From a virus, in IMG/VR virus record IMGVR_UViG_3300020186_000025, positions 1 through 61,630 of that record: a DNA stretch of 61,630 nt; one strand, written 5' to 3'. Each line of letters opens with the position of its first letter. Position 1 is the stretch's first letter. The position numbers were made by a program, and so were the translations under genes. The notes below the pieces were generated by a model that was given only the letters and a program-made list of their open reading frames with translations, ran no database searches and was not told the DNA's origin. This document shows, in pieces, positions 1 through 61,630 of this stretch.

Positions 1-190
1 CAGCTACCTGGCCTGCCTGCCTACCTGCCAGCCTGCCAGCTACCTGGCCTGCCAGCTACCTGGCCTGCCAGCTGCCTGCCAGCTACCTGGCCTGCCTGCC
101 TGCCAGCTACCTGCCAGCTACCTGCCAGCCTGCCTGCCTGCCTGCCAGCCTGCCAGCTGCCTGCCAGCTACCTGCCAGCCTGCCTGCCTG
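1..190. repeat. Low-complexity tandem array at left end
   Basis: The segment is built almost only from the words CTGCC, CAGC and TACCTGG, for example CCTGCCAGCTACCTGG repeated irregularly. It contains no open reading frame worth calling. The contig begins inside it, so the array may continue outside the window. Confidence 0.9.
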
Positions 191-234
191 GCACCTTGCT
201 TTTACACGATAATAAAAATAAGTCGGCATATTGA

Positions 235-274
235 AAAATAGTTGTTTACATGTGCATAAGCCAACTGCTATAGA
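235..274 (+). promoter_or_regulatory. Possible sigma70 promoter in a 26-bp end repeat
   Basis: Positions 235-260 match 61071-61096 at 24 of 26 bases. Inside it TTTACA (245-250) is followed after 18 bases by TATAGA (269-274), a reasonable -35/-10 pair reading rightward towards the small plus-strand operon. The right-end copy also carries a usable -35/-10 pair. Confidence 0.5.
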
Positions 275-659
275 AGGTCATGGCGCAAGGGCAAGTAACC
301 TGGCACCAAGGGCCACCGCCCCTAGGGGCGGCACATAGGTCCAACGGCTAGTAGGCCGGGTTCGGGTAAGGCACAAGCTGTATCCGGCAAAGTGTAGCAC
401 GGTGGCTCTTGGTCCGCTTGCACGCCCGGTCTGGTTTCTAGCGTAACACCGCGCCAATGGGCGCTGTCCGCCAGTAAGCCGCCTCGCAAGGGCCGTAGTA
501 ACGCTTACCAGGCCACAGCAAGTCCTGGGTTGGCGCGGGTAGCAATCACCAGCAAAGTCCCTTTCTATCTTCTACCCTCCACCGCCATAGGTCTAGCCTA
601 TGGCGGTCGGTTGCCTGCCCTATAGGGCTTATACTTAAAGCCCCATAGGGCAGGCAATC
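275..659 (+). other. Hairpin-rich non-coding leader
   Basis: No credible coding sequence is seen. Three strong dyads are visible. 316-331 is the perfect palindrome CCGCCCCTAGGGGCGG. 581-607 has an 11-bp perfect stem around the loop TCTAG. 611-657 has a 20-bp stem with one mismatch and a 7-base loop, ending just before the first ATG of the operon. If transcription starts near 281 the leader would be about 400 nt and highly structured. It could be a structured RNA, or GC-rich repeat debris like that at 13330-13460. Confidence 0.5.
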
Positions 660-692
660 ATGTCTGCCCAACCCTGTAAAGGAAACTATACT

Positions 693-1238
693 ATGGCAAA
701 CTCCAACGCAACGAACCGCTTCGCCACTCGCAAGGGCAAGGTCGCATCCGCCGCCACCGAGGTGGTCTCCGAGATCGTGCCCGAGGTCATCGTGCCCGAG
801 GTCATCGTGCCCGAGGTCATCGTGCCCGAGGTCATCGTGCCCGAGGTCATCGTGCCCGAGGTCATCCCGCCGATGGCGGGTCCGTCGGCCGCCGAAGCCG
901 AAGCTGCACTGTTCCAGCAACGCCAGGCTCTGACCATCAAGGCATGTCGTGGCTTCACCCAGAAGGCCAAGCCTCAGCGCAAGATGTTGCGCCGGATCGC
1001 CAAGATGGGCGTCCACCCCGGAATGGGTCTGGGGATCAAGCGGTGGCACCTCTACCGGGTCGGCATGACCATGCAGGAGGCCAAGACCACGCCGGGCCTG
1101 TGCTACCTGGACCTGACCTTCTGGGAGAAGAACAAGCTGATCGTGATGCGCGACTGCACCGACGAGGAATACGCCGCCGAGCTCTCGTCCTGGGAGGCGT
1201 CCAAGCCCAAGGAAGTCGCGGTGGTCGCCGCCGCATAG
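693..1238 (+). CDS. Hypothetical protein with PEVIV pentapeptide repeats
   Basis: Function not recognised. The start at 693 is preferred over the in-frame ATG at 660 because AAAGGA lies about 9 bases upstream of 693, while 660 abuts a long hairpin. The product has 181 residues. The basic N-terminus is followed by a run of identical 15-bp units (about 783-865) encoding PEVIV repeats, then an Ala/Glu stretch. The globular C-terminal half is rich in Lys, Arg and Trp and includes a KPQRKMLRRIAKMGVHPGMG segment. It is the first and largest gene of the left plus-strand operon, possibly an early host-takeover factor by position only. Confidence 0.65.
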   Translation: MANSNATNRFATRKGKVASAATEVVSEIVPEVIVPEVIVPEVIVPEVIVPEVIVPEVIPPMAGPSAAEAEAALFQQRQALTIKACRGFTQKAKPQRKMLRRIAKMGVHPGMGLGIKRWHLYRVGMTMQEAKTTPGLCYLDLTFWEKNKLIVMRDCTDEEYAAELSSWEASKPKEVAVVAAA

Positions 1239-1245
1239 CACCGAA

Positions 1246-1319
1246 GGGACCGGGCAATGCCCGGTCCCACTCTCCCTTGTTATGCCGTCAATGGTGACGG
1301 CATTATTTAGGAGAAGAAG
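1246..1319 (+). promoter_or_regulatory. Intergenic two-hairpin cassette, copy 1
   Basis: A perfect 10-bp stem with loop AAT (1246-1268) is followed by a pyrimidine tract. A second hairpin (1282-1303; ATGCCGTCA, loop ATGG, TGACGGCAT) comes next, then the ribosome binding site AGGAGAAGAAG immediately before the next ATG. The first hairpin looks like a terminator or attenuator. The second sits just ahead of the ribosome binding site. The arrangement recurs in the next two gaps. Confidence 0.75.
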
Positions 1320-1586
1320 ATGAGTCATTATGACATCAACTATGCCAATCTTGCGCCGGACGCGAAGCGCACCCAGGCAATCCAGGATATCAAGAACCAC
1401 CTCGGCGTCAACAAATATGATGAGCTGACGGAAGTCATCCACCAGAACTACCAGTTGCCTCTCAGCTTGGATGACTTCCGCATGGCAGTTGCCATGTCGG
1501 GCATCCAGGGCTATCCTGTCCTCGCATGGCATGAGGTCCTGTGGCCAGGTGAGGAAGGCGAATCGGCCAGGGCGGGCGCGGCCTGA
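1320..1586 (+). CDS. Small hypothetical protein (88 aa)
   Basis: Function not recognised. It starts directly after AGGAGAAGAAG at the end of cassette 1. The product is mixed charged and aromatic (MSHYDINYANLAPDAKRT...) with a probable helical N-terminal half and an Ala/Gly-rich tail. It has no membrane segment and no cysteine motif. It belongs to the four-gene rightward operon, and good translation signals support it as real. Confidence 0.7.
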   Translation: MSHYDINYANLAPDAKRTQAIQDIKNHLGVNKYDELTEVIHQNYQLPLSLDDFRMAVAMSGIQGYPVLAWHEVLWPGEEGESARAGAA

Positions 1587-1592
1587 GCCTGC

Positions 1593-1664
1593 GGACCGGG
1601 TGAAAGCCCGGTCCTTCTCCCTTGTTATGCCGTCAATGGTGACGGCATTATTTAGGAGAAGAAG
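1593..1664 (+). promoter_or_regulatory. Intergenic two-hairpin cassette, copy 2
   Basis: GGACCGGG/CCCGGTCC hairpin (1593-1614), then TTCTCCCTT, then the ATGCCGTCA/TGACGGCAT hairpin (1627-1648), then AGGAGAAGAAG and the ATG at 1665. Almost identical to copy 3, and to copy 1 from the second hairpin onward. Confidence 0.75.
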
Positions 1665-1868
1665 ATGGAAGCCAATATCCCTGACTGGAAGAACGACGAA
1701 ACGGTCAAGGTGGTGTATGCACCTGATGGGACCGTGGTCATCGTGATCGGGATATGCCAGTGTCAAGGCGAAGGAGAAGAAATTCGGATTGTGCTGCCGT
1801 ATAGCAACACCATGACGGAAGAAGCCATCGGGCTGTTCGTCGCGGCTGCCGATGTTTTCGCCGAGTAG
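1665..1868 (+). CDS. Small hypothetical protein (67 aa)
   Basis: Function not recognised. The acidic 67-residue product has a hydrophobic central strand (TVVIVIGICQCQG) containing a CxC pair, and an acidic helical C-terminus. The start is set by AGGAGAAGAAG from cassette 2. Another cassette follows the stop codon, so expression is probably controlled as in its neighbours. Confidence 0.65.
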   Translation: MEANIPDWKNDETVKVVYAPDGTVVIVIGICQCQGEGEEIRIVLPYSNTMTEEAIGLFVAAADVFAE

Positions 1869-1880
1869 GTAAGAGGAATT

Positions 1881-1952
1881 GGACCGGGTGAAAGCCCGGT
1901 CCTTCTCCCTTGTAATGCCGCCAATGGTGACGGCATTATTTAGGAGAATGAA
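1881..1952 (+). promoter_or_regulatory. Intergenic two-hairpin cassette, copy 3
   Basis: GGACCGGG/CCCGGTCC hairpin (1881-1902), pyrimidine tract, then TAATGCCG/CGGCATTA hairpin (1913-1938) with one internal mismatch relative to copies 1 and 2, then TAGGAGAATGAA before the ATG at 1953. Confidence 0.75.
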
Positions 1953-2258
1953 ATGATCATCGGTAAATACCCTGGAATCAAATTGGTGTCGTTGCTCATC
2001 GCTTACGACAACAACAGCATCCCGGAAGGTTCCACCGAGGAACAATGGCTGCTTTCGCTGGATCCTGTCTTTGAGGTTGATGCTGATGCTGACGATCTGG
2101 CAATGCTGGATCAGTGGTGTCAAACCCTCACCAACGAGGAAGCAGAAACCTTGGCGGCCGGCGAATATGACGATATGATGGATATCGTTGCCTTGTCGCC
2201 GAAACCGGAATTCTGCAATCTTCTCTTCAACAGCGTGTTTGAGTGTAGGCAAGAATAG
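1953..2258 (+). CDS. Small acidic hypothetical protein (101 aa)
   Basis: Function not recognised. The product is strongly acidic (runs such as EVDADADDLAML) with one Cys pair near the C-terminus, and has no membrane segment. Highly acidic small early phage proteins can be DNA mimics or inhibitors, but nothing in the sequence proves this. It is the last gene of the rightward operon, with a strong terminator 12 bases downstream. Confidence 0.65.
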   Translation: MIIGKYPGIKLVSLLIAYDNNSIPEGSTEEQWLLSLDPVFEVDADADDLAMLDQWCQTLTNEEAETLAAGEYDDMMDIVALSPKPEFCNLLFNSVFECRQE

Positions 2259-2270
2259 ACTCTGAATCAT

Positions 2271-2301
2271 GCCCGCCCCTCGCGAGAGGGGCGGGCTTTT
2301 T
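2271..2301. terminator. Bidirectional intrinsic terminator
   Basis: GCCCGCCCCTC/GAGGGGCGGGC hairpin with a very short loop, followed by TTTTT. It lies between the rightward operon and the convergent minus-strand gene. The plus-strand T-run suits the left operon best. Confidence 0.9.
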
Positions 2302-2318
2302 CACGATCTTTTCGACCG

Positions 2319-2948
2319 TCATTCTTCTTGGTCTTCGTGATCTCTCACCTCGGTTGCCTCGCCTTCGATTGTCTCGCCGTCGGTGTAGCGGCTTTCCCAT
2401 TCGTCGATTGACTTTACCTCGGCAGGAGCGATCAGAACTCCACCAGAAACTTTCATCTCCACTTCTCTCTTGTCTCGGTATCCGGCTTCCACCCGACGCG
2501 CTTCCATCTGGATGAGTGGAATCGGGTAAATGGTCTCTTCGGTGAGCAGCTTTCCCGTGCGATCGAAAGTCTGCTTGATAGAGCCATTGAATGCGAGATT
2601 CTGGATATGCTGCACCATCTTATCACGATAAGTCTCTTCACATTCGGTGCAGGCTTCTGCGAATTCCGTATTCTTCGAGATCACTCTTTTAATCGCCGAA
2701 GAACTGACGCCGATCGCAGCGGCTGCTTTCCGGATCATTCCATGTTTCTCGTATTCATCCAAGAACTCGTTGTAGAGATCGGGAGTGAATGTTCCTTGTG
2801 ACGACACAATCTTCACGACTGTGGTTCCATCGAGGAGTTTGATCTCTTTAGCGTAGAATCGGCCCTGTTTGACTCCGTTCGTGACTTCGGCTCGGGTTGG
2901 TGAGCGCTTGGGAGATTGGAGATAATGGGAATCGTTGTCAGCGTCCAT
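2319..2948 (-). CDS. Probable terminase small subunit
   Basis: Likely the DNA-recognition subunit of the packaging motor. The start at 2948 (MDADNDSHYLQ) is chosen because AGGA lies about 8 bases upstream, giving 209 residues. The middle holds a helix-turn-helix (KHGMIRKAAAAIGVSSSAIKR, about residues 70-90), followed by a helical segment with the EFAEACTECEETYRDK pattern. A GGVLIAP segment and an acidic tail come next. This HTH, helical region and GGVLxxP order is typical of one class of small terminases. It is separated from the large subunit by almost the whole genome on the linear map, so a transcription factor remains possible. Confidence 0.65.
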   Translation of the reverse strand: MDADNDSHYLQSPKRSPTRAEVTNGVKQGRFYAKEIKLLDGTTVVKIVSSQGTFTPDLYNEFLDEYEKHGMIRKAAAAIGVSSSAIKRVISKNTEFAEACTECEETYRDKMVQHIQNLAFNGSIKQTFDRTGKLLTEETIYPIPLIQMEARRVEAGYRDKREVEMKVSGGVLIAPAEVKSIDEWESRYTDGETIEGEATEVRDHEDQEE

Positions 2949-3341
2949 TTTGAGAATCCTGTGTATGTAAAGAGAATGGGATCGCAGATCACCCGTATAA
3001 CTATAACCCAAGCGAGATCGCCTGACAATCGCAGATTTCCGTGATCAAAGTAAAGCCAGCGCCTGAGTAATATGAAGCACGACTTCTGAAGTAAAAACAA
3101 CAGGTTATCTCTATTTTTTTCATAATATAATAATATAATAATAATACTTTACTACATTCCCCCAGCTTGCGTTTCCAGCCAACTGCCGCCTCTTGGGCTG
3201 ACCACAAGCCAAAGAAACAGAAACCGCCAACTGCGCCCGACCCCGCCGCCACGTTTACCCTGCAACTCAAAACAGCCCCTCGGCTATCCTGATACCTGCA
3301 TATCCTGATGTTTACCAAAATTGACAAATGAAAACAAACAC
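2949..3341. other. Divergent intergenic region with AT-rich core
   Basis: No gene is seen. CAAAGTAAAGCCAG lies at 3046-3059. A stretch of nearly pure A/T follows (about 3108-3147, repeated ATAATA), then TACTTTAC (3145-3152). The rest is GC-rich, with TATCCTGAT twice (3285-3293 and 3301-3309). The same combination of AAAGTAAAGCC, AT-rich core and TACTTTAC recurs at 35097-35220. It is a candidate replication origin or shared control region. Confidence 0.5.
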
Positions 3342-3370
3342 TTGTGGGACCTTCAAAATGTGTATATAGA
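3342..3370 (+). promoter_or_regulatory. Promoter for the lone rightward gene
   Basis: TTGTGG (3342-3347), 17-base spacer, TATAGA (3365-3370), 27 bases before the ATG at 3398. TTGACA at 3321 has no -10 at suitable spacing. Confidence 0.5.
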
Positions 3371-3397
3371 TATGGTGTATCAACCTAGGAATCGCAC

Positions 3398-3937
3398 ATG
3401 TCACCCCCAACCCTCATCCGACCTGCTACGATGGACAATATCCGGCTTTTCCATCGCCAAAAACCCAAATTCAACCCGGAAAAGTTTGATTTGCATGGTC
3501 TAAACAACATAACCATCATGATCAGACTCTACAAGTCCTTCAGTGCGATGCCGATTATGCGCACGATGGTCGAAAAGGACGCTCTTATGACTGAGTTGTT
3601 CAGTGATCAGCGCACAATTTCCAAATGTCAGGTCGGCAGGATTCTGGAATCAGTTGTCCAGTATCGGCTCAGCTTTCAGAAAAACTCCAGGCGACCTGAT
3701 GGATCTATAAACAGAATGTATTGGAGATGGACTCATCCGCTTGAGATCGTCTACGGGCTGGAATGTTTCATGATCCAAACATGGTTGTGTGACTGGATCA
3801 AATTGAACGGTGAGAAAGTCACGATTGAAGTCATCGAGGACGAACTTGAAGTTCTTCGTGATATGGACAATTCTGAGGAGAAAGAACTCTTCGAGGTGAT
3901 GGAGGATAAGGGTTTGTTTAGGGCTCGACGCCGATAG
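3398..3937 (+). CDS. Lone plus-strand hypothetical protein (179 aa)
   Basis: Function not recognised. AGGA lies 7 bases before the ATG at 3398, and an in-frame ATG at 3431 is the alternative. The protein appears mostly helical. It has a basic central region (QRTISKCQVGRILESVVQYRL) that could be a DNA-binding helix pair, and an acidic region (IEVIEDELEVLRDMDNSEEKELFEVMED) before a basic RARRR end. It is the only sizeable rightward gene between two leftward blocks and has its own promoter and a dyad at its end, so a regulatory role is plausible by position. Confidence 0.65.
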   Translation: MSPPTLIRPATMDNIRLFHRQKPKFNPEKFDLHGLNNITIMIRLYKSFSAMPIMRTMVEKDALMTELFSDQRTISKCQVGRILESVVQYRLSFQKNSRRPDGSINRMYWRWTHPLEIVYGLECFMIQTWLCDWIKLNGEKVTIEVIEDELEVLRDMDNSEEKELFEVMEDKGLFRARRR

Positions 3938-3970
3938 TGGAGGAGTCGACCGGCAGTCGACTCCTCCACT
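3936..3970. terminator. Perfect 15-bp dyad between convergent genes
   Basis: A perfect 15-bp stem around the loop CGGCA spans the stop codon of the rightward gene and faces the leftward operon end. The T-tract is weak (TTCCTTGTT). Its core GGAGTCGAC/GTCGACTCC resembles the dyads near the terminase at 58266-60617. Confidence 0.7.
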
Positions 3971-3979
3971 TTCCTTGTT

Positions 3980-4246
3980 CTACTTCTTCGGCCAATCATT
4001 GGGATCAGACTTCATCAAGACGTCGAGCATCTGTTTCTTGATTCTTGCCACAAACAGCAGAGCATCCAACAACTGATCGACGATCTCATGAAGTTCCATT
4101 CGATGAAGTTCCATCCGATTGGGATCTTCGTCGGTGGCAGCATCAGTGAAGTTTTCGCGAGCGAGATTCAGCTTTTCTGCCAATCGCGTGACTTTCATGG
4201 CTTTCACCATCAGTCTCTTTTGGGCTTCCTGAATTTCATCGGACAT
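3980..4246 (-). CDS. Small helical hypothetical protein (88 aa)
   Basis: Function not recognised. The start at 4246 (MSDEIQEAQ) is chosen because AAGGA lies 6 bases upstream; the ATG two codons earlier would overlap that site. It is probably all-helical and amphipathic, rich in Lys, Glu and Leu, with a short duplicated MELH/RMELH segment near residue 48. It is the last gene of the leftward run that begins near 5721. Confidence 0.6.
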   Translation of the reverse strand: MSDEIQEAQKRLMVKAMKVTRLAEKLNLARENFTDAATDEDPNRMELHRMELHEIVDQLLDALLFVARIKKQMLDVLMKSDPNDWPKK

Positions 4247-4255
4247 GATCATTCC

Positions 4256-4561
4256 TTATTGAACAGAGTTGAAGGTCTGAAGAAGACTCCAGATGGGATA
4301 GAGCGTCAGAAAGATGCCGACAGCCCAAACGAAGAAGACTCCAACCTTCGAGAAGAGGCTGTAGAATACGATGACACATCTCCGATGTGACATCGCTTCA
4401 TTCAACCGATTCCAATCAGAAGCCGTGTTTCGAATCCCGAAGGCCTCCCTCTCTAGTATTCGCTTCACCTCGGCATCATACTCGGAGCTCCCATAAACGA
4501 TCGTCCGGGTGAGCGGCTGACGATTGAATATGGAGATGACGTTTTCCAGATCTGCGCTCAT
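4256..4561 (-). CDS. Small protein with C-terminal membrane segment
   Basis: The start at 4561 shares ATGA with the stop of the upstream gene, giving 101 residues. The first 65 residues are soluble and charged. The last 35 are strongly hydrophobic (VIVFYSLF...VFFVWAVGIFLTLYPIW), long enough for one or two membrane passes. It is probably a tail-anchored inner-membrane protein of unknown role. Confidence 0.65.
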   Translation of the reverse strand: MSADLENVISIFNRQPLTRTIVYGSSEYDAEVKRILEREAFGIRNTASDWNRLNEAMSHRRCVIVFYSLFSKVGVFFVWAVGIFLTLYPIWSLLQTFNSVQ

Positions 4562-4920
4562 GTCTGCGCTCCCTGTTGAGCCACCTTCTTGAACGGGATC
4601 ATGAAACTGTCCTCGAATCTGACGTGGTGAAGCCATCCGATATAAGCGACCCTGGGACCGCAGATCAGGCCGAGGCCTTGACTGTCATGTCCCAGGATCA
4701 GCCCCCTTCCAAAGATGGACTGGAGGACACCATCCACCTGGAAGGAGACGTCTCCAGGCTTCGGTTCACAGTAGTGAATCCGATCACCGAGAGAATTCCA
4801 TGTAGTAGGAGCGACATGCTTTCCCGTCAGAAAGCAGCCATAGAGATCGAGGGCGCTGTCGACGCGGACAACGTCAATCGTCTCCAGCGAGGGGTCGATA
4901 AGGAAACCATGGATGATCAT
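4558..4920 (-). CDS. DUF3846-like hypothetical protein
   Basis: The 120-residue protein opens with IHGFLIDPSLETIDVVRVDSALDLYGC, resembling the N-terminus of the phage DUF3846 family (ILIDP...ti..v, then a short helix ending near Tyr). Later segments (GLGLICGPRVAYIGW) suggest a beta-rich core. Biochemical role unknown. Its ATG overlaps the upstream stop by one base and its own stop overlaps the next start, so it is translationally coupled on both sides. Confidence 0.55.
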   Translation of the reverse strand: MIIHGFLIDPSLETIDVVRVDSALDLYGCFLTGKHVAPTTWNSLGDRIHYCEPKPGDVSFQVDGVLQSIFGRGLILGHDSQGLGLICGPRVAYIGWLHHVRFEDSFMIPFKKVAQQGAQT

Positions 4921-5390
4921 CAGTCATGTCCGATTCTGTGATGTTGAAAATTGACAGCATGATCGATTGCCTCGAGTATGGGTGCAATCCGAAGGATGCT
5001 GTAGAGACCATCTTGTTTGACAACGAAATCGCCAGGAGCGCCGTTGTCCCAGTGATCTGCCTCATCCTGAAGGATGGTCACTCCGCTGTCGTCACCCTCC
5101 CATTGCTGATCACATTCATGGAGGAAATCAATGGCTTCTCCGTGCATCTCCATGGACAGATTGGTCTGCTCGATGTTCGTCGGCAGATTGATTCCGATCA
5201 TGAAACCGACCATCTTCCACTGACCCTCGACCTCTTCGTGGATATGGCAGTAATCCACGTTGAGGAGGCTGATCGAGTTGGTGACGAACCACTCGGCCAC
5301 GGTGGCCTGAAACCAACCTTCATTGGAGTAGACCGCTCCGGCCAAATAGCCGTCCATCAGCGCCCAGGAGAACCTGAAATTAATCGCCAT
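4920..5390 (-). CDS. Hypothetical protein (156 aa)
   Basis: Function not recognised. The ORF is open upstream, but that part is a shadow of the preceding gene. The start at 5390 (MAINFRFSWALMDGY) has GAGG about 10 bases upstream and overlaps the preceding stop by 11 bases. The composition is mixed alpha/beta and aromatic-rich, with acidic stretches and no membrane segment. Confidence 0.6.
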   Translation of the reverse strand: MAINFRFSWALMDGYLAGAVYSNEGWFQATVAEWFVTNSISLLNVDYCHIHEEVEGQWKMVGFMIGINLPTNIEQTNLSMEMHGEAIDFLHECDQQWEGDDSGVTILQDEADHWDNGAPGDFVVKQDGLYSILRIAPILEAIDHAVNFQHHRIGHD

Positions 5391-5721
5391 AGGGAAAGGC
5401 CTCCTCATACTCAACGATCCCTGGATGCTGGCCGTTGATCGTGCCGTGCTGCTCGTCGTATCGCGCTTGGGCTTCCCAGTCAGGCTGCGGACCGTCGGGC
5501 TCGAGTTCCTCGGCAACTCCTGCAACCCACGTATCCCACGCCTCAAGCACTTCGTTGAGGTTGTCATCGGTGACCGGGACAGAGTCCCATCCGCCGTGAT
5601 AGTCATCGGGATAACCATCCAGGTCATACTCGATAACCTCATAGTGACCTTCGTCAATCACCAACTCGAAACGCCAGCCGCCAATCCTCGCGGACTTGAC
5701 TTTCTTGAACTTCCATGCCAT
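5380..5721 (-). CDS. Hypothetical acidic protein (113 aa)
   Basis: Function not recognised. The start at 5721 (MAWKFKKVKS) follows GGAGG by 8 bases. The first part looks like a beta sheet (GGWRFELVIDEGHYEVIEYDLDGY), and the rest is acidic and Trp-rich. It is the first gene after the promoter at 5750-5778, giving a leader of roughly 20 nt. Confidence 0.65.
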   Translation of the reverse strand: MAWKFKKVKSARIGGWRFELVIDEGHYEVIEYDLDGYPDDYHGGWDSVPVTDDNLNEVLEAWDTWVAGVAEELEPDGPQPDWEAQARYDEQHGTINGQHPGIVEYEEAFPYGD

Positions 5722-5749
5722 CTTGGTGTCCTCCATAACAGGCACTTAC

Positions 5750-5778
5750 AGGGTAGCATCCACAGGTGCAAATGACAA
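5750..5778 (-). promoter_or_regulatory. TTGTCATTTGC-type promoter 1
   Basis: On the minus strand TTGTCA (5778-5773), 17-base spacer starting TTTGCAC, then TACCCT (5755-5750). Drives the gene at 5721. One of a family of near-identical promoters in this window. Confidence 0.7.
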
Positions 5779-5788
5779 CCCCCTAAAT

Positions 5789-6049
5789 TCACATCTCTTT
5801 CCAGCCTTCATTTGACCAGCGCCACGCTCCACAATCTTCAGTCTCCCTGTAGATGTAGAAGTCGATCATCAACTCGTTCTCTTCTGGACACACGAGGATG
5901 TCTGCCGTGAATGTTTCGAACGTGACGCTCCGAATGATCGATTCCAGCGGTGCATCTCCGTAGAGATAATAATCTCGCTCAACCATCTGGCGAAACTTTC
6001 CGCTCGCAATATCCGCGAGCAGTTCGGTGAGGGTGATTGTTGGTTTCAT
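5789..6049 (-). CDS. Small hypothetical protein (86 aa)
   Basis: Function not recognised. AGGAG stands 7 bases before the ATG. The product has a helical N-terminus (ITLTELLADIASGKFRQMVERD) and a beta-like C-terminal half with Trp (FYIYRETEDCGAWRWSNEGWKEM). It is expressed from the promoter at 6075-6103 and followed at once by the next promoter of the same family. Confidence 0.6.
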   Translation of the reverse strand: MKPTITLTELLADIASGKFRQMVERDYYLYGDAPLESIIRSVTFETFTADILVCPEENELMIDFYIYRETEDCGAWRWSNEGWKEM

Positions 6050-6070
6050 GTTTGCACTCCTAAGCTGCCA

Positions 6071-6313
6071 TTACAGGGTAACAGCCTGCGAGGCAAATGA
6101 CAACCCCTTAATTTCACTCTCTTTCCGGGTCAATCTGCGTTCATGAATAACGCGACCTTGCTCGATAAAGCTGATAACGGATTCAAGTTTCAAACCATAA
6201 TATTCTGCCATGAATTCGCGAGTCAGAAACTCATTCACCCAAGACAAATAGAATCGCCGCAAATGAGCAGGGTCACTGAGTGCCAAGGCTTGTAGATCAA
6301 TTTGGTAGGTCAT
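6071..6313 (-). CDS. Small protein with possible HTH (80 aa)
   Basis: The 80-residue product contains FLTREFMAEYYGLKLESVISFIEQG (about residues 29-53), which has the spacing of a helix-turn-helix, so a DNA-binding role is possible. AGGAGCG precedes the ATG. The last ten codons overlap a promoter, so the true C-terminus carries that constraint. No closer family recognised. Confidence 0.55.
   Translation of the reverse strand: MTYQIDLQALALSDPAHLRRFYLSWVNEFLTREFMAEYYGLKLESVISFIEQGRVIHERRLTRKESEIKGLSFASQAVTL
6075..6103 (-). promoter_or_regulatory. TTGTCATTTGC-type promoter 2
   Basis: Minus strand TTGTCA (6103-6098), 17-base spacer beginning TTTGCC, TACCCT (6080-6075). It lies inside the last codons of the upstream 80-aa gene and serves the gene at 6049. 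Confidence 0.7.
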
Positions 6314-6360
6314 TCAGCGCTCCTTGTATTGTTTTGACAGGAAATCAGCGGTCGCCACTC

Positions 6361-6795
6361 CTAGGCTGTCTTCGCGCTGGGATGGCTCACACCAGGATGG
6401 TTCAGCCATCCGATCACCTTCATTGCACCAACTCCGGAACAGGTTCTCGCGACTTCCCGGTCAATCTGTTTCAGGAGAGTTTTGACAAACTCCTGATCTG
6501 TCTTCAGGCTGGCGTTGGTAGTCAGCCCAACGTGCATCTTCACGTCTTCCTTGGTGACGTAAAGATCGCCATTTTCTCCGGTGCAGAAAGCGCCGAGAAC
6601 TCGCTGCCAGCGGCTCAGCCTCTGCCAGACCATATCGATGTTCTCTTCTGTGATCTGACTAAAACCACACGGAATAGTCGCCCAGACGATGGCGTTCGTG
6701 ACGGGATGCCACTGAGGTTTTCCCATCCACTGGAAAGGAGAGGTCGTGACGTTGGCATGATCGTAGACTTCTGTTACGTTGAAATCAAGGCTCAT
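6361..6795 (-). CDS. Hypothetical protein (144 aa)
   Basis: Function not recognised. The N-terminus is rich in aromatic residues (FNVTEVYDHANVTTSPFQWMGKPQWHP), suggesting a compact soluble domain. It continues with helical segments (ENIDMVWQRLSRWQRVLG) and ends with a Ser/Pro tail. It is the first gene after the promoter at 6825-6853. Confidence 0.6.
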   Translation of the reverse strand: MSLDFNVTEVYDHANVTTSPFQWMGKPQWHPVTNAIVWATIPCGFSQITEENIDMVWQRLSRWQRVLGAFCTGENGDLYVTKEDVKMHVGLTTNASLKTDQEFVKTLLKQIDREVARTCSGVGAMKVIGWLNHPGVSHPSAKTA

Positions 6796-6824
6796 TCTTT
6801 ATCCTAACATTTAGCTGCCCTTAT

Positions 6825-6853
6825 AGGGTAACAGCTTGGCAGGCAAATGACAA
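6825..6853 (-). promoter_or_regulatory. TTGTCATTTGC-type promoter 3
   Basis: Minus strand TTGTCA (6853-6848), 17-base spacer beginning TTTGCC, TACCCT (6830-6825). Serves the gene at 6795. Confidence 0.7.
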
Positions 6854-6864
6854 CTACAAAATAT

Positions 6865-7173
6865 CTAAGGTTTGACATAATGCGGATTGGCGACGAAGAA
6901 CTTCTTTGCTCGAGCCTTAGCATCGGCCAGAGTCGGAGAGGTTTCTACGAGTTTGACCAGTTTCATCTCGCCGTCTTGGAAGATGTCCACTTTTATAGTG
7001 ATCGGCGAATGATTTCCGGACTTCGCGTTGGCCGGAACGTAGTCATCTTCGCACTCAAGAAGAATTCGGTTCTTCTCGTTGACGATTCCCACCGGCCAAT
7101 TACGTCTGTGAAAAGACCTGTAGAGACCGGTTGAAGCGGGCGAGACTTCCCACTTTATTTTGATCTTATTCAT
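6865..7173 (-). CDS. Hypothetical basic protein (102 aa)
   Basis: Function not recognised. It is Lys-rich, with beta-like segments (KIKIKWEVS; ITIKVDIFQDGEMKLVKLVE) and a helical C-terminus. Its ATG shares ATGA with the stop of the upstream small gene, and AGGA precedes it, so it is probably translationally coupled. Confidence 0.6.
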   Translation of the reverse strand: MNKIKIKWEVSPASTGLYRSFHRRNWPVGIVNEKNRILLECEDDYVPANAKSGNHSPITIKVDIFQDGEMKLVKLVETSPTLADAKARAKKFFVANPHYVKP

Positions 7174-7334
7174 GGCAGTCCTATCATTTCATATTCTCTG
7201 TCTAACCGATCCAGAGTCTCGTAGTCATCTCTCATCATGGCGTCGTCACGCCGATCGCTCCACGCTTTGAACTCCATTCTTGCACGAAGAAGATTCTGAT
7301 TTCTTGTCGGCAGATCAACACTGAACGAGATCAT
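7170..7334 (-). CDS. Very small charged protein (54 aa)
   Basis: Function not recognised. Start chosen at 7334 (MISFSVDLPTRN), about 8 bases after GGGTG; ATGs at 7349 and 7358 are alternatives. It is strongly charged with alternating Arg and Asp (FKAWSDRRDDAMMRDDYETLDRLDREYE), probably one long helix. ATGA overlap with the next gene. Confidence 0.5.
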   Translation of the reverse strand: MISFSVDLPTRNQNLLRARMEFKAWSDRRDDAMMRDDYETLDRLDREYEMIGLP

Positions 7335-7341
7335 TATCACA

Positions 7342-7983
7342 TCACCCATGTTCAGCATACTCGGCGACCAAGGTCAGGAAGTCATTCCAGTTCTCGTGCC
7401 GGACGACAACTTCCTTACCGAAGACTTTCAGTCCCACAACGGAAAGCTGAAAGTGTCCATCATCGAACTCGATGAACATGCCATTCTCATCGGAATTACC
7501 GATGATGTTTTTCAGCATGGGGCCAGCATCGCCGTAGGCGAAAGCGAACTTGGTTATCTTTTCCTCTGACTGTTCAAGATGGCTGTCCATCTCGTCAGCC
7601 TCGTCAGCCTCGCTGTAGGAGAGCCACCATCCGAAGTCTGCTCCGTCACCGTGGTGAGCACCGAAGTAGAAGTATCCAGGAGCCAGATCATTGAGGGTTG
7701 ACTGCAACTCTTCAACCAGTCCAGGACCGCGATCCATCCAATGTTTGACGAGGTCATCGTAGAAGAGGTCCTGGACCTCGGGCTGGGAATCCCAGACGGT
7801 GGACTGCCAATCCAGAGCGGTGTTGAGCCACGAGCGGGCTTCATAGACCAGCATCGGGGTCAGGGTCTTGACTGCGGCCAGTTCGTCGCTGAACGCTTTG
7901 ATCAGATCTTCTGGCCGGTGAGTCCCGGCAGAAACGCTGCCGCAGACACGACCATAGCCATTGATATGGAAATCGGCTTTCAT
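7342..7983 (-). CDS. Hypothetical protein (213 aa)
   Basis: Function not recognised. It is acidic and soluble, with an ordered helical N-terminal half and a Gly/Tyr/Phe-rich centre (APGYFYFGAHHGDGADFGWWLSYSE). An acidic linker (EADEADEMDSHLEQSEEK) leads to a beta-rich C-terminus. GAGGAAG lies upstream of the ATG. It follows the KTSC gene in the same transcription unit. Confidence 0.6.
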   Translation of the reverse strand: MKADFHINGYGRVCGSVSAGTHRPEDLIKAFSDELAAVKTLTPMLVYEARSWLNTALDWQSTVWDSQPEVQDLFYDDLVKHWMDRGPGLVEELQSTLNDLAPGYFYFGAHHGDGADFGWWLSYSEADEADEMDSHLEQSEEKITKFAFAYGDAGPMLKNIIGNSDENGMFIEFDDGHFQLSVVGLKVFGKEVVVRHENWNDFLTLVAEYAEHG

Positions 7984-7984
7984 T

Positions 7985-8194
7985 TCATGCTTCCTCGAAT
8001 TGACCGCGGATGTTCTGGTTGTAGAACTTGCCGATGCTGGGAGCGTTCAGCATTTCCTTGACCGTGTCCTGATCGACACCGACATACGTCACTGCGGCGC
8101 CGCTGTGAAAACGAACGGTGAGGGTCTGCTCTTCGGCATTGGAAGAGCAGAATTCGATCGCGGTAGAATTGATCGGATGATTTACTTCTGTCAT
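7985..8194 (-). CDS. KTSC domain protein
   Basis: The 69-residue protein matches the KTSC domain along its whole length: STAIEFCSSN...TLTVRFHSGAAVTYVGVDQDTV, then SIGKFYNQNIRGQFEE. The domain is common as a small stand-alone phage protein and is thought to bind nucleic acid or partner enzymes; its exact role is not known. The start at 8194 is chosen because GGAGG lies 6 bases upstream. First gene behind the promoter at 8220-8248. Confidence 0.8.
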   Translation of the reverse strand: MTEVNHPINSTAIEFCSSNAEEQTLTVRFHSGAAVTYVGVDQDTVKEMLNAPSIGKFYNQNIRGQFEEA

Positions 8195-8219
8195 TGCAGC
8201 CTCCATGGTTTACCTTAAC

Positions 8220-8248
8220 AGTTTAACCGTTGCCGATGCAAACGACAA
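8220..8248 (-). promoter_or_regulatory. TTGTCATTTGC-type promoter 4
   Basis: Minus strand TTGTCG (8248-8243), 17-base spacer beginning TTTGCA, TAAACT (8225-8220). Serves the KTSC gene. Confidence 0.65.
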
Positions 8249-8251
8249 GTG

Positions 8252-8596
8252 TCATGTTTCTTTCTCACGCTTCCTACGAGCAAGATAGTCGGTCATCGTC
8301 TCACGATTTTCGACTTTCTTTGGCTTTTCTGCTGTCAAAACGAATCCATCATAGTCCCAGATTTCTTCTGGAAGGATCTTATCAGGAACCAAGATAACAG
8401 TCAGAGTCTTGTATTTACCACGATCAGGAGTATAGGAAAGTCCTACTCGGAAGACTACCGGACCTTCGAATGTGCTATAAATGATCTCGTGCCCAGGAAT
8501 GAACTGACCAGTGAGATCGTGGTTTTCGAGGCGACCGATGCAGTAAGGCTCACTGTGAGCGGGCCAGCCAATGCTGACAGGATCAGGAATGAGCAT
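8252..8596 (-). CDS. Hypothetical protein (114 aa)
   Basis: Function not recognised. The start at 8596 overlaps the previous stop (TGATG), and GGAG lies 9 bases upstream. Tyr- and Pro-rich with beta-like strands (GPVVFRVGLSYTP; TLTVILVPDK) and a very basic C-terminus (DYLARRKREKET). It is translationally coupled to the upstream gene. Confidence 0.6.
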   Translation of the reverse strand: MLIPDPVSIGWPAHSEPYCIGRLENHDLTGQFIPGHEIIYSTFEGPVVFRVGLSYTPDRGKYKTLTVILVPDKILPEEIWDYDGFVLTAEKPKKVENRETMTDYLARRKREKET

Positions 8597-9117
8597 CAGT
8601 AGTGACTCCATTCTGGTTGACCACGGTTTGTCCACTTGGGAGGGCGAGCGTCTCCTTCCCACCGAGCATCAAGATATGCACGATACGATTCTGGAACAGG
8701 ATAGTGAGACATGTCCACTCCGACCGAAGCATTTTTGGCAGAATTCTGGAACTCTGTAAGCGGACCCTCTGGAACGTTTTCTCTCCACTCGAGGATGACC
8801 GAGGTCCTGTATCCAGAGGCATGATCTTTGCCGAAGCGGTGAGTGAACTCCTCGGACAAAGCGAAAGCATGTTGCGAGGTCCAGTCAAAATTGGATCGTG
8901 TCTTGCGGACCCAGATGCTGACCGGATGATTCTGGTGAGCGAATCCGTTGCACACCAGACCTGGACCAATGTGGTCACGAGAGAAAGGCTGACCATGATG
9001 AATCTTAATCGCCAGCGAGAGCATTTGATTTGCTTCCATGAGCAGTTTCCCGACGCGCTTGTCATCGAGAAACTGCGCACTCTCTCTTGGGCAGAAACTG
9101 GAGACAAACAGATTCAT
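8596..9117 (-). CDS. Phage protein of the pyrimidine-dimer-glycosylase-like family
   Basis: The 173-residue sequence follows a pattern common in tailed phages: NLFVSS..PRESAQFLDDKRVGKLLMEANQML, then NHPVSIWVRKTRSNFDW, ALSEEFTHRFGKDHAS and SYRAYLDARWEG...W..RGQPEW. Relatives are often labelled pyrimidine dimer DNA glycosylase-like or left hypothetical. A role in DNA base repair is therefore possible but unproven. Its ATG shares ATGA with the preceding stop. Confidence 0.6.
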   Translation of the reverse strand: MNLFVSSFCPRESAQFLDDKRVGKLLMEANQMLSLAIKIHHGQPFSRDHIGPGLVCNGFAHQNHPVSIWVRKTRSNFDWTSQHAFALSEEFTHRFGKDHASGYRTSVILEWRENVPEGPLTEFQNSAKNASVGVDMSHYPVPESYRAYLDARWEGDARPPKWTNRGQPEWSHY

Positions 9118-9347
9118 TCGCCGGTCGTTCCGTTCGACTGAATCCAGGTATCCAGATCAGTCACGGCCAGATCATACTGACCGCGCTTATAGACCTTACC
9201 TGTGATCGTGCCAGCGGCTTTGAGCATGGCAGTAGGTGTCCAACTATGGCTCGGCTTCATACCGGTCCTGGCGAATATTCTGAGGCCAGCTTTGAGGGAG
9301 ATCGCACGAAATGTTTCGGTTCCTCGCTCTCCAACGAACGTTGTCAT
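9114..9347 (-). CDS. Small hypothetical protein (77 aa)
   Basis: Function not recognised. Basic N-terminal half, and a C-terminal DLAVTDLDTWIQSNG segment. AAGGAG precedes the ATG at suitable distance, and the stop overlaps the next gene by ATGA. Confidence 0.55.
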   Translation of the reverse strand: MTTFVGERGTETFRAISLKAGLRIFARTGMKPSHSWTPTAMLKAAGTITGKVYKRGQYDLAVTDLDTWIQSNGTTGE

Positions 9348-9398
9348 GTCTGTTCTCCTTCGGTAAGTGTGAGGTCTGGGAAATCTCCATCGCCAGCA

Positions 9399-9668
9399 TC
9401 AGGTAGCATCAGTGGTCTCCAGAAGGTGCCAGACAAACGATCCTTGTTGGACTGTGCCGAGATAGGTGGCATCAACCGGGATGTTGAAACCTGTTCCGAT
9501 CACTAAGAACTTCCTCGGACTCATTGATTGGTCGGTGTCACAGTCAGCCCACATGGCGAGTTGCCCATACTGCTCCTGCACCGCCACGACTTGAGAGCCA
9601 TGAGGCATGAGGATGGTCTGTTCTATGTAGTCAACTTCGATCACCCACTTGAGAATTTGACGTGTCAT
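9399..9668 (-). CDS. DUF7352-like phage protein
   Basis: The 89-residue product has the pattern ILKWVIEVDYIEQTILMPHGSQVVAVQEQYGQLAMWADCD, then RKFLVIGTGFNIP, then YLGTVQQGSFVWHLLE. This matches a small beta-rich family (DUF7352) found in many phages and in bacteria. Function unknown. AAAGGA precedes the ATG. Confidence 0.7.
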   Translation of the reverse strand: MTRQILKWVIEVDYIEQTILMPHGSQVVAVQEQYGQLAMWADCDTDQSMSPRKFLVIGTGFNIPVDATYLGTVQQGSFVWHLLETTDAT

Positions 9669-9689
9669 GGGATGTCCTTTCCGGGTTAT

Positions 9690-9757
9690 GTCGCCCCGCC
9701 GGCGATCTCAGCACCGACGGCGGGACTAGCCCGCGCCACGAGGGAGGCGCGGCGCGG
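9690..9757 (-). other. GC-rich hairpins between gene groups
   Basis: Two imperfect GC-rich dyads (CCCGCC...GGCGGG and CCCGCGCC...GGCGCGGG) lie downstream of the gene ending at 9763. There is no clear T-tract, so termination is uncertain. They mark the edge of a GC-richer gene block. Confidence 0.4.
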
Positions 9758-9762
9758 GTGTC

Positions 9763-10071
9763 TCAGGCGGTGTCAGTCAGCGAGTAGCCAAGCGCGATGG
9801 CGCGGACCCTCATGTCGGCGAGTTCCTCGGCGTTCGGATCAATGACTTTCGTCATTCTTTCGCGCAAATGGTCGAGGGCTTCGGCCGGGGTCGCCCCGAA
9901 GCCGACTTCCGATTTGTTACGGCGCCCGCCCCACTCCACGGTGAATGAGTGCGTTGCCAACTCACCATGATGGCTGCGCTGGGTATGGCGCGCGGCCGGA
10001 TCATTGATGCCGCGGGCCTTGGCGTCATCGACGAGGGCTTGCAGGGCGGCGGCGATCTGTTCGGTGGTCAT
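9763..10071 (-). CDS. Hypothetical protein (102 aa)
   Basis: Function not recognised. The start at 10071 (MTTEQIAAALQALVDDAKARG) follows AAAGGA. Ala-rich helical N-terminus, then a likely beta hairpin (THSFTVEWGGRRNKSEVGFG) and another helix. First member of a group of genes with distinctly higher GC than those before 9700. Confidence 0.6.
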   Translation of the reverse strand: MTTEQIAAALQALVDDAKARGINDPAARHTQRSHHGELATHSFTVEWGGRRNKSEVGFGATPAEALDHLRERMTKVIDPNAEELADMRVRAIALGYSLTDTA

Positions 10072-10082
10072 TGTCGTTCCTT

Positions 10083-10553
10083 TCATGCTGGTTGCTTCGC
10101 CGGTTGGCGCGACGGGCTGTCGGCGCCAATGCGGCTTGGTGTGTAGGGGAGTGACATGGCGCCCGCCATCACTGCCCGGGGGCTGGCAGGGATGCCGTGC
10201 TTGAGCGCATAGTTAATGCGATCAGCAGCGTCTTGCGCGGTCGGATAGCTGGGATGCCAGAGTGAATGAAACATCCAGCCGTATGCAATGCCACCCGCGC
10301 CGAATGCTTCTTCGGCATAGTCGCCCCAGTCTGTGCATCCTGCCGGAACGGCGATGCCGAGGCTGGGGCCAAGGCCGACAGCGCAAGCCGACGTGCCGCA
10401 CTCGTGGTTGGCTGGGTCAAGAAGCTCCGTGTCGTTTCTGCAATAAGTGCGCATGTCAAAGGCCAGGCTAGTCACTCCGAGCGACAAGTGAACCGCCAGC
10501 CGTTCGCAGTTGGCGCGCTGCTCAGGGGTAGGGTTGAAGGCGATGTTGGTCAT
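10083..10553 (-). CDS. Hypothetical protein (156 aa)
   Basis: Function not recognised. Four Cys residues occur in the first half (RTYCRNDTELLDPANHECGTSACAVG), which could bind a metal. GGIAYGWMFHSLWHPSYPT follows, then an Ala/Pro-rich tail. The TSACAVGLGP segment is seen in other uncharacterised phage proteins. AAAGGA precedes the ATG. Confidence 0.6.
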   Translation of the reverse strand: MTNIAFNPTPEQRANCERLAVHLSLGVTSLAFDMRTYCRNDTELLDPANHECGTSACAVGLGPSLGIAVPAGCTDWGDYAEEAFGAGGIAYGWMFHSLWHPSYPTAQDAADRINYALKHGIPASPRAVMAGAMSLPYTPSRIGADSPSRQPAKQPA

Positions 10554-10564
10554 GATGGTTCCTT

Positions 10565-10942
10565 TCAGATGTGCAGTTGTTCGCGTTCGGCGGCTTCGTG
10601 TTCGGCGCGGTCATAAGCCTCCTGCTCCAGTTCGTCGAGCCTGTAATGAAAAGCGTTGTTTGCGGCGCGACTGAGCCACAGCCATTCAGGTCGTTCTGCC
10701 ATGACGAACCCGGCATGGGCGTTCTGCTCGGCGGCAGACTCGGCGAGGTGACTCATGACCGCGTCAGTGTAGTCTGAGTCGCTGCCAATCTTGCCAATAT
10801 AGATCGAGTCAGCCCAAGAGGAAGGCTCTATCAACAGATTGAAGATCTCGTCCAGAGTCTGCGGCAGCGGCCCGTCCAGCGTGCTCCACTTGCCGTCGTC
10901 GCGGTCGTGGAAGGCGACGATGTATCCAGTCGGGGCGGTCAT
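10565..10942 (-). CDS. Hypothetical protein (125 aa)
   Basis: Function not recognised. The start at 10942 (MTAPTGYIVAFHDRDDGKW) follows AAAGGAGAAGAA and shares ATGA with the upstream mini-gene. N-terminal beta-like segment, and a C-terminal charged helix rich in Glu and Ala (DELEQEAYDRAEHEAAEREQ), perhaps a coiled coil. Confidence 0.6.
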   Translation of the reverse strand: MTAPTGYIVAFHDRDDGKWSTLDGPLPQTLDEIFNLLIEPSSWADSIYIGKIGSDSDYTDAVMSHLAESAAEQNAHAGFVMAERPEWLWLSRAANNAFHYRLDELEQEAYDRAEHEAAEREQLHI

Positions 10943-11034
10943 TTCTTCTCCTTTGCACATCTTGGGCATCTCTTGTGAGTAGCGTCGTCATAACGAAGAC
11001 GACACAGAAGGCAGATAACCAGTTTGGTGAACAC
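10939..11034 (-). CDS. 31-residue zinc-ribbon peptide, GTG start
   Basis: A CLLC...CPRC arrangement (two CxxC pairs 14 residues apart) in a 31-residue basic peptide predicts a minimal zinc ribbon. A GTG start at 11034 is preferred because GAGGAG lies 7 bases upstream, inside the end of the preceding gene. An ATG at 11049 is the alternative. Its stop shares ATGA with the next start. Small zinc ribbons may bind nucleic acid or host proteins. Confidence 0.6.
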   Translation of the reverse strand: MFTKLVICLLCRLRYDDATHKRCPRCAKEKK

Positions 11035-11038
11035 AGAC

Positions 11039-11440
11039 TTACTCCTCATGACAGTCGATGTTGGTTGGCGCGGCCTTAAGGGCGGAGCGGGCCACGCCTC
11101 CGAAGTCATTGCTGCTCGTCGCCCAGGGAGCATATCCAGCGAAGTCCGCATAATAATGCAGTGCCTTCCGCAGCCCCGCCTCACGCGCAAGGGCGGCGCT
11201 CAGTTCGCGGTGAAGGTCGGGAGCGGCTGCGATCAGGGCGGCGTTAGCCTCGCGTTCGGCGCAATCCGCAACCCAAGCATCCTTTTTAAGCACGTCGCTG
11301 TGAGCATCGACAGTGGCAATTCTGGCAGCAAGACCGAGAACTGGCCGTTGCCCGTCATTTGTTAAGCCGATCTTGCTCACACGCCACGGCCCTGCCGAGA
11401 ACCCCGTCAGCCGCGCGATCAGGTCATCAAGGGCGGTCAT
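11039..11440 (-). CDS. Ead/Ea22-like hypothetical protein
   Basis: The 133-residue product has the layout of Ead/Ea22-type accessory phage proteins: an N-terminal LDDLIARLTGFSAGPWRV segment, a middle with NAALIAAAPDLHRELSAALAREAGLRKAL, and Ala-rich helices. No catalytic function is established for these. GGAAGGGGG precedes the ATG, and it overlaps the upstream mini-gene by 14 bases. Confidence 0.6.
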   Translation of the reverse strand: MTALDDLIARLTGFSAGPWRVSKIGLTNDGQRPVLGLAARIATVDAHSDVLKKDAWVADCAEREANAALIAAAPDLHRELSAALAREAGLRKALHYYADFAGYAPWATSSNDFGGVARSALKAAPTNIDCHEE

Positions 11441-11573
11441 GGCGCACCCCCTTCCGTGCGATGACCGTGTAGGACTTCCCGTCCTCGACGGCTTGCGCGG
11501 TCAGCGCTTCGACGCGGGCGAAGTCACTCGTGTAGTGCGTGACCCCGCCGATCGTGACTGTGTAGATGGTCAT
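11427..11573 (-). CDS. Small hypothetical protein (48 aa)
   Basis: A 48-residue ORF (MTIYTVTIGGVTHYTSDFAR...) with AGGAGG 9 bases upstream of its ATG. ATGA overlap with the upstream gene and a 14-base overlap with the next support it as real. It looks like a short beta hairpin plus a helix. Function unknown. Confidence 0.55.
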   Translation of the reverse strand: MTIYTVTIGGVTHYTSDFARVEALTAQAVEDGKSYTVIARKGVRHDRP

Positions 11574-11827
11574 GACTTCGTTCCTCCTTCGTTCAACACG
11601 AGGTGACCTTTATAGTTGCGAACATACTTCTGTCCGCGACCGGTGCCAAGGTTTCCGCGCACGGACTGGTGAGCATAACTCTCGAACGATTTCTGAGTCA
11701 TCGTTGCCCAAGAACCGTAGATCGTCTTGGCATCGTAGACAACCTCACCGACTTCGTGAGTGAACGGAACTTTGAAATCATCGAAAGTCATGGTCTCAGC
11801 AGAAACGTATCTCTTGGGGTTTCCCAT
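11570..11827 (-). CDS. Small basic hypothetical protein (85 aa)
   Basis: Function not recognised. The start at 11827 (MGNPKRYVSAETMTFDDFK) follows GGAGG by 5 bases. Basic Gly-rich C-terminus (RGNLGTGRGQKYVRNYKGH) that could bind nucleic acid. First gene behind the promoter at 11853-11881. Confidence 0.6.
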   Translation of the reverse strand: MGNPKRYVSAETMTFDDFKVPFTHEVGEVVYDAKTIYGSWATMTQKSFESYAHQSVRGNLGTGRGQKYVRNYKGHLVLNEGGTKS

Positions 11828-11852
11828 AGTGTCCTCCATATATCATAACACT

Positions 11853-11881
11853 AGCCTAGCACCCTTGGGTGCAAATGACAA
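11853..11881 (-). promoter_or_regulatory. TTGTCATTTGC-type promoter 5
   Basis: Minus strand TTGTCA (11881-11876), 17-base spacer beginning TTTGCACC, TAGGCT (11858-11853). The spacer holds a small GCACCC/GGGTGC dyad. Serves the gene at 11827. Confidence 0.65.
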
Positions 11882-11900
11882 GCGTCATGTTTCAGCTACT

Positions 11901-12863
11901 TTAGAACAGGTTCATCTGTGCCGGGGCGAGAGGAAGAGAATCCATATCGTCTTGATCACGGAAGCCAATAAATATCGGGAAACGAGGTTTGTCTTTGACA
12001 CCACCAGTAAAGAACTTGAATTTCACGATCCGACCTACCAAATCTTCGTTCCATATGGTCTCTCTTTGGGCTTGGTCAAATCCCGATCCGATACTTACCT
12101 CGTAAACGATTCTCCTGACATGTTCAGGGACGATATCGTCTGATGGAAAGACCCCACGAACTTGAACAGCGCCGAGGACGCCCATCGGAATCATGTTTTC
12201 CTGATTACTAGAACGCTCTTGTTGGCCGAGAGCATTCATTGTCGATTCATTCTGGTTTGAGCGAAGTTCAGTCACATCGACGATGATCGCTTCGGTGTCA
12301 ATCCATCTTGCATCTTTGACTTTGATCAACTCGCCCTGGACAGCAGTTCCTCTACCATATTTGTAGAAACGATCCGGATGACGAAGAATGATACCCTCGT
12401 GCCCAAGTGAGATCTGCTGAATCTCCCAGGCTTGAAGTTCTTCCATTGTTGAGAATTTCACGGTTTCGAGTAGACTGACATTCTCAGGCCAATACTTGGC
12501 TTCTGTGCGCAGGACATCCAAACGGTTGGAGAAATTCGTTGGCATATCCCATCGGTCGAACACGAAGAAATGAAGTTCGGGGTCGCTTTGATCAAAAGAC
12601 ATCACACTGGACATCGTCCGATGATAGCAATGTCTCGCTGTCGGGTCGCCGCAGATCATCTCACCGTCCAGACCTTCAAGAAGGTCTTTGTTCCAAGAGA
12701 TCAAGGACTGGACTTGAGCAGATCGAACAGGTTTGAGACTGCGAGTGTAAGCCACTCCGTCACGGATGAATACCCGGATACCATCGAGTTTCAGCTGACC
12801 GAACATGGGAAGCATTCTCGCAACCCGGTCTGGTTCATATTTGCCTGCGAGCATCGGTTTCAT
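11901..12863 (-). CDS. ATP-dependent DNA ligase
   Basis: Seals nicks using ATP, probably joining Okazaki fragments and repairing nicks. The start at 12863 (MKPMLAGKYEP) shares ATGA with the upstream stop, giving 320 residues. The nucleotidyltransferase motif KLDGIR places the adenylated lysine near residue 25. GLDGEM, HEGIILRHP and GELIKVKDA match motifs III to V. The C-terminal half is the OB-fold (RIVKFKFFTG...PRFPIFIGFR). Size fits compact phage ligases without an N-terminal DNA-binding domain. Confidence 0.92.
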   Translation of the reverse strand: MKPMLAGKYEPDRVARMLPMFGQLKLDGIRVFIRDGVAYTRSLKPVRSAQVQSLISWNKDLLEGLDGEMICGDPTARHCYHRTMSSVMSFDQSDPELHFFVFDRWDMPTNFSNRLDVLRTEAKYWPENVSLLETVKFSTMEELQAWEIQQISLGHEGIILRHPDRFYKYGRGTAVQGELIKVKDARWIDTEAIIVDVTELRSNQNESTMNALGQQERSSNQENMIPMGVLGAVQVRGVFPSDDIVPEHVRRIVYEVSIGSGFDQAQRETIWNEDLVGRIVKFKFFTGGVKDKPRFPIFIGFRDQDDMDSLPLAPAQMNLF

Positions 12864-13066
12864 TCCAGTTCTCCCAGCCATCTTTCAATGGCCGAATTGA
12901 TCTCTTTCTCTTTCGGAGTCTCATCGTCGCTGGTTTTGAATCTCTTGAGGCGATCTTTGATATACCCGATCACAACATGTTTGCCACGGAAATTGATCAG
13001 CACCTCCAGCATACTGCCCTTGAACAGTTTGCAAGAAGACACGTATTCGGGAACTTTGAGTTTCAT
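12860..13066 (-). CDS. Small hypothetical protein (68 aa)
   Basis: Function not recognised. The start at 13066 (MKLKVPEYVSSCKLFKG) follows GGAG. Basic, with a probable beta N-terminus (LEVLINFRGKHVVIGYIKD) and helical C-terminus. ATGA overlap with the ligase suggests coupled translation. Confidence 0.6.
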   Translation of the reverse strand: MKLKVPEYVSSCKLFKGSMLEVLINFRGKHVVIGYIKDRLKRFKTSDDETPKEKEINSAIERWLGELE

Positions 13067-13068
13067 GG

Positions 13069-13290
13069 TCACTCCTTCGGGTAAACCCTTAGATGTTTCA
13101 CTTCCAGACAATCGCCGAAACTTTCGACTGCCTCTGTGGTGTCCCAACCATCCATGAAATAGGTCTCGCCGGTGGGGACAGTGATTTGCATCACTTCATA
13201 CATCACGCCGTGACCCGCACAATGGGAGCACTCTTTTCCCCTGTCATCAGGAGTGTGGCCTTCACAGAAATCACATGGTTTCATGGTCAT
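13069..13290 (-). CDS. Zinc-finger-like protein with DnaJ-type CxxC pairs
   Basis: The 73-residue protein begins MTMKPCDFCEGHTPDDRGKECSHCAGHG. This gives CxxCxG and CxxCxGHG motifs of the DnaJ central zinc-finger type, so one zinc site is likely. The rest is beta-like and acidic. AGGAGA lies upstream of the ATG. It is the first gene of a short unit leading into the ligase. Confidence 0.65.
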   Translation of the reverse strand: MTMKPCDFCEGHTPDDRGKECSHCAGHGVMYEVMQITVPTGETYFMDGWDTTEAVESFGDCLEVKHLRVYPKE

Positions 13291-13511
13291 CTCATTCTCC
13301 TTTGTTTACGTTACTTAGCATAGCATAGCAGCGGTCAGGGGCATAGGGTAAAGGTTCAGGTGCTATCGGAGCGCCTCGGAGCGGGGGCAGGGCAGGGCTT
13401 ACGCCCTACAGCTAAGGGGTAGGGTAGGGCAGGGTATGGCTTGCGCCATAGCGCCATCTGATGGTCGCAGTTTACCCACGTTCTTGCTCCAATCATCACA
13501 AGGATCATCCA
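13291..13511. other. Non-coding GC-rich patch with small hairpins
   Basis: No gene is seen. GC-rich and repetitive (GGGCAGGGC, GGGTAGGG) with two related mini-hairpins, AGGGC-TTAC-GCCCT and TATGGC-TTGC-GCCATA. The word GGGCAGGGCTT recurs at about 21130. It probably separates the ligase unit from the replication unit. Confidence 0.5.
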
Positions 13512-15884
13512 TCAGAATGGCTCCTTGATCAATTCGTCTGCACCATCAACTTCGGTTTCCCAGACTACTCTGCCATAGATCTTTTCCCAAGAATTTCGGC
13601 ATTTCTTGAGGTCTTTGAAATCATAGAAATACAGTCGTTTCTTCTTCCGCTCGTTCCGCCTTGCATCCTCGTTATAGACATCAACTGCGACACGCTTTTG
13701 AGTTCTCTCAATGTGAGGACAAACTCTTGTGAGGAATCTCCCAAGGGCTGTTTCATTTCCTCTTCTGCTGAACTTCCACTTTTCTGCGTAAGCTGTGAAG
13801 TCACTGATGATTGTGTCACAAGGAACAGCTTCTGTCCACTCAGCGTCGCTATCAACCAAACGACCATTCTGGAGTTTCCGAAACCACCATTCCTCATCCA
13901 CCGACATAGAAAGAAGCTTCTGCTCTTGGAGAGCATCAGTTTGCGGAACTTCACGAACTTGGAAACCTTCTAGATCGATGTTTTGTAAGTGGAAGAGCAG
14001 AGCCTCAAATCCACCAGACTCCATCTGTCTGACAATATCTCCAAAGTATTGTTTATTCTGTTTCGCGTTATCTGCTACTTCGAGAACGAAATATCTCCTC
14101 TCATCGCCCGAGGCACGAATAACGTGAGGATCGTTTGCAGCCATGATCAAGTGAACATAGTTGGGATAAGTTTCGACGTCGACGCCTTTCTGCTCAATCG
14201 GTATGCTATCTTCGGTGACCAGCATCTTGAGAACAGATTCGTGCTTCTTGTCGCCGGCGAAGAACGCTTCATCAGCAAACAAGCAGATTACATCACGAAG
14301 GTGAGCGTTGAAGTTACCAACGAGATGTGAGGGGTTGGCAACATGGAGATGATGTCTTCCAAAGAGTTTACCGAACAGAGTCGCCATCAACGACTTTCCT
14401 GTTCCTTTACCGCCTCTCATAACGAGTGCAACCTCTCCTGGAGAAGCTGGGACTTGAACAGCACGAGCCATCCATTTTATGAGATAAACGTAATATTCTT
14501 CAACTCCACTACAGACGTTATCATGAAGGTGATTGAGATACAACGAGCAGTCTCCAGGTTTCGGCTCAAAGCTGAAACCGCGCCATAGATTGTAGACACC
14601 TGGAAGATCACCCTGAGGCATGAACCTCATGTAATCGAACTGTCGTCTCATGCGATGGTTGATCCAGTATTTCCCAAGAGCGACTTGAATTGGCTTTCCC
14701 TCTTTATCGCTACCAACATCTACCATGATATTCGAATATCGATTACGAAGGTCTTCAAACGAAGAAATGGTCAACCGCGAACGGTTCATGATTTCGTCTT
14801 CAACTTCTTCGATGACTCGGCATTTCCCTCCAATGTTACCGATGATTGCATGGCGCTCATTCATCATTCGCAGATTTGGATCTTCTGCATGTTCTTTGGC
14901 ACGAGTCATCTGCCGAACAGCATACTTCTCAGGATTCTTGGACTCTAGGACACTCTCAGCAATACCCCAATCACGATCTGTGATTATAGCATACACGACT
15001 TCGTCCGGAACACCTGCTCGTAAAAGTTGACAGATACAATCGAACAGCCATGCCGATCTTGAGTTATCCCCCTCTTTCGGTTGGTCTGGGTGTCTCCCTT
15101 GGGCTACGATCACCTTGACACGATCTGGAACGTTCCACTCATCTAGTTCATTGAGATCTTGAACACGCTCCACGTTTCCTGGGACACTGACGCTCACACC
15201 ATATTCACCACCTTGATGGGAATCGATTTGAACGCCCTGTGCCTTCTTGAAATCTGAGATATCATATTCGTTTTTGTTGAATTCAAAACAGACCGCTAAC
15301 TCTTCGACACGGCCAGCTTTCTTTTTCTTCACATCAGGAATGTTGATTGTTCCTGGGAGTCGCATAATACGATCAATGTTATGACAGTGATCTCCACCAA
15401 AGACTTGCTCTAACCTCTTGTTGTAAAGTTCGAAGTCCTCACATTTCTTAACGTCGCCATCAACTATAATTTCTTTTGAAAGTCTCCAGAAGCCTTGATA
15501 TCCACCACCCGAGAATATGATCACAGTTGGTTTTGGAATTCCCTTTGGTATCTTGTCGGTGAGAAGCCCAAGAGCACGTTCCCGGCCTTCCTCGAGAGTC
15601 TCTCCTGGCTCTGGATCAATATCAATGTGAAGCCAACCGGCAGCTTTGATGTCTTCCTTGTGAGCCTTGGACTTCATGTCTTTTACGCATGGATTGACAT
15701 GGAAATAGATATTACGATTTCCGATGTATTTCACGAGCCACTTGCGACATTCATCGATTTCGTCGGACTTGAAGGTTCTTGTTTCGATTTTCTTACGATC
15801 AGTCTGAATCGCTGTCAGAACCCAAGGACCATCTTTACTCCATTTACTCAAGAAATCGATTGAGGCTTCGCTATTCCCCTGCAT
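13512..15884 (-). CDS. PrimPol-type primase fused to SF3 helicase
   Basis: Primes and unwinds DNA at the phage fork. The N-terminal third matches the archaeo-eukaryotic primase fold: HIDIDP (Asp88 and Asp90), SGGGYQGFW (about 126-133) and NIDRIMRLPGTIN (about 169-181). The C-terminal half is a D5-like superfamily 3 helicase (DUF5906 type): Walker A GGKGTGKS (491-498), Walker B ICLFADEAFF (about 533-542), and sensor HLIMAAND followed by GDERRYFVLEV. At 790 residues it is full length for the fusion. The start overlaps the upstream HTH gene by 14 bases. Confidence 0.88.
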   Translation of the reverse strand: MQGNSEASIDFLSKWSKDGPWVLTAIQTDRKKIETRTFKSDEIDECRKWLVKYIGNRNIYFHVNPCVKDMKSKAHKEDIKAAGWLHIDIDPEPGETLEEGRERALGLLTDKIPKGIPKPTVIIFSGGGYQGFWRLSKEIIVDGDVKKCEDFELYNKRLEQVFGGDHCHNIDRIMRLPGTINIPDVKKKKAGRVEELAVCFEFNKNEYDISDFKKAQGVQIDSHQGGEYGVSVSVPGNVERVQDLNELDEWNVPDRVKVIVAQGRHPDQPKEGDNSRSAWLFDCICQLLRAGVPDEVVYAIITDRDWGIAESVLESKNPEKYAVRQMTRAKEHAEDPNLRMMNERHAIIGNIGGKCRVIEEVEDEIMNRSRLTISSFEDLRNRYSNIMVDVGSDKEGKPIQVALGKYWINHRMRRQFDYMRFMPQGDLPGVYNLWRGFSFEPKPGDCSLYLNHLHDNVCSGVEEYYVYLIKWMARAVQVPASPGEVALVMRGGKGTGKSLMATLFGKLFGRHHLHVANPSHLVGNFNAHLRDVICLFADEAFFAGDKKHESVLKMLVTEDSIPIEQKGVDVETYPNYVHLIMAANDPHVIRASGDERRYFVLEVADNAKQNKQYFGDIVRQMESGGFEALLFHLQNIDLEGFQVREVPQTDALQEQKLLSMSVDEEWWFRKLQNGRLVDSDAEWTEAVPCDTIISDFTAYAEKWKFSRRGNETALGRFLTRVCPHIERTQKRVAVDVYNEDARRNERKKKRLYFYDFKDLKKCRNSWEKIYGRVVWETEVDGADELIKEPF

Positions 15885-16224
15885 AGTTGTCTTCCCAGAA
15901 CTTTACGAGATCAAAAGAAACTGGTGCAGTTCCAACTTCCATCTGATTGAGCCAATATCGAGTGATCCCGATCTGCTCAGCAATTTCACCCTGTGTCATA
16001 GAAGACCTACGACGACATAGCATAATCTTCTCGTTGACTTCCAGAGGTTCCACCTCACAGAAGTTCATTCCCTGATATTCTGACTGGTCACGCTCAACTT
16101 CGCCGTAGAAGTTACGAGTGATCCCGTTGACTCTCGCCATCTCGTCTTGAGACAGCCCTGACCTGCGTCGGCTGATCAACAAGGTCTCCCCCAACGTCAA
16201 CCTTTTGAGATCGATCTTATCCAC
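15871..16224 (-). CDS. Tandem double-HTH regulator, GTG start
   Basis: The 117-residue protein has two Cro/C1-type helix-turn-helix units. One is LGETLLISRRRSGLSQDEMARVNGI (first third); the other is EKIMLCRRRSSMTQGEIAEQIGI (second half). The upstream part of the ORF is a shadow of the nuclease gene, so the GTG at 16224 (VDKIDLKRLTLGE) is the likely start. Two HTHs in one chain would read a dyad-like DNA site as a monomer. It may be a repressor of the replication genes or an origin-binding factor. Confidence 0.7.
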   Translation of the reverse strand: MDKIDLKRLTLGETLLISRRRSGLSQDEMARVNGITRNFYGEVERDQSEYQGMNFCEVEPLEVNEKIMLCRRRSSMTQGEIAEQIGITRYWLNQMEVGTAPVSFDLVKFWEDNYAGE

Positions 16225-16613
16225 GTTACAAGTCTTTCTTTGTCTATGCCATTCATATGAAGAAGAGCATTCTCCCGCATTTCTGGTCTTGTCATTTTTT
16301 CGAAGTTTGACACGGCGAACATACCATCCCAGAAGAACCACTCTTGAGCGACTTGAGCACAAACGAGAACTGTGCCACCGAGTGCGGCTCTCTTTGCTAT
16401 AAAAATCTTCTGCGTTTGCAGCAAAGGGTGGGGAAATCTGACTGGCTGGTCGTCTGCTCGAACGGGCCATCTTCCCATATATTTGCACTCAATCCAGCCT
16501 CCAATATAATTCACGTCAAGTGTCCCAGACTTGACACGATTCTCAACTGGAAATGCCCCGAGGACTTTCAAAGCTTTAACCAGATTGGCTCTGGTCGTTT
16601 TATTCTCAGACAT
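16197..16613 (-). CDS. Putative endonuclease (VRR-NUC/resolvase-like)
   Basis: The start at 16613 (MSENKTTRANLVKALKVLG) lies 2 bases after the preceding stop, giving 138 residues. The core GTLDVNYIGGWIECKYMGRWP supplies the D-x(n)-ExK motif of PD-(D/E)xK nucleases. Q-x(n)-ALGGTVLVCAQV resembles the VRR-NUC and Holliday-resolvase-like fold. It probably acts on branched or flapped DNA, and sits beside the primase-helicase and dCTP deaminase. Confidence 0.6.
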   Translation of the reverse strand: MSENKTTRANLVKALKVLGAFPVENRVKSGTLDVNYIGGWIECKYMGRWPVRADDQPVRFPHPLLQTQKIFIAKRAALGGTVLVCAQVAQEWFFWDGMFAVSNFEKMTRPEMRENALLHMNGIDKERLVTWIRSISKG

Positions 16614-16614
16614 A

Positions 16615-17142
16615 TCAGGAACCCCCAACTTTACCCCGCCACGGTGCATTTGACAAGTCGGAATTGTAATGAATTGCAGCAACCGGTCCTCGTCGCTGGT
16701 CTTGATATTTTCCTTCGTAAGGTTGATCAGTCGGGAAATCCAACCTCTGGAAAACGATTTGAGCGATCGCCATTCCTTTTTCGATCCGCAGAGTTTCCCT
16801 TCCATGGTTGGTCAATTCAAGAGTCAGCCAGCCAGCCCATCCCGGCTCAATAATAGTGTTCTGCACGGCCAAGCCACGACGAGCCCAAGAGGACTTATCG
16901 GCCACCGAAGCGATGAGGTCGTTCGGCATCTTGAACCGTTCAATCGTAGAAGCCAGAATGAAATCACCAGGATTGAGAACACGATAGGAAAAGATTGAGT
17001 TGAGAGCGAACTCGACCCGAACATCGTAGCCTGCTGAACTGAGACCGAACGTCATCCCTTCATATTTTGTTCTCTCATGAAATGGAGAGATCAAATCATG
17101 CTCTTCGCAGTAACGGCGAATAGTTTGTGCGCTGAGAATCAT
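16615..17142 (-). CDS. dcd: dCTP deaminase / dUTPase-family enzyme
   Basis: Converts dCTP towards dUTP or dUMP, feeding thymidylate synthesis. It begins ILSAQTIRRYCEE, followed by LSSAGYDVRVE, FILASTIERFKMP and KSSWARRGLAVQNTIIEPGWAGWLTLELTNHG, then GKYQDQRRGPV: the standard Dcd trimer motifs with the SSxAR arginine and the LEL glutamate. A C-terminal extension of about 20 residues follows the usual end. It overlaps the upstream pyrophosphohydrolase gene by ATGA. Bifunctional deaminase/dUTPase activity cannot be excluded. Confidence 0.85.
   Translation of the reverse strand: MILSAQTIRRYCEEHDLISPFHERTKYEGMTFGLSSAGYDVRVEFALNSIFSYRVLNPGDFILASTIERFKMPNDLIASVADKSSWARRGLAVQNTIIEPGWAGWLTLELTNHGRETLRIEKGMAIAQIVFQRLDFPTDQPYEGKYQDQRRGPVAAIHYNSDLSNAPWRGKVGGS
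16628..16656 (-). promoter_or_regulatory. Possible TTGTCA-type promoter inside dcd
   Basis: Minus strand TTGTCA (16656-16651), 17-base spacer beginning AATGCACC, TAAAGT (16633-16628). It matches the recurring promoter family but lies in the last codons of the dCTP deaminase gene and would give the nuclease a leader of only about 7 nt. Confidence 0.45.
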
Positions 17143-17525
17143 TTTGTCTTTTTCCCCACATGCTGAAACGATCCGTCAGAAGCGATTTCCCAAGAGCGCT
17201 TCTTGTTGACTTCCAATTTCTTGGCGACAGCTTCCATGAGATCGCCGCCATTGATCTCACAGATTTGTAGCAGGAAGAAAGCGACATCGGCGCATTCTTC
17301 GATGATTTCTTCCTTTTCACCGGGTTTGTTGATCAGAGTCGAAATCAACTCAGCCATCTCTTTGTTTCCACGAACGGAAAGCGCAAGGGGCGAAGGATTC
17401 CCGAACATCACTTTCGCCCAATCCCAGACCTGCCCTTGAACAGAGCGAACAGGTTTGCCAGCCTCGCAGTCGCAGACTTTCTTCAATCCGCAGGCACAGC
17501 CGCCGCCTTGATCATACTTTGCCAT
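17139..17525 (-). CDS. MazG-like dNTP pyrophosphohydrolase
   Basis: Predicted to hydrolyse dNTPs to dNMP and pyrophosphate. The core VRGNKEMAELISTLIN...EKEEIIEECADVAFFLLQICEINGGDLMEAVAKKLEVNKKR carries the ExxE...ExxD metal-binding helices of all-alpha NTP pyrophosphatases (DUF550 type). An unusual Cys-rich N-terminus (CACGLKKVCDCEAG) may bind metal. Start at 17525 after GGAG. In a thymine-modifying phage such an enzyme could remove competing dTTP or dUTP; that part is inference. Confidence 0.75.
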   Translation of the reverse strand: MAKYDQGGGCACGLKKVCDCEAGKPVRSVQGQVWDWAKVMFGNPSPLALSVRGNKEMAELISTLINKPGEKEEIIEECADVAFFLLQICEINGGDLMEAVAKKLEVNKKRSWEIASDGSFQHVGKKTK

Positions 17526-17724
17526 GTTTTTCTTCTCCATGATTCTTCATGCAATGGAGGCTGAGACAGACCCCATTGTCGTCTACGACGGTTGGTCCGC
17601 ACCCCTCGCAGAGACAGCACCAGCCCTGTCCATCTTCGAGTTTGCTCCCATCGCCGAGACCCGCAAGGTCTTTGTAGTCCTCGGTGAAAATGTCCATAGA
17701 ACACTGTTGGCAGAAATCGGCCAT
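17512..17724 (-). CDS. Small Cys-rich zinc-binding protein (70 aa)
   Basis: The 70-residue product has MADFCQQCSMDIF, GWCCLCEGCG and CLSLHCMKNH, giving at least three Cys pairs, so one or two zinc sites are likely. Similar small Cys proteins of unknown role sit near polymerase genes in other phages. Start at 17724 (ATG) after AGGAG; a TTG one codon earlier is less likely. It overlaps the next gene by 14 bases. Confidence 0.6.
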   Translation of the reverse strand: MADFCQQCSMDIFTEDYKDLAGLGDGSKLEDGQGWCCLCEGCGPTVVDDNGVCLSLHCMKNHGEEKHGKV

Positions 17725-17748
17725 CAAAAGGCTCCTGAGTGTGAGATG

Positions 17749-19860
17749 TTAGACACTTACTGATTCTCCCCAGCTTGGACCACATTCGGTATCTACATTA
17801 AACGGCACCAGAGGAGTGCAGACCTCTAATATCGAATTCTTCATGATCTCTCCAACAACTTTGGCTTCTTCAACTGAGCCATAGCTTCCGTCAGTTTCGT
17901 CATGCACTTGAAGTTGAATGAAATGACCAGCCGCATCGATGTCGGTAACAGCTTTCTTCGCTTGATCTGCTGACGATCCTTGGATCACTCTGTTCAAGGC
18001 TTTGTGTGTCCAATCATAAGAGCCATCGTCGCGTGTCGGGAAATGAAGACGACGACCCATGATGGTTCTCACGAAACCGTTTGCTCCGGCCTTGTCACTC
18101 GCTTTCTGTGCAAGCTGGCGGACATATGGAACCTCAGCATCGAAGTTATCGATAATCGCTTGACCTTCTTCACCAGCCATTTCTTTGATGAATCCTTGCC
18201 CAGAAGAGGCTCGGGCTTTCCACGCGTCATGACGGTTATCGAAGAAATCGATTGCTTTGGTTCTTCCATATCCTGTTATGTGTGCCCAGCGAGTAGGCTT
18301 GCCAATGTCCAGGCAGAGTTTCTGCCCACCCTCGCCATAACATAAACCGAGGAAGATATTCTTTGAGTAGCCACGGTTCATCTTGTAAGAATTATCACCA
18401 TCTTTCTTCAATTTCAACCACTGATCAACAAGTTCATCAGTGTGGATGAGACGAGTCATCATTTCGTGGTTGTCTGTCTTCGGATTGTCGCGATATCTCT
18501 TCGCTGCTTCACGGGCTTTAGGAAGATCCATGACAGCGGCGAAGTGAGTTGTCCATCTTGGCTCTTGTTGGGAATAATCGTTTACTCCCCAAATCGCGCC
18601 TTCTTCTGGAATGAATATCTTGCGCCATTCCAAGATGAGTTGCGGGTCGTGAGGCTGGACGCGGTCAGGAGAATATTGCTGTTGGAGATTTGGATCTACA
18701 GCTGAGAGTCTTCCAAAACGAACTCCCTTTTGCTCACCCTTTTCATCTTCACGAGCGATCTGATTGAAGGTGCAGTGAATTCTTCCGTTGACCATATATT
18801 TCCACATGGAAGCTGCGAAAGTGGTCCTGATCTTATTGACCTTGCGAGCGTTGGAAATCGCCCTTGCCACAGGATGATTAAGACCGTCCAGCAAATCAGC
18901 ATCGATCTGCGGAGCACCAGTTGAAGTCCTTGCCAGTTTGACACCGATTGATTCGAGTGCCGGGGCGAGAGCATCTGGTTTCCACACGTTACCGACGTCA
19001 ATTTTGACGCCTGTCTCGTGCCTAATGAAAGTTAAGGCTTCTCCTTCTTCACGGAGAGCACGATCTTCAATCATTCTGAGTTTGTCTTGATCAATGCGAA
19101 CTCCACGTTGACGCATACGAACCAGAACTGGAAGAAGTCTAGACTCGAGATCAAACACTTGCCAAAGATCATCAGAGTCTAGTTTCTTCCTCATCTTCTC
19201 GTAGAGTTCCAACGGCGATTCCACATCTCTTGTCGCATAGTCACCGACGTATCTCGCCGGGAGACGCCACATTCCCGCGCCGGGATCAACTCCCATTGCC
19301 TGAGCAGCTTGAGTGAGAACCGCCTTGTTTTTGGATTCGACACCCCAACGCTTGCCGATATTCTCGAGGCTGTAGCTTTGATGAAGTTCGTAGATGATCG
19401 GGTCCGCAATCTGGACATCGCGGAATTTGCACTCCCGATTAAACTCAAACCCATCAGAATTCGCATAATCGATGTCGTAACTGAGATTCGCACCAACATA
19501 TTCTCCCTTATAGTCTTTGATGTTTCCCTTTAGATAGCGAAGGACTTCCTCGGTCGGAAGATTATCGCCGCCTTCGTGACGCATTGGAAGGTAGAAACTG
19601 TCAACAACCCTGCCGTCTTTTTCGAGTGCAATTCCCCATCCAGTTGTGAAGGCTCCTCTCCTTGGGCCAGGACCTAGGTCGCGAAGATGAACGTCTTTCG
19701 TTTCGCAATCAAATCCTATACGATCGATGCCAGCCCAAGAAGGAAGGTCAGAGATCGCTCTGGGTCGCCAGTCGCTTTCGGGCGTGAAGAATCCCATCTG
19801 CAACGGAGATTTTCCAGCGTTTCTGGCTTTCAGTTCTTGCTGTTTTGTCTGACGAGCCAT
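17749..19860 (-). CDS. Family A DNA polymerase with 3'-5' exonuclease
   Basis: Replicative polymerase of 703 residues. The exonuclease domain has FDCETKD (Asp51, Glu53), GANLSYDIDY (about 124-132) and YATRDVESP (about 208). The polymerase motifs are A = DYSQQEPR (428-435), B = RGYSKNIFLGLCYG (496-509) and C = QVHDE (651-655). No 5'-3' exonuclease domain. The position equivalent to E. coli Pol I Phe762 is Leu504, and the motif A position equivalent to Ile709 is Gln432. The stop of the upstream cupin-like gene is 2 bases before its ATG. Confidence 0.93.
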   Translation of the reverse strand: MARQTKQQELKARNAGKSPLQMGFFTPESDWRPRAISDLPSWAGIDRIGFDCETKDVHLRDLGPGPRRGAFTTGWGIALEKDGRVVDSFYLPMRHEGGDNLPTEEVLRYLKGNIKDYKGEYVGANLSYDIDYANSDGFEFNRECKFRDVQIADPIIYELHQSYSLENIGKRWGVESKNKAVLTQAAQAMGVDPGAGMWRLPARYVGDYATRDVESPLELYEKMRKKLDSDDLWQVFDLESRLLPVLVRMRQRGVRIDQDKLRMIEDRALREEGEALTFIRHETGVKIDVGNVWKPDALAPALESIGVKLARTSTGAPQIDADLLDGLNHPVARAISNARKVNKIRTTFAASMWKYMVNGRIHCTFNQIAREDEKGEQKGVRFGRLSAVDPNLQQQYSPDRVQPHDPQLILEWRKIFIPEEGAIWGVNDYSQQEPRWTTHFAAVMDLPKAREAAKRYRDNPKTDNHEMMTRLIHTDELVDQWLKLKKDGDNSYKMNRGYSKNIFLGLCYGEGGQKLCLDIGKPTRWAHITGYGRTKAIDFFDNRHDAWKARASSGQGFIKEMAGEEGQAIIDNFDAEVPYVRQLAQKASDKAGANGFVRTIMGRRLHFPTRDDGSYDWTHKALNRVIQGSSADQAKKAVTDIDAAGHFIQLQVHDETDGSYGSVEEAKVVGEIMKNSILEVCTPLVPFNVDTECGPSWGESVSV

Positions 19861-19862
19861 CC

Positions 19863-20411
19863 TTAATTCTCTTCACCACAGCCGCGTCCAGACTTGCCAG
19901 TATCTACAGGGTCGAGGAACTGGTCCCACGGTATCCAACCTTTTGGACAATGAAATCCCCAGACCCGAATTTTTGGCCCGGTGATGAACAGAGTCCAAGC
20001 CTCACCTTCTGGCAGTTTCAAAAGATGAGCATACTCCTTGCAACGCCATTTGAAATCACCAACAAAAATATGATTGATTCGGAAAAGGAGAGCGTTACCA
20101 AAATGTTCGGTGACATAGGTTTCACTCTCAATAAGAGGATGCTCGCTCCAGTTGATCAGCTGATGCTCTTCAATGCGTCCCTTGACACACAGAGACAAAG
20201 ACCACCATGGATGATCATGAGCAGCACGATCGTCATCATCATGCTGCATGTGATGCAGATAGATGTTGAAGAACTTGTTCCTCGGTATCACAAACCACCG
20301 ACGCATATAGGGATCGTCCTTATTCGGACCGATCAGGAAGTCGGGGTCACGCTTTGGAGGGACTTTGCTCCAAATCCAGCTGGCGAGAACTCGACCGATT
20401 ACGTTGCTCAT
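19863..20411 (-). CDS. Cupin-like phage protein
   Basis: The 182-residue protein contains RWFVIPRNKFFNIYLHHMQHDDDDRAAHDHPWWSLSLCVKG, with several His and Asp residues spaced as in a cupin metal site. A second beta-rich half follows (HIFVGDFKWRC...TLFITGPKIRVWGFHCPKGW). Related phage genes are often labelled cupin or 2OG-like and have no proven activity. It stands between a DNA methyltransferase and the polymerase, so a part in DNA modification is possible. Confidence 0.6.
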   Translation of the reverse strand: MSNVIGRVLASWIWSKVPPKRDPDFLIGPNKDDPYMRRWFVIPRNKFFNIYLHHMQHDDDDRAAHDHPWWSLSLCVKGRIEEHQLINWSEHPLIESETYVTEHFGNALLFRINHIFVGDFKWRCKEYAHLLKLPEGEAWTLFITGPKIRVWGFHCPKGWIPWDQFLDPVDTGKSGRGCGEEN

Positions 20412-20443
20412 ACTTCTCTCTCCTCTTCATACCCGAATTGGTG

Positions 20444-21001
20444 TCATGCTGTTAGCCATTGGGAAGCCATAGCTTTCGCAATTCCGACATATGTGCGCGA
20501 ACGATCCTTCCAACGATTCGGTCCAGGTGCCATCCTATGAACTCGTGCTTCGCGCCCGGTGACGTTATCAGTCGGCTGCAACAGCGGCAGTCCTTTCAGC
20601 CACAGACAGGTGGCCTTGGTTTCACCGTGACCGAACTGATGCGGTTGGATGATCTGATCGGGCTTTCGCCAATGGCTCGACATGATGCCAATCGGGTTTT
20701 CAATCGCAATGCGCGGGATGGGTGAATTTGCCAGCGCCATGAAGAAGGCGATGCTGGCCTGTTGCCGCCCATCTGCCCGCTTAGCCGGGAACCATCGCGC
20801 ACCACTGACACACAGATCGGTGCAAGGCGGGAATGCTATGAGCATGTCCCAACCGTTTTGAAGCACGTCCATCACATCGCCTTGGTAATGCGGGCCTGGA
20901 GTCTCGCTCGGCAGGAGATCGCACGATATGGCGTCAACACCCGAAGAAAGAAAGGTGTCTCTTACAATTCCAGAGAATTCGCAGGCGATGAGCACTCTCA
21001 T
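20444..21001 (-). CDS. Phage DNA cytosine methyltransferase-like protein
   Basis: The 185-residue protein opens MRVLIACEFSGIVRDTFLSSGVDAISCDLLPSE, a cofactor-binding start of the C5-methyltransferase type. It continues with DMLIAFPPCTDLCVSGARWF, which holds the catalytic Pro-Cys. RIAIENPIGIMSS matches the ENP motif, followed by GHGETKATCLWLKGLPLL. It is shorter than restriction-modification enzymes, as usual for this phage group, where activity may be absent. ATGA overlap with the upstream gene. Confidence 0.75.
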   Translation of the reverse strand: MRVLIACEFSGIVRDTFLSSGVDAISCDLLPSETPGPHYQGDVMDVLQNGWDMLIAFPPCTDLCVSGARWFPAKRADGRQQASIAFFMALANSPIPRIAIENPIGIMSSHWRKPDQIIQPHQFGHGETKATCLWLKGLPLLQPTDNVTGREARVHRMAPGPNRWKDRSRTYVGIAKAMASQWLTA

Positions 21002-21627
21002 GCTCCATCCTCTTCATCATACCCGAATGGATTCTCCATACCAGTGAGACCACTTACTTGTGACCCTGCGGTTGCGGTGGTGGTTTGCCCCTGCCCTATG
21101 GCATGGCCCGCGCCGCCACAGGGCGGGGCAAGGGCAGGGCTTGGCCCGGTGCTGGGTGCTGTAGGGGCCGGGGGCCGGGCTTGGCCCTTAGCGGCCCGCC
21201 CTGCATCGTCCAGAATAGTCTGCAGAACTGCCTTCGCTTGCAGAATACCGAAACGTTCATAGGAGAGAGACATCAAAGAACAGAACAACTGTTCAACAGG
21301 TTTCAGACTGGCTGATTCGTAAAAACGGTTGTTGAACATAACCACTCTCTCGTTTATCATACCTCGACGATAGTGTGTCATGTCAGTCGTCAGAATCTTG
21401 TCAACGTATGACATACCCTTGAGAAGGTCTTGAATACCATTCTTCTTCTGCCACCGAGAGACATACTTCGTGGCGTTGCCAGCAAGGTATCCCATGCCAA
21501 TGTCAGGAACCCAGTCCCAATGCTGATATTCAGCTTGATAGTGATCGCCTCCTTCTTGGGCTACGAAGGTTTCACTCCCCGAGTTCGTTGATTGGGTCCC
21601 AGTAGTCGGGGTTGGAAGACGTGCCAT
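20998..21627 (-). CDS. DUF3310 protein with disordered C-terminus
   Basis: The N-terminal half carries the DUF3310 pattern GGDHYQAEYQHWDWVPDIGMGYLAGNATKYVSRWQKKNGIQDLLKGMSYVDKI, sometimes called nucleotide kinase-like. The function is not proven. The last third is low-complexity Pro/Ala/Gly/Thr (RPPAPTAPSTGPSPALAPP...) encoded by a very GC-rich patch (about 21060-21200) that contrasts with the rest of the gene. GAGAT precedes the ATG. The gene overlaps the HD gene by 56 bases. Confidence 0.75.
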   Translation of the reverse strand: MARLPTPTTGTQSTNSGSETFVAQEGGDHYQAEYQHWDWVPDIGMGYLAGNATKYVSRWQKKNGIQDLLKGMSYVDKILTTDMTHYRRGMINERVVMFNNRFYESASLKPVEQLFCSLMSLSYERFGILQAKAVLQTILDDAGRAAKGQARPPAPTAPSTGPSPALAPPCGGAGHAIGQGQTTTATAGSQVSGLTGMENPFGYDEEDGA

Positions 21628-22129
21628 TGATTATCTCCTTCATGAATTTATAGGCTCGCACAGTCATCGCTTCTTTGGCTTCCTTCGAAAACCAGAGTTC
21701 AACTCGGCGTTGCATCTTTTTCATGTTGCGATTTCCAAGGCTCTCTTGATCCAAGATCCAGAGATAGAATTCACATATGTCGAGGCTACCGAGCCAACGC
21801 TGGTCTTCTCTCGAGAGCGTTTCCCAGAAATCTGTTCCTTTAAGAATCCTGTCCGATGCGTCGCTATATGCTTTCTTGTCAAGGACAACGAAAGCTGGAC
21901 GAGGTGTGTCGCCCAGAAGACGTTCTGGAAGATCATGGGCAATGATAGCCCAAAGGAGAGCGGCAGGAGCATCTGGATGAAGAACTCTCAGAAGACACAA
22001 CATGCCGAAAGAGTGTTGACCGACGTCATACTCACCGATGATCTTCTGCGCGTGGACGCGGCGAACCGCCGCGCCCTCTCGTGCAAATTTCACCCGAGCA
22101 ACGTCCCCTTTGAGGACGTAATCCATCAT
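21572..22129 (-). CDS. HD-domain hydrolase, 5'-deoxynucleotidase-like
   Basis: The upstream part of the ORF is a shadow. The start at 22129 (MMDYVLKGDVARV) shares ATGA with the TS-family gene, giving 185 residues. The HD signature has DVGQHSFGMLCLL (His39), then IIAHDLPERLLGDTPRP (His65-Asp66, Asp74). This resembles YfbR-type 5'-nucleotidases, which dephosphorylate dNMPs. Coupling to the TS-family gene suggests action on thymidine-type nucleotides, perhaps clearing an unwanted one. Confidence 0.75.
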   Translation of the reverse strand: MMDYVLKGDVARVKFAREGAAVRRVHAQKIIGEYDVGQHSFGMLCLLRVLHPDAPAALLWAIIAHDLPERLLGDTPRPAFVVLDKKAYSDASDRILKGTDFWETLSREDQRWLGSLDICEFYLWILDQESLGNRNMKKMQRRVELWFSKEAKEAMTVRAYKFMKEIINGTSSNPDYWDPINELGE

Positions 22130-23193
22130 GCCCGACGATCCAGCCATTCGATGCAGGCTTTCCGCCAATCCAACGCGGCACAACCGCGAAGGTGTTTCTT
22201 CGCTTCTTCGACCCGCTGACGTTTCGAGCCCTCGTCTGTCTTCCAGGCGAACCATGCCTGCCAGATGGGACACACGACCTTGCGGAAGAACTTGTCCTGA
22301 AAGCCGGTAGCAGGGCCGACGTCCATGAACATTTGCAATTCGCGAATCCAAGCACCAATTTCGCTGTTCACCATCTGGAACGGTTCAACCGGATCTTGCC
22401 CTTTGATCTGAATGTAGGGATTGTCGAAAGGAAGAGGATCGCGGTCGGTGAACCCTGCCAGTTCACGAACAGGGTCCAACGTCTTCAGATAGGAATGAAA
22501 GTTGTTGGAAATCTGCCAGTAGCGACCGACGGGAACTCCGATCCATGCCGCCATGAACTCTTGGAGCATGGAGAAGTGGACAGCATTCGCGCCATAGGTT
22601 CCCCAGACCATGTCGTTGGAACGGTTCGTGACCGACATGTCCAATGACCCGTGGACGCTGATCGAAAACATGATCGTCGTGTTACAGGGAATGTCTTTCC
22701 CCTGACGACCGAGGTCATCTTCGGCCGACCACATGCTCACAACGGCGCGACGTTCATCGGGGTTTTCCCGAAGCATTCCCGCAACGCATTCCAGCTGATT
22801 GAACGGGACATAGGCTTCGCCATGAGGGTTCTGGTCATTATCAGTGAATTGCTGTCTCACAAAATGATTCACCCACCGATAACCGTAGGCTCCGTGGAAC
22901 GTTTCACCATCATCACTGAACTGGCTGATGTTGGAAGAAAACTGGCTGATCCAAGCGACGTCATTGCGACCAGCGATCATCCACAAGCCTTCCATGAAGT
23001 GGAAGAAAGGATTGCAGTCACGCTCAGGATGGAACATGACCCGCTCAAGAGGTTTCAGGTAGAGCGTGGTCACAGGACCGTCGATCAGTTTGACGTCGCC
23101 AGCGCGGGACTGACGATCGAATCCTTCCTTAAGGATCATCGCAACTCCCTTGGGCAACGCTTCGTGAACGTTTCTTGCTTCGATAACGTGCAT
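22126..23193 (-). CDS. Thymidylate synthase-family enzyme (possible dUMP hydroxymethylase)
   Basis: Transfers a one-carbon unit to C5 of dUMP, making dTMP or 5-hydroxymethyl-dUMP. The 355-residue sequence has catalytic Cys170 in DIPCNTTIMFS, the phosphate-binding NRSND (Arg191) and WGTYGANAVHFSM, whose Asn203 aligns with the dUMP-specifying Asn of TS. His233 and Tyr235 lie in SNNFHSY. The residue after the catalytic Cys is Asn, where classical TS has His. With a 5-hmdU DNA kinase family gene nearby, hydroxymethylase activity is plausible. GGAAA precedes the ATG. Confidence 0.8.
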   Translation of the reverse strand: MHVIEARNVHEALPKGVAMILKEGFDRQSRAGDVKLIDGPVTTLYLKPLERVMFHPERDCNPFFHFMEGLWMIAGRNDVAWISQFSSNISQFSDDGETFHGAYGYRWVNHFVRQQFTDNDQNPHGEAYVPFNQLECVAGMLRENPDERRAVVSMWSAEDDLGRQGKDIPCNTTIMFSISVHGSLDMSVTNRSNDMVWGTYGANAVHFSMLQEFMAAWIGVPVGRYWQISNNFHSYLKTLDPVRELAGFTDRDPLPFDNPYIQIKGQDPVEPFQMVNSEIGAWIRELQMFMDVGPATGFQDKFFRKVVCPIWQAWFAWKTDEGSKRQRVEEAKKHLRGCAALDWRKACIEWLDRRA

Positions 23194-23202
23194 CGTATTT
23201 CC

Positions 23203-24468
23203 TCACAAACCGAAATGATTGAACATGATTTCCTCGGACTTTTTCTCGAGGGCAGGGACCTCTTCGTAAGGCAGAGGTTGCTCACCGATATCGTCGGTAG
23301 CGATATCGATAATTCGTTTGGCGATAACGTCAGCGTCGAAACACTGAACGAGTTCGCGGACTTCTTGACGCATACTGCTCACATCTGTAGAATCAGAACT
23401 CGCGTGATGCACCATCTCTGCGTAGGTCAGATCGTCTGCATCCATCGGGATGGACACATAATGAACATCTGGCAGGAACAAAGAGTTTCCAATGCCGAGA
23501 GGACGACCGACAGGGATAGCACCATTGATCGCAGCCTCGACGAAGACACGACCATAGAACCCGCCGCGAGGACCAAGACGAGTCGACCAAGAAGGATCGA
23601 CAAGAACCCGCGCCGATTGCAGAAGAAGGTCGACCTGATCACGCTCGATGTAATCGTGATGGACCATGCCGTTGTTTTCGGCCGCTTCCCAGATACGCTC
23701 GCCATCTGCATGAAAATACTTGTCTTTGCATTTGTTTGCAGAAGTCATATACTGATATTCGATACCCTTTCCGAAGATATCCCTGAACTCCATGTCTTCC
23801 TTCGGCGGCATATGACGGACCGCACGGATCAGGTCATCGACGTGCTTGAGACCTTTGAAAGTCTGGAGGCTGACGAAACCTTTGCGACGATCAGCCCAAG
23901 AAGGGACTTCCCGGTTGACATCGCGGAACGGATTGAGGACATGGAACCTCGGTGTCCTGATGAACGAGGAGCCGCCGATCGCCGAATGGTGGACACACAG
24001 AACAGCATGAAGCCTGTCCTGAATTTCCAGGACATATGGATAGCGATCGCAGGCACCACCGTCGTGAACGAAGGCCATCTGGACAGGGTGCTTGAGATCG
24101 TAAAGATCGCGCCATTCCCAGTTGCCTTCGTTCTCAGCATTGGTCGATGGAACCGGAATCGTCCAGAGGATGATGTCATATTCTTCCAGCCACTTCTTCG
24201 CTTGGGCCAGCATCTTCCCGCCCTGATAGGGAACCTTCTTCGCTTTGGTGAAGACCCAACCGATTTTCTGGTTATAGAGAAGTCCGGACTCAGACCTCGA
24301 GAAGTCCCCTGTCCGAGGATTTCCATCTTTCTGGTCTTTGTCGCTGTAGACAAGTTGAAGCAGATCGACATCGTGGCCTTGCCTTTTGAGGCCATAGATC
24401 AGGTCCTCAGTGTGATTGATGATCCCACCGAGGTCCATGATCTTGTAAAGGGCGACAGCGATTTTCAT
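23203..24468 (-). CDS. GT-B glycosyltransferase (GT4-like)
   Basis: The start at 24468 (MKIAVALYKIMDLGGIINHTEDL) shares ATGA with the radical SAM gene, giving 421 residues. The N-terminal Rossmann half begins with a Gly-rich acceptor loop (DLGGIINHTEDLIYGLKRQGHDVDLL). The second half has GFVSLQTFKGLKHVDDLIRAVRHMP and DLLLQSARVLVDPSWSTRLGPRGGFYGRVFVEAAINGAIPVG, the nucleotide-sugar site of family 4 enzymes. It probably moves a sugar to a DNA base, small molecule or surface glycan. Context favours modified thymine. Confidence 0.8.
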   Translation of the reverse strand: MKIAVALYKIMDLGGIINHTEDLIYGLKRQGHDVDLLQLVYSDKDQKDGNPRTGDFSRSESGLLYNQKIGWVFTKAKKVPYQGGKMLAQAKKWLEEYDIILWTIPVPSTNAENEGNWEWRDLYDLKHPVQMAFVHDGGACDRYPYVLEIQDRLHAVLCVHHSAIGGSSFIRTPRFHVLNPFRDVNREVPSWADRRKGFVSLQTFKGLKHVDDLIRAVRHMPPKEDMEFRDIFGKGIEYQYMTSANKCKDKYFHADGERIWEAAENNGMVHHDYIERDQVDLLLQSARVLVDPSWSTRLGPRGGFYGRVFVEAAINGAIPVGRPLGIGNSLFLPDVHYVSIPMDADDLTYAEMVHHASSDSTDVSSMRQEVRELVQCFDADVIAKRIIDIATDDIGEQPLPYEEVPALEKKSEEIMFNHFGL

Positions 24469-25469
24469 GCTTTGACTTCCCATGAGCGAAGAACAGGCGC
24501 TGTCAGCGGTCCCTTCTTCAAGGTTTCAGCGATCAGGACCAAGTCTGCTTCACTCGGTTCTGGGAGTTCCTCTTTACCAAGGTGATCCGGCAAAATGCCT
24601 GGACGCATTGACAAAGTGTCACAACCATCACAGGCACCGAAGTCACGCTGTCCATGATAAAGTTTTCGACGAAGAGCATACATTTCCTCGGAGTGCCAAA
24701 TTTCATCAAGACCTTGTTCATGAATAGATCCAAGAGGAAAGACTCCTCTCCAATCATTGCAGCAGGTTGCTACTTGTCCATTCCACCGAACATTGAATTC
24801 TCTGAAAGGTTTCGCACACCTTCTTCCCTCAGCTTTATCGTTTTTGGGAGCCCCCGATCCGGCATGATTGCTGAGTTTGCTGTGAGTGCCACTGGTGCTG
24901 ACATCGATTGGCCTGATCCAGATAAGCCGCTTCTTCGTATTGCGCTTATGAGGATTGCCGACACCCCCACAAGAAGGATAATCGTAAAACGTAACGCTGC
25001 CATCAAACAATTTGTCGCCGGTTTCGAGAAAACCACAACCTTGCTCTTGCTTGATTTTCTCCAGGATCTTCGGCACCAGCTTAATCGTCTGGTATTCGTC
25101 CAAGCCCAGAGTAGAAAGGCCAGCGCCGAACATTTCTTGGACGGTCTTTGTGGAAGTATCGCCAATGATTCCTCCACCATTGCTTTCGAGCAAGATGTAG
25201 GCTTTCGGCAGGTGCCGTCGGAAGATTGCGATCAATTCCAGGAAGTCAGGATTCATCGTCGGCTCGCCGTGCATAGCGATTTCAACTCTACTATTCCAAC
25301 CAAGAGAAGCCATTTGCTTTGAAACAGATTCCGCAGTTTCGCGAGTCATCAGCTTATAGTTATTTTCTTTTCCCCTGATAGCGTTCAGACCACAAAATCC
25401 ACAACGAAGATTGCAGCCCTCTGCAAATTCTATGTGAATGACGTATGGATTTCCTTGGCGATAGTTCAT
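24465..25469 (-). CDS. Radical SAM enzyme with SPASM-type C-terminus
   Basis: The start at 25469 shares ATGA with the FkbM gene, giving 334 residues. EFAEGCNLRCGFCGL carries the CxxxCxxC cluster (Cys19, Cys23, Cys26). Next come a GEP motif (AMHGEPTMNPDF) and LLESNGGG. The C-terminal RRCAKPFREFNVRWNGQVATCCNDWRGVFPLG...GACDGCDT is a SPASM-like auxiliary FeS domain. It uses S-adenosylmethionine to start radical chemistry on an unknown substrate. Such enzymes occur in thymine hypermodification loci and in peptide maturation. Confidence 0.85.
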   Translation of the reverse strand: MNYRQGNPYVIHIEFAEGCNLRCGFCGLNAIRGKENNYKLMTRETAESVSKQMASLGWNSRVEIAMHGEPTMNPDFLELIAIFRRHLPKAYILLESNGGGIIGDTSTKTVQEMFGAGLSTLGLDEYQTIKLVPKILEKIKQEQGCGFLETGDKLFDGSVTFYDYPSCGGVGNPHKRNTKKRLIWIRPIDVSTSGTHSKLSNHAGSGAPKNDKAEGRRCAKPFREFNVRWNGQVATCCNDWRGVFPLGSIHEQGLDEIWHSEEMYALRRKLYHGQRDFGACDGCDTLSMRPGILPDHLGKEELPEPSEADLVLIAETLKKGPLTAPVLRSWEVKA

Positions 25470-26185
25470 GATTCTTTCCTTCTGTATCCTGCGATGGTTT
25501 GCCAAAGACCGCTGTTGTCTAAAGTTGGGGCGATGAATGATTCCCAACCGTTGTCAAGAAAATAAGCATCCAAATGTCTTGCGTTCTCAAGTCTCCCAAC
25601 TGTAAGATGTATTTCAAAAACTACCTCTTTCAATTTCGGAAAATCAGCGATCGCTTCATAGATTTCGTATTCCCCTCCCTCACAATCAATTTTCGCTACA
25701 TCTGGATTCGTTTCTTCCAAAACCTTTTGAATAGAAACAGCCGATACTGTTGAGATTGTTCTTCCTCTTGTCTTTCTGGTTGTATAATTCCCAGAGTTTT
25801 TCCCAGAAGTAGAAATATAGAAATCAACAAACGGTTGTTCACCGTTAATCACAGCCGATTGACAAAGAACAATTTCTTCTTCAGGGCAATTCAATTGAAA
25901 CATTTCACAGTTGAAGGGCTCAGGCTCGAAAGCATAAACTTTCTTCGCATTATTGTCCAAAGCCCATCTTGAAAATAAACCGATATTTCCACCGATGTCA
26001 AGAACCACATTATCTTTTACAGATAATTTTCCGTATGAACGATAAATCTCTTTTGCGATATAGAGATCATAAGTGTCTTTTCTGCAAAAGATTGGAGTTG
26101 AAAATCCTTTTACTGATTTGACTTCAATTTCTCTTTCTTCGACAGTGCCATTCACTATAATTTTGGCGGTTTTTGATTCAGTCAT
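25466..26185 (-). CDS. FkbM-family methyltransferase
   Basis: The 239-residue protein has the SAM-binding start VVLDIGGNIGLFSRWAL (about 60-76), AFEPEPFNCEMFQLNC and VAKIDCEGGEYEIYEAI, all FkbM signatures. These O-methyltransferases usually modify sugars or natural products. AGGAG precedes the ATG. The gene is clearly AT-richer than both neighbours, suggesting recent acquisition. Methylation of a sugar added by the adjacent glycosyltransferase is a reasonable inference. Confidence 0.85.
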   Translation of the reverse strand: MTESKTAKIIVNGTVEEREIEVKSVKGFSTPIFCRKDTYDLYIAKEIYRSYGKLSVKDNVVLDIGGNIGLFSRWALDNNAKKVYAFEPEPFNCEMFQLNCPEEEIVLCQSAVINGEQPFVDFYISTSGKNSGNYTTRKTRGRTISTVSAVSIQKVLEETNPDVAKIDCEGGEYEIYEAIADFPKLKEVVFEIHLTVGRLENARHLDAYFLDNGWESFIAPTLDNSGLWQTIAGYRRKES

Positions 26186-26232
26186 AGTTGACTCCTATCT
26201 CATGTTTGATCTTTATTTCAGAAAGCGTTTGG

Positions 26233-27141
26233 TTATCTTCCTTTATACCGACTTCTTGGTCTTCCTTGTCCCAGACGAGTGCGCTCATACTTGTCGAACT
26301 CACAAAGCTGGAATTGAATGTCTGTCGGGAATAGCTTTCCATATTCCTTAGGCCAGAACTCTCCTTGGGCTTCGTAAAGTTGCATTATGATCTCCATCGG
26401 CTTGCCCTTGCCAATGTTGACCGTCGTTGGAGAGTCATGCCCAAGAAGGCGAGCAGCACCACGAACACCACCGGGACCGACGGGAGTCCAGCGATCATAG
26501 TCTTCGGGATAGGTGAACGTGCGGTTGTCCACATGTTGGATTTCACCACCCCAGAAACTTGTCATCATTGTGTCCAGGAGAACTTCTTTGGTCATGAAAC
26601 CAGAGCCGCCGAAACCTTTGATCGTGGACATTGCACCAGCCAAATCTCGCCAGCTTCTTGTCTTTTGAACTTGCTCCAAAAGAGCAGGCACAGCGTCATA
26701 AAGATCGGAAAGAAAGTGACGGCAAACGACTTGCGGCTTGGGAGCACTCATACCCTGATTCGTGACGACATAAGCCCCTGTGAAAACACGCAGACCATCC
26801 GCGAGGCGATCTGTTGCACAGTCTTCGATCTCCAACAAATCGAAGCTTTCGTAGTCATACCAACCGACTGCCTGAGCGAATTCGAATGTTCCGAAGTATC
26901 GATAGACTGCACAGTTGATCAAGATGGAACGAGGGTCATCATCGAAATGATCGTAGTAGAACGTCGAGCGCAACATATCCGATGTCCAATCGTGATGTCT
27001 ACGAACGTTCGTGAATTTGTATTCTTGGAGGATGGGATCATCAGTCCAAGGGCGAGGCTGGCCAGCCTCCTTGCGGAGACGGACCAGTTCCCGCTTCTTC
27101 ATGTAGTCGAAGAAGCGGGGAGTTGCGATCGGTAGGTCCAT
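26233..27141 (-). CDS. 5-hydroxymethyl-dU DNA kinase family protein (HMUDK)
   Basis: In characterised relatives this family phosphorylates 5-hydroxymethyl-dU in DNA, activating it for further substitution. Family features are RFFDYMKKRELVRLRKEAGQPRPWTDDPILQEYKFTNVRRHHD at the N-terminus, GAYVV, STIKGFGGSGFMTKEVLLD, and WTPVGPGGVRGAARLLG. The very characteristic end is QLCEFDKYERTRLGQGRPRSRY. Earlier work called the family alpha-glutamyl/putrescinyl thymidine pyrophosphorylase. Length 302, full for the family. Its ATG overlaps the upstream stop by one base. Confidence 0.82.
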   Translation of the reverse strand: MDLPIATPRFFDYMKKRELVRLRKEAGQPRPWTDDPILQEYKFTNVRRHHDWTSDMLRSTFYYDHFDDDPRSILINCAVYRYFGTFEFAQAVGWYDYESFDLLEIEDCATDRLADGLRVFTGAYVVTNQGMSAPKPQVVCRHFLSDLYDAVPALLEQVQKTRSWRDLAGAMSTIKGFGGSGFMTKEVLLDTMMTSFWGGEIQHVDNRTFTYPEDYDRWTPVGPGGVRGAARLLGHDSPTTVNIGKGKPMEIIMQLYEAQGEFWPKEYGKLFPTDIQFQLCEFDKYERTRLGQGRPRSRYKGR

Positions 27142-27929
27142 CAGGACGTTGCGGTCCCGGTGGCGGTAGCACCCGCGTTCGCAGCAGCAGCGTCTTTGGC
27201 AGCTTTCTCGGAGTCGCGCTTGGCTTTCGCTTCGACACGCTCGGCTTCCTTGGACGTCTTCTCGGCGTCGCGCTTGGCCTTGGCGGCATCACGCTCGGCG
27301 TCTTTGGTGACCTTCGTCGCAGCGCGTTCGGCATCCTTGCGCTTCTTCTCGACCGTCGGGTCTTCCTGGCCATTGCGGGCGAACCATGCAGACAGACCGG
27401 TCTCGAACTCTTCGGTCGTCGGCTCGATCAGCTTCATATAGCCGTGTTGAACGAAAAAAGAAACGTCGATTTGCGTCATGTCTTGGCCCTCGATCGTGTC
27501 CAGGATCGTCATGCCATTCTTGTAATTGCCCCAGCGTTTGCTTCCACGATCGGGCATCTCGACCAGCTTCTGCAGACGACGGAACATATTCCGGGTCGGG
27601 CGCTTGACGGTCTTCGGCTGAGCGGCCTTGACTTCGACCGGCTCTTTCGGCTCGGCGGGCGGCTTCTCAGCTTTCGGAGGTTTCGGAGTCTTGACGGCCC
27701 CGATCGCTTCGCCAGCGGCCTGATTTTCTTCTGCACTCATCTGCTCATTCCACTTGTTGAGCGCCTTCCAGGTCGCTTCGACGGCCTGATCATGATCGCG
27801 GAACGATTTGATCGAGGAGACGCCCATGTTGGTCGCGACGAGGTTTCGCAATTTCAGCAGATCGACGTCTTCTATCCCTTTGAGGGTGGCCTCGTCATAA
27901 TCTGCGCCGCTGAACGTGATCTTGGTCAT
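27141..27929 (-). CDS. Hypothetical protein with charged repeat tail
   Basis: Function not recognised. The start at 27929 (MTKITFSGADYDEATLKG) follows AAAGGA, giving 262 residues. It has a helical N-terminal domain, a Pro/Lys linker (VKTPKPPKAEKPPAEPKEP), and a central domain (MFRRLQKLVEMPDRGSKRWG...HGYMKLIEP). The C-terminal 70 residues repeat K/R-D-A-E-x-A/E units, probably a coiled coil, before an Ala/Gly/Thr end. It could be a nucleoid-type or scaffolding partner of the modification enzymes. Confidence 0.6.
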   Translation of the reverse strand: MTKITFSGADYDEATLKGIEDVDLLKLRNLVATNMGVSSIKSFRDHDQAVEATWKALNKWNEQMSAEENQAAGEAIGAVKTPKPPKAEKPPAEPKEPVEVKAAQPKTVKRPTRNMFRRLQKLVEMPDRGSKRWGNYKNGMTILDTIEGQDMTQIDVSFFVQHGYMKLIEPTTEEFETGLSAWFARNGQEDPTVEKKRKDAERAATKVTKDAERDAAKAKRDAEKTSKEAERVEAKAKRDSEKAAKDAAAANAGATATGTATS

Positions 27930-27956
27930 TGTGTTTCCTTTCATTGGTCAATACCT

Positions 27957-28000
27957 CGGCCTTGCCTTAGCCCTTTACTTATGGCATGTCGGCAAGGCCG
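27957..28000 (-). promoter_or_regulatory. 10-bp inverted repeat upstream of 27929 gene
   Basis: CGGCCTTGCC (27957-27966) and GGCAAGGCCG... (27991-28000) form a perfect 10-bp inverted repeat 24 bases apart, in the only gap of this gene group. It may be an operator or a hairpin separating nrdJ from the modification genes. A weak TTGCTC -35 lies at its right edge. Confidence 0.5.
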
Positions 28001-28031
28001 GAGCAACAGTTATTTTTCACGCGCCTTGGAA

Positions 28032-29831
28032 TTATTCAGCACAAGGTCCAGTTCTTTGACCTGTTGTTGAATCGAACCCGCAGGACTCGCCTTCCTTCGT
28101 ATCTTTGACTTCGGCAACGTCAGCAGAACTGATGACATCCTCGTAGTTGCCGTTCGGGCGATACGTCGTGCATCCCTTTGCTCCGCCTTCATAAGCAGAG
28201 ATATAGAGATTCTTGAACTTCTCGTAGGGGTAGTTGGTTGGCACGTTGCATGTCTTGCTGACAGCACTATCAATGTGAATCTGCGACGTGCAGAGAACTT
28301 TGATATGTTCTTCAGCAAGGACATCAACCATCCGGCGACCTTTGACGCCGAGAACGCTGGAACCATAATCAGGAACTCTGACCTTGATCTTGCCTTCTGG
28401 CATGATCACGTTCCGGTCCTGTTCATAACCGAAAACAGGCTCGATACCGCTGGACACATTGTCAGCTGTGAAGCTGATTGTTCCGGTCGGCGCGATGCTC
28501 GTCAGGTGAGAGTTACGAATGCCGTATCTCCTGATCAAGTCGCGAACGTCGCTGTCCAGAGATTTGATGAACTGTCCGGACAAATATAGTGTCTCATCGT
28601 AAAGGGGAAAGCTGCCCTTTTCTTTCGCCAGCATGGCCGAGGCAATGTAGCAGTTGCGAGTGATGAAGCGCAAGATATCGTCTTCAACATGAAGGAAGTT
28701 TGGAGATCCATAAGAGAAACCCATAGCCTCGATGCAGTTCGCAAGACCAGTCACACCGAGTCCCATTCTTCGCTTCGCTTGGGCTTCTTTCCGTTGCTCA
28801 GGAAGAGGGTAGCGAGCCCGATCGACAATGTTGTCCATCGCTCGGACCACATGCGGAATGTCAGCGGCGAGAAGTGACCACTGGAATTCCCATTTTTTGG
28901 AAGTCAAGTTCCGATCCAGATATTTCACAAGGTTGAACGAGCCCAAGAGACAGGCACCATAGGGAGGGAGCGGCTGTTCGCCACACGGATTCGTTGCGGC
29001 GATCGTCTCACAGTAATAGAGATTGTTCAGCCGGTTGATCGTGTCAATGAACAGAACACCCGGCTCGGCCCAATCGTAAGTTCCTCGCATGATCATTTCC
29101 CACAGAGCGTGGGGATCGACCTCGCGGTAAACTTCGCCGCCAAATCGCAGAGGGAACGCCCTGCCGGTTTGGACACACTCCATCAGTTCGTCGGTGATGG
29201 CGATCGACATATTGAAACCGCGAAGTGGACGATACTCATACGGAATGTGAGCCACGCCCTGTTTCGCACGAATGAAGATTTCAACATCGGGATGGTCTGC
29301 CCGTATGACCAGCATCTGCGCCCCGCGACGGTTGCCAGCGGACGACGTAGCACCACAGACAGCGTCATAGATCGGAGCGAAGGCCATTGGCCCATCAGTA
29401 ACGGATTGAACTCCGCGGATTAGGTCGCCTCTCGGACGCAGAGTGCTGATGTCGTAACCGACGCCGCCACCTTGGCGCATAGTGATCGCAGCAGCTTTCG
29501 CAACGTCCATGATCGACAGCGACGGATGCTCGCCGATCGACAACTCCGAAAGTTCCTGGAGAGTCGGGCCATCAGTGAAACTGTCGTGCATAGTCGGCAT
29601 CACGAAACAGTTGTAGGGGGTGATGTTCTTCAGAGAACCCATCGCTGCCTGAACACGGCCAGCAGAAAGATATCTCATTTGCAGCCTCGCATCACGATAG
29701 GCCATATAGTGTTCGTGATTGTCTTGAAGCGCAGAACTTTCGCGATTGCAGGCTTCCCGATAAGTCTCACCCTTTCCTCGATATTTCTCTGCATGGACCA
29801 TATCACTTGCGGGGACGCTGGGACCTATCAT
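28032..29831 (-). CDS. nrdJ: Class II (B12-dependent) ribonucleotide reductase
   Basis: Makes deoxyribonucleotides using adenosylcobalamin. Motifs are GGGVGYDISTLRP, SSAGNRRGAQM and the catalytic NPCGEQPLPPYGACLLGSFNL (Cys283, Glu285), with a Cys75 in TPYNCFV as the partner. SIAPTGTISFTADNVSSGIEPVFG and the end GAKGCTTYRPNG follow. A C-terminal pair, Cys584-type (ESCGF) and PCAE, may be the redox shuttle. 599 residues, with no intein or intron seen. AGGAGAGATAG precedes the ATG. Confidence 0.88.
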   Translation of the reverse strand: MIGPSVPASDMVHAEKYRGKGETYREACNRESSALQDNHEHYMAYRDARLQMRYLSAGRVQAAMGSLKNITPYNCFVMPTMHDSFTDGPTLQELSELSIGEHPSLSIMDVAKAAAITMRQGGGVGYDISTLRPRGDLIRGVQSVTDGPMAFAPIYDAVCGATSSAGNRRGAQMLVIRADHPDVEIFIRAKQGVAHIPYEYRPLRGFNMSIAITDELMECVQTGRAFPLRFGGEVYREVDPHALWEMIMRGTYDWAEPGVLFIDTINRLNNLYYCETIAATNPCGEQPLPPYGACLLGSFNLVKYLDRNLTSKKWEFQWSLLAADIPHVVRAMDNIVDRARYPLPEQRKEAQAKRRMGLGVTGLANCIEAMGFSYGSPNFLHVEDDILRFITRNCYIASAMLAKEKGSFPLYDETLYLSGQFIKSLDSDVRDLIRRYGIRNSHLTSIAPTGTISFTADNVSSGIEPVFGYEQDRNVIMPEGKIKVRVPDYGSSVLGVKGRRMVDVLAEEHIKVLCTSQIHIDSAVSKTCNVPTNYPYEKFKNLYISAYEGGAKGCTTYRPNGNYEDVISSADVAEVKDTKEGESCGFDSTTGQRTGPCAE

Positions 29832-29919
29832 CTATCTCTCCTAGCTTCTTTTGGGCTTCTGTCAAATGCCAGATAGCCTCTTCCAGATATGAACGCAAAA
29901 ACACTCGTTTCACGAGCAT
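29803..29919 (-). CDS. Possible 38-residue helical peptide
   Basis: MLVKRVFLRSYLEEAIWHLTEAQKKLGEIDDRSQRPRK is split over a gap otherwise empty of genes and overlaps the nrdJ start by 29 bases. The amphipathic helix (RSYLEEAIWHLTEAQKKLGEI) looks protein-like, but no ribosome binding site precedes the ATG. Confidence 0.35.
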   Translation of the reverse strand: MLVKRVFLRSYLEEAIWHLTEAQKKLGEIDDRSQRPRK

Positions 29920-29978
29920 TGTTACAATTAGAAAAGAAGCTTTGCAGATATGCTTGAAGCCGCTTTCCAATGATACTC

Positions 29979-30299
29979 CTATAAGAGAAGAATTCTGTGA
30001 CCGCTGGTCAGGTGGCCCATCCATAGAGGTTGAGAGGCGATGAACGGGATCTTTTCCGCTTTCTCGCTCGCGAGGATCACCCATTGAGCGTTCTCTATCT
30101 TGTCGCTTGGAAGTATGCCAAAGAGGTTGAGAGGAGCATCCTCGATTGACCAGCCGAAAAACGACGGTTGACCTTGTCCGGCAGTCATCTCCGTGACGAT
30201 AGCTACGATAGATGCAGCCATCTGTTTTCCCATATCTTCTCCAGCCTTGACGTAGGCTTTCTGGAGTTGATTTGTGAATTCTTCCGTTGGATTGTTCAT
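29979..30299 (-). CDS. Hypothetical protein (106 aa)
   Basis: Function not recognised. The start at 30299 (MNNPTEEFTNQLQKAYVKAG) shares ATGA with the helicase stop. It has a helical N-terminus with Met/Ala (MGKQMAASIVAIVTEMTAG), an aromatic segment, and a hydrophobic C-terminal half without a clear membrane helix. Confidence 0.55.
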   Translation of the reverse strand: MNNPTEEFTNQLQKAYVKAGEDMGKQMAASIVAIVTEMTAGQGQPSFFGWSIEDAPLNLFGILPSDKIENAQWVILASEKAEKIPFIASQPLWMGHLTSGHRILLL

Positions 30300-31525
30300 G
30301 ACATTTTCACCACTGTCAGTTTCTCTGCGGCTCTGGTGATTCCAGTGTAGAGCCATTTCCATCGATCTTGACGAAAGCAGTAGGACTCGTCAAACAGAAG
30401 AACACTGTCCCATTGAGAGCCTTGCGCTTTGTGGACAGTTAGTGCATAGCCGAAATCGAAACACTCGGCTTCTCGCTTTTCAAACCACGATGGTTCTTCA
30501 CCGAGGAAATACTGTTCGTGAACCATGACTTCTTGAGCAAACTTCTTCCCTTCTGGAAGAATGTCTAGCTGCACTTTCGAGTCCATAACCCCGCCGACTT
30601 TCAAGACGCTGTAAATCGCGCCATTCAGAAGTCCGGTGTCATGATTGTTGTTCAAGCATACGAGGCGATCATCGATGACTGGATAAGGGTCGATGATACC
30701 CTTCAATGTGCGAACACGTTTGTTTGTGGAGAAACGAGTGGCGTTCTTGCCAACAAGTATTTGATCGAATTGGAGTGCTAACTCTGGATCAATCTTTCCA
30801 TCGATAAACTCGCAGCCATCGCCATAGTCCATGACTTTGAGGCTTCGCTCATTACGAACTTCTGTAGCCATTCGAATGATCGGTGATTCTTCTGCCTGTC
30901 TATGAATTTCGTCCAGCATGATCTGAGGGTTGATGTTCTTGGTGAAATAACCAGCACCACCGACAGGAGGAAGCTGAGCAGGATCGCCCAAGACGAGAAC
31001 CTTGGTCCCAAACGAAAGTAAATCTTCACCCATCTTGGCATCAACCATCGAGCACTCATCTATGATTACCAGTTTGGCGCTTCGCACTTCAGACTCTTGG
31101 TTGAGAATGAAGAACGGCTGTTTCATATTTTCGCGTTCGGCCTTCACCATTTTGGTGAGGTCACGGACACGAGGATTCATTTCAATCTTCTCAGGACTCA
31201 AGCCCTCTTCGGCGAGTTCACTGATGAGAGTGTTGAGTTGTTGCTCCATCTCAACAAGGGACTTCTTACCCTTATCGCGACTGTGATATATCAAAGAGTG
31301 AATCGTGGTCGCACCTTCACAACCTTTGCTCTTCAAGACGTAAGCAGCTTTCCCGGTGAAAGCAGCAAACAGAACTCTTCCAGTTACTCCCTCAGCTAGA
31401 TGACGAGCCATCGTGGTCTTGCCAGTCCCGGCATATCCAAACATATGAAACACTTGTTCATGGCCAGATTTCATCCAGTCATTGACTTGCTTTAAGGCGG
31501 CTTCTTGTTGTGGAGACCATGACAT
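30296..31525 (-). CDS. SF1B DNA helicase (RecD/Dda type)
   Basis: ATP-driven 5'-3' helicase of 409 residues. Walker A is FGYAGTGKTT (29-38), motif Ia FAAFTGKAA, Walker B LVIIDECSMVD, motif III VLGDPAQLPPVGG. Motif IV/Q region is DEIHRQ, motif V ALTVHKAQGSQWDSV and motif VI LYTGITRAAEKL. It is smaller than RecD and close to T4 Dda in size and layout, pointing to a role in replication initiation or recombination. Confidence 0.88.
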   Translation of the reverse strand: MSWSPQQEAALKQVNDWMKSGHEQVFHMFGYAGTGKTTMARHLAEGVTGRVLFAAFTGKAAYVLKSKGCEGATTIHSLIYHSRDKGKKSLVEMEQQLNTLISELAEEGLSPEKIEMNPRVRDLTKMVKAERENMKQPFFILNQESEVRSAKLVIIDECSMVDAKMGEDLLSFGTKVLVLGDPAQLPPVGGAGYFTKNINPQIMLDEIHRQAEESPIIRMATEVRNERSLKVMDYGDGCEFIDGKIDPELALQFDQILVGKNATRFSTNKRVRTLKGIIDPYPVIDDRLVCLNNNHDTGLLNGAIYSVLKVGGVMDSKVQLDILPEGKKFAQEVMVHEQYFLGEEPSWFEKREAECFDFGYALTVHKAQGSQWDSVLLFDESYCFRQDRWKWLYTGITRAAEKLTVVKMS

Positions 31526-31547
31526 GAGATAAACTCCAAAGATTATA

Positions 31548-31583
31548 CTGGTCCCGTGCAGAGGGCATCATACACGGGACCAG
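31548..31583 (-). terminator. Perfect 11-bp inverted repeat between SSB and helicase genes
   Basis: CTGGTCCCGTG (31548-31558) and CACGGGACCAG (31573-31583) with a 14-base loop. It lies in the 90-base gap downstream of the SSB-like gene. It may attenuate transcription or protect the mRNA end; no long T-tract follows. Confidence 0.5.
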
Positions 31584-31614
31584 CTAGAACAGGTTCAGGA
31601 GGAGTTTTCCTGTC

Positions 31615-32463
31615 CTAGAACGGAGCAACACCACCATCACCAGAACCAGCACCGACACTTTCGCCGGCATTCTGCTGTTGACTGAAATCTGCTCGTGCAA
31701 CACCATTGAGAACCATTTCGCGGAACTCGCACGCTTCTTGGAGAAGCGACATTTCCTCGGTAGGGTTGATCAACGATTTCACCCACGTTTCGTGAAGCGG
31801 CCCGATGGCGAAGTTGGCATAGGTGCCAGATTCGTTCTTCTGCTTCACAGATTTGATCAGAGCCCGATTCGCGAACATCGGCGGCTTGCCCTTGATGATG
31901 AACATCGAGGTCAGCCAGTCGCGATAGGGTTTGATCTTGGTTGAACTGAACGAGATGACAGAGAAACCTTCTGCCTCGGACCCTTCTCGGTTCAGAATGA
32001 GACCATAGACATAGTAGGTCTCGATGACATCGTTCTGGCCGTTCTTGAACGAGATCCGTTTGCCATCGTTGCCTTTCGGAGGAATCCGAGTGCCACCATT
32101 GCTCTTGATCAGGTCTTGAACCAGAACGCCAGCAGGGTCGTGCATGGTGACGAAACCACCACCCTTCACACGAGGAACCCACTCGACCCACGCCTCTTGC
32201 TTGTGAACTGGCAAGAACACGAAGCCACTGTCGCCTTTGATGAGTTCGCCGGTCACACTGTTGAGTATGTCACCAGTCTTCGCACCAGGAATGAGTTCTT
32301 CCTCAACCTGGGGAGAGTTGGACTGGAGCAAGTTCATGAACGGGATCGAAAGGTCGCTGGATTTCGTATCTTCGAAACCAGCCCCCTGATCGCTCCCATA
32401 ATCGTAAGCCATGCCTACCGCTGTCGTCTTGACCTCGGCCTTCACTATATCAGTTTTTGCCAT
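31615..32463 (-). CDS. Putative single-stranded DNA-binding protein
   Basis: The 282-residue protein has a beta-rich core (GFVFLPVHKQEAWVEWVPRVKGGGFVTMHDP; YYVYGLILN; GFSVISFSSTKIKPYRDW) typical of phage replication accessory proteins annotated as SSB. A Gly/Gln/Ser linker leads to a short C-terminal tip ending GVAPF, recalling the partner-binding tips of SSBs, although it lacks the usual acidic run. AAAGGAG precedes the ATG. The helicase gene follows. Confidence 0.55.
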   Translation of the reverse strand: MAKTDIVKAEVKTTAVGMAYDYGSDQGAGFEDTKSSDLSIPFMNLLQSNSPQVEEELIPGAKTGDILNSVTGELIKGDSGFVFLPVHKQEAWVEWVPRVKGGGFVTMHDPAGVLVQDLIKSNGGTRIPPKGNDGKRISFKNGQNDVIETYYVYGLILNREGSEAEGFSVISFSSTKIKPYRDWLTSMFIIKGKPPMFANRALIKSVKQKNESGTYANFAIGPLHETWVKSLINPTEEMSLLQEACEFREMVLNGVARADFSQQQNAGESVGAGSGDGGVAPF

Positions 32464-32529
32464 TTAAGGCTCCTTTCCTTGTCAATGCCTCTGAATGCCG
32501 AGGCTCCGCATTACCCTTTCGGGTATTCG

Positions 32530-33090
32530 TTATCGCTTGATCTTGGCGATTTTCTGGTGATAGACGCCGAACAATTCCAGCGGAATGTCAATTCCTTCGG
32601 TCAGTTGTTCTTTCACGAAAGCGTCCAGAGTCTGCCAAGCGACGTTCCTGTCCTCCTTGAAAAGAACCGGTTCGTCGATGGCTTCAAGAGCGTCCCTGAT
32701 CTTGTCCGCCAATTCTTCTTGATCCTTGGAGAGATCAATGGTCATTCGGCGCTTGACGATTGCACCATGACCGTTGTCCTCGAGCCATTGCATAGCACGA
32801 GGCTTGCGATCACCAGACACTGACGTCCGAATCTTCTCCTGAACAGTGATCGTTCGGCCGTCGGGAAGGTTGATCTTGCCTTCCAGACCGTCGAGCAATT
32901 TGGGAATTTCATGTTCGGACATGCGGCGGACGTTTGCGGTTGCTTCTTCGAGCAGCAGCTTGAGACGTTCAACCTCGGATTCAGCAGCTTCTTGAATGTC
33001 TGCCAAAGCGACGAGGGAGGTCATCATATTGCCTCCCAGCATCATTTCATTCGTGTCTTTGAACTCAGAATAATCAGGAACTTCGGTCAT
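32530..33090 (-). CDS. Hypothetical protein with coiled-coil N-terminus
   Basis: Function not recognised. The start at 33090 (MTEVPDYSEFKDTNEMML) follows GGAG, giving 186 residues. A predicted coiled coil spans about residues 30-65 (ALADIQEAAESEVERLKLLLEEATANVRRM), followed by a mixed domain. Relatives commonly lie beside SSB-like genes in similar phages. It is the first gene behind the promoter at 33220-33248. Confidence 0.6.
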   Translation of the reverse strand: MTEVPDYSEFKDTNEMMLGGNMMTSLVALADIQEAAESEVERLKLLLEEATANVRRMSEHEIPKLLDGLEGKINLPDGRTITVQEKIRTSVSGDRKPRAMQWLEDNGHGAIVKRRMTIDLSKDQEELADKIRDALEAIDEPVLFKEDRNVAWQTLDAFVKEQLTEGIDIPLELFGVYHQKIAKIKR

Positions 33091-33219
33091 ATTTTCTCCA
33101 TTCGTTGGCCTCCGGTGGGCCGACGGGTTTCTTAAACAGTCACCGCCTCTGGATATGCTCCAGCACTGTCTCAACACTGTAAAGAGTGGCCCCTATGGCT
33201 AAAAACCACCCGCCTTAGT

Positions 33220-33248
33220 ATGCTAAGGCTGGGCGCGGCAAATGACAA
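33220..33248 (-). promoter_or_regulatory. TTGTCATTTGC-type promoter 6
   Basis: Minus strand TTGTCA (33248-33243), 17-base spacer beginning TTTGCC, TAGCAT (33225-33220). A CCTTAG/CTAAGG dyad overlaps the -10. Leader to the ATG at 33090 is about 120 nt. Confidence 0.65.
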
Positions 33249-33260
33249 GCAATTTGTTTC

Positions 33261-34754
33261 TTAAATCCACGCTTTCAACTCATCCCCGAGCAGCCCAGCA
33301 CTGATGTTCTTCTTGTCACGAAGGTTGGCAATTATGTTGGAATCTATGTGACCATTGGAACAGCAGATATCGATATAGTTCACTGGATGCTCATCCATAC
33401 CAGCACGATGAGCACGGTCTTCTGATTGCAACCGATCGATCAATCGGAAACTGTTCGAATAATAGACCATGTTCTTCGCTTGTGTGAGAGTCAGTCCAGG
33501 TCCTCCCTTTTGGGCTGTTCCAACGAACCACTTTGCATCGCCGGCTTGAAAGGCCAGCTTATTTCGCTCGGCTTGATCACCATCAACACGACCATCATAG
33601 CGAACGGCTTCTTCGCCCAAGAGGTCCATGAGTTGGTCCACGTCTTGGGTGAATCGTGCCCATACGATTGTCGGTTGGAAGATCTCATCGCGAATCTCTT
33701 CCATTGCGTTAAGGCGAGGATTCACTTTGCTGATCTGGCGATAGGTGGCCTCGTCAGGGTTTGCAAGATCGATGACCGGAACATAGTTGCAAAGAATCTG
33801 CTGGAACCTGAGCAGGCGAACAATGGGCAGTTCGCCATCGAGAATTGCACCGTCTTCGAACTCGACCATAAACTCTTCGGATAGCCGCTCGTAGATTGCG
33901 AGTTGCTCTTTGGTCATCTCAAAGTAACGCTTGGAATAGAGTTTCGGTGGGAGATCGAGAACATCGTCTTTCAGAACCCGATCAGTGATCTCCTTGATCC
34001 AGACTTCCAGCTTGTCGAGGTTACGATATCTGATCAGCTTGTCAAAGCCAGGATCATAACCAAGCTCCCTCTGACATTCGTTGCGAGTGAGCCACTCACC
34101 GAAATAGGCTCTAAACTCTACAGCACCATTGATCCCCTTGCGCTTCCAGAAGTTTTCATCAAGAAACCTAATTTGGGAATACATGTCGAAAGGACCGACT
34201 GCAATCGGAGTTCCGGTGAGAATTCTCCGATGAGTCGCATACTTTCCAGAAGCGATAATACTGATGGTCCTCTTTGCTCCGGGATTCTTAATGTTGTGTG
34301 CCTCATCAAGAACATACAGACAGCGCCGACGACGAAGGAATTTCCAAGCGAGGTCTTTCCCTTCTTTTGTCATGAAGGCGTTGTAGCTGAACAACAGAAC
34401 TGAAAGTCCTTTGTGTTTGCAAAGACGATCCATCAACTGTTGATGAGGCTTGGTATGCTTTCGGCTTGTAAGGAAGACCTCGACCATAGTTTCGAGAGCG
34501 ATGTCCGGCGGCATATGTTTCGGTAATTCGTCCGATCGCCAGTTGCGCTCGACTCCGGGAGGAGCGACGACGAGCAGACCATCAATCACGTTGTTGCTGT
34601 AAAGAAGAGCGGCTGTGTCGATGATCGGCTTGGTCTTCGCTGTTCCTTGCTCCCACAGAAGGCCCCATGCAGTCCGTTGCCAGTGATCTTTCAAATGATC
34701 GGTCTGATGCTGAAACGGATCAACGACGTGTTCATAATTCTCAGGAGTCAGCAT
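33261..34754 (-). CDS. SNF2-family DNA helicase/translocase
   Basis: Double-stranded DNA translocase of 497 residues. It has a Walker A variant (LLWEQGTAKTKPII), VVAPPGVERNW, the DEAH box (YVLDEAHNIKN), motif III RRILTGTPIA, then helicase C motifs (PTIVWARFTQDVDQL; GLTLTQAKNMVYYSNSF; QSEDRAHRAGM). The P-loop reads GTAKT rather than the usual GxGKT, a departure shared with some phage SNF2 proteins. Often linked to recombination or replication restart. It overlaps the upstream gene by 14 bases. Confidence 0.85.
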   Translation of the reverse strand: MLTPENYEHVVDPFQHQTDHLKDHWQRTAWGLLWEQGTAKTKPIIDTAALLYSNNVIDGLLVVAPPGVERNWRSDELPKHMPPDIALETMVEVFLTSRKHTKPHQQLMDRLCKHKGLSVLLFSYNAFMTKEGKDLAWKFLRRRRCLYVLDEAHNIKNPGAKRTISIIASGKYATHRRILTGTPIAVGPFDMYSQIRFLDENFWKRKGINGAVEFRAYFGEWLTRNECQRELGYDPGFDKLIRYRNLDKLEVWIKEITDRVLKDDVLDLPPKLYSKRYFEMTKEQLAIYERLSEEFMVEFEDGAILDGELPIVRLLRFQQILCNYVPVIDLANPDEATYRQISKVNPRLNAMEEIRDEIFQPTIVWARFTQDVDQLMDLLGEEAVRYDGRVDGDQAERNKLAFQAGDAKWFVGTAQKGGPGLTLTQAKNMVYYSNSFRLIDRLQSEDRAHRAGMDEHPVNYIDICCSNGHIDSNIIANLRDKKNISAGLLGDELKAWI

Positions 34755-35028
34755 CGAGCACCTCTATATACGATTGGAGTGCTCGTTTCATAGCCGAGGC
34801 TTCCATATGGTCGTTTGCAAGAATGATAGTCTTTCCATCAACCTTGATGCTCCACCGACCGGAACCAGTATTGTTGATTCGCACTCTTGTTTTGACAGGC
34901 GTCACTTTGTTGAGGACTCTTCTTCGCTCGGCTTCGCTAATCTGAAACGGTTCGTGACTTCGTCCAGGTGTCACTTTGTTGAGGATTCTCCTTCGTTCTT
35001 CTTCGCTGATTTCAAACGGTTCTGACAT
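34741..35028 (-). CDS. Small protein with duplicated 23-residue unit
   Basis: The 95-residue protein starts with two near-identical units, EPFEISEEERRRILNKVTPG and EPFQISEAERRRVLNKVTP, each a charged helix. A 45-residue beta/alpha domain follows (VRINNTGSGRWSIKVDGKTIILANDHMEASAMKRALQSYI). The duplication is also clear in DNA (about 34900-35025). It may be a small adaptor binding the same partner twice. First gene behind the promoter at 35057-35085. Confidence 0.65.
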   Translation of the reverse strand: MSEPFEISEEERRRILNKVTPGRSHEPFQISEAERRRVLNKVTPVKTRVRINNTGSGRWSIKVDGKTIILANDHMEASAMKRALQSYIEVLDADS

Positions 35029-35056
35029 TGATGCACTCCTGCGGCTGGTCTAGACC

Positions 35057-35085
35057 ATTATAGCCCAAGGAAGGCGCAAGAACAA
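35057..35085 (-). promoter_or_regulatory. Strong sigma70 promoter (TATAAT)
   Basis: Minus strand TTGTTC (35085-35080), 17-base spacer beginning TTGCGCC, consensus TATAAT (35062-35057). It reads into the 95-aa gene and the SNF2 gene. A variant of the recurring promoter family. Confidence 0.75.
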
Positions 35086-35422
35086 GCGTCGAGTTTCAAA
35101 GTAAAGCCAAAACCGGCAAAGTAAAGCCAGAGGGAGCCAGCTAGTAACCTGTTAAGTTATTGTTATTATTATATAAAAAATATAGTGACATCACTTACTT
35201 TACTTACTTTACTTTACTTGTTTTTCAGCCAAGCTACAGCCTCCAGCTGGACTGCCATTGGGCGTTTACCCGGTAACTTGTGGCAAGGGTGGTCCAGCAA
35301 GGGCAGGGAGCCACGTGAGCAGGTTTGCTAGTGTTGCCAATGGGTTAGACCACTTCTATGACAACACCGGCAGGCTCCACATGCTTTACTTTGACGGCTA
35401 AATTGTCATTTCATACCTGTCT
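35086..35422. other. Intergenic region with iteron-like repeats and AT-rich core
   Basis: No gene is seen. CAAAGTAAAGCCA occurs twice (35097-35109, 35117-35130). An AT-rich stretch follows (about 35157-35183), then TGACATCA and clustered TTACTTTACT words (35195-35219), the inverted complement of AAGTAAAG. GC-rich sequence with GCAAGGGCAGGG follows. The organisation of short repeats around an AT-rich core resembles a replication origin, and is shared with 3046-3152. Confidence 0.5.
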
Positions 35423-35725
35423 CTACCCCGGCACGCCCAGCACCGGCGCCGCGTCCCGCACCGGCTGCCACGACTCGCCGGAAGCGACGATACAAGTCGG
35501 CCCGCCGGGTAGTGTGACTGTGATCGTCCACGTTCCAGTTTCGGGAGAGGCGTAAACCTCCAACATAGCGCCGTTTTGCGCCAGCCCGATTCCTTGCCGA
35601 GTTTCGCCATATTTCTCGGCCAGACGAACCATCACCTCCTGATGTGTGTTGCAGTTGCCCTGCTGCGCCGACGCCGGGACGGCAAACAACAGAGATGCGA
35701 CGAGGGCGAGGGTGAAAGTTTTCAT
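35423..35725 (-). CDS. Small secreted protein with signal peptide
   Basis: The 100-residue protein starts MKTFTLALVASLLFAVPASAQQ, a clear signal peptide with an ASA/Q cleavage site. The mature part has two Cys (GNCNTHQE; GPTCIVASGE), which may form a disulfide, and a beta-like centre. Periplasmic location is expected. Position after a holin-like gene suggests a lysis or exclusion role. AAAGGA precedes the ATG, and GC content is higher than in the replication genes. Confidence 0.7.
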   Translation of the reverse strand: MKTFTLALVASLLFAVPASAQQGNCNTHQEVMVRLAEKYGETRQGIGLAQNGAMLEVYASPETGTWTITVTLPGGPTCIVASGESWQPVRDAAPVLGVPG

Positions 35726-35766
35726 ATGGATGTCCTTTCAGCGAGAGGCCAAACGGCCAAGGGCAC

Positions 35767-35862
35767 TCACAACTCCACCCATGCCGAGGCCACTATCATC
35801 AGCACTAGCGCGATCAGGATGATTGCCAGCGCAATGATGAATCCCGGCGCTTTCTCTCTCAC
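35767..35862 (-). CDS. 31-residue single-pass membrane peptide, GTG start
   Basis: VREKAPGFIIALAIILIALVLMIVASAWVEL: a short charged N-terminus followed by one strong membrane helix. An in-frame stop lies 13 codons upstream of the GTG, and no convincing ribosome binding site is seen. It may be a small holin or antiholin partner of the neighbouring membrane proteins. Confidence 0.45.
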   Translation of the reverse strand: MREKAPGFIIALAIILIALVLMIVASAWVEL

Positions 35863-35898
35863 AACAGTCCGGCCCTGTATGGCGGGGCGCGACTGGCG

Positions 35899-36150
35899 TC
35901 AGGCATCGCCGTGACCTGCCTCTGCGCGGCGGAAATAGCCCGCCACGAAGTTGACGACCGAGATCAGCGTGGCGGAGCCACCAGCGACCGCCCACAGGCT
36001 GACCTCGTTGGCGCAGGACGCCGAGAGATCGGGGATGTGGCTCGTGACGAAGCCGGACAGGGCTGTGATCACGACAGTGCCGATGGCACCGCTGGCGGCC
36101 ACTGCGGCCATTTTGCGAGTCGGCGCGGAAGTCGGTTGTTTGATCAGCAT
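35899..36150 (-). CDS. Holin-like two-pass membrane protein
   Basis: The start at 36150 (MLIKQPTSAPTRKM) follows AAAGGA, giving 83 residues. Two hydrophobic segments (about 14-35 and 53-74) are separated by a short loop with Cys, and the C-terminus is charged (RRAEAGHGD). Size and topology fit a class II holin or a related small membrane protein. It neighbours two other membrane/secreted small genes. Confidence 0.6.
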   Translation of the reverse strand: MLIKQPTSAPTRKMAAVAASGAIGTVVITALSGFVTSHIPDLSASCANEVSLWAVAGGSATLISVVNFVAGYFRRAEAGHGDA

Positions 36151-36193
36151 GGTTGGTCCTTTCATGGGTTGTTGAGAAAGTGGTGATCACTGA

Positions 36194-36505
36194 TTACTGC
36201 CGATCCAGCCCGCGCAAGATGTCGAGGGTCAGAAGCTGCCCGGCCTTCAATTCATCGATCGCCTGTTTGAGCGTGTCAAATCGGTCCGAGTTGCGGTTGG
36301 ATGTCAACTCGTTGGCCCTCGTCCGCCCCTCCATCGAGGCCTGCCATTCCCGCTGAGCCTTGATCGCCTCGCGAAACTCCCGGCTTTCTACCGCCAGCGT
36401 CGCCATCGACGTGCCGAGGTAGAGGCCCGTGGCGACGAGTCCTGCCCCGATTGTCCAGATCAGTGGCAGGCTGAGCCGGACGCCCCTTTCGTCAATATCG
36501 CTCAT
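36194..36505 (-). CDS. Membrane-anchored coiled-coil protein
   Basis: The 103-residue protein has one N-terminal membrane helix (LPLIWTIGAGLVATGLYLGTSMATLA) and then a long charged helix with heptad spacing (SREFREAIKAQREW...DTLKQAIDELKAG). Such proteins stand beside holins in many phages and may help lysis timing. GAGGAA precedes the ATG. Confidence 0.6.
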   Translation of the reverse strand: MSDIDERGVRLSLPLIWTIGAGLVATGLYLGTSMATLAVESREFREAIKAQREWQASMEGRTRANELTSNRNSDRFDTLKQAIDELKAGQLLTLDILRGLDRQ

Positions 36506-36552
36506 TACGTATTCCTCTACTCGACGCGCTGTCAGAACTGCCCTTTTCTCAC

Positions 36553-36918
36553 CTAAATTCCCAGAACGGCGCGAGCAGCCCTTCGCCCTGCCAAAACATC
36601 TGCCGGGATTGCAGCGCCGGTTTCGGTTTTGAGATCAAGAAACTTCTGGGTTTCTTTCAGGTATGCTTCCGCCTGCATCCGCTCATCGTCGGCCGCCAGC
36701 TTGGCCGCGATCTCGGCCAGTTCCGCCTTGGTCGGCCCCGGCGGGCGCGTCCGTGTATCCCAGCCCAGAGCCTTGATGTAGTCGGCGGCGCCGTCCACCT
36801 CGGCCTGGAAGGCCGCCCGGTCTTCCGGACCATAGCCTCGGCGGTGGTTTCCGCCCTCGTCGTTCTCCCAGAGGACATTGGCGGTGCCGTCACGCACTTC
36901 CACGGCTTTCAGTTTCAT
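36553..36918 (-). CDS. Hypothetical protein downstream of tail fibre (possible assembly chaperone)
   Basis: The 121-residue protein has a beta-like N-terminus (KAVEVRDGTANVLWENDEGG), then Ala-rich helices (TKAELAEIAAKLAADDERMQAEAYLKETQKFLDL). It starts 2 bases after the fibre stop codon. Position and helical make-up suggest a tail-fibre assembly chaperone, but no family match was recognised. High GC. Confidence 0.55.
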   Translation of the reverse strand: MKLKAVEVRDGTANVLWENDEGGNHRRGYGPEDRAAFQAEVDGAADYIKALGWDTRTRPPGPTKAELAEIAAKLAADDERMQAEAYLKETQKFLDLKTETGAAIPADVLAGRRAARAVLGI

Positions 36919-36919
36919 C

Positions 36920-38290
36920 TCAGGCCACCTTGTAGGTTATGGAAATGCGGAAGTCGGGGGTCGCGCCGAAGTGGGCGTGTGTCAGGGCGGCTGTGCCGGT
37001 CGTTAGAAAATAGAGTAGTGTGAGGTAGCTGGTGTTCTGTAATGGAAACAGTTTCGGGGCCTGCGCATCCGGTAGCGCCAGGCCGCTGCTGAAGCCGACT
37101 TCCCCAGACGTGCTGGCGCCGGACGAGTTGAAGACCACAAACGGCAGCCCACTTATCCGCATTGCCCCGGAACACGCCCCGAGCGAGGTGACGACAATTC
37201 TGGCGGTCACGGTCACGAAGTCACCGACGCGCTGATAAAATCCGGTGGCTGTGGAAAGCGTGGCAAGGTTGGTCCCGTCGCCGAAAGTCGGGGTCCAGGT
37301 GCCGGTTTCGGCCTGCGCCGGCGCTACGACGATCCAGTCGGTGCCGTTATACCGCGCCGCGCTGTCCCGGTCGGTTCTGATCCAGCCCGCGGGCAGCGCC
37401 GCGCCGGTCGGCGTCTTTGCCGTCTTGACGCCCAGCGCGTCGGTGTTGATCGTGGTGGCGCCGGTATTCGCGTTGGTGGCGCGAAATCTGATCTCCAGTC
37501 CCGTGGGAATGGAAGCAAGTGCCAGCCCCGTTGTGATGGTGATCGCATTTGCGGTGCCGCCATAGGTGACATAGGCGGACGGGACCAGGTTGCCCAAGTG
37601 GAAGGCGAGATTGCCGCCGATGGTGGTCCCCGTCAGCAGTGCCAGAATGCCGGTCGCCCGGGCCAGAGAAAGGCCGGAAAACCATGTCGTTCCGTCCGCA
37701 GACACTTTCACGCTAAAGTCGTCTGTCCCTGCCAGCCCCATCTCGGCCCGGCCGGAGAATGCGGTCTGGAACAGTAGGCTGGCGGTGTCGGCGGCGACGG
37801 CCTTGTTGATCTTGACTTGATGTCCAGCCCCATCGTGGTTCAGCAGGATTGCTGGTGAATTGATAGACAGTCTGTTGGTAGCATCGGCTGTGGCTCCACC
37901 GATTCCAATTTCCTGAACGGACAAGTTCTCAGTAGAAAGCGATGGGACCAATAGAGAAATGAGGGTGGCCCATACAGAACCATCGAAACTGACATATTCG
38001 TTCGCTCCTTGGTCAAAGACGTTCCATCCTTCAGAAGGAGTGAAGATGACCCAATTTGTGCCAATATAGACAGCGATTTTGTTGACTTGTCCTGTCCACG
38101 CGCCGGTCGGTGCGGAGCCGATGATGTATCGATCTCCTTCCGTTGGGCTCACAGGTGGAACAGTGGTCGTTCGGTTGAAAACTGTTGGATTGACGAGAGC
38201 GTCCAGATAGCTGATCGCAGAATTGAACGTCAGATACTTCTGCGTTTGAGCAGATTCCATAAGAGGAAGACTGTTAATCGTTGTTGCCAT
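36920..38290 (-). CDS. DUF2793 tail fibre / receptor-binding protein
   Basis: The 456-residue protein opens with the DUF2793 domain: SLPLMESAQTQKYLTFNSAISYLDALV, GDRYIIGSAPTGAWTGQVNKIAVYIG and WVIFTPSEGWNVFDQ. This domain attaches fibres in gene-transfer-agent-like tails. The rest is Thr/Ala/Gly-rich, beta-structured and variable, as in receptor-binding fibres. Base composition changes sharply near 37840: the N-terminal part is like the tail genes, the C-terminal part is GC-rich like the lysis block. Its ATG overlaps the hub gene stop (TAATG). Confidence 0.75.
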   Translation of the reverse strand: MATTINSLPLMESAQTQKYLTFNSAISYLDALVNPTVFNRTTTVPPVSPTEGDRYIIGSAPTGAWTGQVNKIAVYIGTNWVIFTPSEGWNVFDQGANEYVSFDGSVWATLISLLVPSLSTENLSVQEIGIGGATADATNRLSINSPAILLNHDGAGHQVKINKAVAADTASLLFQTAFSGRAEMGLAGTDDFSVKVSADGTTWFSGLSLARATGILALLTGTTIGGNLAFHLGNLVPSAYVTYGGTANAITITTGLALASIPTGLEIRFRATNANTGATTINTDALGVKTAKTPTGAALPAGWIRTDRDSAARYNGTDWIVVAPAQAETGTWTPTFGDGTNLATLSTATGFYQRVGDFVTVTARIVVTSLGACSGAMRISGLPFVVFNSSGASTSGEVGFSSGLALPDAQAPKLFPLQNTSYLTLLYFLTTGTAALTHAHFGATPDFRISITYKVA

Positions 38291-41200
38291 TAGAAGGGAC
38301 TCTGTTTGGTCACTGGTCTTCCCCTACCGATATTGGTAGACATCTGATAAATTCGTGCTTTGAAGTTCGTGGGTGCTCCAACATAACTGTAAGATGCAAC
38401 GGTTGTCGTCACAGTTGTTATTAGCACATCGGCGCTCGTAAGTAAATCGATTTCATACTGCTCACTATCCTCGTTCAAAGGCACAGTTGCAGCATCAAAT
38501 CCTTCACCATTAAATCTCGTTTGTCGTTTCCAAGTGATGAGAACATCAGTAGCACCAGTCTTGAAAAACTGAACATTGGCCACTGGATAAGGAAGTTCTC
38601 CAACGGCTTTTCCAGTGTGAGTTTCAGTTCTGAAGAAAGGACTTGCTGTCCCATAAATGCTTGGACCATATCTCCAAGTGATGGCATCAAGTTTTCTTTC
38701 AGCCGCTATAGAAAGAACATTCGTGCCAGCAGAATTCAAAATCACAAACGGTTGACCAATCGGAATGACTTCCATAATAGGCCAAGTTCCGAGTTGACCA
38801 CGAAACAGTCTAGTCAGATTGTATCTTGCTCCAATAACGAGAGAAGAATTCACAAACTTCAGTATTTCCCAGTTTCCACTAGGAGTCAAGATAGCGATTG
38901 CATTTGCACCATTGCGAACATTCTCTTCAGTTTCGCTGAGAATTTGAAAACTCGTAGACCGAAGATCAACCGATAGAACGTTGCCCTCATCAATGATCTC
39001 GTGCGGTCCAATCTGTAGATCGGCAAACAAAAGCCCCATTTGAGATGGAGACAATATTCTGCCATTGAAACTCAAGTCAGCAGCATCGTTCGTCACTTCA
39101 TAGATATCCACCGAGCGAGGAAACGGAGTTTGGAAAGCCGCCACTCTTGGAGCCCAAGGACGAGGCTCGTCGCCAGTCACCAAAGGAAGATCCATGAAAT
39201 ACAGATTCGTGCTGCCGACTGTTGGGAGAACGTTCGTCGTGTTGCTTTCATAGTTACTGGTTACAGCATCGTAAATTGAGATGTCGATACCATTACCATC
39301 GACCTCAAGAAAGTCACCTTTGGAGATTCCGGTAAAGCGGAACCTTTTGAGACGATTTCCGATAGTTATTGAGAATCCATCGCCTGGATCATATTTGATG
39401 CGATCGTTACTCAAGGCCAACTCGATGCTTTCACGAGCAGCCCATGCCTGTTGAATCATGATCTCAGCGAGCATCTTCACTGCACCAGTCTCAAACACCA
39501 AAGGATATCTTACGTCGACAGAAGACTTGCTTGTCGTTGTTTGACGACTTCCAGTGGCAGTCGCTACTTGATAATCATCGGCAGGGTTGATGAACGACAC
39601 AGAAGAGTTCTGTGGCATCTCTGTCTCTTGGGCTCTAGTGATCTGATATCCAGAACTCTTGTCCCCTCCCTGAGCAACAAGATCTTGAACATCGATCTCT
39701 TCAAATACTGTATATTCACGAAGAACAAATTTCATCTTACCCTGAGACTCGAAGCCATCAAAAAGGTAAGCTGAGAAGAGAGGATCCAAAGCTGATCTTG
39801 GAGAAGATTGATTATCAATTACATAGCCACGAACTATCGAATTCTTACCAATCAGTTCAGTGACGTCAAGATCAGCATCGGTGAATCCAACCCACGCACA
39901 GATCATTTTCACCAACTCTGCCAGCGGGACAGAGCCAGCACGACCATTCAGCCAATGACCGAAAGTCCAGTTGGTAGAGTCCGACCAGATATCGGAACGA
40001 TAGGGAAACGCGGGATAAGGGCGAGCATCCCAAGTCCATGCACACATTTCCGCAGTCGCGATCATACGTATTGGTGAAGTCGGAGAGTTGTCTCTCCAAT
40101 AAGTGATCATTGCTTCGTAATAGGAACGCTGAATTTGATCGTCTCTGTTTCCGTTGGAGAAGTAAGGAATGAAACTTTCAGACGATTTTGGATCAAAGAA
40201 CACGTTCGGTTGATTTGTTCCTTTGTCAATAGTTGGAACACCGAATTCTGAGAAACGAATTCTCTTTGAACTAGCGGCCCAAGAAGTGGGAGACGCTGCT
40301 CTGACTCCTAAAGGGCGAGGACGGTGAGTATTGGACCACCAGTTCCTTATATCTTTTTGACGGAAAATCCAATGCTCGCTGTGAGCAACATCTTGGATCA
40401 CAGTTCTAGTTTGAGTGTTGCGATCTGCTGAACTCGCGTAGAAATAGTCGAAGAGTTCTCCACCCTCGATTTGACCTTTCAGGTAAGCCTGATCGTAGAT
40501 ATATCTTGCTTTTGGATTTCCGTAGGTGTCATTCCCTTCACCAAAATCAAGATGGGATGTTCCATCTCGCCAATCAGAGATAGGAATATAAATGTCTATA
40601 CCAATATGATCACAATCGGCATTCGACCAGATTGCATCCAAAGGAAACAAGACATCTCCAGAGCCATCCTCTGGGCGATGAGAATGATATTCGCTCCAGT
40701 CAGCAGCATACGAAAGTTCTACGTGAGTCATTCCGTAGCTGTCGAAGATTAACCGAACATCGTTGAGAATAGACACAAGAGCGGCTGTTCCAACATAGTT
40801 GCCAGCGTTGTCTCTCACTCTGTTGATACCAACGAGTTCTGTTCCGATGTAGAAAGTCTTGAAGCGTGACGGTGTATCACTCACAGCAGCAGCGGCAGCA
40901 CACAGATGAGCATAGAAGAAAATGAAACGACGATATCCCCAATCACTGGAAGAACCTGAATAGGTTATTCTAGTTCCAGTGTTCGAGAATTGAGTTCTTG
41001 TGACAGAACCCATATAGGCATTCATCTGTGTCGCAGCAGCAGCCGTCTTATCTACAGCGGGTGCCGAAACAGTAATTCTCCCTCTCCATGGGAAAGTCGG
41101 TTGACCAGTTGTCACTCCGTCAGTGTCTGGAAGAGTGTTTCCAGCGACAATGTCCATCAATATAAAAGGATAGAAATGAACATCAAGTTCTGCCGTGTCC

Positions 41201-42300
41201 ATCGTGTATAGAATAGCCTCTGTCACTGACCAATCAGCAGGAGTTCCTCCAAAATTCGGACTTCCACTAGCATCTTCAGAAACGACATCTGCATTATTTC
41301 TATTCAAACCGTTGACAGTCCAAGTGTCCTCGGTCGCCTGTGTGAAACCATAGGAAGAAGATGTATACCCTACTATCCCAGCAGTATAGGAAGAGTTGAT
41401 GGCTGGACCAAACTCTACCTTTGGTTTCGTAGTTCCAGAGCCGAGACGTAGATCATCACCAAACCAAGAGATCACAAGATTCAAACTCGTGACATTCGGC
41501 ATTTGTGACTTCAAATTCTCCATAGACCATACAAAATCAGTTTTGTCTGCACTGAGATTGGTGTTTGAAAAAGAAACTTGGTCATCTATCAAAGTTACAG
41601 TTGGAGTCGTTGCATACGCTTGCTCACCAGTTGATGGGATCAAGTTTACGCTTTGAATTAAATTCTCTAACAAATCTGCTGATGGAGCATATACAGGAAC
41701 ATTGATCTCAGCTGTTATCATCGGAATGCGATTTCCGAATTCTGTGAGATCAAGTTCTTCAAAAACTATGTAAGCAATTCCTCTAAAAGCAGAGGCCGAC
41801 TCTACACCTTCAATTTGTGAGATCTTCGGGTCAACTGTCTGTGTTTCTGATCCAGGGTAGAACCTGTAGACAACCCCGCTGGTCTCCATGAGACGATTGT
41901 CTGCCCATATACGACCAAGAGAAGCACGAGGATTACCCTCGCAGAAAGCGAAAGCTACACTCACGAAATAAGTGTATTCAGTGCTTGTGACTGTTGGTCC
42001 ACCTCCTCCTTTCCCACCTGCGCTTTGAGTAGTAGAGGTGGCCACTTCACGAAAATTCGTGACCCATATCATGTTACCACCAAGACGAGAAGTTCCAAAC
42101 AGTCTCTTTACAGACTGCCCCTCGGAAGACGTGCTGAGATTGATACTCTCAAGCCTTGGTCCTTCTTGGTTGATATTCTGTGGAAACAGCTTGTTGTCAA
42201 TGAAGCTGCCAATCGTCGAAGCTGCCAGAGTCGCCGCGAACAAGGAAAACCCTGTGAGGCTAGAGGCACCAATCGCCGAAGTGAGAAGAAGAGCGACCAT
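38290..42300 (-). CDS. Tail hub / host-specificity protein with TIM-barrel domain
   Basis: The 1336-residue protein sits at the tail tip. A hydrophobic N-terminus (ALLLTSAIGASSLTGFSLFAATLAASTIGSF) leads to SVKRLFGTSRLGGNMIWV, typical of phage hub proteins. The middle contains a gene-transfer-agent TIM-barrel-like glycosidase domain (AIWSNADCDHIGIDIYIPISDWRDG...RIRFSEFGVPTID). The C-terminal part has hub beta domains (KMKFVLREYTVF; GDGFSITIGNRLKRFRFTGIS). Orthologues in GTAs bind or cut surface polysaccharide. It starts directly after the peptidase stop. Confidence 0.85.
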   Translation of the reverse strand: MVALLLTSAIGASSLTGFSLFAATLAASTIGSFIDNKLFPQNINQEGPRLESINLSTSSEGQSVKRLFGTSRLGGNMIWVTNFREVATSTTQSAGGKGGGGPTVTSTEYTYFVSVAFAFCEGNPRASLGRIWADNRLMETSGVVYRFYPGSETQTVDPKISQIEGVESASAFRGIAYIVFEELDLTEFGNRIPMITAEINVPVYAPSADLLENLIQSVNLIPSTGEQAYATTPTVTLIDDQVSFSNTNLSADKTDFVWSMENLKSQMPNVTSLNLVISWFGDDLRLGSGTTKPKVEFGPAINSSYTAGIVGYTSSSYGFTQATEDTWTVNGLNRNNADVVSEDASGSPNFGGTPADWSVTEAILYTMDTAELDVHFYPFILMDIVAGNTLPDTDGVTTGQPTFPWRGRITVSAPAVDKTAAAATQMNAYMGSVTRTQFSNTGTRITYSGSSSDWGYRRFIFFYAHLCAAAAAVSDTPSRFKTFYIGTELVGINRVRDNAGNYVGTAALVSILNDVRLIFDSYGMTHVELSYAADWSEYHSHRPEDGSGDVLFPLDAIWSNADCDHIGIDIYIPISDWRDGTSHLDFGEGNDTYGNPKARYIYDQAYLKGQIEGGELFDYFYASSADRNTQTRTVIQDVAHSEHWIFRQKDIRNWWSNTHRPRPLGVRAASPTSWAASSKRIRFSEFGVPTIDKGTNQPNVFFDPKSSESFIPYFSNGNRDDQIQRSYYEAMITYWRDNSPTSPIRMIATAEMCAWTWDARPYPAFPYRSDIWSDSTNWTFGHWLNGRAGSVPLAELVKMICAWVGFTDADLDVTELIGKNSIVRGYVIDNQSSPRSALDPLFSAYLFDGFESQGKMKFVLREYTVFEEIDVQDLVAQGGDKSSGYQITRAQETEMPQNSSVSFINPADDYQVATATGSRQTTTSKSSVDVRYPLVFETGAVKMLAEIMIQQAWAARESIELALSNDRIKYDPGDGFSITIGNRLKRFRFTGISKGDFLEVDGNGIDISIYDAVTSNYESNTTNVLPTVGSTNLYFMDLPLVTGDEPRPWAPRVAAFQTPFPRSVDIYEVTNDAADLSFNGRILSPSQMGLLFADLQIGPHEIIDEGNVLSVDLRSTSFQILSETEENVRNGANAIAILTPSGNWEILKFVNSSLVIGARYNLTRLFRGQLGTWPIMEVIPIGQPFVILNSAGTNVLSIAAERKLDAITWRYGPSIYGTASPFFRTETHTGKAVGELPYPVANVQFFKTGATDVLITWKRQTRFNGEGFDAATVPLNEDSEQYEIDLLTSADVLITTVTTTVASYSYVGAPTNFKARIYQMSTNIGRGRPVTKQSPF

Positions 42301-42714
42301 TCATTTGAACCTGAATTTACCGACAAGTTTTTTACTCCACCAGTCAGTGAATTCCTCTTCTCTTACCATGTGATTCGAATAGGCGTGAATCATGACCTTG
42401 TTTCCGGTGTAGATGGCGCAATGCTTTACAGCAACCGTCGGTCGCATACGAAACATTAAAACCTCGGCTTGCGCAAGGCATGTTACCGCATCAAAGTGTT
42501 TCTTGGCAATAGCCAAGAGCGGGTCATCAGTTCTGTGGTCTCCCCAAGAGGCTGTATAGTTCGGGGCTTCCTCTGGCTCCGACCGCTGGTAATGGGTGCG
42601 CCACACGCCTCGGAGGAGGCCTAGGCAGTCGCAGCCTATACCAATCTCAGACATCTGGTGCATGTAAGGAGTCCCGATCCATTCACGGGCTATCTCTGTT
42701 ATGTGATCACTCAT
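42301..42714 (-). CDS. NlpC/P60 cell-wall peptidase, tail-associated
   Basis: The 137-residue protein has AREWIGTPYMHQMSEIGIGCDCLGLLRGVW, with the catalytic Cys in GCDCLG, and HCAIYTGNKVMIHAYS, with the catalytic His region. It is the gene-transfer-agent peptidase type, found between DUF2163 and the hub, and probably opens the peptidoglycan at the tail tip during entry. Overlaps the DUF2163 gene by 8 bases. It may be the only murein hydrolase in the window. Confidence 0.85.
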   Translation of the reverse strand: MSDHITEIAREWIGTPYMHQMSEIGIGCDCLGLLRGVWRTHYQRSEPEEAPNYTASWGDHRTDDPLLAIAKKHFDAVTCLAQAEVLMFRMRPTVAVKHCAIYTGNKVMIHAYSNHMVREEEFTDWWSKKLVGKFRFK

Positions 42715-43585
42715 TGAAAATGCTTTGACCAGTTTGCGATCCGTCTCTCAAAGCATACTTAGTGAGATAGTCCGAACCAGGAATGAAATTGAATCCACGA
42801 AAATTGATGATGTTGGAGAACTTTGAAGCGCAGGTCGTGTCATACTTGTTGCAGCCAGCGATGACATCAAATGTGTCATTGATCGCGATATTGAAGGGTG
42901 GCTGATCCCAGAGGATTAGCAGTCCTAGTTCATGTCTCTTGACTTCGAACTTCAACCCATCGTTCGCTCCACTGGTGAATTCCAGAAGTCCAAAAGTGTA
43001 ATATCCACTCACATCGTTTGAGAGTCCAGTGACAACCATCTGGCGATTTTCAACCACACCTGAGACTGTCCCAGAACTGTCGAAAGAAGCCGTGTTTGCT
43101 CCACAACGAGAGTCACCGAATATAGCATCACAAGTTCTTGAATATATCCGTCCAGTGATCTGTTGAAGTCTCTGGCTCTGCGAACGCAATTCAGCATCGA
43201 AGGCGAGTTCGCCTCTTTTGACCTGACCAAGATTTCCCTTGCTGAGAAGGACTCTCTGTGAGACGTCTTCGAAGTTCACCCAATAGAGTTCCACTTGGGC
43301 ATCATCGTATCTGCCAGAAGCGAGATCGTCTTCGTTGATAGTGTCGCTGCTCAAGGCACCTTCGACGTTGAGATTATCGGCAGATAGACCAATACTTGAA
43401 TCTATCTTTGTTGCAGTAAATCCAGAGTCTGCCTCAAACGTAACAGAGTCGAAAGTCAATGGAACATCATGCTCAGTGAAACCCTGGACAACTCCGTCGA
43501 GTCGAGTGACTTTCCAACAGTGAGCCATCGTTATTTCACGAGTATCAAGATGAGCCTGTAATGCAGAAGAGACTAGCTTGCTCAT
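42707..43585 (-). CDS. DUF2163 distal tail protein
   Basis: 292 residues. It matches the gene-transfer-agent DUF2163 family: MAHCWKVTRLDGVVQGFTEHDVPLTFD, IGLSADNLNVEGALSSDTINEDDLASGRYDDAQVELYWVNF, SQRLQQITGRIYSRTCDAIFGDSRCGA. It forms part of the distal tail structure. It is coupled to the DUF2460 gene upstream by ATGA. Confidence 0.88.
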   Translation of the reverse strand: MSKLVSSALQAHLDTREITMAHCWKVTRLDGVVQGFTEHDVPLTFDSVTFEADSGFTATKIDSSIGLSADNLNVEGALSSDTINEDDLASGRYDDAQVELYWVNFEDVSQRVLLSKGNLGQVKRGELAFDAELRSQSQRLQQITGRIYSRTCDAIFGDSRCGANTASFDSSGTVSGVVENRQMVVTGLSNDVSGYYTFGLLEFTSGANDGLKFEVKRHELGLLILWDQPPFNIAINDTFDVIAGCNKYDTTCASKFSNIINFRGFNFIPGSDYLTKYALRDGSQTGQSIFNE

Positions 43586-44214
43586 ATGCGAATCTCCATG
43601 ATGCTCAAATCAGGAACTTGTCCAGAGTCGAAGAGTTCCACATTCACGAGAATTTCATCTTGATCGAAACGAACTGGCACATCGAATTCGAAACCGGCAG
43701 TCACTGACAAAGTGTTCCCTGGAGCAACGAGGAACGTCACCAAGCCGGTTGTCGTGTCAACAGTGAAGTCAGTCGTTATTGTCTTCGCAACCCCATTGAT
43801 CGCAACTGTCAGACTCCCAACCACTGGTTTCTTGATATCTCTGACATAAGGGCTTGAAGATGAGGAGTATTGTTTCGTCAACTGAAAGACAGTTTCTACA
43901 CCATCACCAGTTCCAATTTGTTGATCAGCATTAGTGATTGTAGATGTTGGTGAACCAGATTTGAAGTCTGACCAATCTTTCCAACGAAATCCGTGAAGTC
44001 TACCACGACGCGCTTCGAAGAATTCAATGGCTTCATAAAGATGATCCATATGACGAAGGCCGAGTCCAGCATTGTATGAACGTCGAGAATTAGCCCAAAG
44101 AGAGTTGCGGAACTCAAATCCTGAACGAAGGGTCACTACGTCTGTGAGACGACGAGGGCCACCGCTTGAGCCACGACTGATGTCGCTTGGAAAAAGAACT
44201 TCATGAAAAGCCAT
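43582..44214 (-). CDS. DUF2460 distal tail protein
   Basis: 210 residues from the ATG at 44214 (TGATG with the tape-measure stop). MAFHEVLFPSDISRGSSGGPRRLTDVVTLRSGFEFRNSLWANSRRSYNAG and EFFEARRGRLHGFRWKDWSDFKSG are characteristic of DUF2460, the distal tail protein next to DUF2163 in gene-transfer-agent-like tails. It likely forms the ring connecting tube and hub. Confidence 0.88.
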   Translation of the reverse strand: MAFHEVLFPSDISRGSSGGPRRLTDVVTLRSGFEFRNSLWANSRRSYNAGLGLRHMDHLYEAIEFFEARRGRLHGFRWKDWSDFKSGSPTSTITNADQQIGTGDGVETVFQLTKQYSSSSSPYVRDIKKPVVGSLTVAINGVAKTITTDFTVDTTTGLVTFLVAPGNTLSVTAGFEFDVPVRFDQDEILVNVELFDSGQVPDLSIMEIRI

Positions 44215-47200
44215 CACATGTTCCTTCTACCAGAACTGATCATACGAGCGGCCCGAGCGGCAAGCTGACTTTGACTTGCTTGGAACGATTGTGCATCGGG
44301 AGTGGTTACGTTGAAGATCACAGTCGTTCCTGCACTACCACGACCGCCGCCGGGCTCTTGACCACGAGGAGTGATTTCAACATGCTCACCATCTTTCAAA
44401 CGAAGCGGAACAAGACGATTGTCATGACCTGTCAGCCCGCCGAAGCCTGAACTCGGTCCCACTTGGAAGCTACCGCCAGCCGCTGCTCCTGGGATAGCAG
44501 CCGCTCCAATCCCGAATATTCTGTCAACGATGCCACCGAGGAAACCTGAGAAGACTTCAAAGAGACCTTTCTTTTTGCTACCTCCCCCATCAGTTCCTGC
44601 TTCACCACCAAACAACTGTTGAAAGGCTTGAGAGACAACAAGCTGAATTATCATTTTGTTGATATTGCGGATCAAAGAGCCGAAATCTGCTGTTCCATCA
44701 ACAACCAGATCAGCGATCGCAGACGACATACCATCAAAGGCAGTCGTAATGATATTCTCCATTTGCGAGGCTGCATCAGAAGTCTGCTCGATGATTTTGA
44801 GGAACCCTCTCTCGAAACCTGCTTGCATCGTAGTTTGGCTTTCAAGGAACCGAATACGAGCAGAGAGCACAGACTGAGAGAACTGATCTTGATTAACAGT
44901 TCCTTCTTGCAGCAGTTCATTGAGAACTTCCATTTCCATGGTATAAGTTCTCAATGGCTCCAGAAGAGAATCTATAATCTCCAGTTTTCTTTCCATAGCT
45001 TTGGAGATTTCTTCAACAGTCTTAGCAGCGCCACCAGAGCCACCAGTTCCACTTCCAGAAGAGAGAGCATCGAATTCTGCATTTACCATAGCAAGTCTCT
45101 GCTGATATTGAGCAGTGACGTCTGCAATTCTCGAAGTCGCGTCTTCACCGGTCTGCAGAGTTGCGATCAATTCGTTGTAACGACGAGTTTCAGTTTCAAT
45201 AGCACGAGCACGATCGTCAAGAGCACTGAGAGCACTGTCATCAGTGTATTCCTTGAAAGCCTCGTTCGCATTTCTTTGAGCAGAAGCAGTTCCATCGATC
45301 TCTGAACGAGCGAGAGCATAGGTCTCTTTCAAGCGACCTATCTGTGTTGCATAGTTGTCGATGGAGATGTTTTTAGCGTTGAGTAGTTGATCAAGTCCAC
45401 CAACTCCGCTTTGGAAAGCACTCTGGGCTTCCAGCAATTGATCAGCAACATCTTGAGCAGCAGCAAGTTCAGGAACAAATCCTGCCAAAGTTCTGAGAGC
45501 ACTGATTGTCGCCATTGCAGCACCACCGAGACCACGAATACTCGATGCAGCAATATTCGCACTTCCAGAAAGCCCAAGGAGAGCCCGATCTGCACTCCCA
45601 GCAACTCCTCCGAGAACTGCAAGGATCGCTCTCAAACGTTCTGTATCTTTTCCAGCTTCATCAGAAGACCTGGACAATTCAATCGCTTCAAGGGCAATGT
45701 CGCCGAGGACTCCGCCAGTTGTTGAAGCAATCTGCAACAAGGCCAGACGAAGTTGATTCCCATTCGTTGTTCCATCTTGGAGACCAGCAATCAAAATTAG
45801 AAGTTGAGCAGCACTAGCTGCTCCAGCAGAGCCAGTCGACTGGAGACGATCAGCAAGTCCGGAGAGAACATCACTGAGAGATTGAGCCCTCTGTTCAGTG
45901 TTCAGCAGTTGAACACCAAGCAAGGCAGATACATCGGAGATAGAAAGACCAGTAGTCTGTTCGTTCAATTCTTCAAATTTTTCACCGAGACGTGCGAAGG
46001 CATCCGTCATAATCTTCACAGTAGCATCAACTTCTGCACTGGTCTGTGAGAAGCGATTCTCGTTTGCAAGACGATCAAATTGATCGTTGATCGCTTTCAG
46101 CCTGTCAATATAAACATTTGAAGTCCCTGTAAACAGATCGACTGCCGCATTGTTCTTTGTCAACTCAGCAGTGACATCAGCAAAGGCTTCTTCTTCACGT
46201 CGAAGTGCTTCTTCACGACGAGTGAGACCAGCCTCGAGGTCCGATCTGTTGATATAAGAATCATAAGCAGAAGTGGCTTTCTCAATAGCCTCAGTCGTTC
46301 CATCGATCACAGCTATTGCAGCTATCAATCGCTGACCGAGAGTTTGCGTGGCATCTGAGAAAGTAACTTGTGATATCTTGCCTTCTGTCAATTGGGTGTT
46401 CAAGATTGCAAGACCAGCTTTGTAGATGGCGGTCACTTTTGCGATATCTTCTTGAACCTTAGCTGCTCTTTCAAATTCTGGAATGAAGTTGCTTATCGCT
46501 GCAAGAGCATCTCCAAATGTATCTATGTCTTTCACAGCCGCCGCGATTGAGCCACCTGCCTCACCAGCAGAGATACCGAGACGTTCGAGAGCGGCAGACG
46601 CTTCTGCCTCTGTTCCAGTGATAACTGTCAATACGTCTTGAAGACGATTCAAAGACTCTACAGTCGATCCAGTATCTCTTGATAACTTTATCAAGTTAGT
46701 TATCAGCGAAAGTGTGCCTGGGTCATTTCCGACCGAGATATCGGAAAGTTCATCTCTGAATTCTTCGAGATTTAAGGTTCCATCTTTAAGATTTTCAAAG
46801 ACTTCGTCAAGGAAAGCAGTTAGTGCTCTTGGGTCAATTCCGACCGAGATATCGGAAAGTCCATCTCTGAATTCTTCGAGATTTAAGGTTCCATCTTTAA
46901 GCTTTACTGAGGCTTCGTCAAGGAAAGCAGTTAGTGCGCTTGGGTCAATTCCGACCGAGATATCGGAAAGTCCATCTCTGAATTCTTCGAGATTTAAGGT
47001 TCCATCTTTAAGCTTTACTGAGGCTTCGTCAAGGAAAGCAGTTATAGGACTCTCTCCTGAATACTCTTTGAGAATTACAGAAACAGAGAATAGTCCTCTG
47101 CCGAAGCTTCGCATAGAGTCTGCTGCAATATCTGCCTGCTCAGTGATTTGAGTAAGAAGTTCGATCTCAGTAAACCCGAGAAGACCTTCTGTGACATCTT

Positions 47201-48758
47201 CCAGAACACCACCGACTTCTTCATAAGCTGACTTTAGACTGAAAACAGTATCCTCAACGGCTTTGTTCGCTTCTTCAATGATCTTGCTCTGCGACTTATA
47301 CAGAGCGAAGATCACGAACAACGCGATGAAAGCTGCACTGAGAGGACCGCCCAAGAGAGTGATGAGACGAGTGAAAGCAGTCACCACGAGACCGAGTCCT
47401 GGGATCAGTCGGATAAGAGTCGCACCGAAAGTCGCGGCCAATGCCGCCGAAGCCGCCGCTCTCGCTTGGGCAGCAGCCAGAGCAGTCGTGCTTCCCGTGA
47501 GAAGAAGTTGTGCCGCCGTCAATTCACCGGTCACAACACGAAGAGCTCTCTCAGTAACGATAAGCGCTCTCGACGAATTGTTCAGTGATATTCTTGCAGC
47601 GATCAATCCTGATGTTCTGCCGGTAGCGAGCGCGATACCTTGCTGGAGTTGAACGTAGTTCGCAGCTTGCGCCCTCTGTAGTTTGATAATCTGAAGACTT
47701 GATTGAAGACCAGCAATCGTCAATTGTATATCACGAACTTTCGCAGTTGATAGAATATTCTGTGCTGTAGCAGAAGCCAACAAAGCCGACGATCTCAGTT
47801 GTTCTGCTCTTGCACTATTCAAAAGAATTACACTACCAGATTGGATAGCCATCTGTAAACGAACTTCGGCGACAATCGCAGCAGTTATTCCAGTAATGTA
47901 TTTCGACGCAAAACGAGTAGCGAGACTTATACCAAACGCTGCGAGAACAGGAAGAGCGATCTGCAAAGAATTCGCTATCCCAATAATCGCATAAGCGACA
48001 GCTCCACTGGCACCGGTCGTGTCATCGAGAGCGTCCAGAACTTCCAGAAGGTTGGTCCGAAGAACGTTGAACGCTTGACCGATAGTAGAAACGGTCTTTA
48101 GGAATTTATCGTTGATTTCTCTGCGAGCATTCCTGAAAGCATCAAGAATGATCTCACCAGTGATGCCCCCCTGTTGACCAAGTTCTCTCAGTTTACCACG
48201 AGTTATTCCAAGTTCTTTCGCGATGATATCTGCAACAAACGGAAGCTGTTCCAGAACAGAACGAAGTTCGTCACCACCGAGACGACCGGATGCAATACCT
48301 TGAGAAAGCTGTATCAAAGCCGCGTTTGTTTCTCTGGCATGTGCTCCTGAAAGAATAACAGCTTGGTTCAGAGACTCTGTGAACGCCAAAGTCTGTCGTT
48401 GACTTATACCAAGTTCACGAACTGACAATGCAGTTCTTGTGTAGATTTGTGCTGTAGTTTCGAAGTCACTTCTGGTTCTTGCAGCGATAGCAAACAACTC
48501 AGTTTGAACTTCGTTGAATTCACGACTAGTCGAAGTCACAAGACGAAGTCTGTTCTCAAAACCTGTGAGCGTGTCCAGCATACGGACAAGACCAGTGACA
48601 GCGACAAGAGAGGCAATACCAAGAGCAACGATCGAAGTCTGGAGCCCAGTCACTCCTCTTTGAGCTCCGGAGGCACTCGCACCAATACCTTCCAATTCTC
48701 TCCTGACGACGCGAGCGCCAACAGAACGAATTACGATAGTGATGAGTTCAGTTGACAC
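44214..48758 (-). CDS. Tape measure protein, GTG start
   Basis: 1514 residues from a GTG at 48758 (GGAG upstream). The N-terminal tape-measure domain reads TLTGFENRLRLVTSTSREFNEVQTELFAIAARTRSDFETTAQIYTRTALSVRELG, continuing to GGDELRSVLEQLPFVADIIAKELGI. A hydrophobic region near residue 470 (GPLSAAFIALFVIFALYKS) is the usual membrane-inserting segment. The rest is helical, with an imperfect and two exact-like 37-residue repeats at 46705-47037. It sets tail length; at about 1.5 angstrom per residue the tail would be roughly 220 nm. Confidence 0.92.
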   Translation of the reverse strand: MSTELITIVIRSVGARVVRRELEGIGASASGAQRGVTGLQTSIVALGIASLVAVTGLVRMLDTLTGFENRLRLVTSTSREFNEVQTELFAIAARTRSDFETTAQIYTRTALSVRELGISQRQTLAFTESLNQAVILSGAHARETNAALIQLSQGIASGRLGGDELRSVLEQLPFVADIIAKELGITRGKLRELGQQGGITGEIILDAFRNARREINDKFLKTVSTIGQAFNVLRTNLLEVLDALDDTTGASGAVAYAIIGIANSLQIALPVLAAFGISLATRFASKYITGITAAIVAEVRLQMAIQSGSVILLNSARAEQLRSSALLASATAQNILSTAKVRDIQLTIAGLQSSLQIIKLQRAQAANYVQLQQGIALATGRTSGLIAARISLNNSSRALIVTERALRVVTGELTAAQLLLTGSTTALAAAQARAAASAALAATFGATLIRLIPGLGLVVTAFTRLITLLGGPLSAAFIALFVIFALYKSQSKIIEEANKAVEDTVFSLKSAYEEVGGVLEDVTEGLLGFTEIELLTQITEQADIAADSMRSFGRGLFSVSVILKEYSGESPITAFLDEASVKLKDGTLNLEEFRDGLSDISVGIDPSALTAFLDEASVKLKDGTLNLEEFRDGLSDISVGIDPRALTAFLDEVFENLKDGTLNLEEFRDELSDISVGNDPGTLSLITNLIKLSRDTGSTVESLNRLQDVLTVITGTEAEASAALERLGISAGEAGGSIAAAVKDIDTFGDALAAISNFIPEFERAAKVQEDIAKVTAIYKAGLAILNTQLTEGKISQVTFSDATQTLGQRLIAAIAVIDGTTEAIEKATSAYDSYINRSDLEAGLTRREEALRREEEAFADVTAELTKNNAAVDLFTGTSNVYIDRLKAINDQFDRLANENRFSQTSAEVDATVKIMTDAFARLGEKFEELNEQTTGLSISDVSALLGVQLLNTEQRAQSLSDVLSGLADRLQSTGSAGAASAAQLLILIAGLQDGTTNGNQLRLALLQIASTTGGVLGDIALEAIELSRSSDEAGKDTERLRAILAVLGGVAGSADRALLGLSGSANIAASSIRGLGGAAMATISALRTLAGFVPELAAAQDVADQLLEAQSAFQSGVGGLDQLLNAKNISIDNYATQIGRLKETYALARSEIDGTASAQRNANEAFKEYTDDSALSALDDRARAIETETRRYNELIATLQTGEDATSRIADVTAQYQQRLAMVNAEFDALSSGSGTGGSGGAAKTVEEISKAMERKLEIIDSLLEPLRTYTMEMEVLNELLQEGTVNQDQFSQSVLSARIRFLESQTTMQAGFERGFLKIIEQTSDAASQMENIITTAFDGMSSAIADLVVDGTADFGSLIRNINKMIIQLVVSQAFQQLFGGEAGTDGGGSKKKGLFEVFSGFLGGIVDRIFGIGAAAIPGAAAGGSFQVGPSSGFGGLTGHDNRLVPLRLKDGEHVEITPRGQEPGGGRGSAGTTVIFNVTTPDAQSFQASQSQLAARAARMISSGRRNM
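46705..47037 (-). repeat. Three tandem 111-bp repeats in tape measure gene
   Basis: Units begin at 46705, 46816 and 46927, each 111 bp and in frame. They encode 37-residue blocks around TAFLDEASVKLKDGTLNLEE. The two units at 46816 and 46927 are almost identical and the one at 46705 has diverged, indicating recent duplication on top of an older one. Confidence 0.9.
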
Positions 48759-48761
48759 CTG

Positions 48762-49226
48762 TTACTGCTCCAAGAGACTAATAGACACGAACTCTGTTCT
48801 TGCCTCAATTATTACAAGAGAAACCCAATCGTTCGGTTGTTGAGAAGAATAACCAGCCCGCAATCTACCAAGATACGGAATAGAGTTCGTTATAAAGACT
48901 GCTTGACTGGTTTGCCCTATTCCTAAAGCAGAGCCAACTCTTAATAGATTGATTTGTGCAACACCTGCGGCAATCGCAGCCCTTGCATTGAAGCGTTCTC
49001 CCCGACCAAGTTTCTTGCCGGGGAAATATGCTGGGATGACTGCACGAATCGGGTTATAGGTAGAGACTATCCAGTTGGAGCGAGCAACGCCTTTATCAAC
49101 AGGTGTTCCTTTCACCAGCCCAACGAGAACACGTTTGGCAACCCTCTTCAAGAGTTTTATAGAATTGTTCTCGAGTCTTCTTCCGCGCATCAGCATGATT
49201 CTCGAAAACTGGAGAAGAGTGGACAT
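48762..49226 (-). CDS. HK97 gp10-like head-tail or tail component
   Basis: 154 residues. KGTPVDKGVARSNWIVS, then FITNSIPYLGRLRAGYSSQQPNDWVSLVI, match the gp10-like pattern (PVDTGxxRxNW, then NxxPYxxxLExGxSxQAPxGxV). In most phages this gene lies before the tail tube; here it lies between the chaperones and the tape measure, so its exact place in the virion is unclear. Its ATG directly follows the upstream stop. Confidence 0.65.
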   Translation of the reverse strand: MSTLLQFSRIMLMRGRRLENNSIKLLKRVAKRVLVGLVKGTPVDKGVARSNWIVSTYNPIRAVIPAYFPGKKLGRGERFNARAAIAAGVAQINLLRVGSALGIGQTSQAVFITNSIPYLGRLRAGYSSQQPNDWVSLVIIEARTEFVSISLLEQ

Positions 49227-49559
49227 CTATTTATCTTTGCTCTTTGAACGATTATGCTCCAGAAAGGCTCCGTCCATCTCCCTTATGTGATAGTGCATTG
49301 CCTCAGTTTGATCCTCGTCCAGTTCTAGGAAAGCACAGTATTCGTGAACAACCTTCCAAGGAATGGGACCAAGCCCCATGCCGATCTGTCGGCTGTCTGA
49401 AATTTCCATGAACCCATAATAATAAAGTTCAAGACCTGATCCTATTTCTGGAGCAAAAGCGATCTCTTCAGGAATTTCTCGATTTTCCCTCAGTGCCTCT
49501 GCCATGATCTTGACTTCAATGCTCCCACGTTTGAGAGCATGAATCAAGACCTCTACGAG
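49227..49559 (-). CDS. Tail assembly chaperone, second part (made by -1 frameshift)
   Basis: This frame lacks a convincing start: the first usable codon is a TTG at 49547. It runs in frame from the slippery site at 49559-49565, so it is expected as the C-terminal extension of the preceding gene, like the T part of lambda G-T. GLGPIPWKVVHEYCAFLELDEDQTEAMHYHIREMDGAFLEHN is typical of second tail chaperones. The long form recruits the tape measure to the tube subunit. Confidence 0.75.
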   Translation of the reverse strand, partial: LVEVLIHALKRGSIEVKIMAEALRENREIPEEIAFAPEIGSGLELYYYGFMEISDSRQIGMGLGPIPWKVVHEYCAFLELDEDQTEAMHYHIREMDGAFLEHNRSKSKDK

Positions 49560-49565
49560 TTTTTT
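49553..49565 (-). promoter_or_regulatory. -1 ribosomal frameshift site A_AAA_AAC
   Basis: On the minus strand GCA AAA AAC TCG TAG places the perfect heptamer A_AAA_AAC (49565-49559) two codons before the zero-frame stop (49555-49553). Slipping back one base enters the second chaperone frame as CTC GTA GAG GTC TTG ATT, which stays open to 49227. Confidence 0.85.
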
Positions 49566-50005
49566 GCTTCCTCCTCCAACTCTTCCTTACGGAAGATCGA
49601 GATCTGTTCGGCTTCTTTCTGAAGCATGAAAAAGATGTCCGGAAGACGACGGAACGTCATCATCACGTTGTCGTAGGAGAAGTCGCCGATCTCACCATCT
49701 GGCATGTGAATGCCGCGCTTCCAGATCGTTTCGCTGGTGACTTCATGGACACCGTCAGAAACGTTCCAATCAAAGATCACAGCGTTGGCATAGATGTCGA
49801 ACAGCAATTCTTTTGAACGCTCCTCTGGCATCACACCAGCAGCGATTGCTCGACGGAACGGCTTCGACTTCTGCTCGGCATATTTCATATACTTCTTATT
49901 CGCACCACCAGCGCGACCAAGCAGCACACGGAAATCACCGTAATCGACCCAGACACCAGTCTTCTCCAGGTGAGGGTCAGTTTCGAACTGAGAATACATC
50001 GACAT
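49553..50005 (-). CDS. Tail assembly chaperone, first part
   Basis: 150 residues from 50005 (MSMYSQFETDPHLEKTGVWVDYG), with GGAG 7 bases upstream. FRVLLGRAGGANKKYMKYAEQKSKPFRRAIAAG is a common feature of this family. The C-terminus is charged (RKEELEEEAKNS) and carries the slippery site. Together with the frameshifted form it chaperones tape measure and tube protein during tail assembly. Confidence 0.8.
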   Translation of the reverse strand: MSMYSQFETDPHLEKTGVWVDYGDFRVLLGRAGGANKKYMKYAEQKSKPFRRAIAAGVMPEERSKELLFDIYANAVIFDWNVSDGVHEVTSETIWKRGIHMPDGEIGDFSYDNVMMTFRRLPDIFFMLQKEAEQISIFRKEELEEEAKNS

Positions 50006-50028
50006 ATGGTCACTCCTTTTGTTGTCGA

Positions 50029-51564
50029 TTACTCGGCGGCATCCGGCAGATAGCCAAACCAAGTCCACATCAGAGTGTGAGTGAATCCACTGAAGATTGC
50101 ACTCGCATCTGCTGCCTCAATGTTGAGCGGGATTTTGATCGCCTCATTGGGCGAAACGTTCAAACGTCCGTCGCCCAGAGAGATGAGCGGGATATCAACG
50201 ACGATCCCACCATTGTCTTTCACCATCGCCATATCCATCGTAATGTCCGAGTTGTTGCGGACAGAAGTGATGGCGCTCACATTGTTGAAGTAGGCCGTTA
50301 TCGATCCGCCGACCTGGAAGATACCAGCCGTAAGATCGAAAGCCCCGAGCGTCCCGACCGCCTTGTTGGGCGAAACGTTGTTGTTGATATTGATCGTCGC
50401 TTCAGTGATGAAAGCAGCGAGAGAAGCCGGTGCCTCGTTGATACCGGAAACCAGAGCGATCTTGATGCGACTGAAATCCGACGAGGTGTTGAACACGTCA
50501 GTCAGCATCGGCGTCGTGACAGACGACTGGAGGGGACCAGCAGTCGAGTCGCGGAGTTCTTCATCAGTGCCGACGAAGCCGAGATCGACGTTCACGAGAT
50601 TCGCAGTCGGGACATTCAAGGTGAATTCGTTGCCGACTGAACCTTTGATGATCTGCGTCTGAATGCTGCTGAGTGCCGCGTCATCGGGAGCGCCGAGCAG
50701 ACGTTCCAGGTGATAGGTGCGACGAACGATATTGGAACCGACACGGTTGCGAAGGACATCGCCGTAGAAGATCCGGATAGTCTCCGTAGTAGAAGCTTCG
50801 GTGATCATCGCCAGAGTGGATTTGTCCAGCGTCAGGCGAGTTGCTGCGATAGTGCGAACACGTTTGAACCCATTGTTCGCAGCCGTCGCGAAACCCAAGG
50901 AAGCTGAATCTCCACCAACGAAAATCCACTGACCAGCAACCAGACCAAGAGTGGTGAAGTCCAGAGACGTCGAAGTCAGTGCAGAAAGATCTCCTGCGGC
51001 ATCCACATCGATGTCACCAGCGGCACCTTGATGACCGACGACCTGAATATAGGCACCGGTCGGAGGCGAAGCTTCGGCGACGAGTTGGCCAGTCGCAACC
51101 TCGACCGAAGTCGATGCAGTGACAACTGTCACGACATTGAGAGCGTTGTTCGCGTCGTTGGTGAACTGAAATCCACGAATGAGGCTGCCGACCACGAAGC
51201 CTGTCGTGCTGGCGACTTCATACTCGTCAGGGTTCGTCGTGTCAATGTCAACAGCCGTGACGACTTCGCGACCTTTGCGTTCCCAACTGGCGAACATGAA
51301 CCCTTGAAGGATATCCTCCAGGTTCCAGAGGGAAAGATTGTGATTGAACTGCGCCGTCGCGTCCAGATCGGTTGTCACACCTTTCTTGCGCGAACGAGTG
51401 TTCGTGATTGGCGTCGGGGAGACGTTCGTGATCTCGCTTCCAAAATCACCATAACCATTCGGCTCCAAAGCATACCAAACAGGCGAGCTCAATGTCGCGA
51501 GGGTAGATTCCTCGGCGTAAGCTAGGCCCGTGGAGTTGGAGTCGATCTTTGCAACCTGTGCCAT
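50029..51564 (-). CDS. Major tail tube protein
   Basis: 511 residues, abundant and Thr/Ala-rich, lying directly upstream of the tail chaperones, the usual place for the tube subunit. SLWNLEDILQGFMFASWERKG and SIQTQIIKGSVGNEFTLNVPTANLVNVDLGFVG recall tube proteins of the YuA-like group. The middle (about residues 100-260) has repeated beta-like, Ig-like segments that may be surface decorations. AAGGAG precedes the ATG. Confidence 0.75.
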   Translation of the reverse strand: MAQVAKIDSNSTGLAYAEESTLATLSSPVWYALEPNGYGDFGSEITNVSPTPITNTRSRKKGVTTDLDATAQFNHNLSLWNLEDILQGFMFASWERKGREVVTAVDIDTTNPDEYEVASTTGFVVGSLIRGFQFTNDANNALNVVTVVTASTSVEVATGQLVAEASPPTGAYIQVVGHQGAAGDIDVDAAGDLSALTSTSLDFTTLGLVAGQWIFVGGDSASLGFATAANNGFKRVRTIAATRLTLDKSTLAMITEASTTETIRIFYGDVLRNRVGSNIVRRTYHLERLLGAPDDAALSSIQTQIIKGSVGNEFTLNVPTANLVNVDLGFVGTDEELRDSTAGPLQSSVTTPMLTDVFNTSSDFSRIKIALVSGINEAPASLAAFITEATININNNVSPNKAVGTLGAFDLTAGIFQVGGSITAYFNNVSAITSVRNNSDITMDMAMVKDNGGIVVDIPLISLGDGRLNVSPNEAIKIPLNIEAADASAIFSGFTHTLMWTWFGYLPDAAE

Positions 51565-51577
51565 CTAAGGATCTCCT

Positions 51578-51997
51578 TCATTTGAGTTCATCGTATAGGA
51601 ATTCAACAAGGACATTCATTTGAAAGAACCTGCCATCCCGACCGATTTCATTCAACCTCACGTTCCTGAACCACACTCCCCCTGGAGTTGTAGAACCCTC
51701 GTAAGCATCGACCACAACCTTAGCCAAATTATAGGCTTCTTGCAAGCCTTTTCCTGCTGGCGTAAATATCTGAACAATGAGCAGTCCCTCTCTTGCGAAA
51801 CGGCTTGTTCCAGTCGCCGTTCCGAGGGTCATCTGTTGCCCCGAAGCATGACGGAGCGTAGTTGTCGACCACGGATCCTCACTAGAGTCCCGTTGTTGAC
51901 GAACATCTTCGTAATAAGCTGGAAAGCCAGTCGTGTCCCAGGCGGTCTTGAAAAGATCCATGATCTGATCGACAGCATCTGAAAATGTGAGGCTCAT
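51578..51997 (-). CDS. Tail terminator (DUF4128-like)
   Basis: 139 residues. FAREGLLIVQIFTPAGKGLQEAYNLAKVVVDAYEG and VRLNEIGRDGRFFQMNVLVEFLYDELK fit the DUF4128 tail-terminator family, which caps the tube at the head end. It sits between the connector gene and the tube gene, as expected. Overlaps the upstream gene by ATGA. Confidence 0.75.
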   Translation of the reverse strand: MSLTFSDAVDQIMDLFKTAWDTTGFPAYYEDVRQQRDSSEDPWSTTTLRHASGQQMTLGTATGTSRFAREGLLIVQIFTPAGKGLQEAYNLAKVVVDAYEGSTTPGGVWFRNVRLNEIGRDGRFFQMNVLVEFLYDELK

Positions 51998-52395
51998 CTA
52001 CGAACTCCAAGGAATCCGAGTAGAGTTTTGTCTCCAGGTTTGAGAATTTGAGAAGTGAAAATTCCCCATCTTTCTGATTGATCGAGAACTTCTGAGAACT
52101 GTCGAAGATCGGTTTCTCCAGCAGAAATGATGATGATCTGTTCGCTTGTGGCGATCATTGATTCCATCTCTGTTCCAAGACCGAGAGCGCTCAATCCAAA
52201 TTGGCGAACGGAAGTCGGTTGGATAAAGACTCCATAGACGTCGGACGATGGTTCAGTAGGACTGGCTGGTGGACCTTTCCATGGTCGAGACACATTATCA
52301 GACGTCTCATCAAAACGAATCAGTTTGATCAATCTTCCTCTTTTATTGATCATCCGAACAGCAGTCGCAACAACTCTAGTGTAGAAATCAGTCAC
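51994..52395 (-). CDS. Neck / head-closure protein, GTG start
   Basis: Start set at GTG 52395 because GGGGGAG stands 6 bases upstream; the ATG at 52419 lacks such a site. 133 residues, beta-rich (GRLIKLIRFDE; IIIISAGETD; PGDKTLLGFLGVRR), with a Pro/Ser loop. Order in the operon (connector, this gene, terminator) points to a head-closure role. No firm family match. Confidence 0.6.
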   Translation of the reverse strand: MTDFYTRVVATAVRMINKRGRLIKLIRFDETSDNVSRPWKGPPASPTEPSSDVYGVFIQPTSVRQFGLSALGLGTEMESMIATSEQIIIISAGETDLRQFSEVLDQSERWGIFTSQILKPGDKTLLGFLGVRR

Positions 52396-53284
52396 GAATG
52401 ACTCCCCCTCTTCCACCATTTGTCAAGAACGGATATAGAAGACGATCAGCCGCAGGGAACCTCGAGATGATAATATTCGAAGCATACTTATATTCTTCTT
52501 CGATAGGTCCAACCTTCTCGCGACGAGAAGTCACAGGTCCACCAAAATCATCGAAAGAAGGATCTTTGAGCAAGACATCGTTCAGGACACGAACAGAATA
52601 CTCAGAGGTCGCTTGTTTGATTCTCTCAGGAATTCCAACGATGGCATTTCCACGATCATCATAGACGTATTGTCTGGGCCAGGACAATGGCTGAATCCCA
52701 CCATCAAGACCCCCGACAAAAGGTGAAGTTGTGATGTTCGGAGCGGCCTCGGAGAGCACCGTGTAAGCCCCGCTTGCACCGGGGGCCAATGCCACCAGCG
52801 CCACCACACCTGCCGCCGCCGTGGCCGTGCCGTGGCGGCTTGCCACCGTGCCAAGGCCATAGGTAACACCAGCCGCCGCAGGCAAAGCCATCACCCCATC
52901 GGTGAAGTTGCTCGCATTCAATGTTATTGTTGCACCAATGAGAATCTCATCTGGTTCACCAGAGAGAGAAGTCACAAAGATGTAAGTCTGATCGCCCAAG
53001 GTGAGAGAATCGTTATTGGCTGGGAGACCAGTGAAAGAAACAGAACCCTCAGCAAAAGTGACCTCGAAAGATGACAGAGGAACTCCCCTGAACTTATGAC
53101 TGAACCTTTTGTCCAGATAATCTGTCGCTGCGATAATTGCAGCTTCCTGAACTGAAGCAGAAGAAGTTGACCATGAGTTCTCTGTAACGCGATTTCGTGA
53201 AGTAAGATAGCTGGTCACAAAAGAAACTGGGACGTATCCATTCGCCCCGTAGACACCGATCCCTGTTTCTACGATAAGAGACAT
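52388..53284 (-). CDS. Head-tail connector (DnaT-like) with inserted beta domain
   Basis: 298 residues. The ends fit the DnaT-like connector family: VPVSFVTSYLTSRNR...EAAIIAATDYLDKRFSHKFRGVPLS, then QPLSWPRQYVYDDRG...IPERIKQATSEYSVRV. Between them (about residues 72-195) is an extra Ig-like or beta domain. Part of its code (about 52735-52890) is much GC-richer than the rest and encodes Ala/Gly/Val-rich sequence. The insert probably decorates the neck surface. Confidence 0.7.
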   Translation of the reverse strand: MSLIVETGIGVYGANGYVPVSFVTSYLTSRNRVTENSWSTSSASVQEAAIIAATDYLDKRFSHKFRGVPLSSFEVTFAEGSVSFTGLPANNDSLTLGDQTYIFVTSLSGEPDEILIGATITLNASNFTDGVMALPAAAGVTYGLGTVASRHGTATAAAGVVALVALAPGASGAYTVLSEAAPNITTSPFVGGLDGGIQPLSWPRQYVYDDRGNAIVGIPERIKQATSEYSVRVLNDVLLKDPSFDDFGGPVTSRREKVGPIEEEYKYASNIIISRFPAADRLLYPFLTNGGRGGVIRD

Positions 53285-53288
53285 TTTT

Positions 53289-53408
53289 TTACACCAGCTT
53301 CTTTTTGCGATTCTTCCTCGCGGTGAAAAGCGCAGTTTGAAGTTTCGCCTTTACCTTGGGAGGCGAATTCTTCAAGCTGGCGAATCTTGGTTTTGGAGGT
53401 GAGGCCAT
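53289..53408 (-). CDS. Small basic protein in the head operon (39 aa)
   Basis: MASPPKPRFASLKNSPPKVKAKLQTALFTARKNRKKKLV: 39 residues and very basic, with GTGAGG upstream of the ATG and the preceding stop 8 bases before it. It fills an otherwise empty gap in the head operon. It could bind packaged DNA or the connector. Function unknown. Confidence 0.55.
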   Translation of the reverse strand: MASPPKPRFASLKNSPPKVKAKLQTALFTARKNRKKKLV

Positions 53409-53415
53409 CACAGCC

Positions 53416-54105
53416 TCACTTCAACAAAGCACGAACAAGACGCTTGGACCCGCGTTTCGTTTTCCGCTCCATAGCCTGATCCAGCTGAGAGCGAGGATTG
53501 ATGTCTTTCAACTGACCAAACTGAGACATCACTGCTTTCTGCTTCGCCCAACGTTCAGCACGTTGCTCGTTCTGCGAATTGATGTAAGCGCGAATTGCCT
53601 CGGCGTTGGTCTGCATCGGCAGTTCAGTCTTAATTCGTGACTGAACGAACATCAGCGACATCTTGAGGCGATTACGAAGATCGCTCAGATGTTCGACGTT
53701 GCGAGTGACTTCAGTCTGCTGTTGGACGATCAGCGATTCGATTTCTGCGAGGTCTTCCTTGGGAACACCACGAAGGAACTTTGCGAACTCCTTCTCAGTG
53801 AGCGGCTCATCGAAATCAGCAAGAATATCGGCCGAAGAGATATCGATGTCCAGATCGATTTCTTCCTCGTTCACTTTCTGACCGGCGGCTTCTTCTTCGT
53901 CACCGGCTTTTTCGGCATTTCCGCCATCCATGAGTTTCTTGCGGTTGAAAGAAGGGTCGGCTTCGAAGATTTCCTGACGATTCAGGAGTTCGATACCGGT
54001 CTTCTCTTTGAGGTAATCGACCAGCGGATCACCATTCTGGGTCCACTGATCGTCGTCCAAGGCATCCATTCCGGCAAGGGCCTCGAGAATTTTCTCTTTT
54101 GACAT
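53416..54105 (-). CDS. Head-module protein, function unknown
   Basis: Start at 54105 (MSKEKILEALAGMDALDDDQW) after AAGGAG, 229 residues. Acidic N-terminal half (DLDIDISSADILADFDEP), then a long helical region (EIESLIVQQQTEVTRNVEHLSDLRNRLKM) and a basic C-terminus (ERKTKRGSKRLVRALLK). It sits between a putative decoration protein and the connector, so it is a virion or assembly protein by position. Confidence 0.6.
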   Translation of the reverse strand: MSKEKILEALAGMDALDDDQWTQNGDPLVDYLKEKTGIELLNRQEIFEADPSFNRKKLMDGGNAEKAGDEEEAAGQKVNEEEIDLDIDISSADILADFDEPLTEKEFAKFLRGVPKEDLAEIESLIVQQQTEVTRNVEHLSDLRNRLKMSLMFVQSRIKTELPMQTNAEAIRAYINSQNEQRAERWAKQKAVMSQFGQLKDINPRSQLDQAMERKTKRGSKRLVRALLK

Positions 54106-54117
54106 GGTCATTTCTCC

Positions 54118-54636
54118 TTAGTCGTCGCCGAGGACAGTGTAACACAGAAGAAGTTCGCCTGTGATCGTAAGCACGACGGTCGCGGCATCTGTGATATCAG
54201 CGGCATCGATGAGGACGTTGAGGTTGATTTCCAGCGATCCATCGGTATTGTCGAAGATCGCTTGCGTTGCGTTGGCTCCTCTCACTTGCGGAGCAATTTC
54301 GGCGACGGCTGGACCGATGGCTGTCGAAGCGATAATGTCAACTTCTGTGCTGGCGAGAGTTCCGTTGGCATCAGGTTCGGTGCCGATACCAAAATCTCCG
54401 TTCCAGGTGGCTGTAAGATTGGCATCGCTACCAGTTCCACTGAAATTGATATTGGTGACTGCGCCCAAGAACAAAATGTTGCCTTCTGGGAAATCACCGA
54501 TGACAAGAGTCCCGAAACCGACACCGGCACCCGCCGCCAAGACGCTGACGCTACCTGAAATCCGAATTCGTTCTTTGATGATCTCTTGTTTGCGTTTGTC
54601 ACCGCGAGACAGAGATCGAGGAAGTCCTTTACCCAT
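54118..54636 (-). CDS. Possible capsid decoration protein
   Basis: 172 residues. A basic N-terminal helix (KGLPRSLSRGDKRKQEIIKERIR) is followed by a Gly/Ala/Val/Thr-rich beta body (SVSVLAAGAGVGFGTLVIGDFPEGNILFLGAVTNINFSG). The make-up and position just downstream of the major capsid gene suggest a head decoration or minor capsid protein. AAAGGAG precedes the ATG. Confidence 0.6.
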   Translation of the reverse strand: MGKGLPRSLSRGDKRKQEIIKERIRISGSVSVLAAGAGVGFGTLVIGDFPEGNILFLGAVTNINFSGTGSDANLTATWNGDFGIGTEPDANGTLASTEVDIIASTAIGPAVAEIAPQVRGANATQAIFDNTDGSLEINLNVLIDAADITDAATVVLTITGELLLCYTVLGDD

Positions 54637-54704
54637 GATATTCTCCTTTCAGAACTGAGGGTGACGCGGGGGCGACCGCTACCGGAAGCCGCCCCCGCTA
54701 CAGA

Positions 54705-55778
54705 TCACGCCTCGCGGGTGACCAGCCGCGCGAACTTGACCTGCTTCCTTTCCGTGTAAACACGGTTCCAGGAAGCTGCCTCGTCCAGATCGTTACCAGC
54801 CGTGCCAGTGTTCGCTGGACCACCATTGGGAGCCGTGCCAGACCACGCATGGCCGACGGGATGGATGCACCATTCCGCACGGTTGTAGAGGACATCTTGT
54901 CCGCCGCCGTTGCCACCTCCGGGCTTGCGCTCGATTTCCGTGGGAACCGGCGGAGAGCCGACACCCAGACGAGTCGCACCACCGCCAAACATCCACGTCT
55001 GATAGACGTTGCTTGTAAACGGCACACCGTCGTCAATCACAACCTCGCGACCCAGGAACGTGGGAATGTTCACAGTGCCGTTCGAGTCCGGAATGAAGTC
55101 GATCAGGTTGTTCTTCTGCATACGGTTGTAGACGACCGAATGGACCATCACACCAGTGAGATCTTCCATGCTGTCGCCCATCGTCAGGGCCGTATCGAGG
55201 AACGCCTCGGCCGAGAAATCGGTGACGCCCGCCGAATAGGACGAACCAGAGATATCGTTCGTGTAATCGCCAGAATCGTTTGCCGTGTTGTCAGCGATCA
55301 CACCTTTCCACGTCGACACGAAAGCGAGTTGCAGTTTCCGGGTCCAGTAGTAGGCGACACGATCTGCGATCGCAGCCATCGGATCGGAGCCAGCCAGAGT
55401 CGCGGCGAGTGACATGGTCGACCAAGATTGGTTCCGCGAGAGACGCACACCGATTTCGGTGATGCTGCCGATCTTCTTCGGATCGGGTGGGCGTTCCGGC
55501 GAAGTGCCGGAGCCAGCCGCGTTCGCTGAGGAGTCTGCGGTGTTGAATACCGCCGAAGAGTCGTTGGAAACCCGATCGTCATCATTGTCCAGATCGCGCC
55601 AGGACGGTAGATTGAAGGTAAGACCACCACCAGCCAGAAGACCGTCGATCGCGGGATCGCGAACGGCCATGCCTGACTGAATAATACGGGCTTTCTCTTC
55701 GGTGAGTTGCTGGACATATCCAGTGAAGATCTCCGGAACGACGACGTCGCTCACGCGAGTTGCGGGGCCTGCTGCCAT
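54705..55778 (-). CDS. Major capsid protein
   Basis: Start at 55778 (MAAGPATRVSDVVVPEIF) after AAAGGAG, 357 residues. VPEIFTGYVQQLTEEKARIIQSG, LTFNLPSWRDLDNDDDRVSN, VRLSRNQSWSTMSLAATLAGSDPMAAIADRVAYYWTRKLQLAFVSTWKGV and FIPDSNGTVNIPTFLGREVVIDDGVPF are HK97-fold coat features of the gp13-like coat family. It has its own promoter in the preceding gap. Confidence 0.85.
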   Translation of the reverse strand: MAAGPATRVSDVVVPEIFTGYVQQLTEEKARIIQSGMAVRDPAIDGLLAGGGLTFNLPSWRDLDNDDDRVSNDSSAVFNTADSSANAAGSGTSPERPPDPKKIGSITEIGVRLSRNQSWSTMSLAATLAGSDPMAAIADRVAYYWTRKLQLAFVSTWKGVIADNTANDSGDYTNDISGSSYSAGVTDFSAEAFLDTALTMGDSMEDLTGVMVHSVVYNRMQKNNLIDFIPDSNGTVNIPTFLGREVVIDDGVPFTSNVYQTWMFGGGATRLGVGSPPVPTEIERKPGGGNGGGQDVLYNRAEWCIHPVGHAWSGTAPNGGPANTGTAGNDLDEAASWNRVYTERKQVKFARLVTREA

Positions 55779-55868
55779 GTGATTCTCCTTTCGAGCATTG
55801 GCGTTTGGGAAAACCGACAACGAGCCCCTGCTCAGTCGGAGGAAACCGATCCCCTGATCGGGTTGATA

Positions 55869-55903
55869 CTTGCACCATAACTCAATTCAGACTCCGGTGC
55901 AAG
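55869..55903 (-). promoter_or_regulatory. Major capsid promoter with inverted repeat
   Basis: Minus strand TTGCAC (55902-55897), 17-base spacer, TATGGT (55879-55874). The perfect 8-bp inverted repeat CTTGCACC (55869-55876) and GGTGCAAG (55896-55903) covers both promoter boxes, as an operator would. Confidence 0.65.
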
Positions 55904-55911
55904 CATAATTT

Positions 55912-56748
55912 TCAGGCTTTCGGCCGGGGACCACCCAAGGACGTCCCAGCAGCTTTTGCGAGACGACCAGCGAGGTCGGCATTGTCTTTGAAGACCTTAC
56001 CTTGCTCAGTGAGATTCCAGGTTTTCGCCGACCAAGGGTTCGCGCCGCTGAAACCGGTCCCGCCGTTTCCACCACGAGCACCGCCACCTTCGCTTTCGGG
56101 CCACCAATGAGGACGAAGCTTCTGCATGTCACGAAGCCAGCCATCAATACCGAGCCCAGGAGTGAGACCCTCAATCCCTGACTTGACGATCCACTTGCCC
56201 TCGTCGTTCTTTTCCAGCATCGTGGAGGCCGCGCCTTCGATGTCCGGAATCGCCGTTGCATGGGCTTTCACCTTGGTCGCCTCAAAACGAACAGAGTCGT
56301 TGCGATCACGAGTGATGATCGAGTTTTTCAGACCAGCGTTCTCCTGTGTAAGAGCATCACGCTCTTCACCGATCGTTTTGATCTGACGATCGAGAGGACC
56401 TGTCTTCTGTGCCAAACGGCCATCAACGATCTTGTTGATCGCACTGTCATCTAGCTTGCCACCAGCGGCGGCTTCCAGTTCACGAATGCGATCCAGCTGA
56501 GTGAGAGTTTCCTCAGCATTGAGTTCACCCCAAGGTTTCAGACGATCTTTCGTGACCTTGTGATCGTTGCGTTCCTTGCGAAGCGCCTCGGACACAGTGT
56601 CCACGTCTCTCTGGGTCTTCATTCCGGTGACACCTGTCATCGAAATCGAGCCATCTTCATTCCTCGTGAAGAGTTCGGAGAAGATAGTCTCGTTGCGGAA
56701 CGCTTCCGGCAGGGCGTCCTCGTTGTCATATCTCAATTCGATCGGCAT
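55912..56748 (-). CDS. Capsid scaffolding protein
   Basis: 278 residues. Coiled-coil centre (TVSEALRKERNDHKVTKDRLKPWGELNAEETLTQLDRIRELEAAAGGKLDD...ERDALTQENAGLKNSIITRD) and a Gly/Asn-rich, Trp-containing C-terminal part that may bind coat subunits. It lies between portal and major capsid, the usual scaffold position. AAAGGA precedes the ATG. Confidence 0.75.
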   Translation of the reverse strand: MPIELRYDNEDALPEAFRNETIFSELFTRNEDGSISMTGVTGMKTQRDVDTVSEALRKERNDHKVTKDRLKPWGELNAEETLTQLDRIRELEAAAGGKLDDSAINKIVDGRLAQKTGPLDRQIKTIGEERDALTQENAGLKNSIITRDRNDSVRFEATKVKAHATAIPDIEGAASTMLEKNDEGKWIVKSGIEGLTPGLGIDGWLRDMQKLRPHWWPESEGGGARGGNGGTGFSGANPWSAKTWNLTEQGKVFKDNADLAGRLAKAAGTSLGGPRPKA

Positions 56749-56771
56749 CGATCTTTCCTTTCAGCGTCACG

Positions 56772-58253
56772 CTAGTTGGTTTGGTCTTGTTGAGACGGTT
56801 TTCCAGTCTTGTTCTTTTGGTCACCGTTGCGATCACCAGAAGGGTCACGTTTCAAGACTGTCTTCTCCTCCTTTTCGATTGCACCCAATTCCTCTTCGAA
56901 GGTCAACTTCGTGAGTCCTCGGTCGAATGCTATCTGGTGGAGGCTGCGGGCGGAAATCGGGAAACCGAGGTTCCTGGCAGTCTGCTGTTCGACCATCGTC
57001 TGGCCGGTCAGTTCAGTGTTGCTGAATTCTTTGTTGGGCTCAATAGAAACTTCTGATGGATTCAAGCCCATCCATTCGGCGCAAATCTTGAGTATCGCTT
57101 CAAGACCTTTCGCTCCCGTATCAGCGACCTGATTGAGATCGGCTGTGCGAGCAGCAATACGAATACCAAGACTCTTGCCGCTTTCACGTTCACGACTGGT
57201 GCTATCAAGTGATTGAGCACCCATGGAGCCAGCATGTCCACGATCGTCTTTCAGTGCTTCTCGCTGTTCCGAAAGACCATTGGCAGTGACTCCAATGAAC
57301 TTGGCATCGCCTTGAGGATTGCTGATATCGATTCTTGCACCGGCACCAGTCCGAAGAGTCTCATCCTCTTCTTGTGTGCCACCAATCACGACTAGTGTCT
57401 CTTGACCTTGCATGAACAGGTTCTGACGATAGTCTGCCTCACCACGATAGATCGTCATGCAGAGTTCACCGAGGTCCAGCAAGGGTGGCTCATCAGGATC
57501 AGATACAAGATCACACGAGTTGACAATAACGAAAGGAATCTTCTCCAGGGTCTTCCCGAGAAGAGATGGAGCCTTCAACTGATCTGGGTTGAACTCGACA
57601 TCTTTGGTAAGAAAGACACCGACTTTGTATGCAGCAGTAGACTCGTTTTCATCGATATTGCCGATGACCAGCACACGATACTTCTCATCGATCTCCCATG
57701 TGAACGAGGTCAACCCTCTCTCATATTCGGATTCATCGAGAACAACGAGATTCATCACCTGCGGAACAAGTCCCTCAACTGTTCCGTCATCCCAATTGAT
57801 GATACGCTCTGTTGTATAGGTGGCGATGTAGGGAGTGTTCCCACCAGAAGTCGGCAGATCAGCAAGGAGACCGATACGACCAGAAATCAGCTGTTCAGTA
57901 TTGATGCGACGGAGCAGCTGAGGAAGGTCTTCTCCTTTTGACGAACGAATTTCCTCCATACCTTTCGGCAGGATGATCTTCGCTGGCTGGGAATGAAGCA
58001 TCCCAACGGCTGTCTGGACAGCCTCGCGGACGAAGTTCGGGAAACGAGATCTCTTCAGATAAGAATCGTAAGCCTTGTATCCAGCTTGTTGAGTGTTGGA
58101 CATTCCATCAGCAATTTGTCCGCTCGTCGCTGGAAGATAGGCTGTTCTCTTCGACTTGACTTGACGCTGACCACGATAAGCATCGCTCATCAAAATCCAG
58201 TCTTCAAGCATCGCAACATATTGAGGGTGCTTCGAAGAAATGTCCCGTGACAT
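56772..58253 (-). CDS. Portal protein (DUF4055 type)
   Basis: Start at 58253 (MSRDISSKHPQYVAMLEDW) after GGAG; a second ATG at 58265 has no site. 493 residues. YLPATSGQ...AYKAYDSYLKRSRFPNFVREAVQTAVGMLHSQP, NTEQLISGRIGLLADLP, GEADYRQNLFMQGQETLVVIGG and the ESGKSLGIRIAARTADLNQVADTGAKGLEAILKICAEWMG helices fit the DUF4055 portal family. It forms the dodecameric DNA channel. Confidence 0.85.
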   Translation of the reverse strand: MSRDISSKHPQYVAMLEDWILMSDAYRGQRQVKSKRTAYLPATSGQIADGMSNTQQAGYKAYDSYLKRSRFPNFVREAVQTAVGMLHSQPAKIILPKGMEEIRSSKGEDLPQLLRRINTEQLISGRIGLLADLPTSGGNTPYIATYTTERIINWDDGTVEGLVPQVMNLVVLDESEYERGLTSFTWEIDEKYRVLVIGNIDENESTAAYKVGVFLTKDVEFNPDQLKAPSLLGKTLEKIPFVIVNSCDLVSDPDEPPLLDLGELCMTIYRGEADYRQNLFMQGQETLVVIGGTQEEDETLRTGAGARIDISNPQGDAKFIGVTANGLSEQREALKDDRGHAGSMGAQSLDSTSRERESGKSLGIRIAARTADLNQVADTGAKGLEAILKICAEWMGLNPSEVSIEPNKEFSNTELTGQTMVEQQTARNLGFPISARSLHQIAFDRGLTKLTFEEELGAIEKEEKTVLKRDPSGDRNGDQKNKTGKPSQQDQTN

Positions 58254-58265
58254 ACGAGTCTCCAT

Positions 58266-58286
58266 GGAATCGACGCAGTAGATTCC
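58266..58286. repeat. Dyad repeat copy 1 (GGAATC-N9-GATTCC)
   Basis: Just upstream of the portal start codons. The 9-base centre reads GACGCAGTA on the plus strand, so this copy is inverted relative to copies 2-5. Confidence 0.75.
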
Positions 58287-58356
58287 CCGCGTTTGAAATG
58301 CAGCATAGCCCCATCCGAGTAATCTGGCAAGGACTTTTATTCTCGTTACTTATGGA

Positions 58357-58377
58357 GGAATCTACTGAGTCGATTCC
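58357..58377. repeat. Dyad repeat copy 2 (GGAATC-N9-GATTCC)
   Basis: Centre TACTGAGTC. Touches the stop codon of the large terminase gene; with copy 1 it brackets the terminase-portal gap. Confidence 0.75.
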
Positions 58378-59903
58378 TAGTGCATTCCAGTCGTGGTCCC
58401 TTGACCAACCTTCATTCCAACGAAACGGACACGATATCTCGTTTCATCAGCAATGTGATCTTCTGTCCTTGTATCCACGTCATCAGGATCATCTTCATCT
58501 CTCGGAAGAACAGGAACAGTTCGTATCCATTGCTCACAGTTGTCAAAGATGAAGAGTCCTGGTTTCTCTCTTGGGCCATAGATAGGTTTCTCTTCAGCAT
58601 TCAAGCCCAAAATGGTGGGATGAGCGTTCCTGATCATCTGACGCATCTGCACCCAACCTGTATGACGCGATCCCGGACGCTTGTCAGCTTCTCCCCAATA
58701 GATTCCTTTGTAACGGACTCCATCTTCGAGTCTAACCTTGGTCTTCATGTCAACAGCAATGCAGTTTCCGTTCTCGGCAGCAAAAATCTGCGAGTCTGCA
58801 ACTCCACCCTTCACGCGGCAATACGATCCATCGCCACGAATACGATATCCCCACTTGATCTCTCTCTCGACCATCCCACGAGCGATGTCAGTCGCCAGCA
58901 TCTGCTTCCCTTCGTTGGACTTCCCTGTCCAACCATACCATTCGTGAATACGAAACAGATCTCCACGAACCGTAGATCGCCACTGACCGTTCTTCAACAG
59001 CACATCTTCTCCATTGCTCCTTGCCCACCAGCCAACAGAAAATGGACGTGATGAACCCCAGTCGAAACTCCGATCCATGGACCATCGATCTGGGATAACG
59101 AACGGACGAAGGACATTGAAAGCCGGGTCCCAGACATCGTCGAACATTCCACCAGCGACAATGTCCCACGACCCTTCGAGCCATGCTTTCCGCTCAGCAT
59201 CGTTGCGAGCAGCCGCTGCAATCTTGTTCACATAGTCAGGATCCTCTTTGAGAAGAACCAGGTTCTCTTCCAGACGGGAGAAGATTGACAAACGAGGTGG
59301 CTCAGGAATACCGCGTTCGTCCTTCAACTCCTTACGAACTTTCATGTTCATTGTAGAAGGCAGAAATCTCATTTTGACCCAGTTGTGACCGGGACCATAT
59401 GGGTTCGTCGTCGCACGAACCATCCGTGGCATACCAGGAGTTGAACTCCGACAGCACGAGAACATTCTCTTGTATCCAGTGTCGTCAGGCCAGTTGCAAA
59501 GTTCTTCCCAACCGATCCAGGGATATTCGTGACCGTGATAGTTCCAATAGTCGTCGTCCCGCTTGAATTGACGCAACAGAAGTTCTTCGCCAGAGAGCCA
59601 GACCCACTTATGCTCGCTTCCATTGAACTTGGCTCCAGGCCAAATCTGCGGAAACCACTTCTTTGTCTTGGTAATCACATCTGAAAGCTGTTTGTATGTC
59701 TGCCGGAACAAGACGCCCTTCCAACCGGCTCCAAATCCCTTACCGACGTGCATCCCGAACGACATCAGAAGGGAATCTGTCTTGCCACCGCCACGCGATC
59801 CTTGAAAGAGGACCTCAAAGATCGGAGTAGAAGAAAGAAACGCTTCCTGCGACCCTTTCTGGGGCTTCCAAATCACATTTTCTGGATATTGATCTAGAGG
59901 CAT
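58377..59903 (-). CDS. terL: Terminase large subunit
   Basis: Packaging ATPase-nuclease of 508 residues. Walker A is FQGSRGGGKTDSL (34-45). Walker B is in YPWIGWEEL, and the coupling motif in RATTNP. Nuclease acidic sites are in DRSFDWGSSRPF, GVADSQIF and DDVDTRTEDHIADETRY. It matches the headful-type (Terminase_6-like) layout. It starts 3 bases after the stop of the small upstream gene and ends at a dyad repeat. Confidence 0.92.
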   Translation of the reverse strand: MPLDQYPENVIWKPQKGSQEAFLSSTPIFEVLFQGSRGGGKTDSLLMSFGMHVGKGFGAGWKGVLFRQTYKQLSDVITKTKKWFPQIWPGAKFNGSEHKWVWLSGEELLLRQFKRDDDYWNYHGHEYPWIGWEELCNWPDDTGYKRMFSCCRSSTPGMPRMVRATTNPYGPGHNWVKMRFLPSTMNMKVRKELKDERGIPEPPRLSIFSRLEENLVLLKEDPDYVNKIAAAARNDAERKAWLEGSWDIVAGGMFDDVWDPAFNVLRPFVIPDRWSMDRSFDWGSSRPFSVGWWARSNGEDVLLKNGQWRSTVRGDLFRIHEWYGWTGKSNEGKQMLATDIARGMVEREIKWGYRIRGDGSYCRVKGGVADSQIFAAENGNCIAVDMKTKVRLEDGVRYKGIYWGEADKRPGSRHTGWVQMRQMIRNAHPTILGLNAEEKPIYGPREKPGLFIFDNCEQWIRTVPVLPRDEDDPDDVDTRTEDHIADETRYRVRFVGMKVGQGTTTGMH

Positions 59904-59906
59904 GTG

Positions 59907-60125
59907 CTATTGATCTCTCATGATATTAAGAATCGCGATATGGAGCAGCCAGAGAATGTCTTTTCGCTCCATGGAAGACGTCTTGAGCACGAAATCACCA
60001 TCTTGATCGTAACCAAGGACTATGATTTCAGTCATATCAAGTTCTTTTGACGTTTCGAGAGTCGATTCCACGGTCCTAAATCCGGGTCCTGGAAACTGTG
60101 TCTTTATGACTTCTGCTGGAGGCAT
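59907..60125 (-). CDS. Small phage protein upstream of terL (72 aa)
   Basis: Start at 60125 (MPPAEVIKTQFPGPGFR); the upstream part of the ORF runs through repeats and is not coding. The C-terminal part, MTEIIVLGYDQDGDFVLKTSSMERKDILWLLHIAILNI, matches a small domain seen in many phages (VLGYDxDGxxxxxSSxxxxxxxLWLLE). Function unknown. Confidence 0.6.
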   Translation of the reverse strand: MPPAEVIKTQFPGPGFRTVESTLETSKELDMTEIIVLGYDQDGDFVLKTSSMERKDILWLLHIAILNIMRDQ

Positions 60126-60145
60126 GTTATTGATCTCTTTGTGGA

Positions 60146-60166
60146 GGAATCTACTGCGTCGATTCC
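60146..60166. repeat. Dyad repeat copy 3 (GGAATC-N9-GATTCC)
   Basis: Centre TACTGCGTC, 21 bases before the ATG at 60125, in the leader of that gene. Confidence 0.75.
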
Positions 60167-60189
60167 TTTCAGATTCACTTTTACTTTCA

Positions 60190-60287
60190 TTTGAGCCTTC
60201 TTGCAAGTATGAAATTTTCTCGTCAGGCAGGAGGTATCTACTTCGTCGATACCTTGCAAGCACGAATTTTCTCTTCAGGCAGGTGGA
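60190..60287. repeat. Two direct repeats in the pre-terminase leader
   Basis: CTTGCAAG plus AAATTTTCTCGTCAGGCAGG (about 60200-60230) and CTTGCAAG plus GAATTTTCTCTTCAGGCAGG (about 60254-60284) are near copies, with dyad copy 4 between them. This 170-base stretch carries no gene. Confidence 0.65.
60233..60253. repeat. Dyad repeat copy 4 (GGTATC-N9-GATACC)
   Basis: Centre TACTTCGTC. Both arms differ from copies 1-3 by a matching A/T swap, keeping the pairing intact. Confidence 0.75.
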
Positions 60288-60318
60288 AAGCTGGTATTAT
60301 TTGAGAAAATACCAGCTT
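60288..60318 (-). terminator. Hairpin at end of 92-aa gene
   Basis: AAGCTGGTATT (60288-60297 region) and AATACCAGCTT (60308-60318) form an 11-bp stem that includes the stop codon of the leftward gene. No clear T-tract, so it may act as attenuator or mRNA-end protector. Confidence 0.5.
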
Positions 60319-60575
60319 AGCCCAAAGGAGAGCACCATGACCTCGAAAAGTCCCTGAGGTAAATTCGCACTCAGTATGTCACCAGCTTTGAGCAGCATCG
60401 CTTTTCTGACCACTCCAGTAACCGGCTCGCTCGACAGACGAAGATATCTCACTCCGTCGTCCATCAACTCTGGCCCTGTGGAGATTCTGGTTGGCATCTT
60501 GAAAGACACCCATGCAAGCCGACATGCTTTCAGTTCTGATTCGGTGATTGGGATCGACGAAGTAGATCTCAACAT
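60297..60575 (-). CDS. Small hypothetical protein (92 aa)
   Basis: Function not recognised. AGGAACAGAAA precedes the ATG. Mixed N-terminus, beta-like middle (DGVRYLRLSSEPVTGVVRKAMLLKAGDILS), and a hydrophobic C-terminus (GLFEVMVLSFGLSWYFLK) that could insert in a membrane. First gene of the terminase operon. Codons 2-8 carry a divergent sixth copy of the dyad repeat (60550-60570). Confidence 0.6.
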   Translation of the reverse strand: MLRSTSSIPITESELKACRLAWVSFKMPTRISTGPELMDDGVRYLRLSSEPVTGVVRKAMLLKAGDILSANLPQGLFEVMVLSFGLSWYFLK

Positions 60576-60596
60576 TTTCTGTTCCTTTTTGAGGGA

Positions 60597-60617
60597 GGTA
60601 TCTACTTCGTCGACACC
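60597..60617. repeat. Dyad repeat copy 5 (GGTATC-N9-GACACC)
   Basis: Centre TACTTCGTC. The arms would pair in the minus-strand transcript with one G-U pair, but would mismatch on the plus strand. Sits about where transcription from the adjacent promoter should begin. Confidence 0.7.
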
Positions 60618-60620
60618 TGT

Positions 60621-60649
60621 AGTTTACCATCTAAACATTCCAGGAGCAA
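60621..60649 (-). promoter_or_regulatory. Promoter of the terminase operon
   Basis: Minus strand TTGCTC (60649-60644), 17-base spacer, TAAACT (60626-60621). The predicted start falls at the edge of dyad copy 5, so the mRNA would begin with that hairpin. Confidence 0.6.
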
Positions 60650-60845
60650 TGGGCGAGTTTCCTGGGTCTGCTTGGGCTCCACAGTTGTCTGGAGTCTATC
60701 TCCTCGATTTCATCCTCGATTTCATCCTCGATTCTTATTCTTATGTTTATGATTGCACCATTTTGATTGATTGAGGGCGAGGGAGAGCGGCACGGGACCA
60801 CTCCTAGGGAGCACTCTGCCTCAAGCCGTGCGTGGGGGCGGGTGA
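60650..60845. other. Gene-free stretch with 12-bp repeats
   Basis: TCCTCGATTTCA is repeated about three times (60701-60735). The rest is AT-rich and then GC-rich (60775-60845), with no credible reading frame having a start codon. Confidence 0.5.
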
Positions 60846-61033
60846 ATAGGGATTAGGAATAGGGATTAGGAATAGGGATTAGGAATAGGGATTAGGAATA
60901 GGGATTAGGAATAGGGATTAGGAATAGGGATTAGGAATAGGGATTAGGAATAGGGATTAGGAATAGGGATTAGGAATAGGGATTAGGAATAGGGATTAGG
61001 AATAGGGATTAGGAATAGGGATTAGGAATAGGG
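60846..61033. repeat. 13-bp tandem array GGGATTAGGAATA
   Basis: About 14 perfect head-to-tail copies of a 13-bp unit built from the related words GGGATTA and GGAATA. It has no spacers, so it is not a CRISPR array. Confidence 0.95.
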
Positions 61034-61070
61034 AGCCACTGGCCACTGGCACTGGCAGGCTGGCAGGCAG

Positions 61071-61109
61071 AAAATAGTTGTTTACATATGCACAAGTTAG
61101 GTGTAGGCT
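61071..61109 (+). promoter_or_regulatory. Possible promoter in right copy of the 26-bp end repeat
   Basis: 61071-61096 matches 235-260. TTTACA (61081-61086), 17-base spacer, TAGGCT (61104-61109), reading into the ORF at 61147. Confidence 0.45.
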
Positions 61110-61146
61110 AACGGTAGGGCAATACCGCCCACATAGGTTAATAAAC

Positions 61147-61446
61147 ATGCCACGCACCCCACCCGGGCCCATACACAACTGGCGCAGCACCTACACTGCT
61201 ATGCACATAGCACACCTGCAACAACAACGGGTTGTAGAAATGCTTGTGCAGGCGCTGTGCTGTGCAGTTGCTAACCGCCAGCACGCCACCACAATAGCAG
61301 CGCTAGAAAATTCTATTGCAGCGGCAGCCACTGTGGAAAATAGCATGTTGCTGGCATTGCCTGGCATTGCCCAGTTGTTGCCTACGCTGCAAACAATGCC
61401 CGGGCTAGGTGTGGCCAGCGGCAGTGCAATAGGCAATAGGCAATAG
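61147..61446 (+). CDS. Small hypothetical protein at right end (99 aa)
   Basis: MPRTPPGPIHNWRSTYTAMHIAHLQQQRVVEM...: Ala- and Leu-rich, probably helical, with a repetitive low-complexity look. A weak AGG lies 11 bases upstream. The last codons run into a 7-bp repeat, so the frame may be a by-product of repeats. It is unlike any virion or replication protein here. Confidence 0.4.
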   Translation: MPRTPPGPIHNWRSTYTAMHIAHLQQQRVVEMLVQALCCAVANRQHATTIAALENSIAAAATVENSMLLALPGIAQLLPTLQTMPGLGVASGSAIGNRQ

Positions 61447-61460
61447 GCAATAGGCAATAG
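61427..61460. repeat. 7-bp tandem repeat GCAATAG
   Basis: About five copies of GCAATAG, overlapping the end of the small ORF and leading into the palindrome. Confidence 0.8.
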
Positions 61461-61497
61461 GCCACACCTGGGCTAGCCCAGGTGTGGCCTATTGCCT
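61452..61497. repeat. 46-bp perfect palindrome
   Basis: Two 23-base arms, AGGCAATAGGCCACACC... and its exact complement, meet at GGGCT/AGCCC with no loop. It would form a cruciform or a very stable hairpin. Confidence 0.95.
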
Positions 61498-61514
61498 TGC
61501 CATGCTAGCCCAGG

Positions 61515-61630
61515 TCTGTCAGTGTCTGTCAGTGTCTGTCGGCGTCAGTGTCTGTCGGCGTCAGTGTCTGTCGGCGTCAGTGTCTGTCGGCGTCAGTGTC
61601 TGTCGGCGTCAGTGTCTGTCGGCGTCAGTG
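61515..61630. repeat. 16-bp tandem array at right end
   Basis: GTCAGTGTCTGTCGGC repeated about six times, preceded by shorter GTCAGTGTCT units. The contig ends inside it. Confidence 0.9.

What the first reader, a model, noticed from the sequence alone, without database searches (positions are those of the whole stretch)
58266..60617. Family of 21-bp dyads around the terminase operon with compensatory changes
Five clear copies (58266, 58357, 60146, 60233, 60597) have 6-bp arms around a 9-base centre, and a weaker sixth lies at 60550-60570 inside codons. Copies 1-3 have GGAATC/GATTCC; copy 4 has GGTATC/GATACC, a paired change. Copy 5 keeps pairing only as a G-U in the leftward transcript. This suggests RNA hairpins rather than only protein sites. 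They sit in leaders and at gene ends, and one lies at the predicted mRNA 5' end. Possible roles are put-like antitermination, mRNA processing, or packaging signal.
Basis: partly seen in the sequence, partly recalled or inferred. Interest (0 to 1): 0.72.

Follow-up and report, generated by a model that had tools for sequence, protein, structure and literature searches.

The report
Mobile hairpin repeats in phage genome
A family of 21-25 bp palindromic repeats sits at promoters and gene borders around the DNA-packaging genes of an uncultured YuA-like phage and comes and goes between near-identical relatives, so it looks like a small self-spreading DNA hairpin repeat rather than a fixed RNA switch.

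Summary
The dyads are real and far beyond chance. The window holds ten strand-matches to the consensus, against 0.07 expected. A seventh copy was missed at about 3936-3970. The window is a YuA-like (Mesyanzhinovviridae-type) phage record from IMG/VR.
In seven co-linear records (window plus relatives at ~88-91% nucleotide identity), copies appear, vanish, multiply in tandem (4 x 26 bp), replace a gene's last codons, or sit in frame inside genes. Close relatives at the same positions lack them. About a dozen insertion sites all lie in ~10 kb around terminase and portal. No copy occurs in relatives' replication regions, in other YuA-like loci, in INPHARED, or as a repeat family in 84,980 prokaryote species.
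Arms co-vary between paralogous copies (5 both-sided cells, 0/500 shuffles).
Best reading: a lineage-specific, mobile, REP/PeSL-like hairpin repeat that turns over by replication slippage or template switching. It may affect expression where it flanks promoters, but it is dispensable. REP tags and a RAYT transposase were tested and not found, so it is not filed as a REP.

The parts
58266..58286 (-). element copy 1, in the leader of the portal gene, just upstream of its Shine-Dalgarno GGAG
   Evidence: present in window, G001, G002, L005 (arms partly broken), half left in L008, absent in L006
58357..58377 (+). element copy 2, begins at the terminase stop codon, 26 bp upstream of the -35 of the portal promoter
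   Evidence: absent in L006, 22-nt variant in L008, second adjacent copy in L087
60146..60166 (+). element copy 3, in the leader of the small ORF before terminase; the only copy found in every relative that covers the place
60233..60253 (+). element copy 4, GGTATC/GATACC arms, inside a 52-bp tandem duplication
   Evidence: absent in G001, G002, L005, L006
60550..60570 (-). element copy 6, degenerate, inside the first codons of the 92-aa ORF
   Evidence: absent in G001 and L006
60597..60617 (+). element copy 5, one pair broken (G.U in leftward RNA), overlaps the predicted transcription start
   Evidence: absent in G001 and L006
3936..3970 (+). seventh, divergent copy: AGTGGAGGAGTCGAC-CGGCA-GTCGACTCCTCCACT, directly after the stop codon of the + strand ORF 3398-3937; G001 has a different hairpin (GGGCTCGAC/GTCGAGCCC) at the same gene end
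   Evidence: folds at -28.4 kcal/mol
60203..60286 (-). region of the 52-bp tandem duplication (CCTGCCTGAmGAGAAAATT...CTTGCAAG twice) that holds copy 4
   Evidence: repeat family D5; alignment
60288..60318 (.). 11-bp hairpin AAGCTGGTATT/AATACCAGCTT over the end of the 92-aa ORF; G001 has element arms GGAATC/GATTCC and L006 GGGAGA/TCTTCC at the same place
58302..58330 (-). sigma-70-like portal promoter TTGCCA-N17-TATGCT between copies 2 and 1, conserved in relatives
60621..60649 (-). putative promoter TTGCTC-N17-TAAACT just upstream of copy 5
   Evidence: read; a consensus match only
56772..58265 (-). portal protein gene
   Evidence: phrog_145 E 1.5e-104, DUF4055
58377..59903 (-). terminase large subunit gene
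   Evidence: phrog_2 E 1.7e-26; YuA-like relatives
59907..60125 (-). small conserved ORF before terminase (72 aa from ATG)
   Evidence: (phrog_11040, unknown function)
60297..60575 (-). 92-aa ORF, unknown function, copy 6 in its first codons

Best explanation
The dyads are copies of a short, lineage-specific, mobile palindromic repeat (unit about TGGA-GGAATC-TAC-NNN-GTC-GATTCC, 21-25 bp) that has spread inside the packaging/portal region of one small clade of YuA-like phages. Shown: one sequence family; filled versus empty positions between relatives; tandem amplification; in-frame and gene-end insertions; decay of individual copies; excess indels at the copies between near-identical strains. 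Inferred: the hairpin lets copies form and move locally during DNA replication by slippage and template switching, possibly helped by a host or helper ssDNA (HUH-type) enzyme. One templating event rewrites both arms at once, which explains paired arm changes without selection on RNA. Selection then leaves copies mostly at gene borders and next to promoters, where they may tune transcription or mRNA stability but are dispensable.
For: Family far above chance. Filled/empty sites: small ORF-TerL junction has 4 tandem 26-bp copies in L008 and none in window, G001, G002, L005, L006; portal-scaffold junction is filled in L008 and L087, where the element replaces the portal C-terminus and brings the stop codon, and is empty in the others; TerL-portal gap has both copies missing in L006. 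G001 carries a 30-nt in-frame insert in the orthologue of window ORF 4558-4920 (HVAP-TT-W versus HVAP-ISLMEESTESIP-W) and another copy in frame in the next gene. Among near-identical G001/G002/L005, both indels within the ~4.9 kb downstream of the repeat region fall in element copies; the other differences there are substitutions. Decay at orthologous copies. About 12 insertion sites all within ~10 kb; none in window or relatives over 7.6-30 kb or 38-56.7 kb. Confined to this clade.
Against: No movement was observed, only inferred from comparisons. No transposase of the REP type is in the window or in ten relative records. No clean target-site duplication: ATGGA repeats at one G001 site only. 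The tight clustering and the flanking of two promoters could mean function rather than local spread. Copy 3 is kept in all five records that cover it.
Confidence: 0.62

Rival explanations
1. Functional RNA hairpins in leaders and at gene ends (5' mRNA protection, intercistronic processing or attenuation; put-like antitermination), with structure selected and sequence free.
For: Paired arm changes between copies: 3 pairs and 5 cells changed on both sides, 0/500 shuffles for cells. At the end of the 92-aa ORF three phages have three different but paired arm sets, and the gene end at 3937 has different hairpins in window and G001. Each full copy folds at about -7 to -8 kcal/mol.
Against: Orthologous copies break pairs or are gone. 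Relatives' portal mRNAs look nearly leaderless (L019, L021, L022). Predicted start of the copy-5 transcript lies inside the element. No Rfam match. No U-tracts.
Confidence: 0.2
2. Dyad DNA operators: 21-bp symmetric sites (GGAATCNAC half-sites) bound by a dimeric phage or host regulator at the late promoters.
For: 21 bp is two helical turns; half-sites are symmetric; two promoters (portal; small ORF before TerL) have a copy just upstream and a copy just downstream in some genomes; copy 5 overlaps a predicted start. The window encodes an HTH protein (15871-16488).
Against: Copies inside coding sequence, 4 tandem copies behind a gene, complete absence at the portal promoter in L006 and of the whole family in relatives about 80% identical in TerL that keep the genes. 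Centre and T.C mismatch conserved, not just half-sites. No copy near early genes.
Confidence: 0.12
3. Packaging (pac-type) sites bound by the small terminase subunit.
For: They cluster around TerS (2319-3011) and TerL; the family is thought to package by headful with permuted ends (PMC11946847).
Against: Number and position change between phages with 94-97% identical TerL; copies inside and behind structural genes; only copy 3 is constant.
Confidence: 0.05

Closest known systems
REP / BIME elements (GTAG- and CGTC-tagged palindromic repeats of bacteria, REPINs)
   Same: 20-40 bp, short imperfect palindrome with one-sided flank, mostly extragenic, inverted doublets (copies 1/2 and 5/6), occasional intragenic units, tandem clusters, gain and loss between strains (PMC3686654, PMC3733652)
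   Different: In a phage, few copies, no GTAG or CGTC tag at the end (TGGA/GGAG instead), no RAYT gene, no bacterial genome with the same family
PeSL/PeaR cassettes of T4-like phages (promoter-early stem-loops)
   Same: Phage-borne stem-loop repeats in intergenic gaps, next to sigma-70-type promoters, linked to local rearrangement (described in PMC4503421; original papers not held)
   Different: Not T4-like; around late/packaging genes, not early genes; no terminator T-run; element also inside genes; promoter not part of every copy
Rickettsia palindromic elements (RPE)
   Same: Palindromes that insert in frame in coding sequence (here G001 copies); RPE-4 and RPE-6 are classed as CGTC REPs in PMC3733652
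   Different: Much shorter, phage host, no shared sequence or CGTC tag at the end; size of RPEs is from general knowledge
put sites of phage HK022
   Same: Hairpins close downstream of promoters (general knowledge)
   Different: put sites are longer two-hairpin RNAs at early promoters; copies here are single hairpins, in both orientations and inside genes

Membership tests
REP (GTAG superfamily, RAYT-mobilised) | GT[A/G]G tetranucleotide at the 5' end of a palindrome | tested here: not met
   flank is TGGA/GGGA; GTAG occurs only inside the palindrome
REP (GTAG superfamily, RAYT-mobilised) | cognate RAYT (Y1 transposase, PF01797) in the genome | tested here: not met
   none in the window or in 10 relative records; host unknown, so a trans-acting enzyme is not excluded
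REP (GTAG superfamily, RAYT-mobilised) | 20-40 bp palindrome in multiple extragenic copies, often inverted doublets | tested here: met
CGTC-tagged REP | CGTC at one end, 8-9 bp stem, 4-5 nt loop, CCA tail | tested here: not met
   CGTC lies in the centre of single copies; only the L008 tandem array could be read in that frame
PeSL cassette | early promoter plus terminator stem-loop as one shuffling unit between genes | tested here: inconclusive
   promoter-like sequence flanked by copies at two places, but no T-run and copies occur without a promoter
structured RNA family | match to a known family, or compensatory change at orthologous positions | tested here: not met
   no Rfam match; orthologous copies break pairs; paired changes only between paralogous copies, apart from different hairpins at two gene ends
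put antitermination site | cis-acting RNA that modifies RNA polymerase | not testable with these tools
   needs transcription assays

The most novel reading that the evidence does not exclude
A phage-specific class of minimal mobile hairpin (21-25 bp, self-templating, no dedicated transposase) that proliferates in one genome module, is copied by replication template switching, and supplies leaders, stop codons and in-frame peptides to phage genes.
Probability: 0.25. Interest if true: 0.7.

Novelty: new variant of a known kind. Interest (0 to 1): 0.5.

Why it matters
Short palindromic repeats are common in bacteria, but I know of no REP-like family described in a YuA-like phage, and the paper searches made here turned up none. 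Here near-identical genomes catch gain, loss, tandem growth and in-frame insertion of a 21-bp hairpin. This makes it testable how tiny hairpin repeats spread without their own transposase and how they reshape promoters and gene ends. It is also a caution: paired arm changes between copies are not proof of a selected RNA structure.

Tried and rejected
Host REP origin: one scan of 84,980 species genomes gave five scattered single hits, no genome with a family. RAYT/Y1 transposase in the phage: none. Wider viral spread: extra pattern hits (L084-L086, L088-L090, L092-L094, L116, L133-L141) were read and are unrelated (coding-sequence coincidences or other hairpins). Similar repeat families in other YuA-like loci: none of this kind. 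Rfam: nothing. Intrinsic terminators: the scan finds none at the dyads. INPHARED phages: no match to the element. Simple 5-bp target duplication: seen once (ATGGA at G001 3266), not elsewhere. GANTC (CcrM) sites in the arms: lost in copies 4 and 5, so not the conserved feature. The original PeSL papers could not be read.

Full report
What the window is. The window is a whole IMG/VR virus record of 61,630 bases. Its terminase matches YuA-like phages of Pseudomonas and others at up to 58% identity. Portal, scaffold, major head protein and a small terminase subunit are recognised by PHROGs, and a GTA-type tail protein by Pfam. The small terminase subunit (2319-3011, -) and large subunit (58377-59903, -) are neighbours on the circular map: relative G001 (22,378 bases) runs through the junction of the window's ends.

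The observation. The consensus with up to three mismatches hits only these six places (ten strand-matches) against 0.07 expected. The alignment of 17 copies from seven records sharpens the unit to TGGA-GGAATC-T-AC-NNN-GT-C-GATTCC. T11, A12, C13, G17 and T18 are invariant, so the 'nine-base centre' is two more pairs, a three-base loop and a conserved T.C (other strand G.A) mismatch. Loop length varies in some copies (TACTTGAGTC in G001 9214, TACAAGGGTC in L008 1701). A seventh, divergent copy with perfect arms is at 3936-3970.

Relatives. Seven co-linear records (window, G001, G002, L005, L006, L008, L087) at ~88-91% nucleotide identity carry the family; relatives at about 80% terminase identity (L009, L010) do not. 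Positions differ. (a) Small ORF-terminase junction: four perfect tandem 26-bp copies in L008, none in the other five. (b) Portal-scaffold junction: one copy in L008 and L087, where it replaces the last portal codons (SQQDQTN-stop in the window becomes KESTQ-stop, the stop being the TAG of the element), none in the others. (c) Terminase-portal gap: two copies in window, G001, G002 and L005; L008 has one intact and one half; L087 has two adjacent copies plus remnants; L006 has none. (d) End of the 92-aa ORF: a copy in G001, G002 and L005, a different hairpin in the window, weak pairing in L006. (e) G001 has copies inside two genes: a 30-nt in-frame insert relative to window ORF 4558-4920, and another copy in frame near the start of the next gene. 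(f) Copies 4, 5 and 6 are found only in the window among the records that cover them.

Turnover. G001, G002 and L005 are nearly identical. Over roughly 4.9 kb from the small ORFs into the capsid genes they differ by scattered substitutions and two indels inside the alignment, and both indels are in element copies: a 10-nt partial duplication at copy 2 and one base at copy 1. In the window, copy 4 lies in a 52-bp tandem duplication. The elements are therefore instability hot spots.

Clustering. The distinct insertion sites (about twelve) lie between window positions 4.9 kb and, through the junction, 56.75 kb, about 10 kb in all. The window itself and relatives of the replication region (L123-L127, L130, covering 7.6-30 kb) have none. 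G002 has none between 38 and 56.7 kb.

Does pairing hold? Between copies, three pairs change on both sides (five cells, 0/500 shuffles as high), in copies 4, 5, 6 and in L087 (GAAGTC/GACTTC). These are paralogous copies. At orthologous positions I see only breaks or losses: site 3 TATTCC and site 2 AATTCC in G001/G002/L005, site 1 GAAATC or AAAATC, half of site 1 lost in L008, sites 1 and 2 gone in L006. Two gene ends (3937 and the 92-aa ORF) do keep some hairpin with different sequence in different phages; this is the best remaining hint of selection for a hairpin.

Promoters. A TTGCCA-N17-TATGCT promoter between copies 2 and 1 is conserved in the clade and, with its -35, in more distant relatives, several of which look almost leaderless for portal. 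The generic scan finds no more promoters than shuffles do, but it does list this one. Copy 1 would start about +8 to +12 of that transcript, copy 3 about +4 to +8 of a weaker one, and copy 5 would overlap the start of a third. These starts are predictions.

Mechanism. I judge a mobile or self-templating palindromic repeat most likely. Gain, loss, tandem growth, insertion in genes and decay are shown by comparison. The route (slippage and template switching at hairpins, perhaps a trans-acting HUH enzyme) is inferred: complex replacements and lack of constant target duplications point to template switching, and no Y1 transposase is in the phage. A templated copy of one arm from the other changes both arms at once and so mimics compensatory evolution.

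Known relatives. REPs and PeSL cassettes are the nearest kinds. Size, palindrome, inverted doublets, intragenic units and clusters fit REPs (PMC3686654, PMC3733652), but the end tag and the transposase do not. PeSLs are known to me here only through PMC4503421. No bacterial genome of 84,980 species carries the family (stringent pattern), and no isolated phage in INPHARED matches. I therefore file it as a new variant of a known kind, works-like REP/PeSL, member of neither.

Noticed in passing
1241-1964 (+): A second repeated intercistronic module, three copies between small + strand ORFs: terminator-like hairpin GGACCGGG..CCCGGTCC, then hairpin ATGCCGTCAATGGTGACGGCAT, then AGGAGAAGAAG-ATG; G001 has the same modules. 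It looks even more like a PeSL cassette than the dyads.
   Followed up: partly
60780-61630 and 1-650: Repeat-rich, largely non-coding stretch split by the record's ends (13-bp GGATTAGGAATAG array, CTGTCGGCGTCAGTGT array, CCTGCCAGCTACC-type repeats, 21-bp hairpin at 61452-61497); the matching stretch of near-identical relatives G001/G002/L005 is full of indels. Possible packaging or replication region.
   Followed up: partly
46711-47044 (-): Repeats of about 111 bp inside the tail tape-measure-like gene (EASVKLKDGTLNLEEFRDGLSDISVGIDP units), also seen in G002.
   Followed up: no
58302-58330 (-) and L018, L019, L021, L022, L023: The promoter upstream of portal is conserved across YuA-like relatives, and in several the -10 lies only 7-8 nt before the portal ATG, suggesting leaderless portal mRNA.
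   Followed up: partly
L008 1-175: Tandem array of four perfect 26-bp copies whose frame can also be read as CGTC-GATTCC-TTGGA-GGAATC, i.e. like a CGTC-tagged REP.
   Followed up: partly
59894-59919 and 60116-60138: The start regions of terminase and of the small ORF before it share a duplicated AGAGATCAATA..CATGCCTC sequence (families D13, D15).
   Followed up: no
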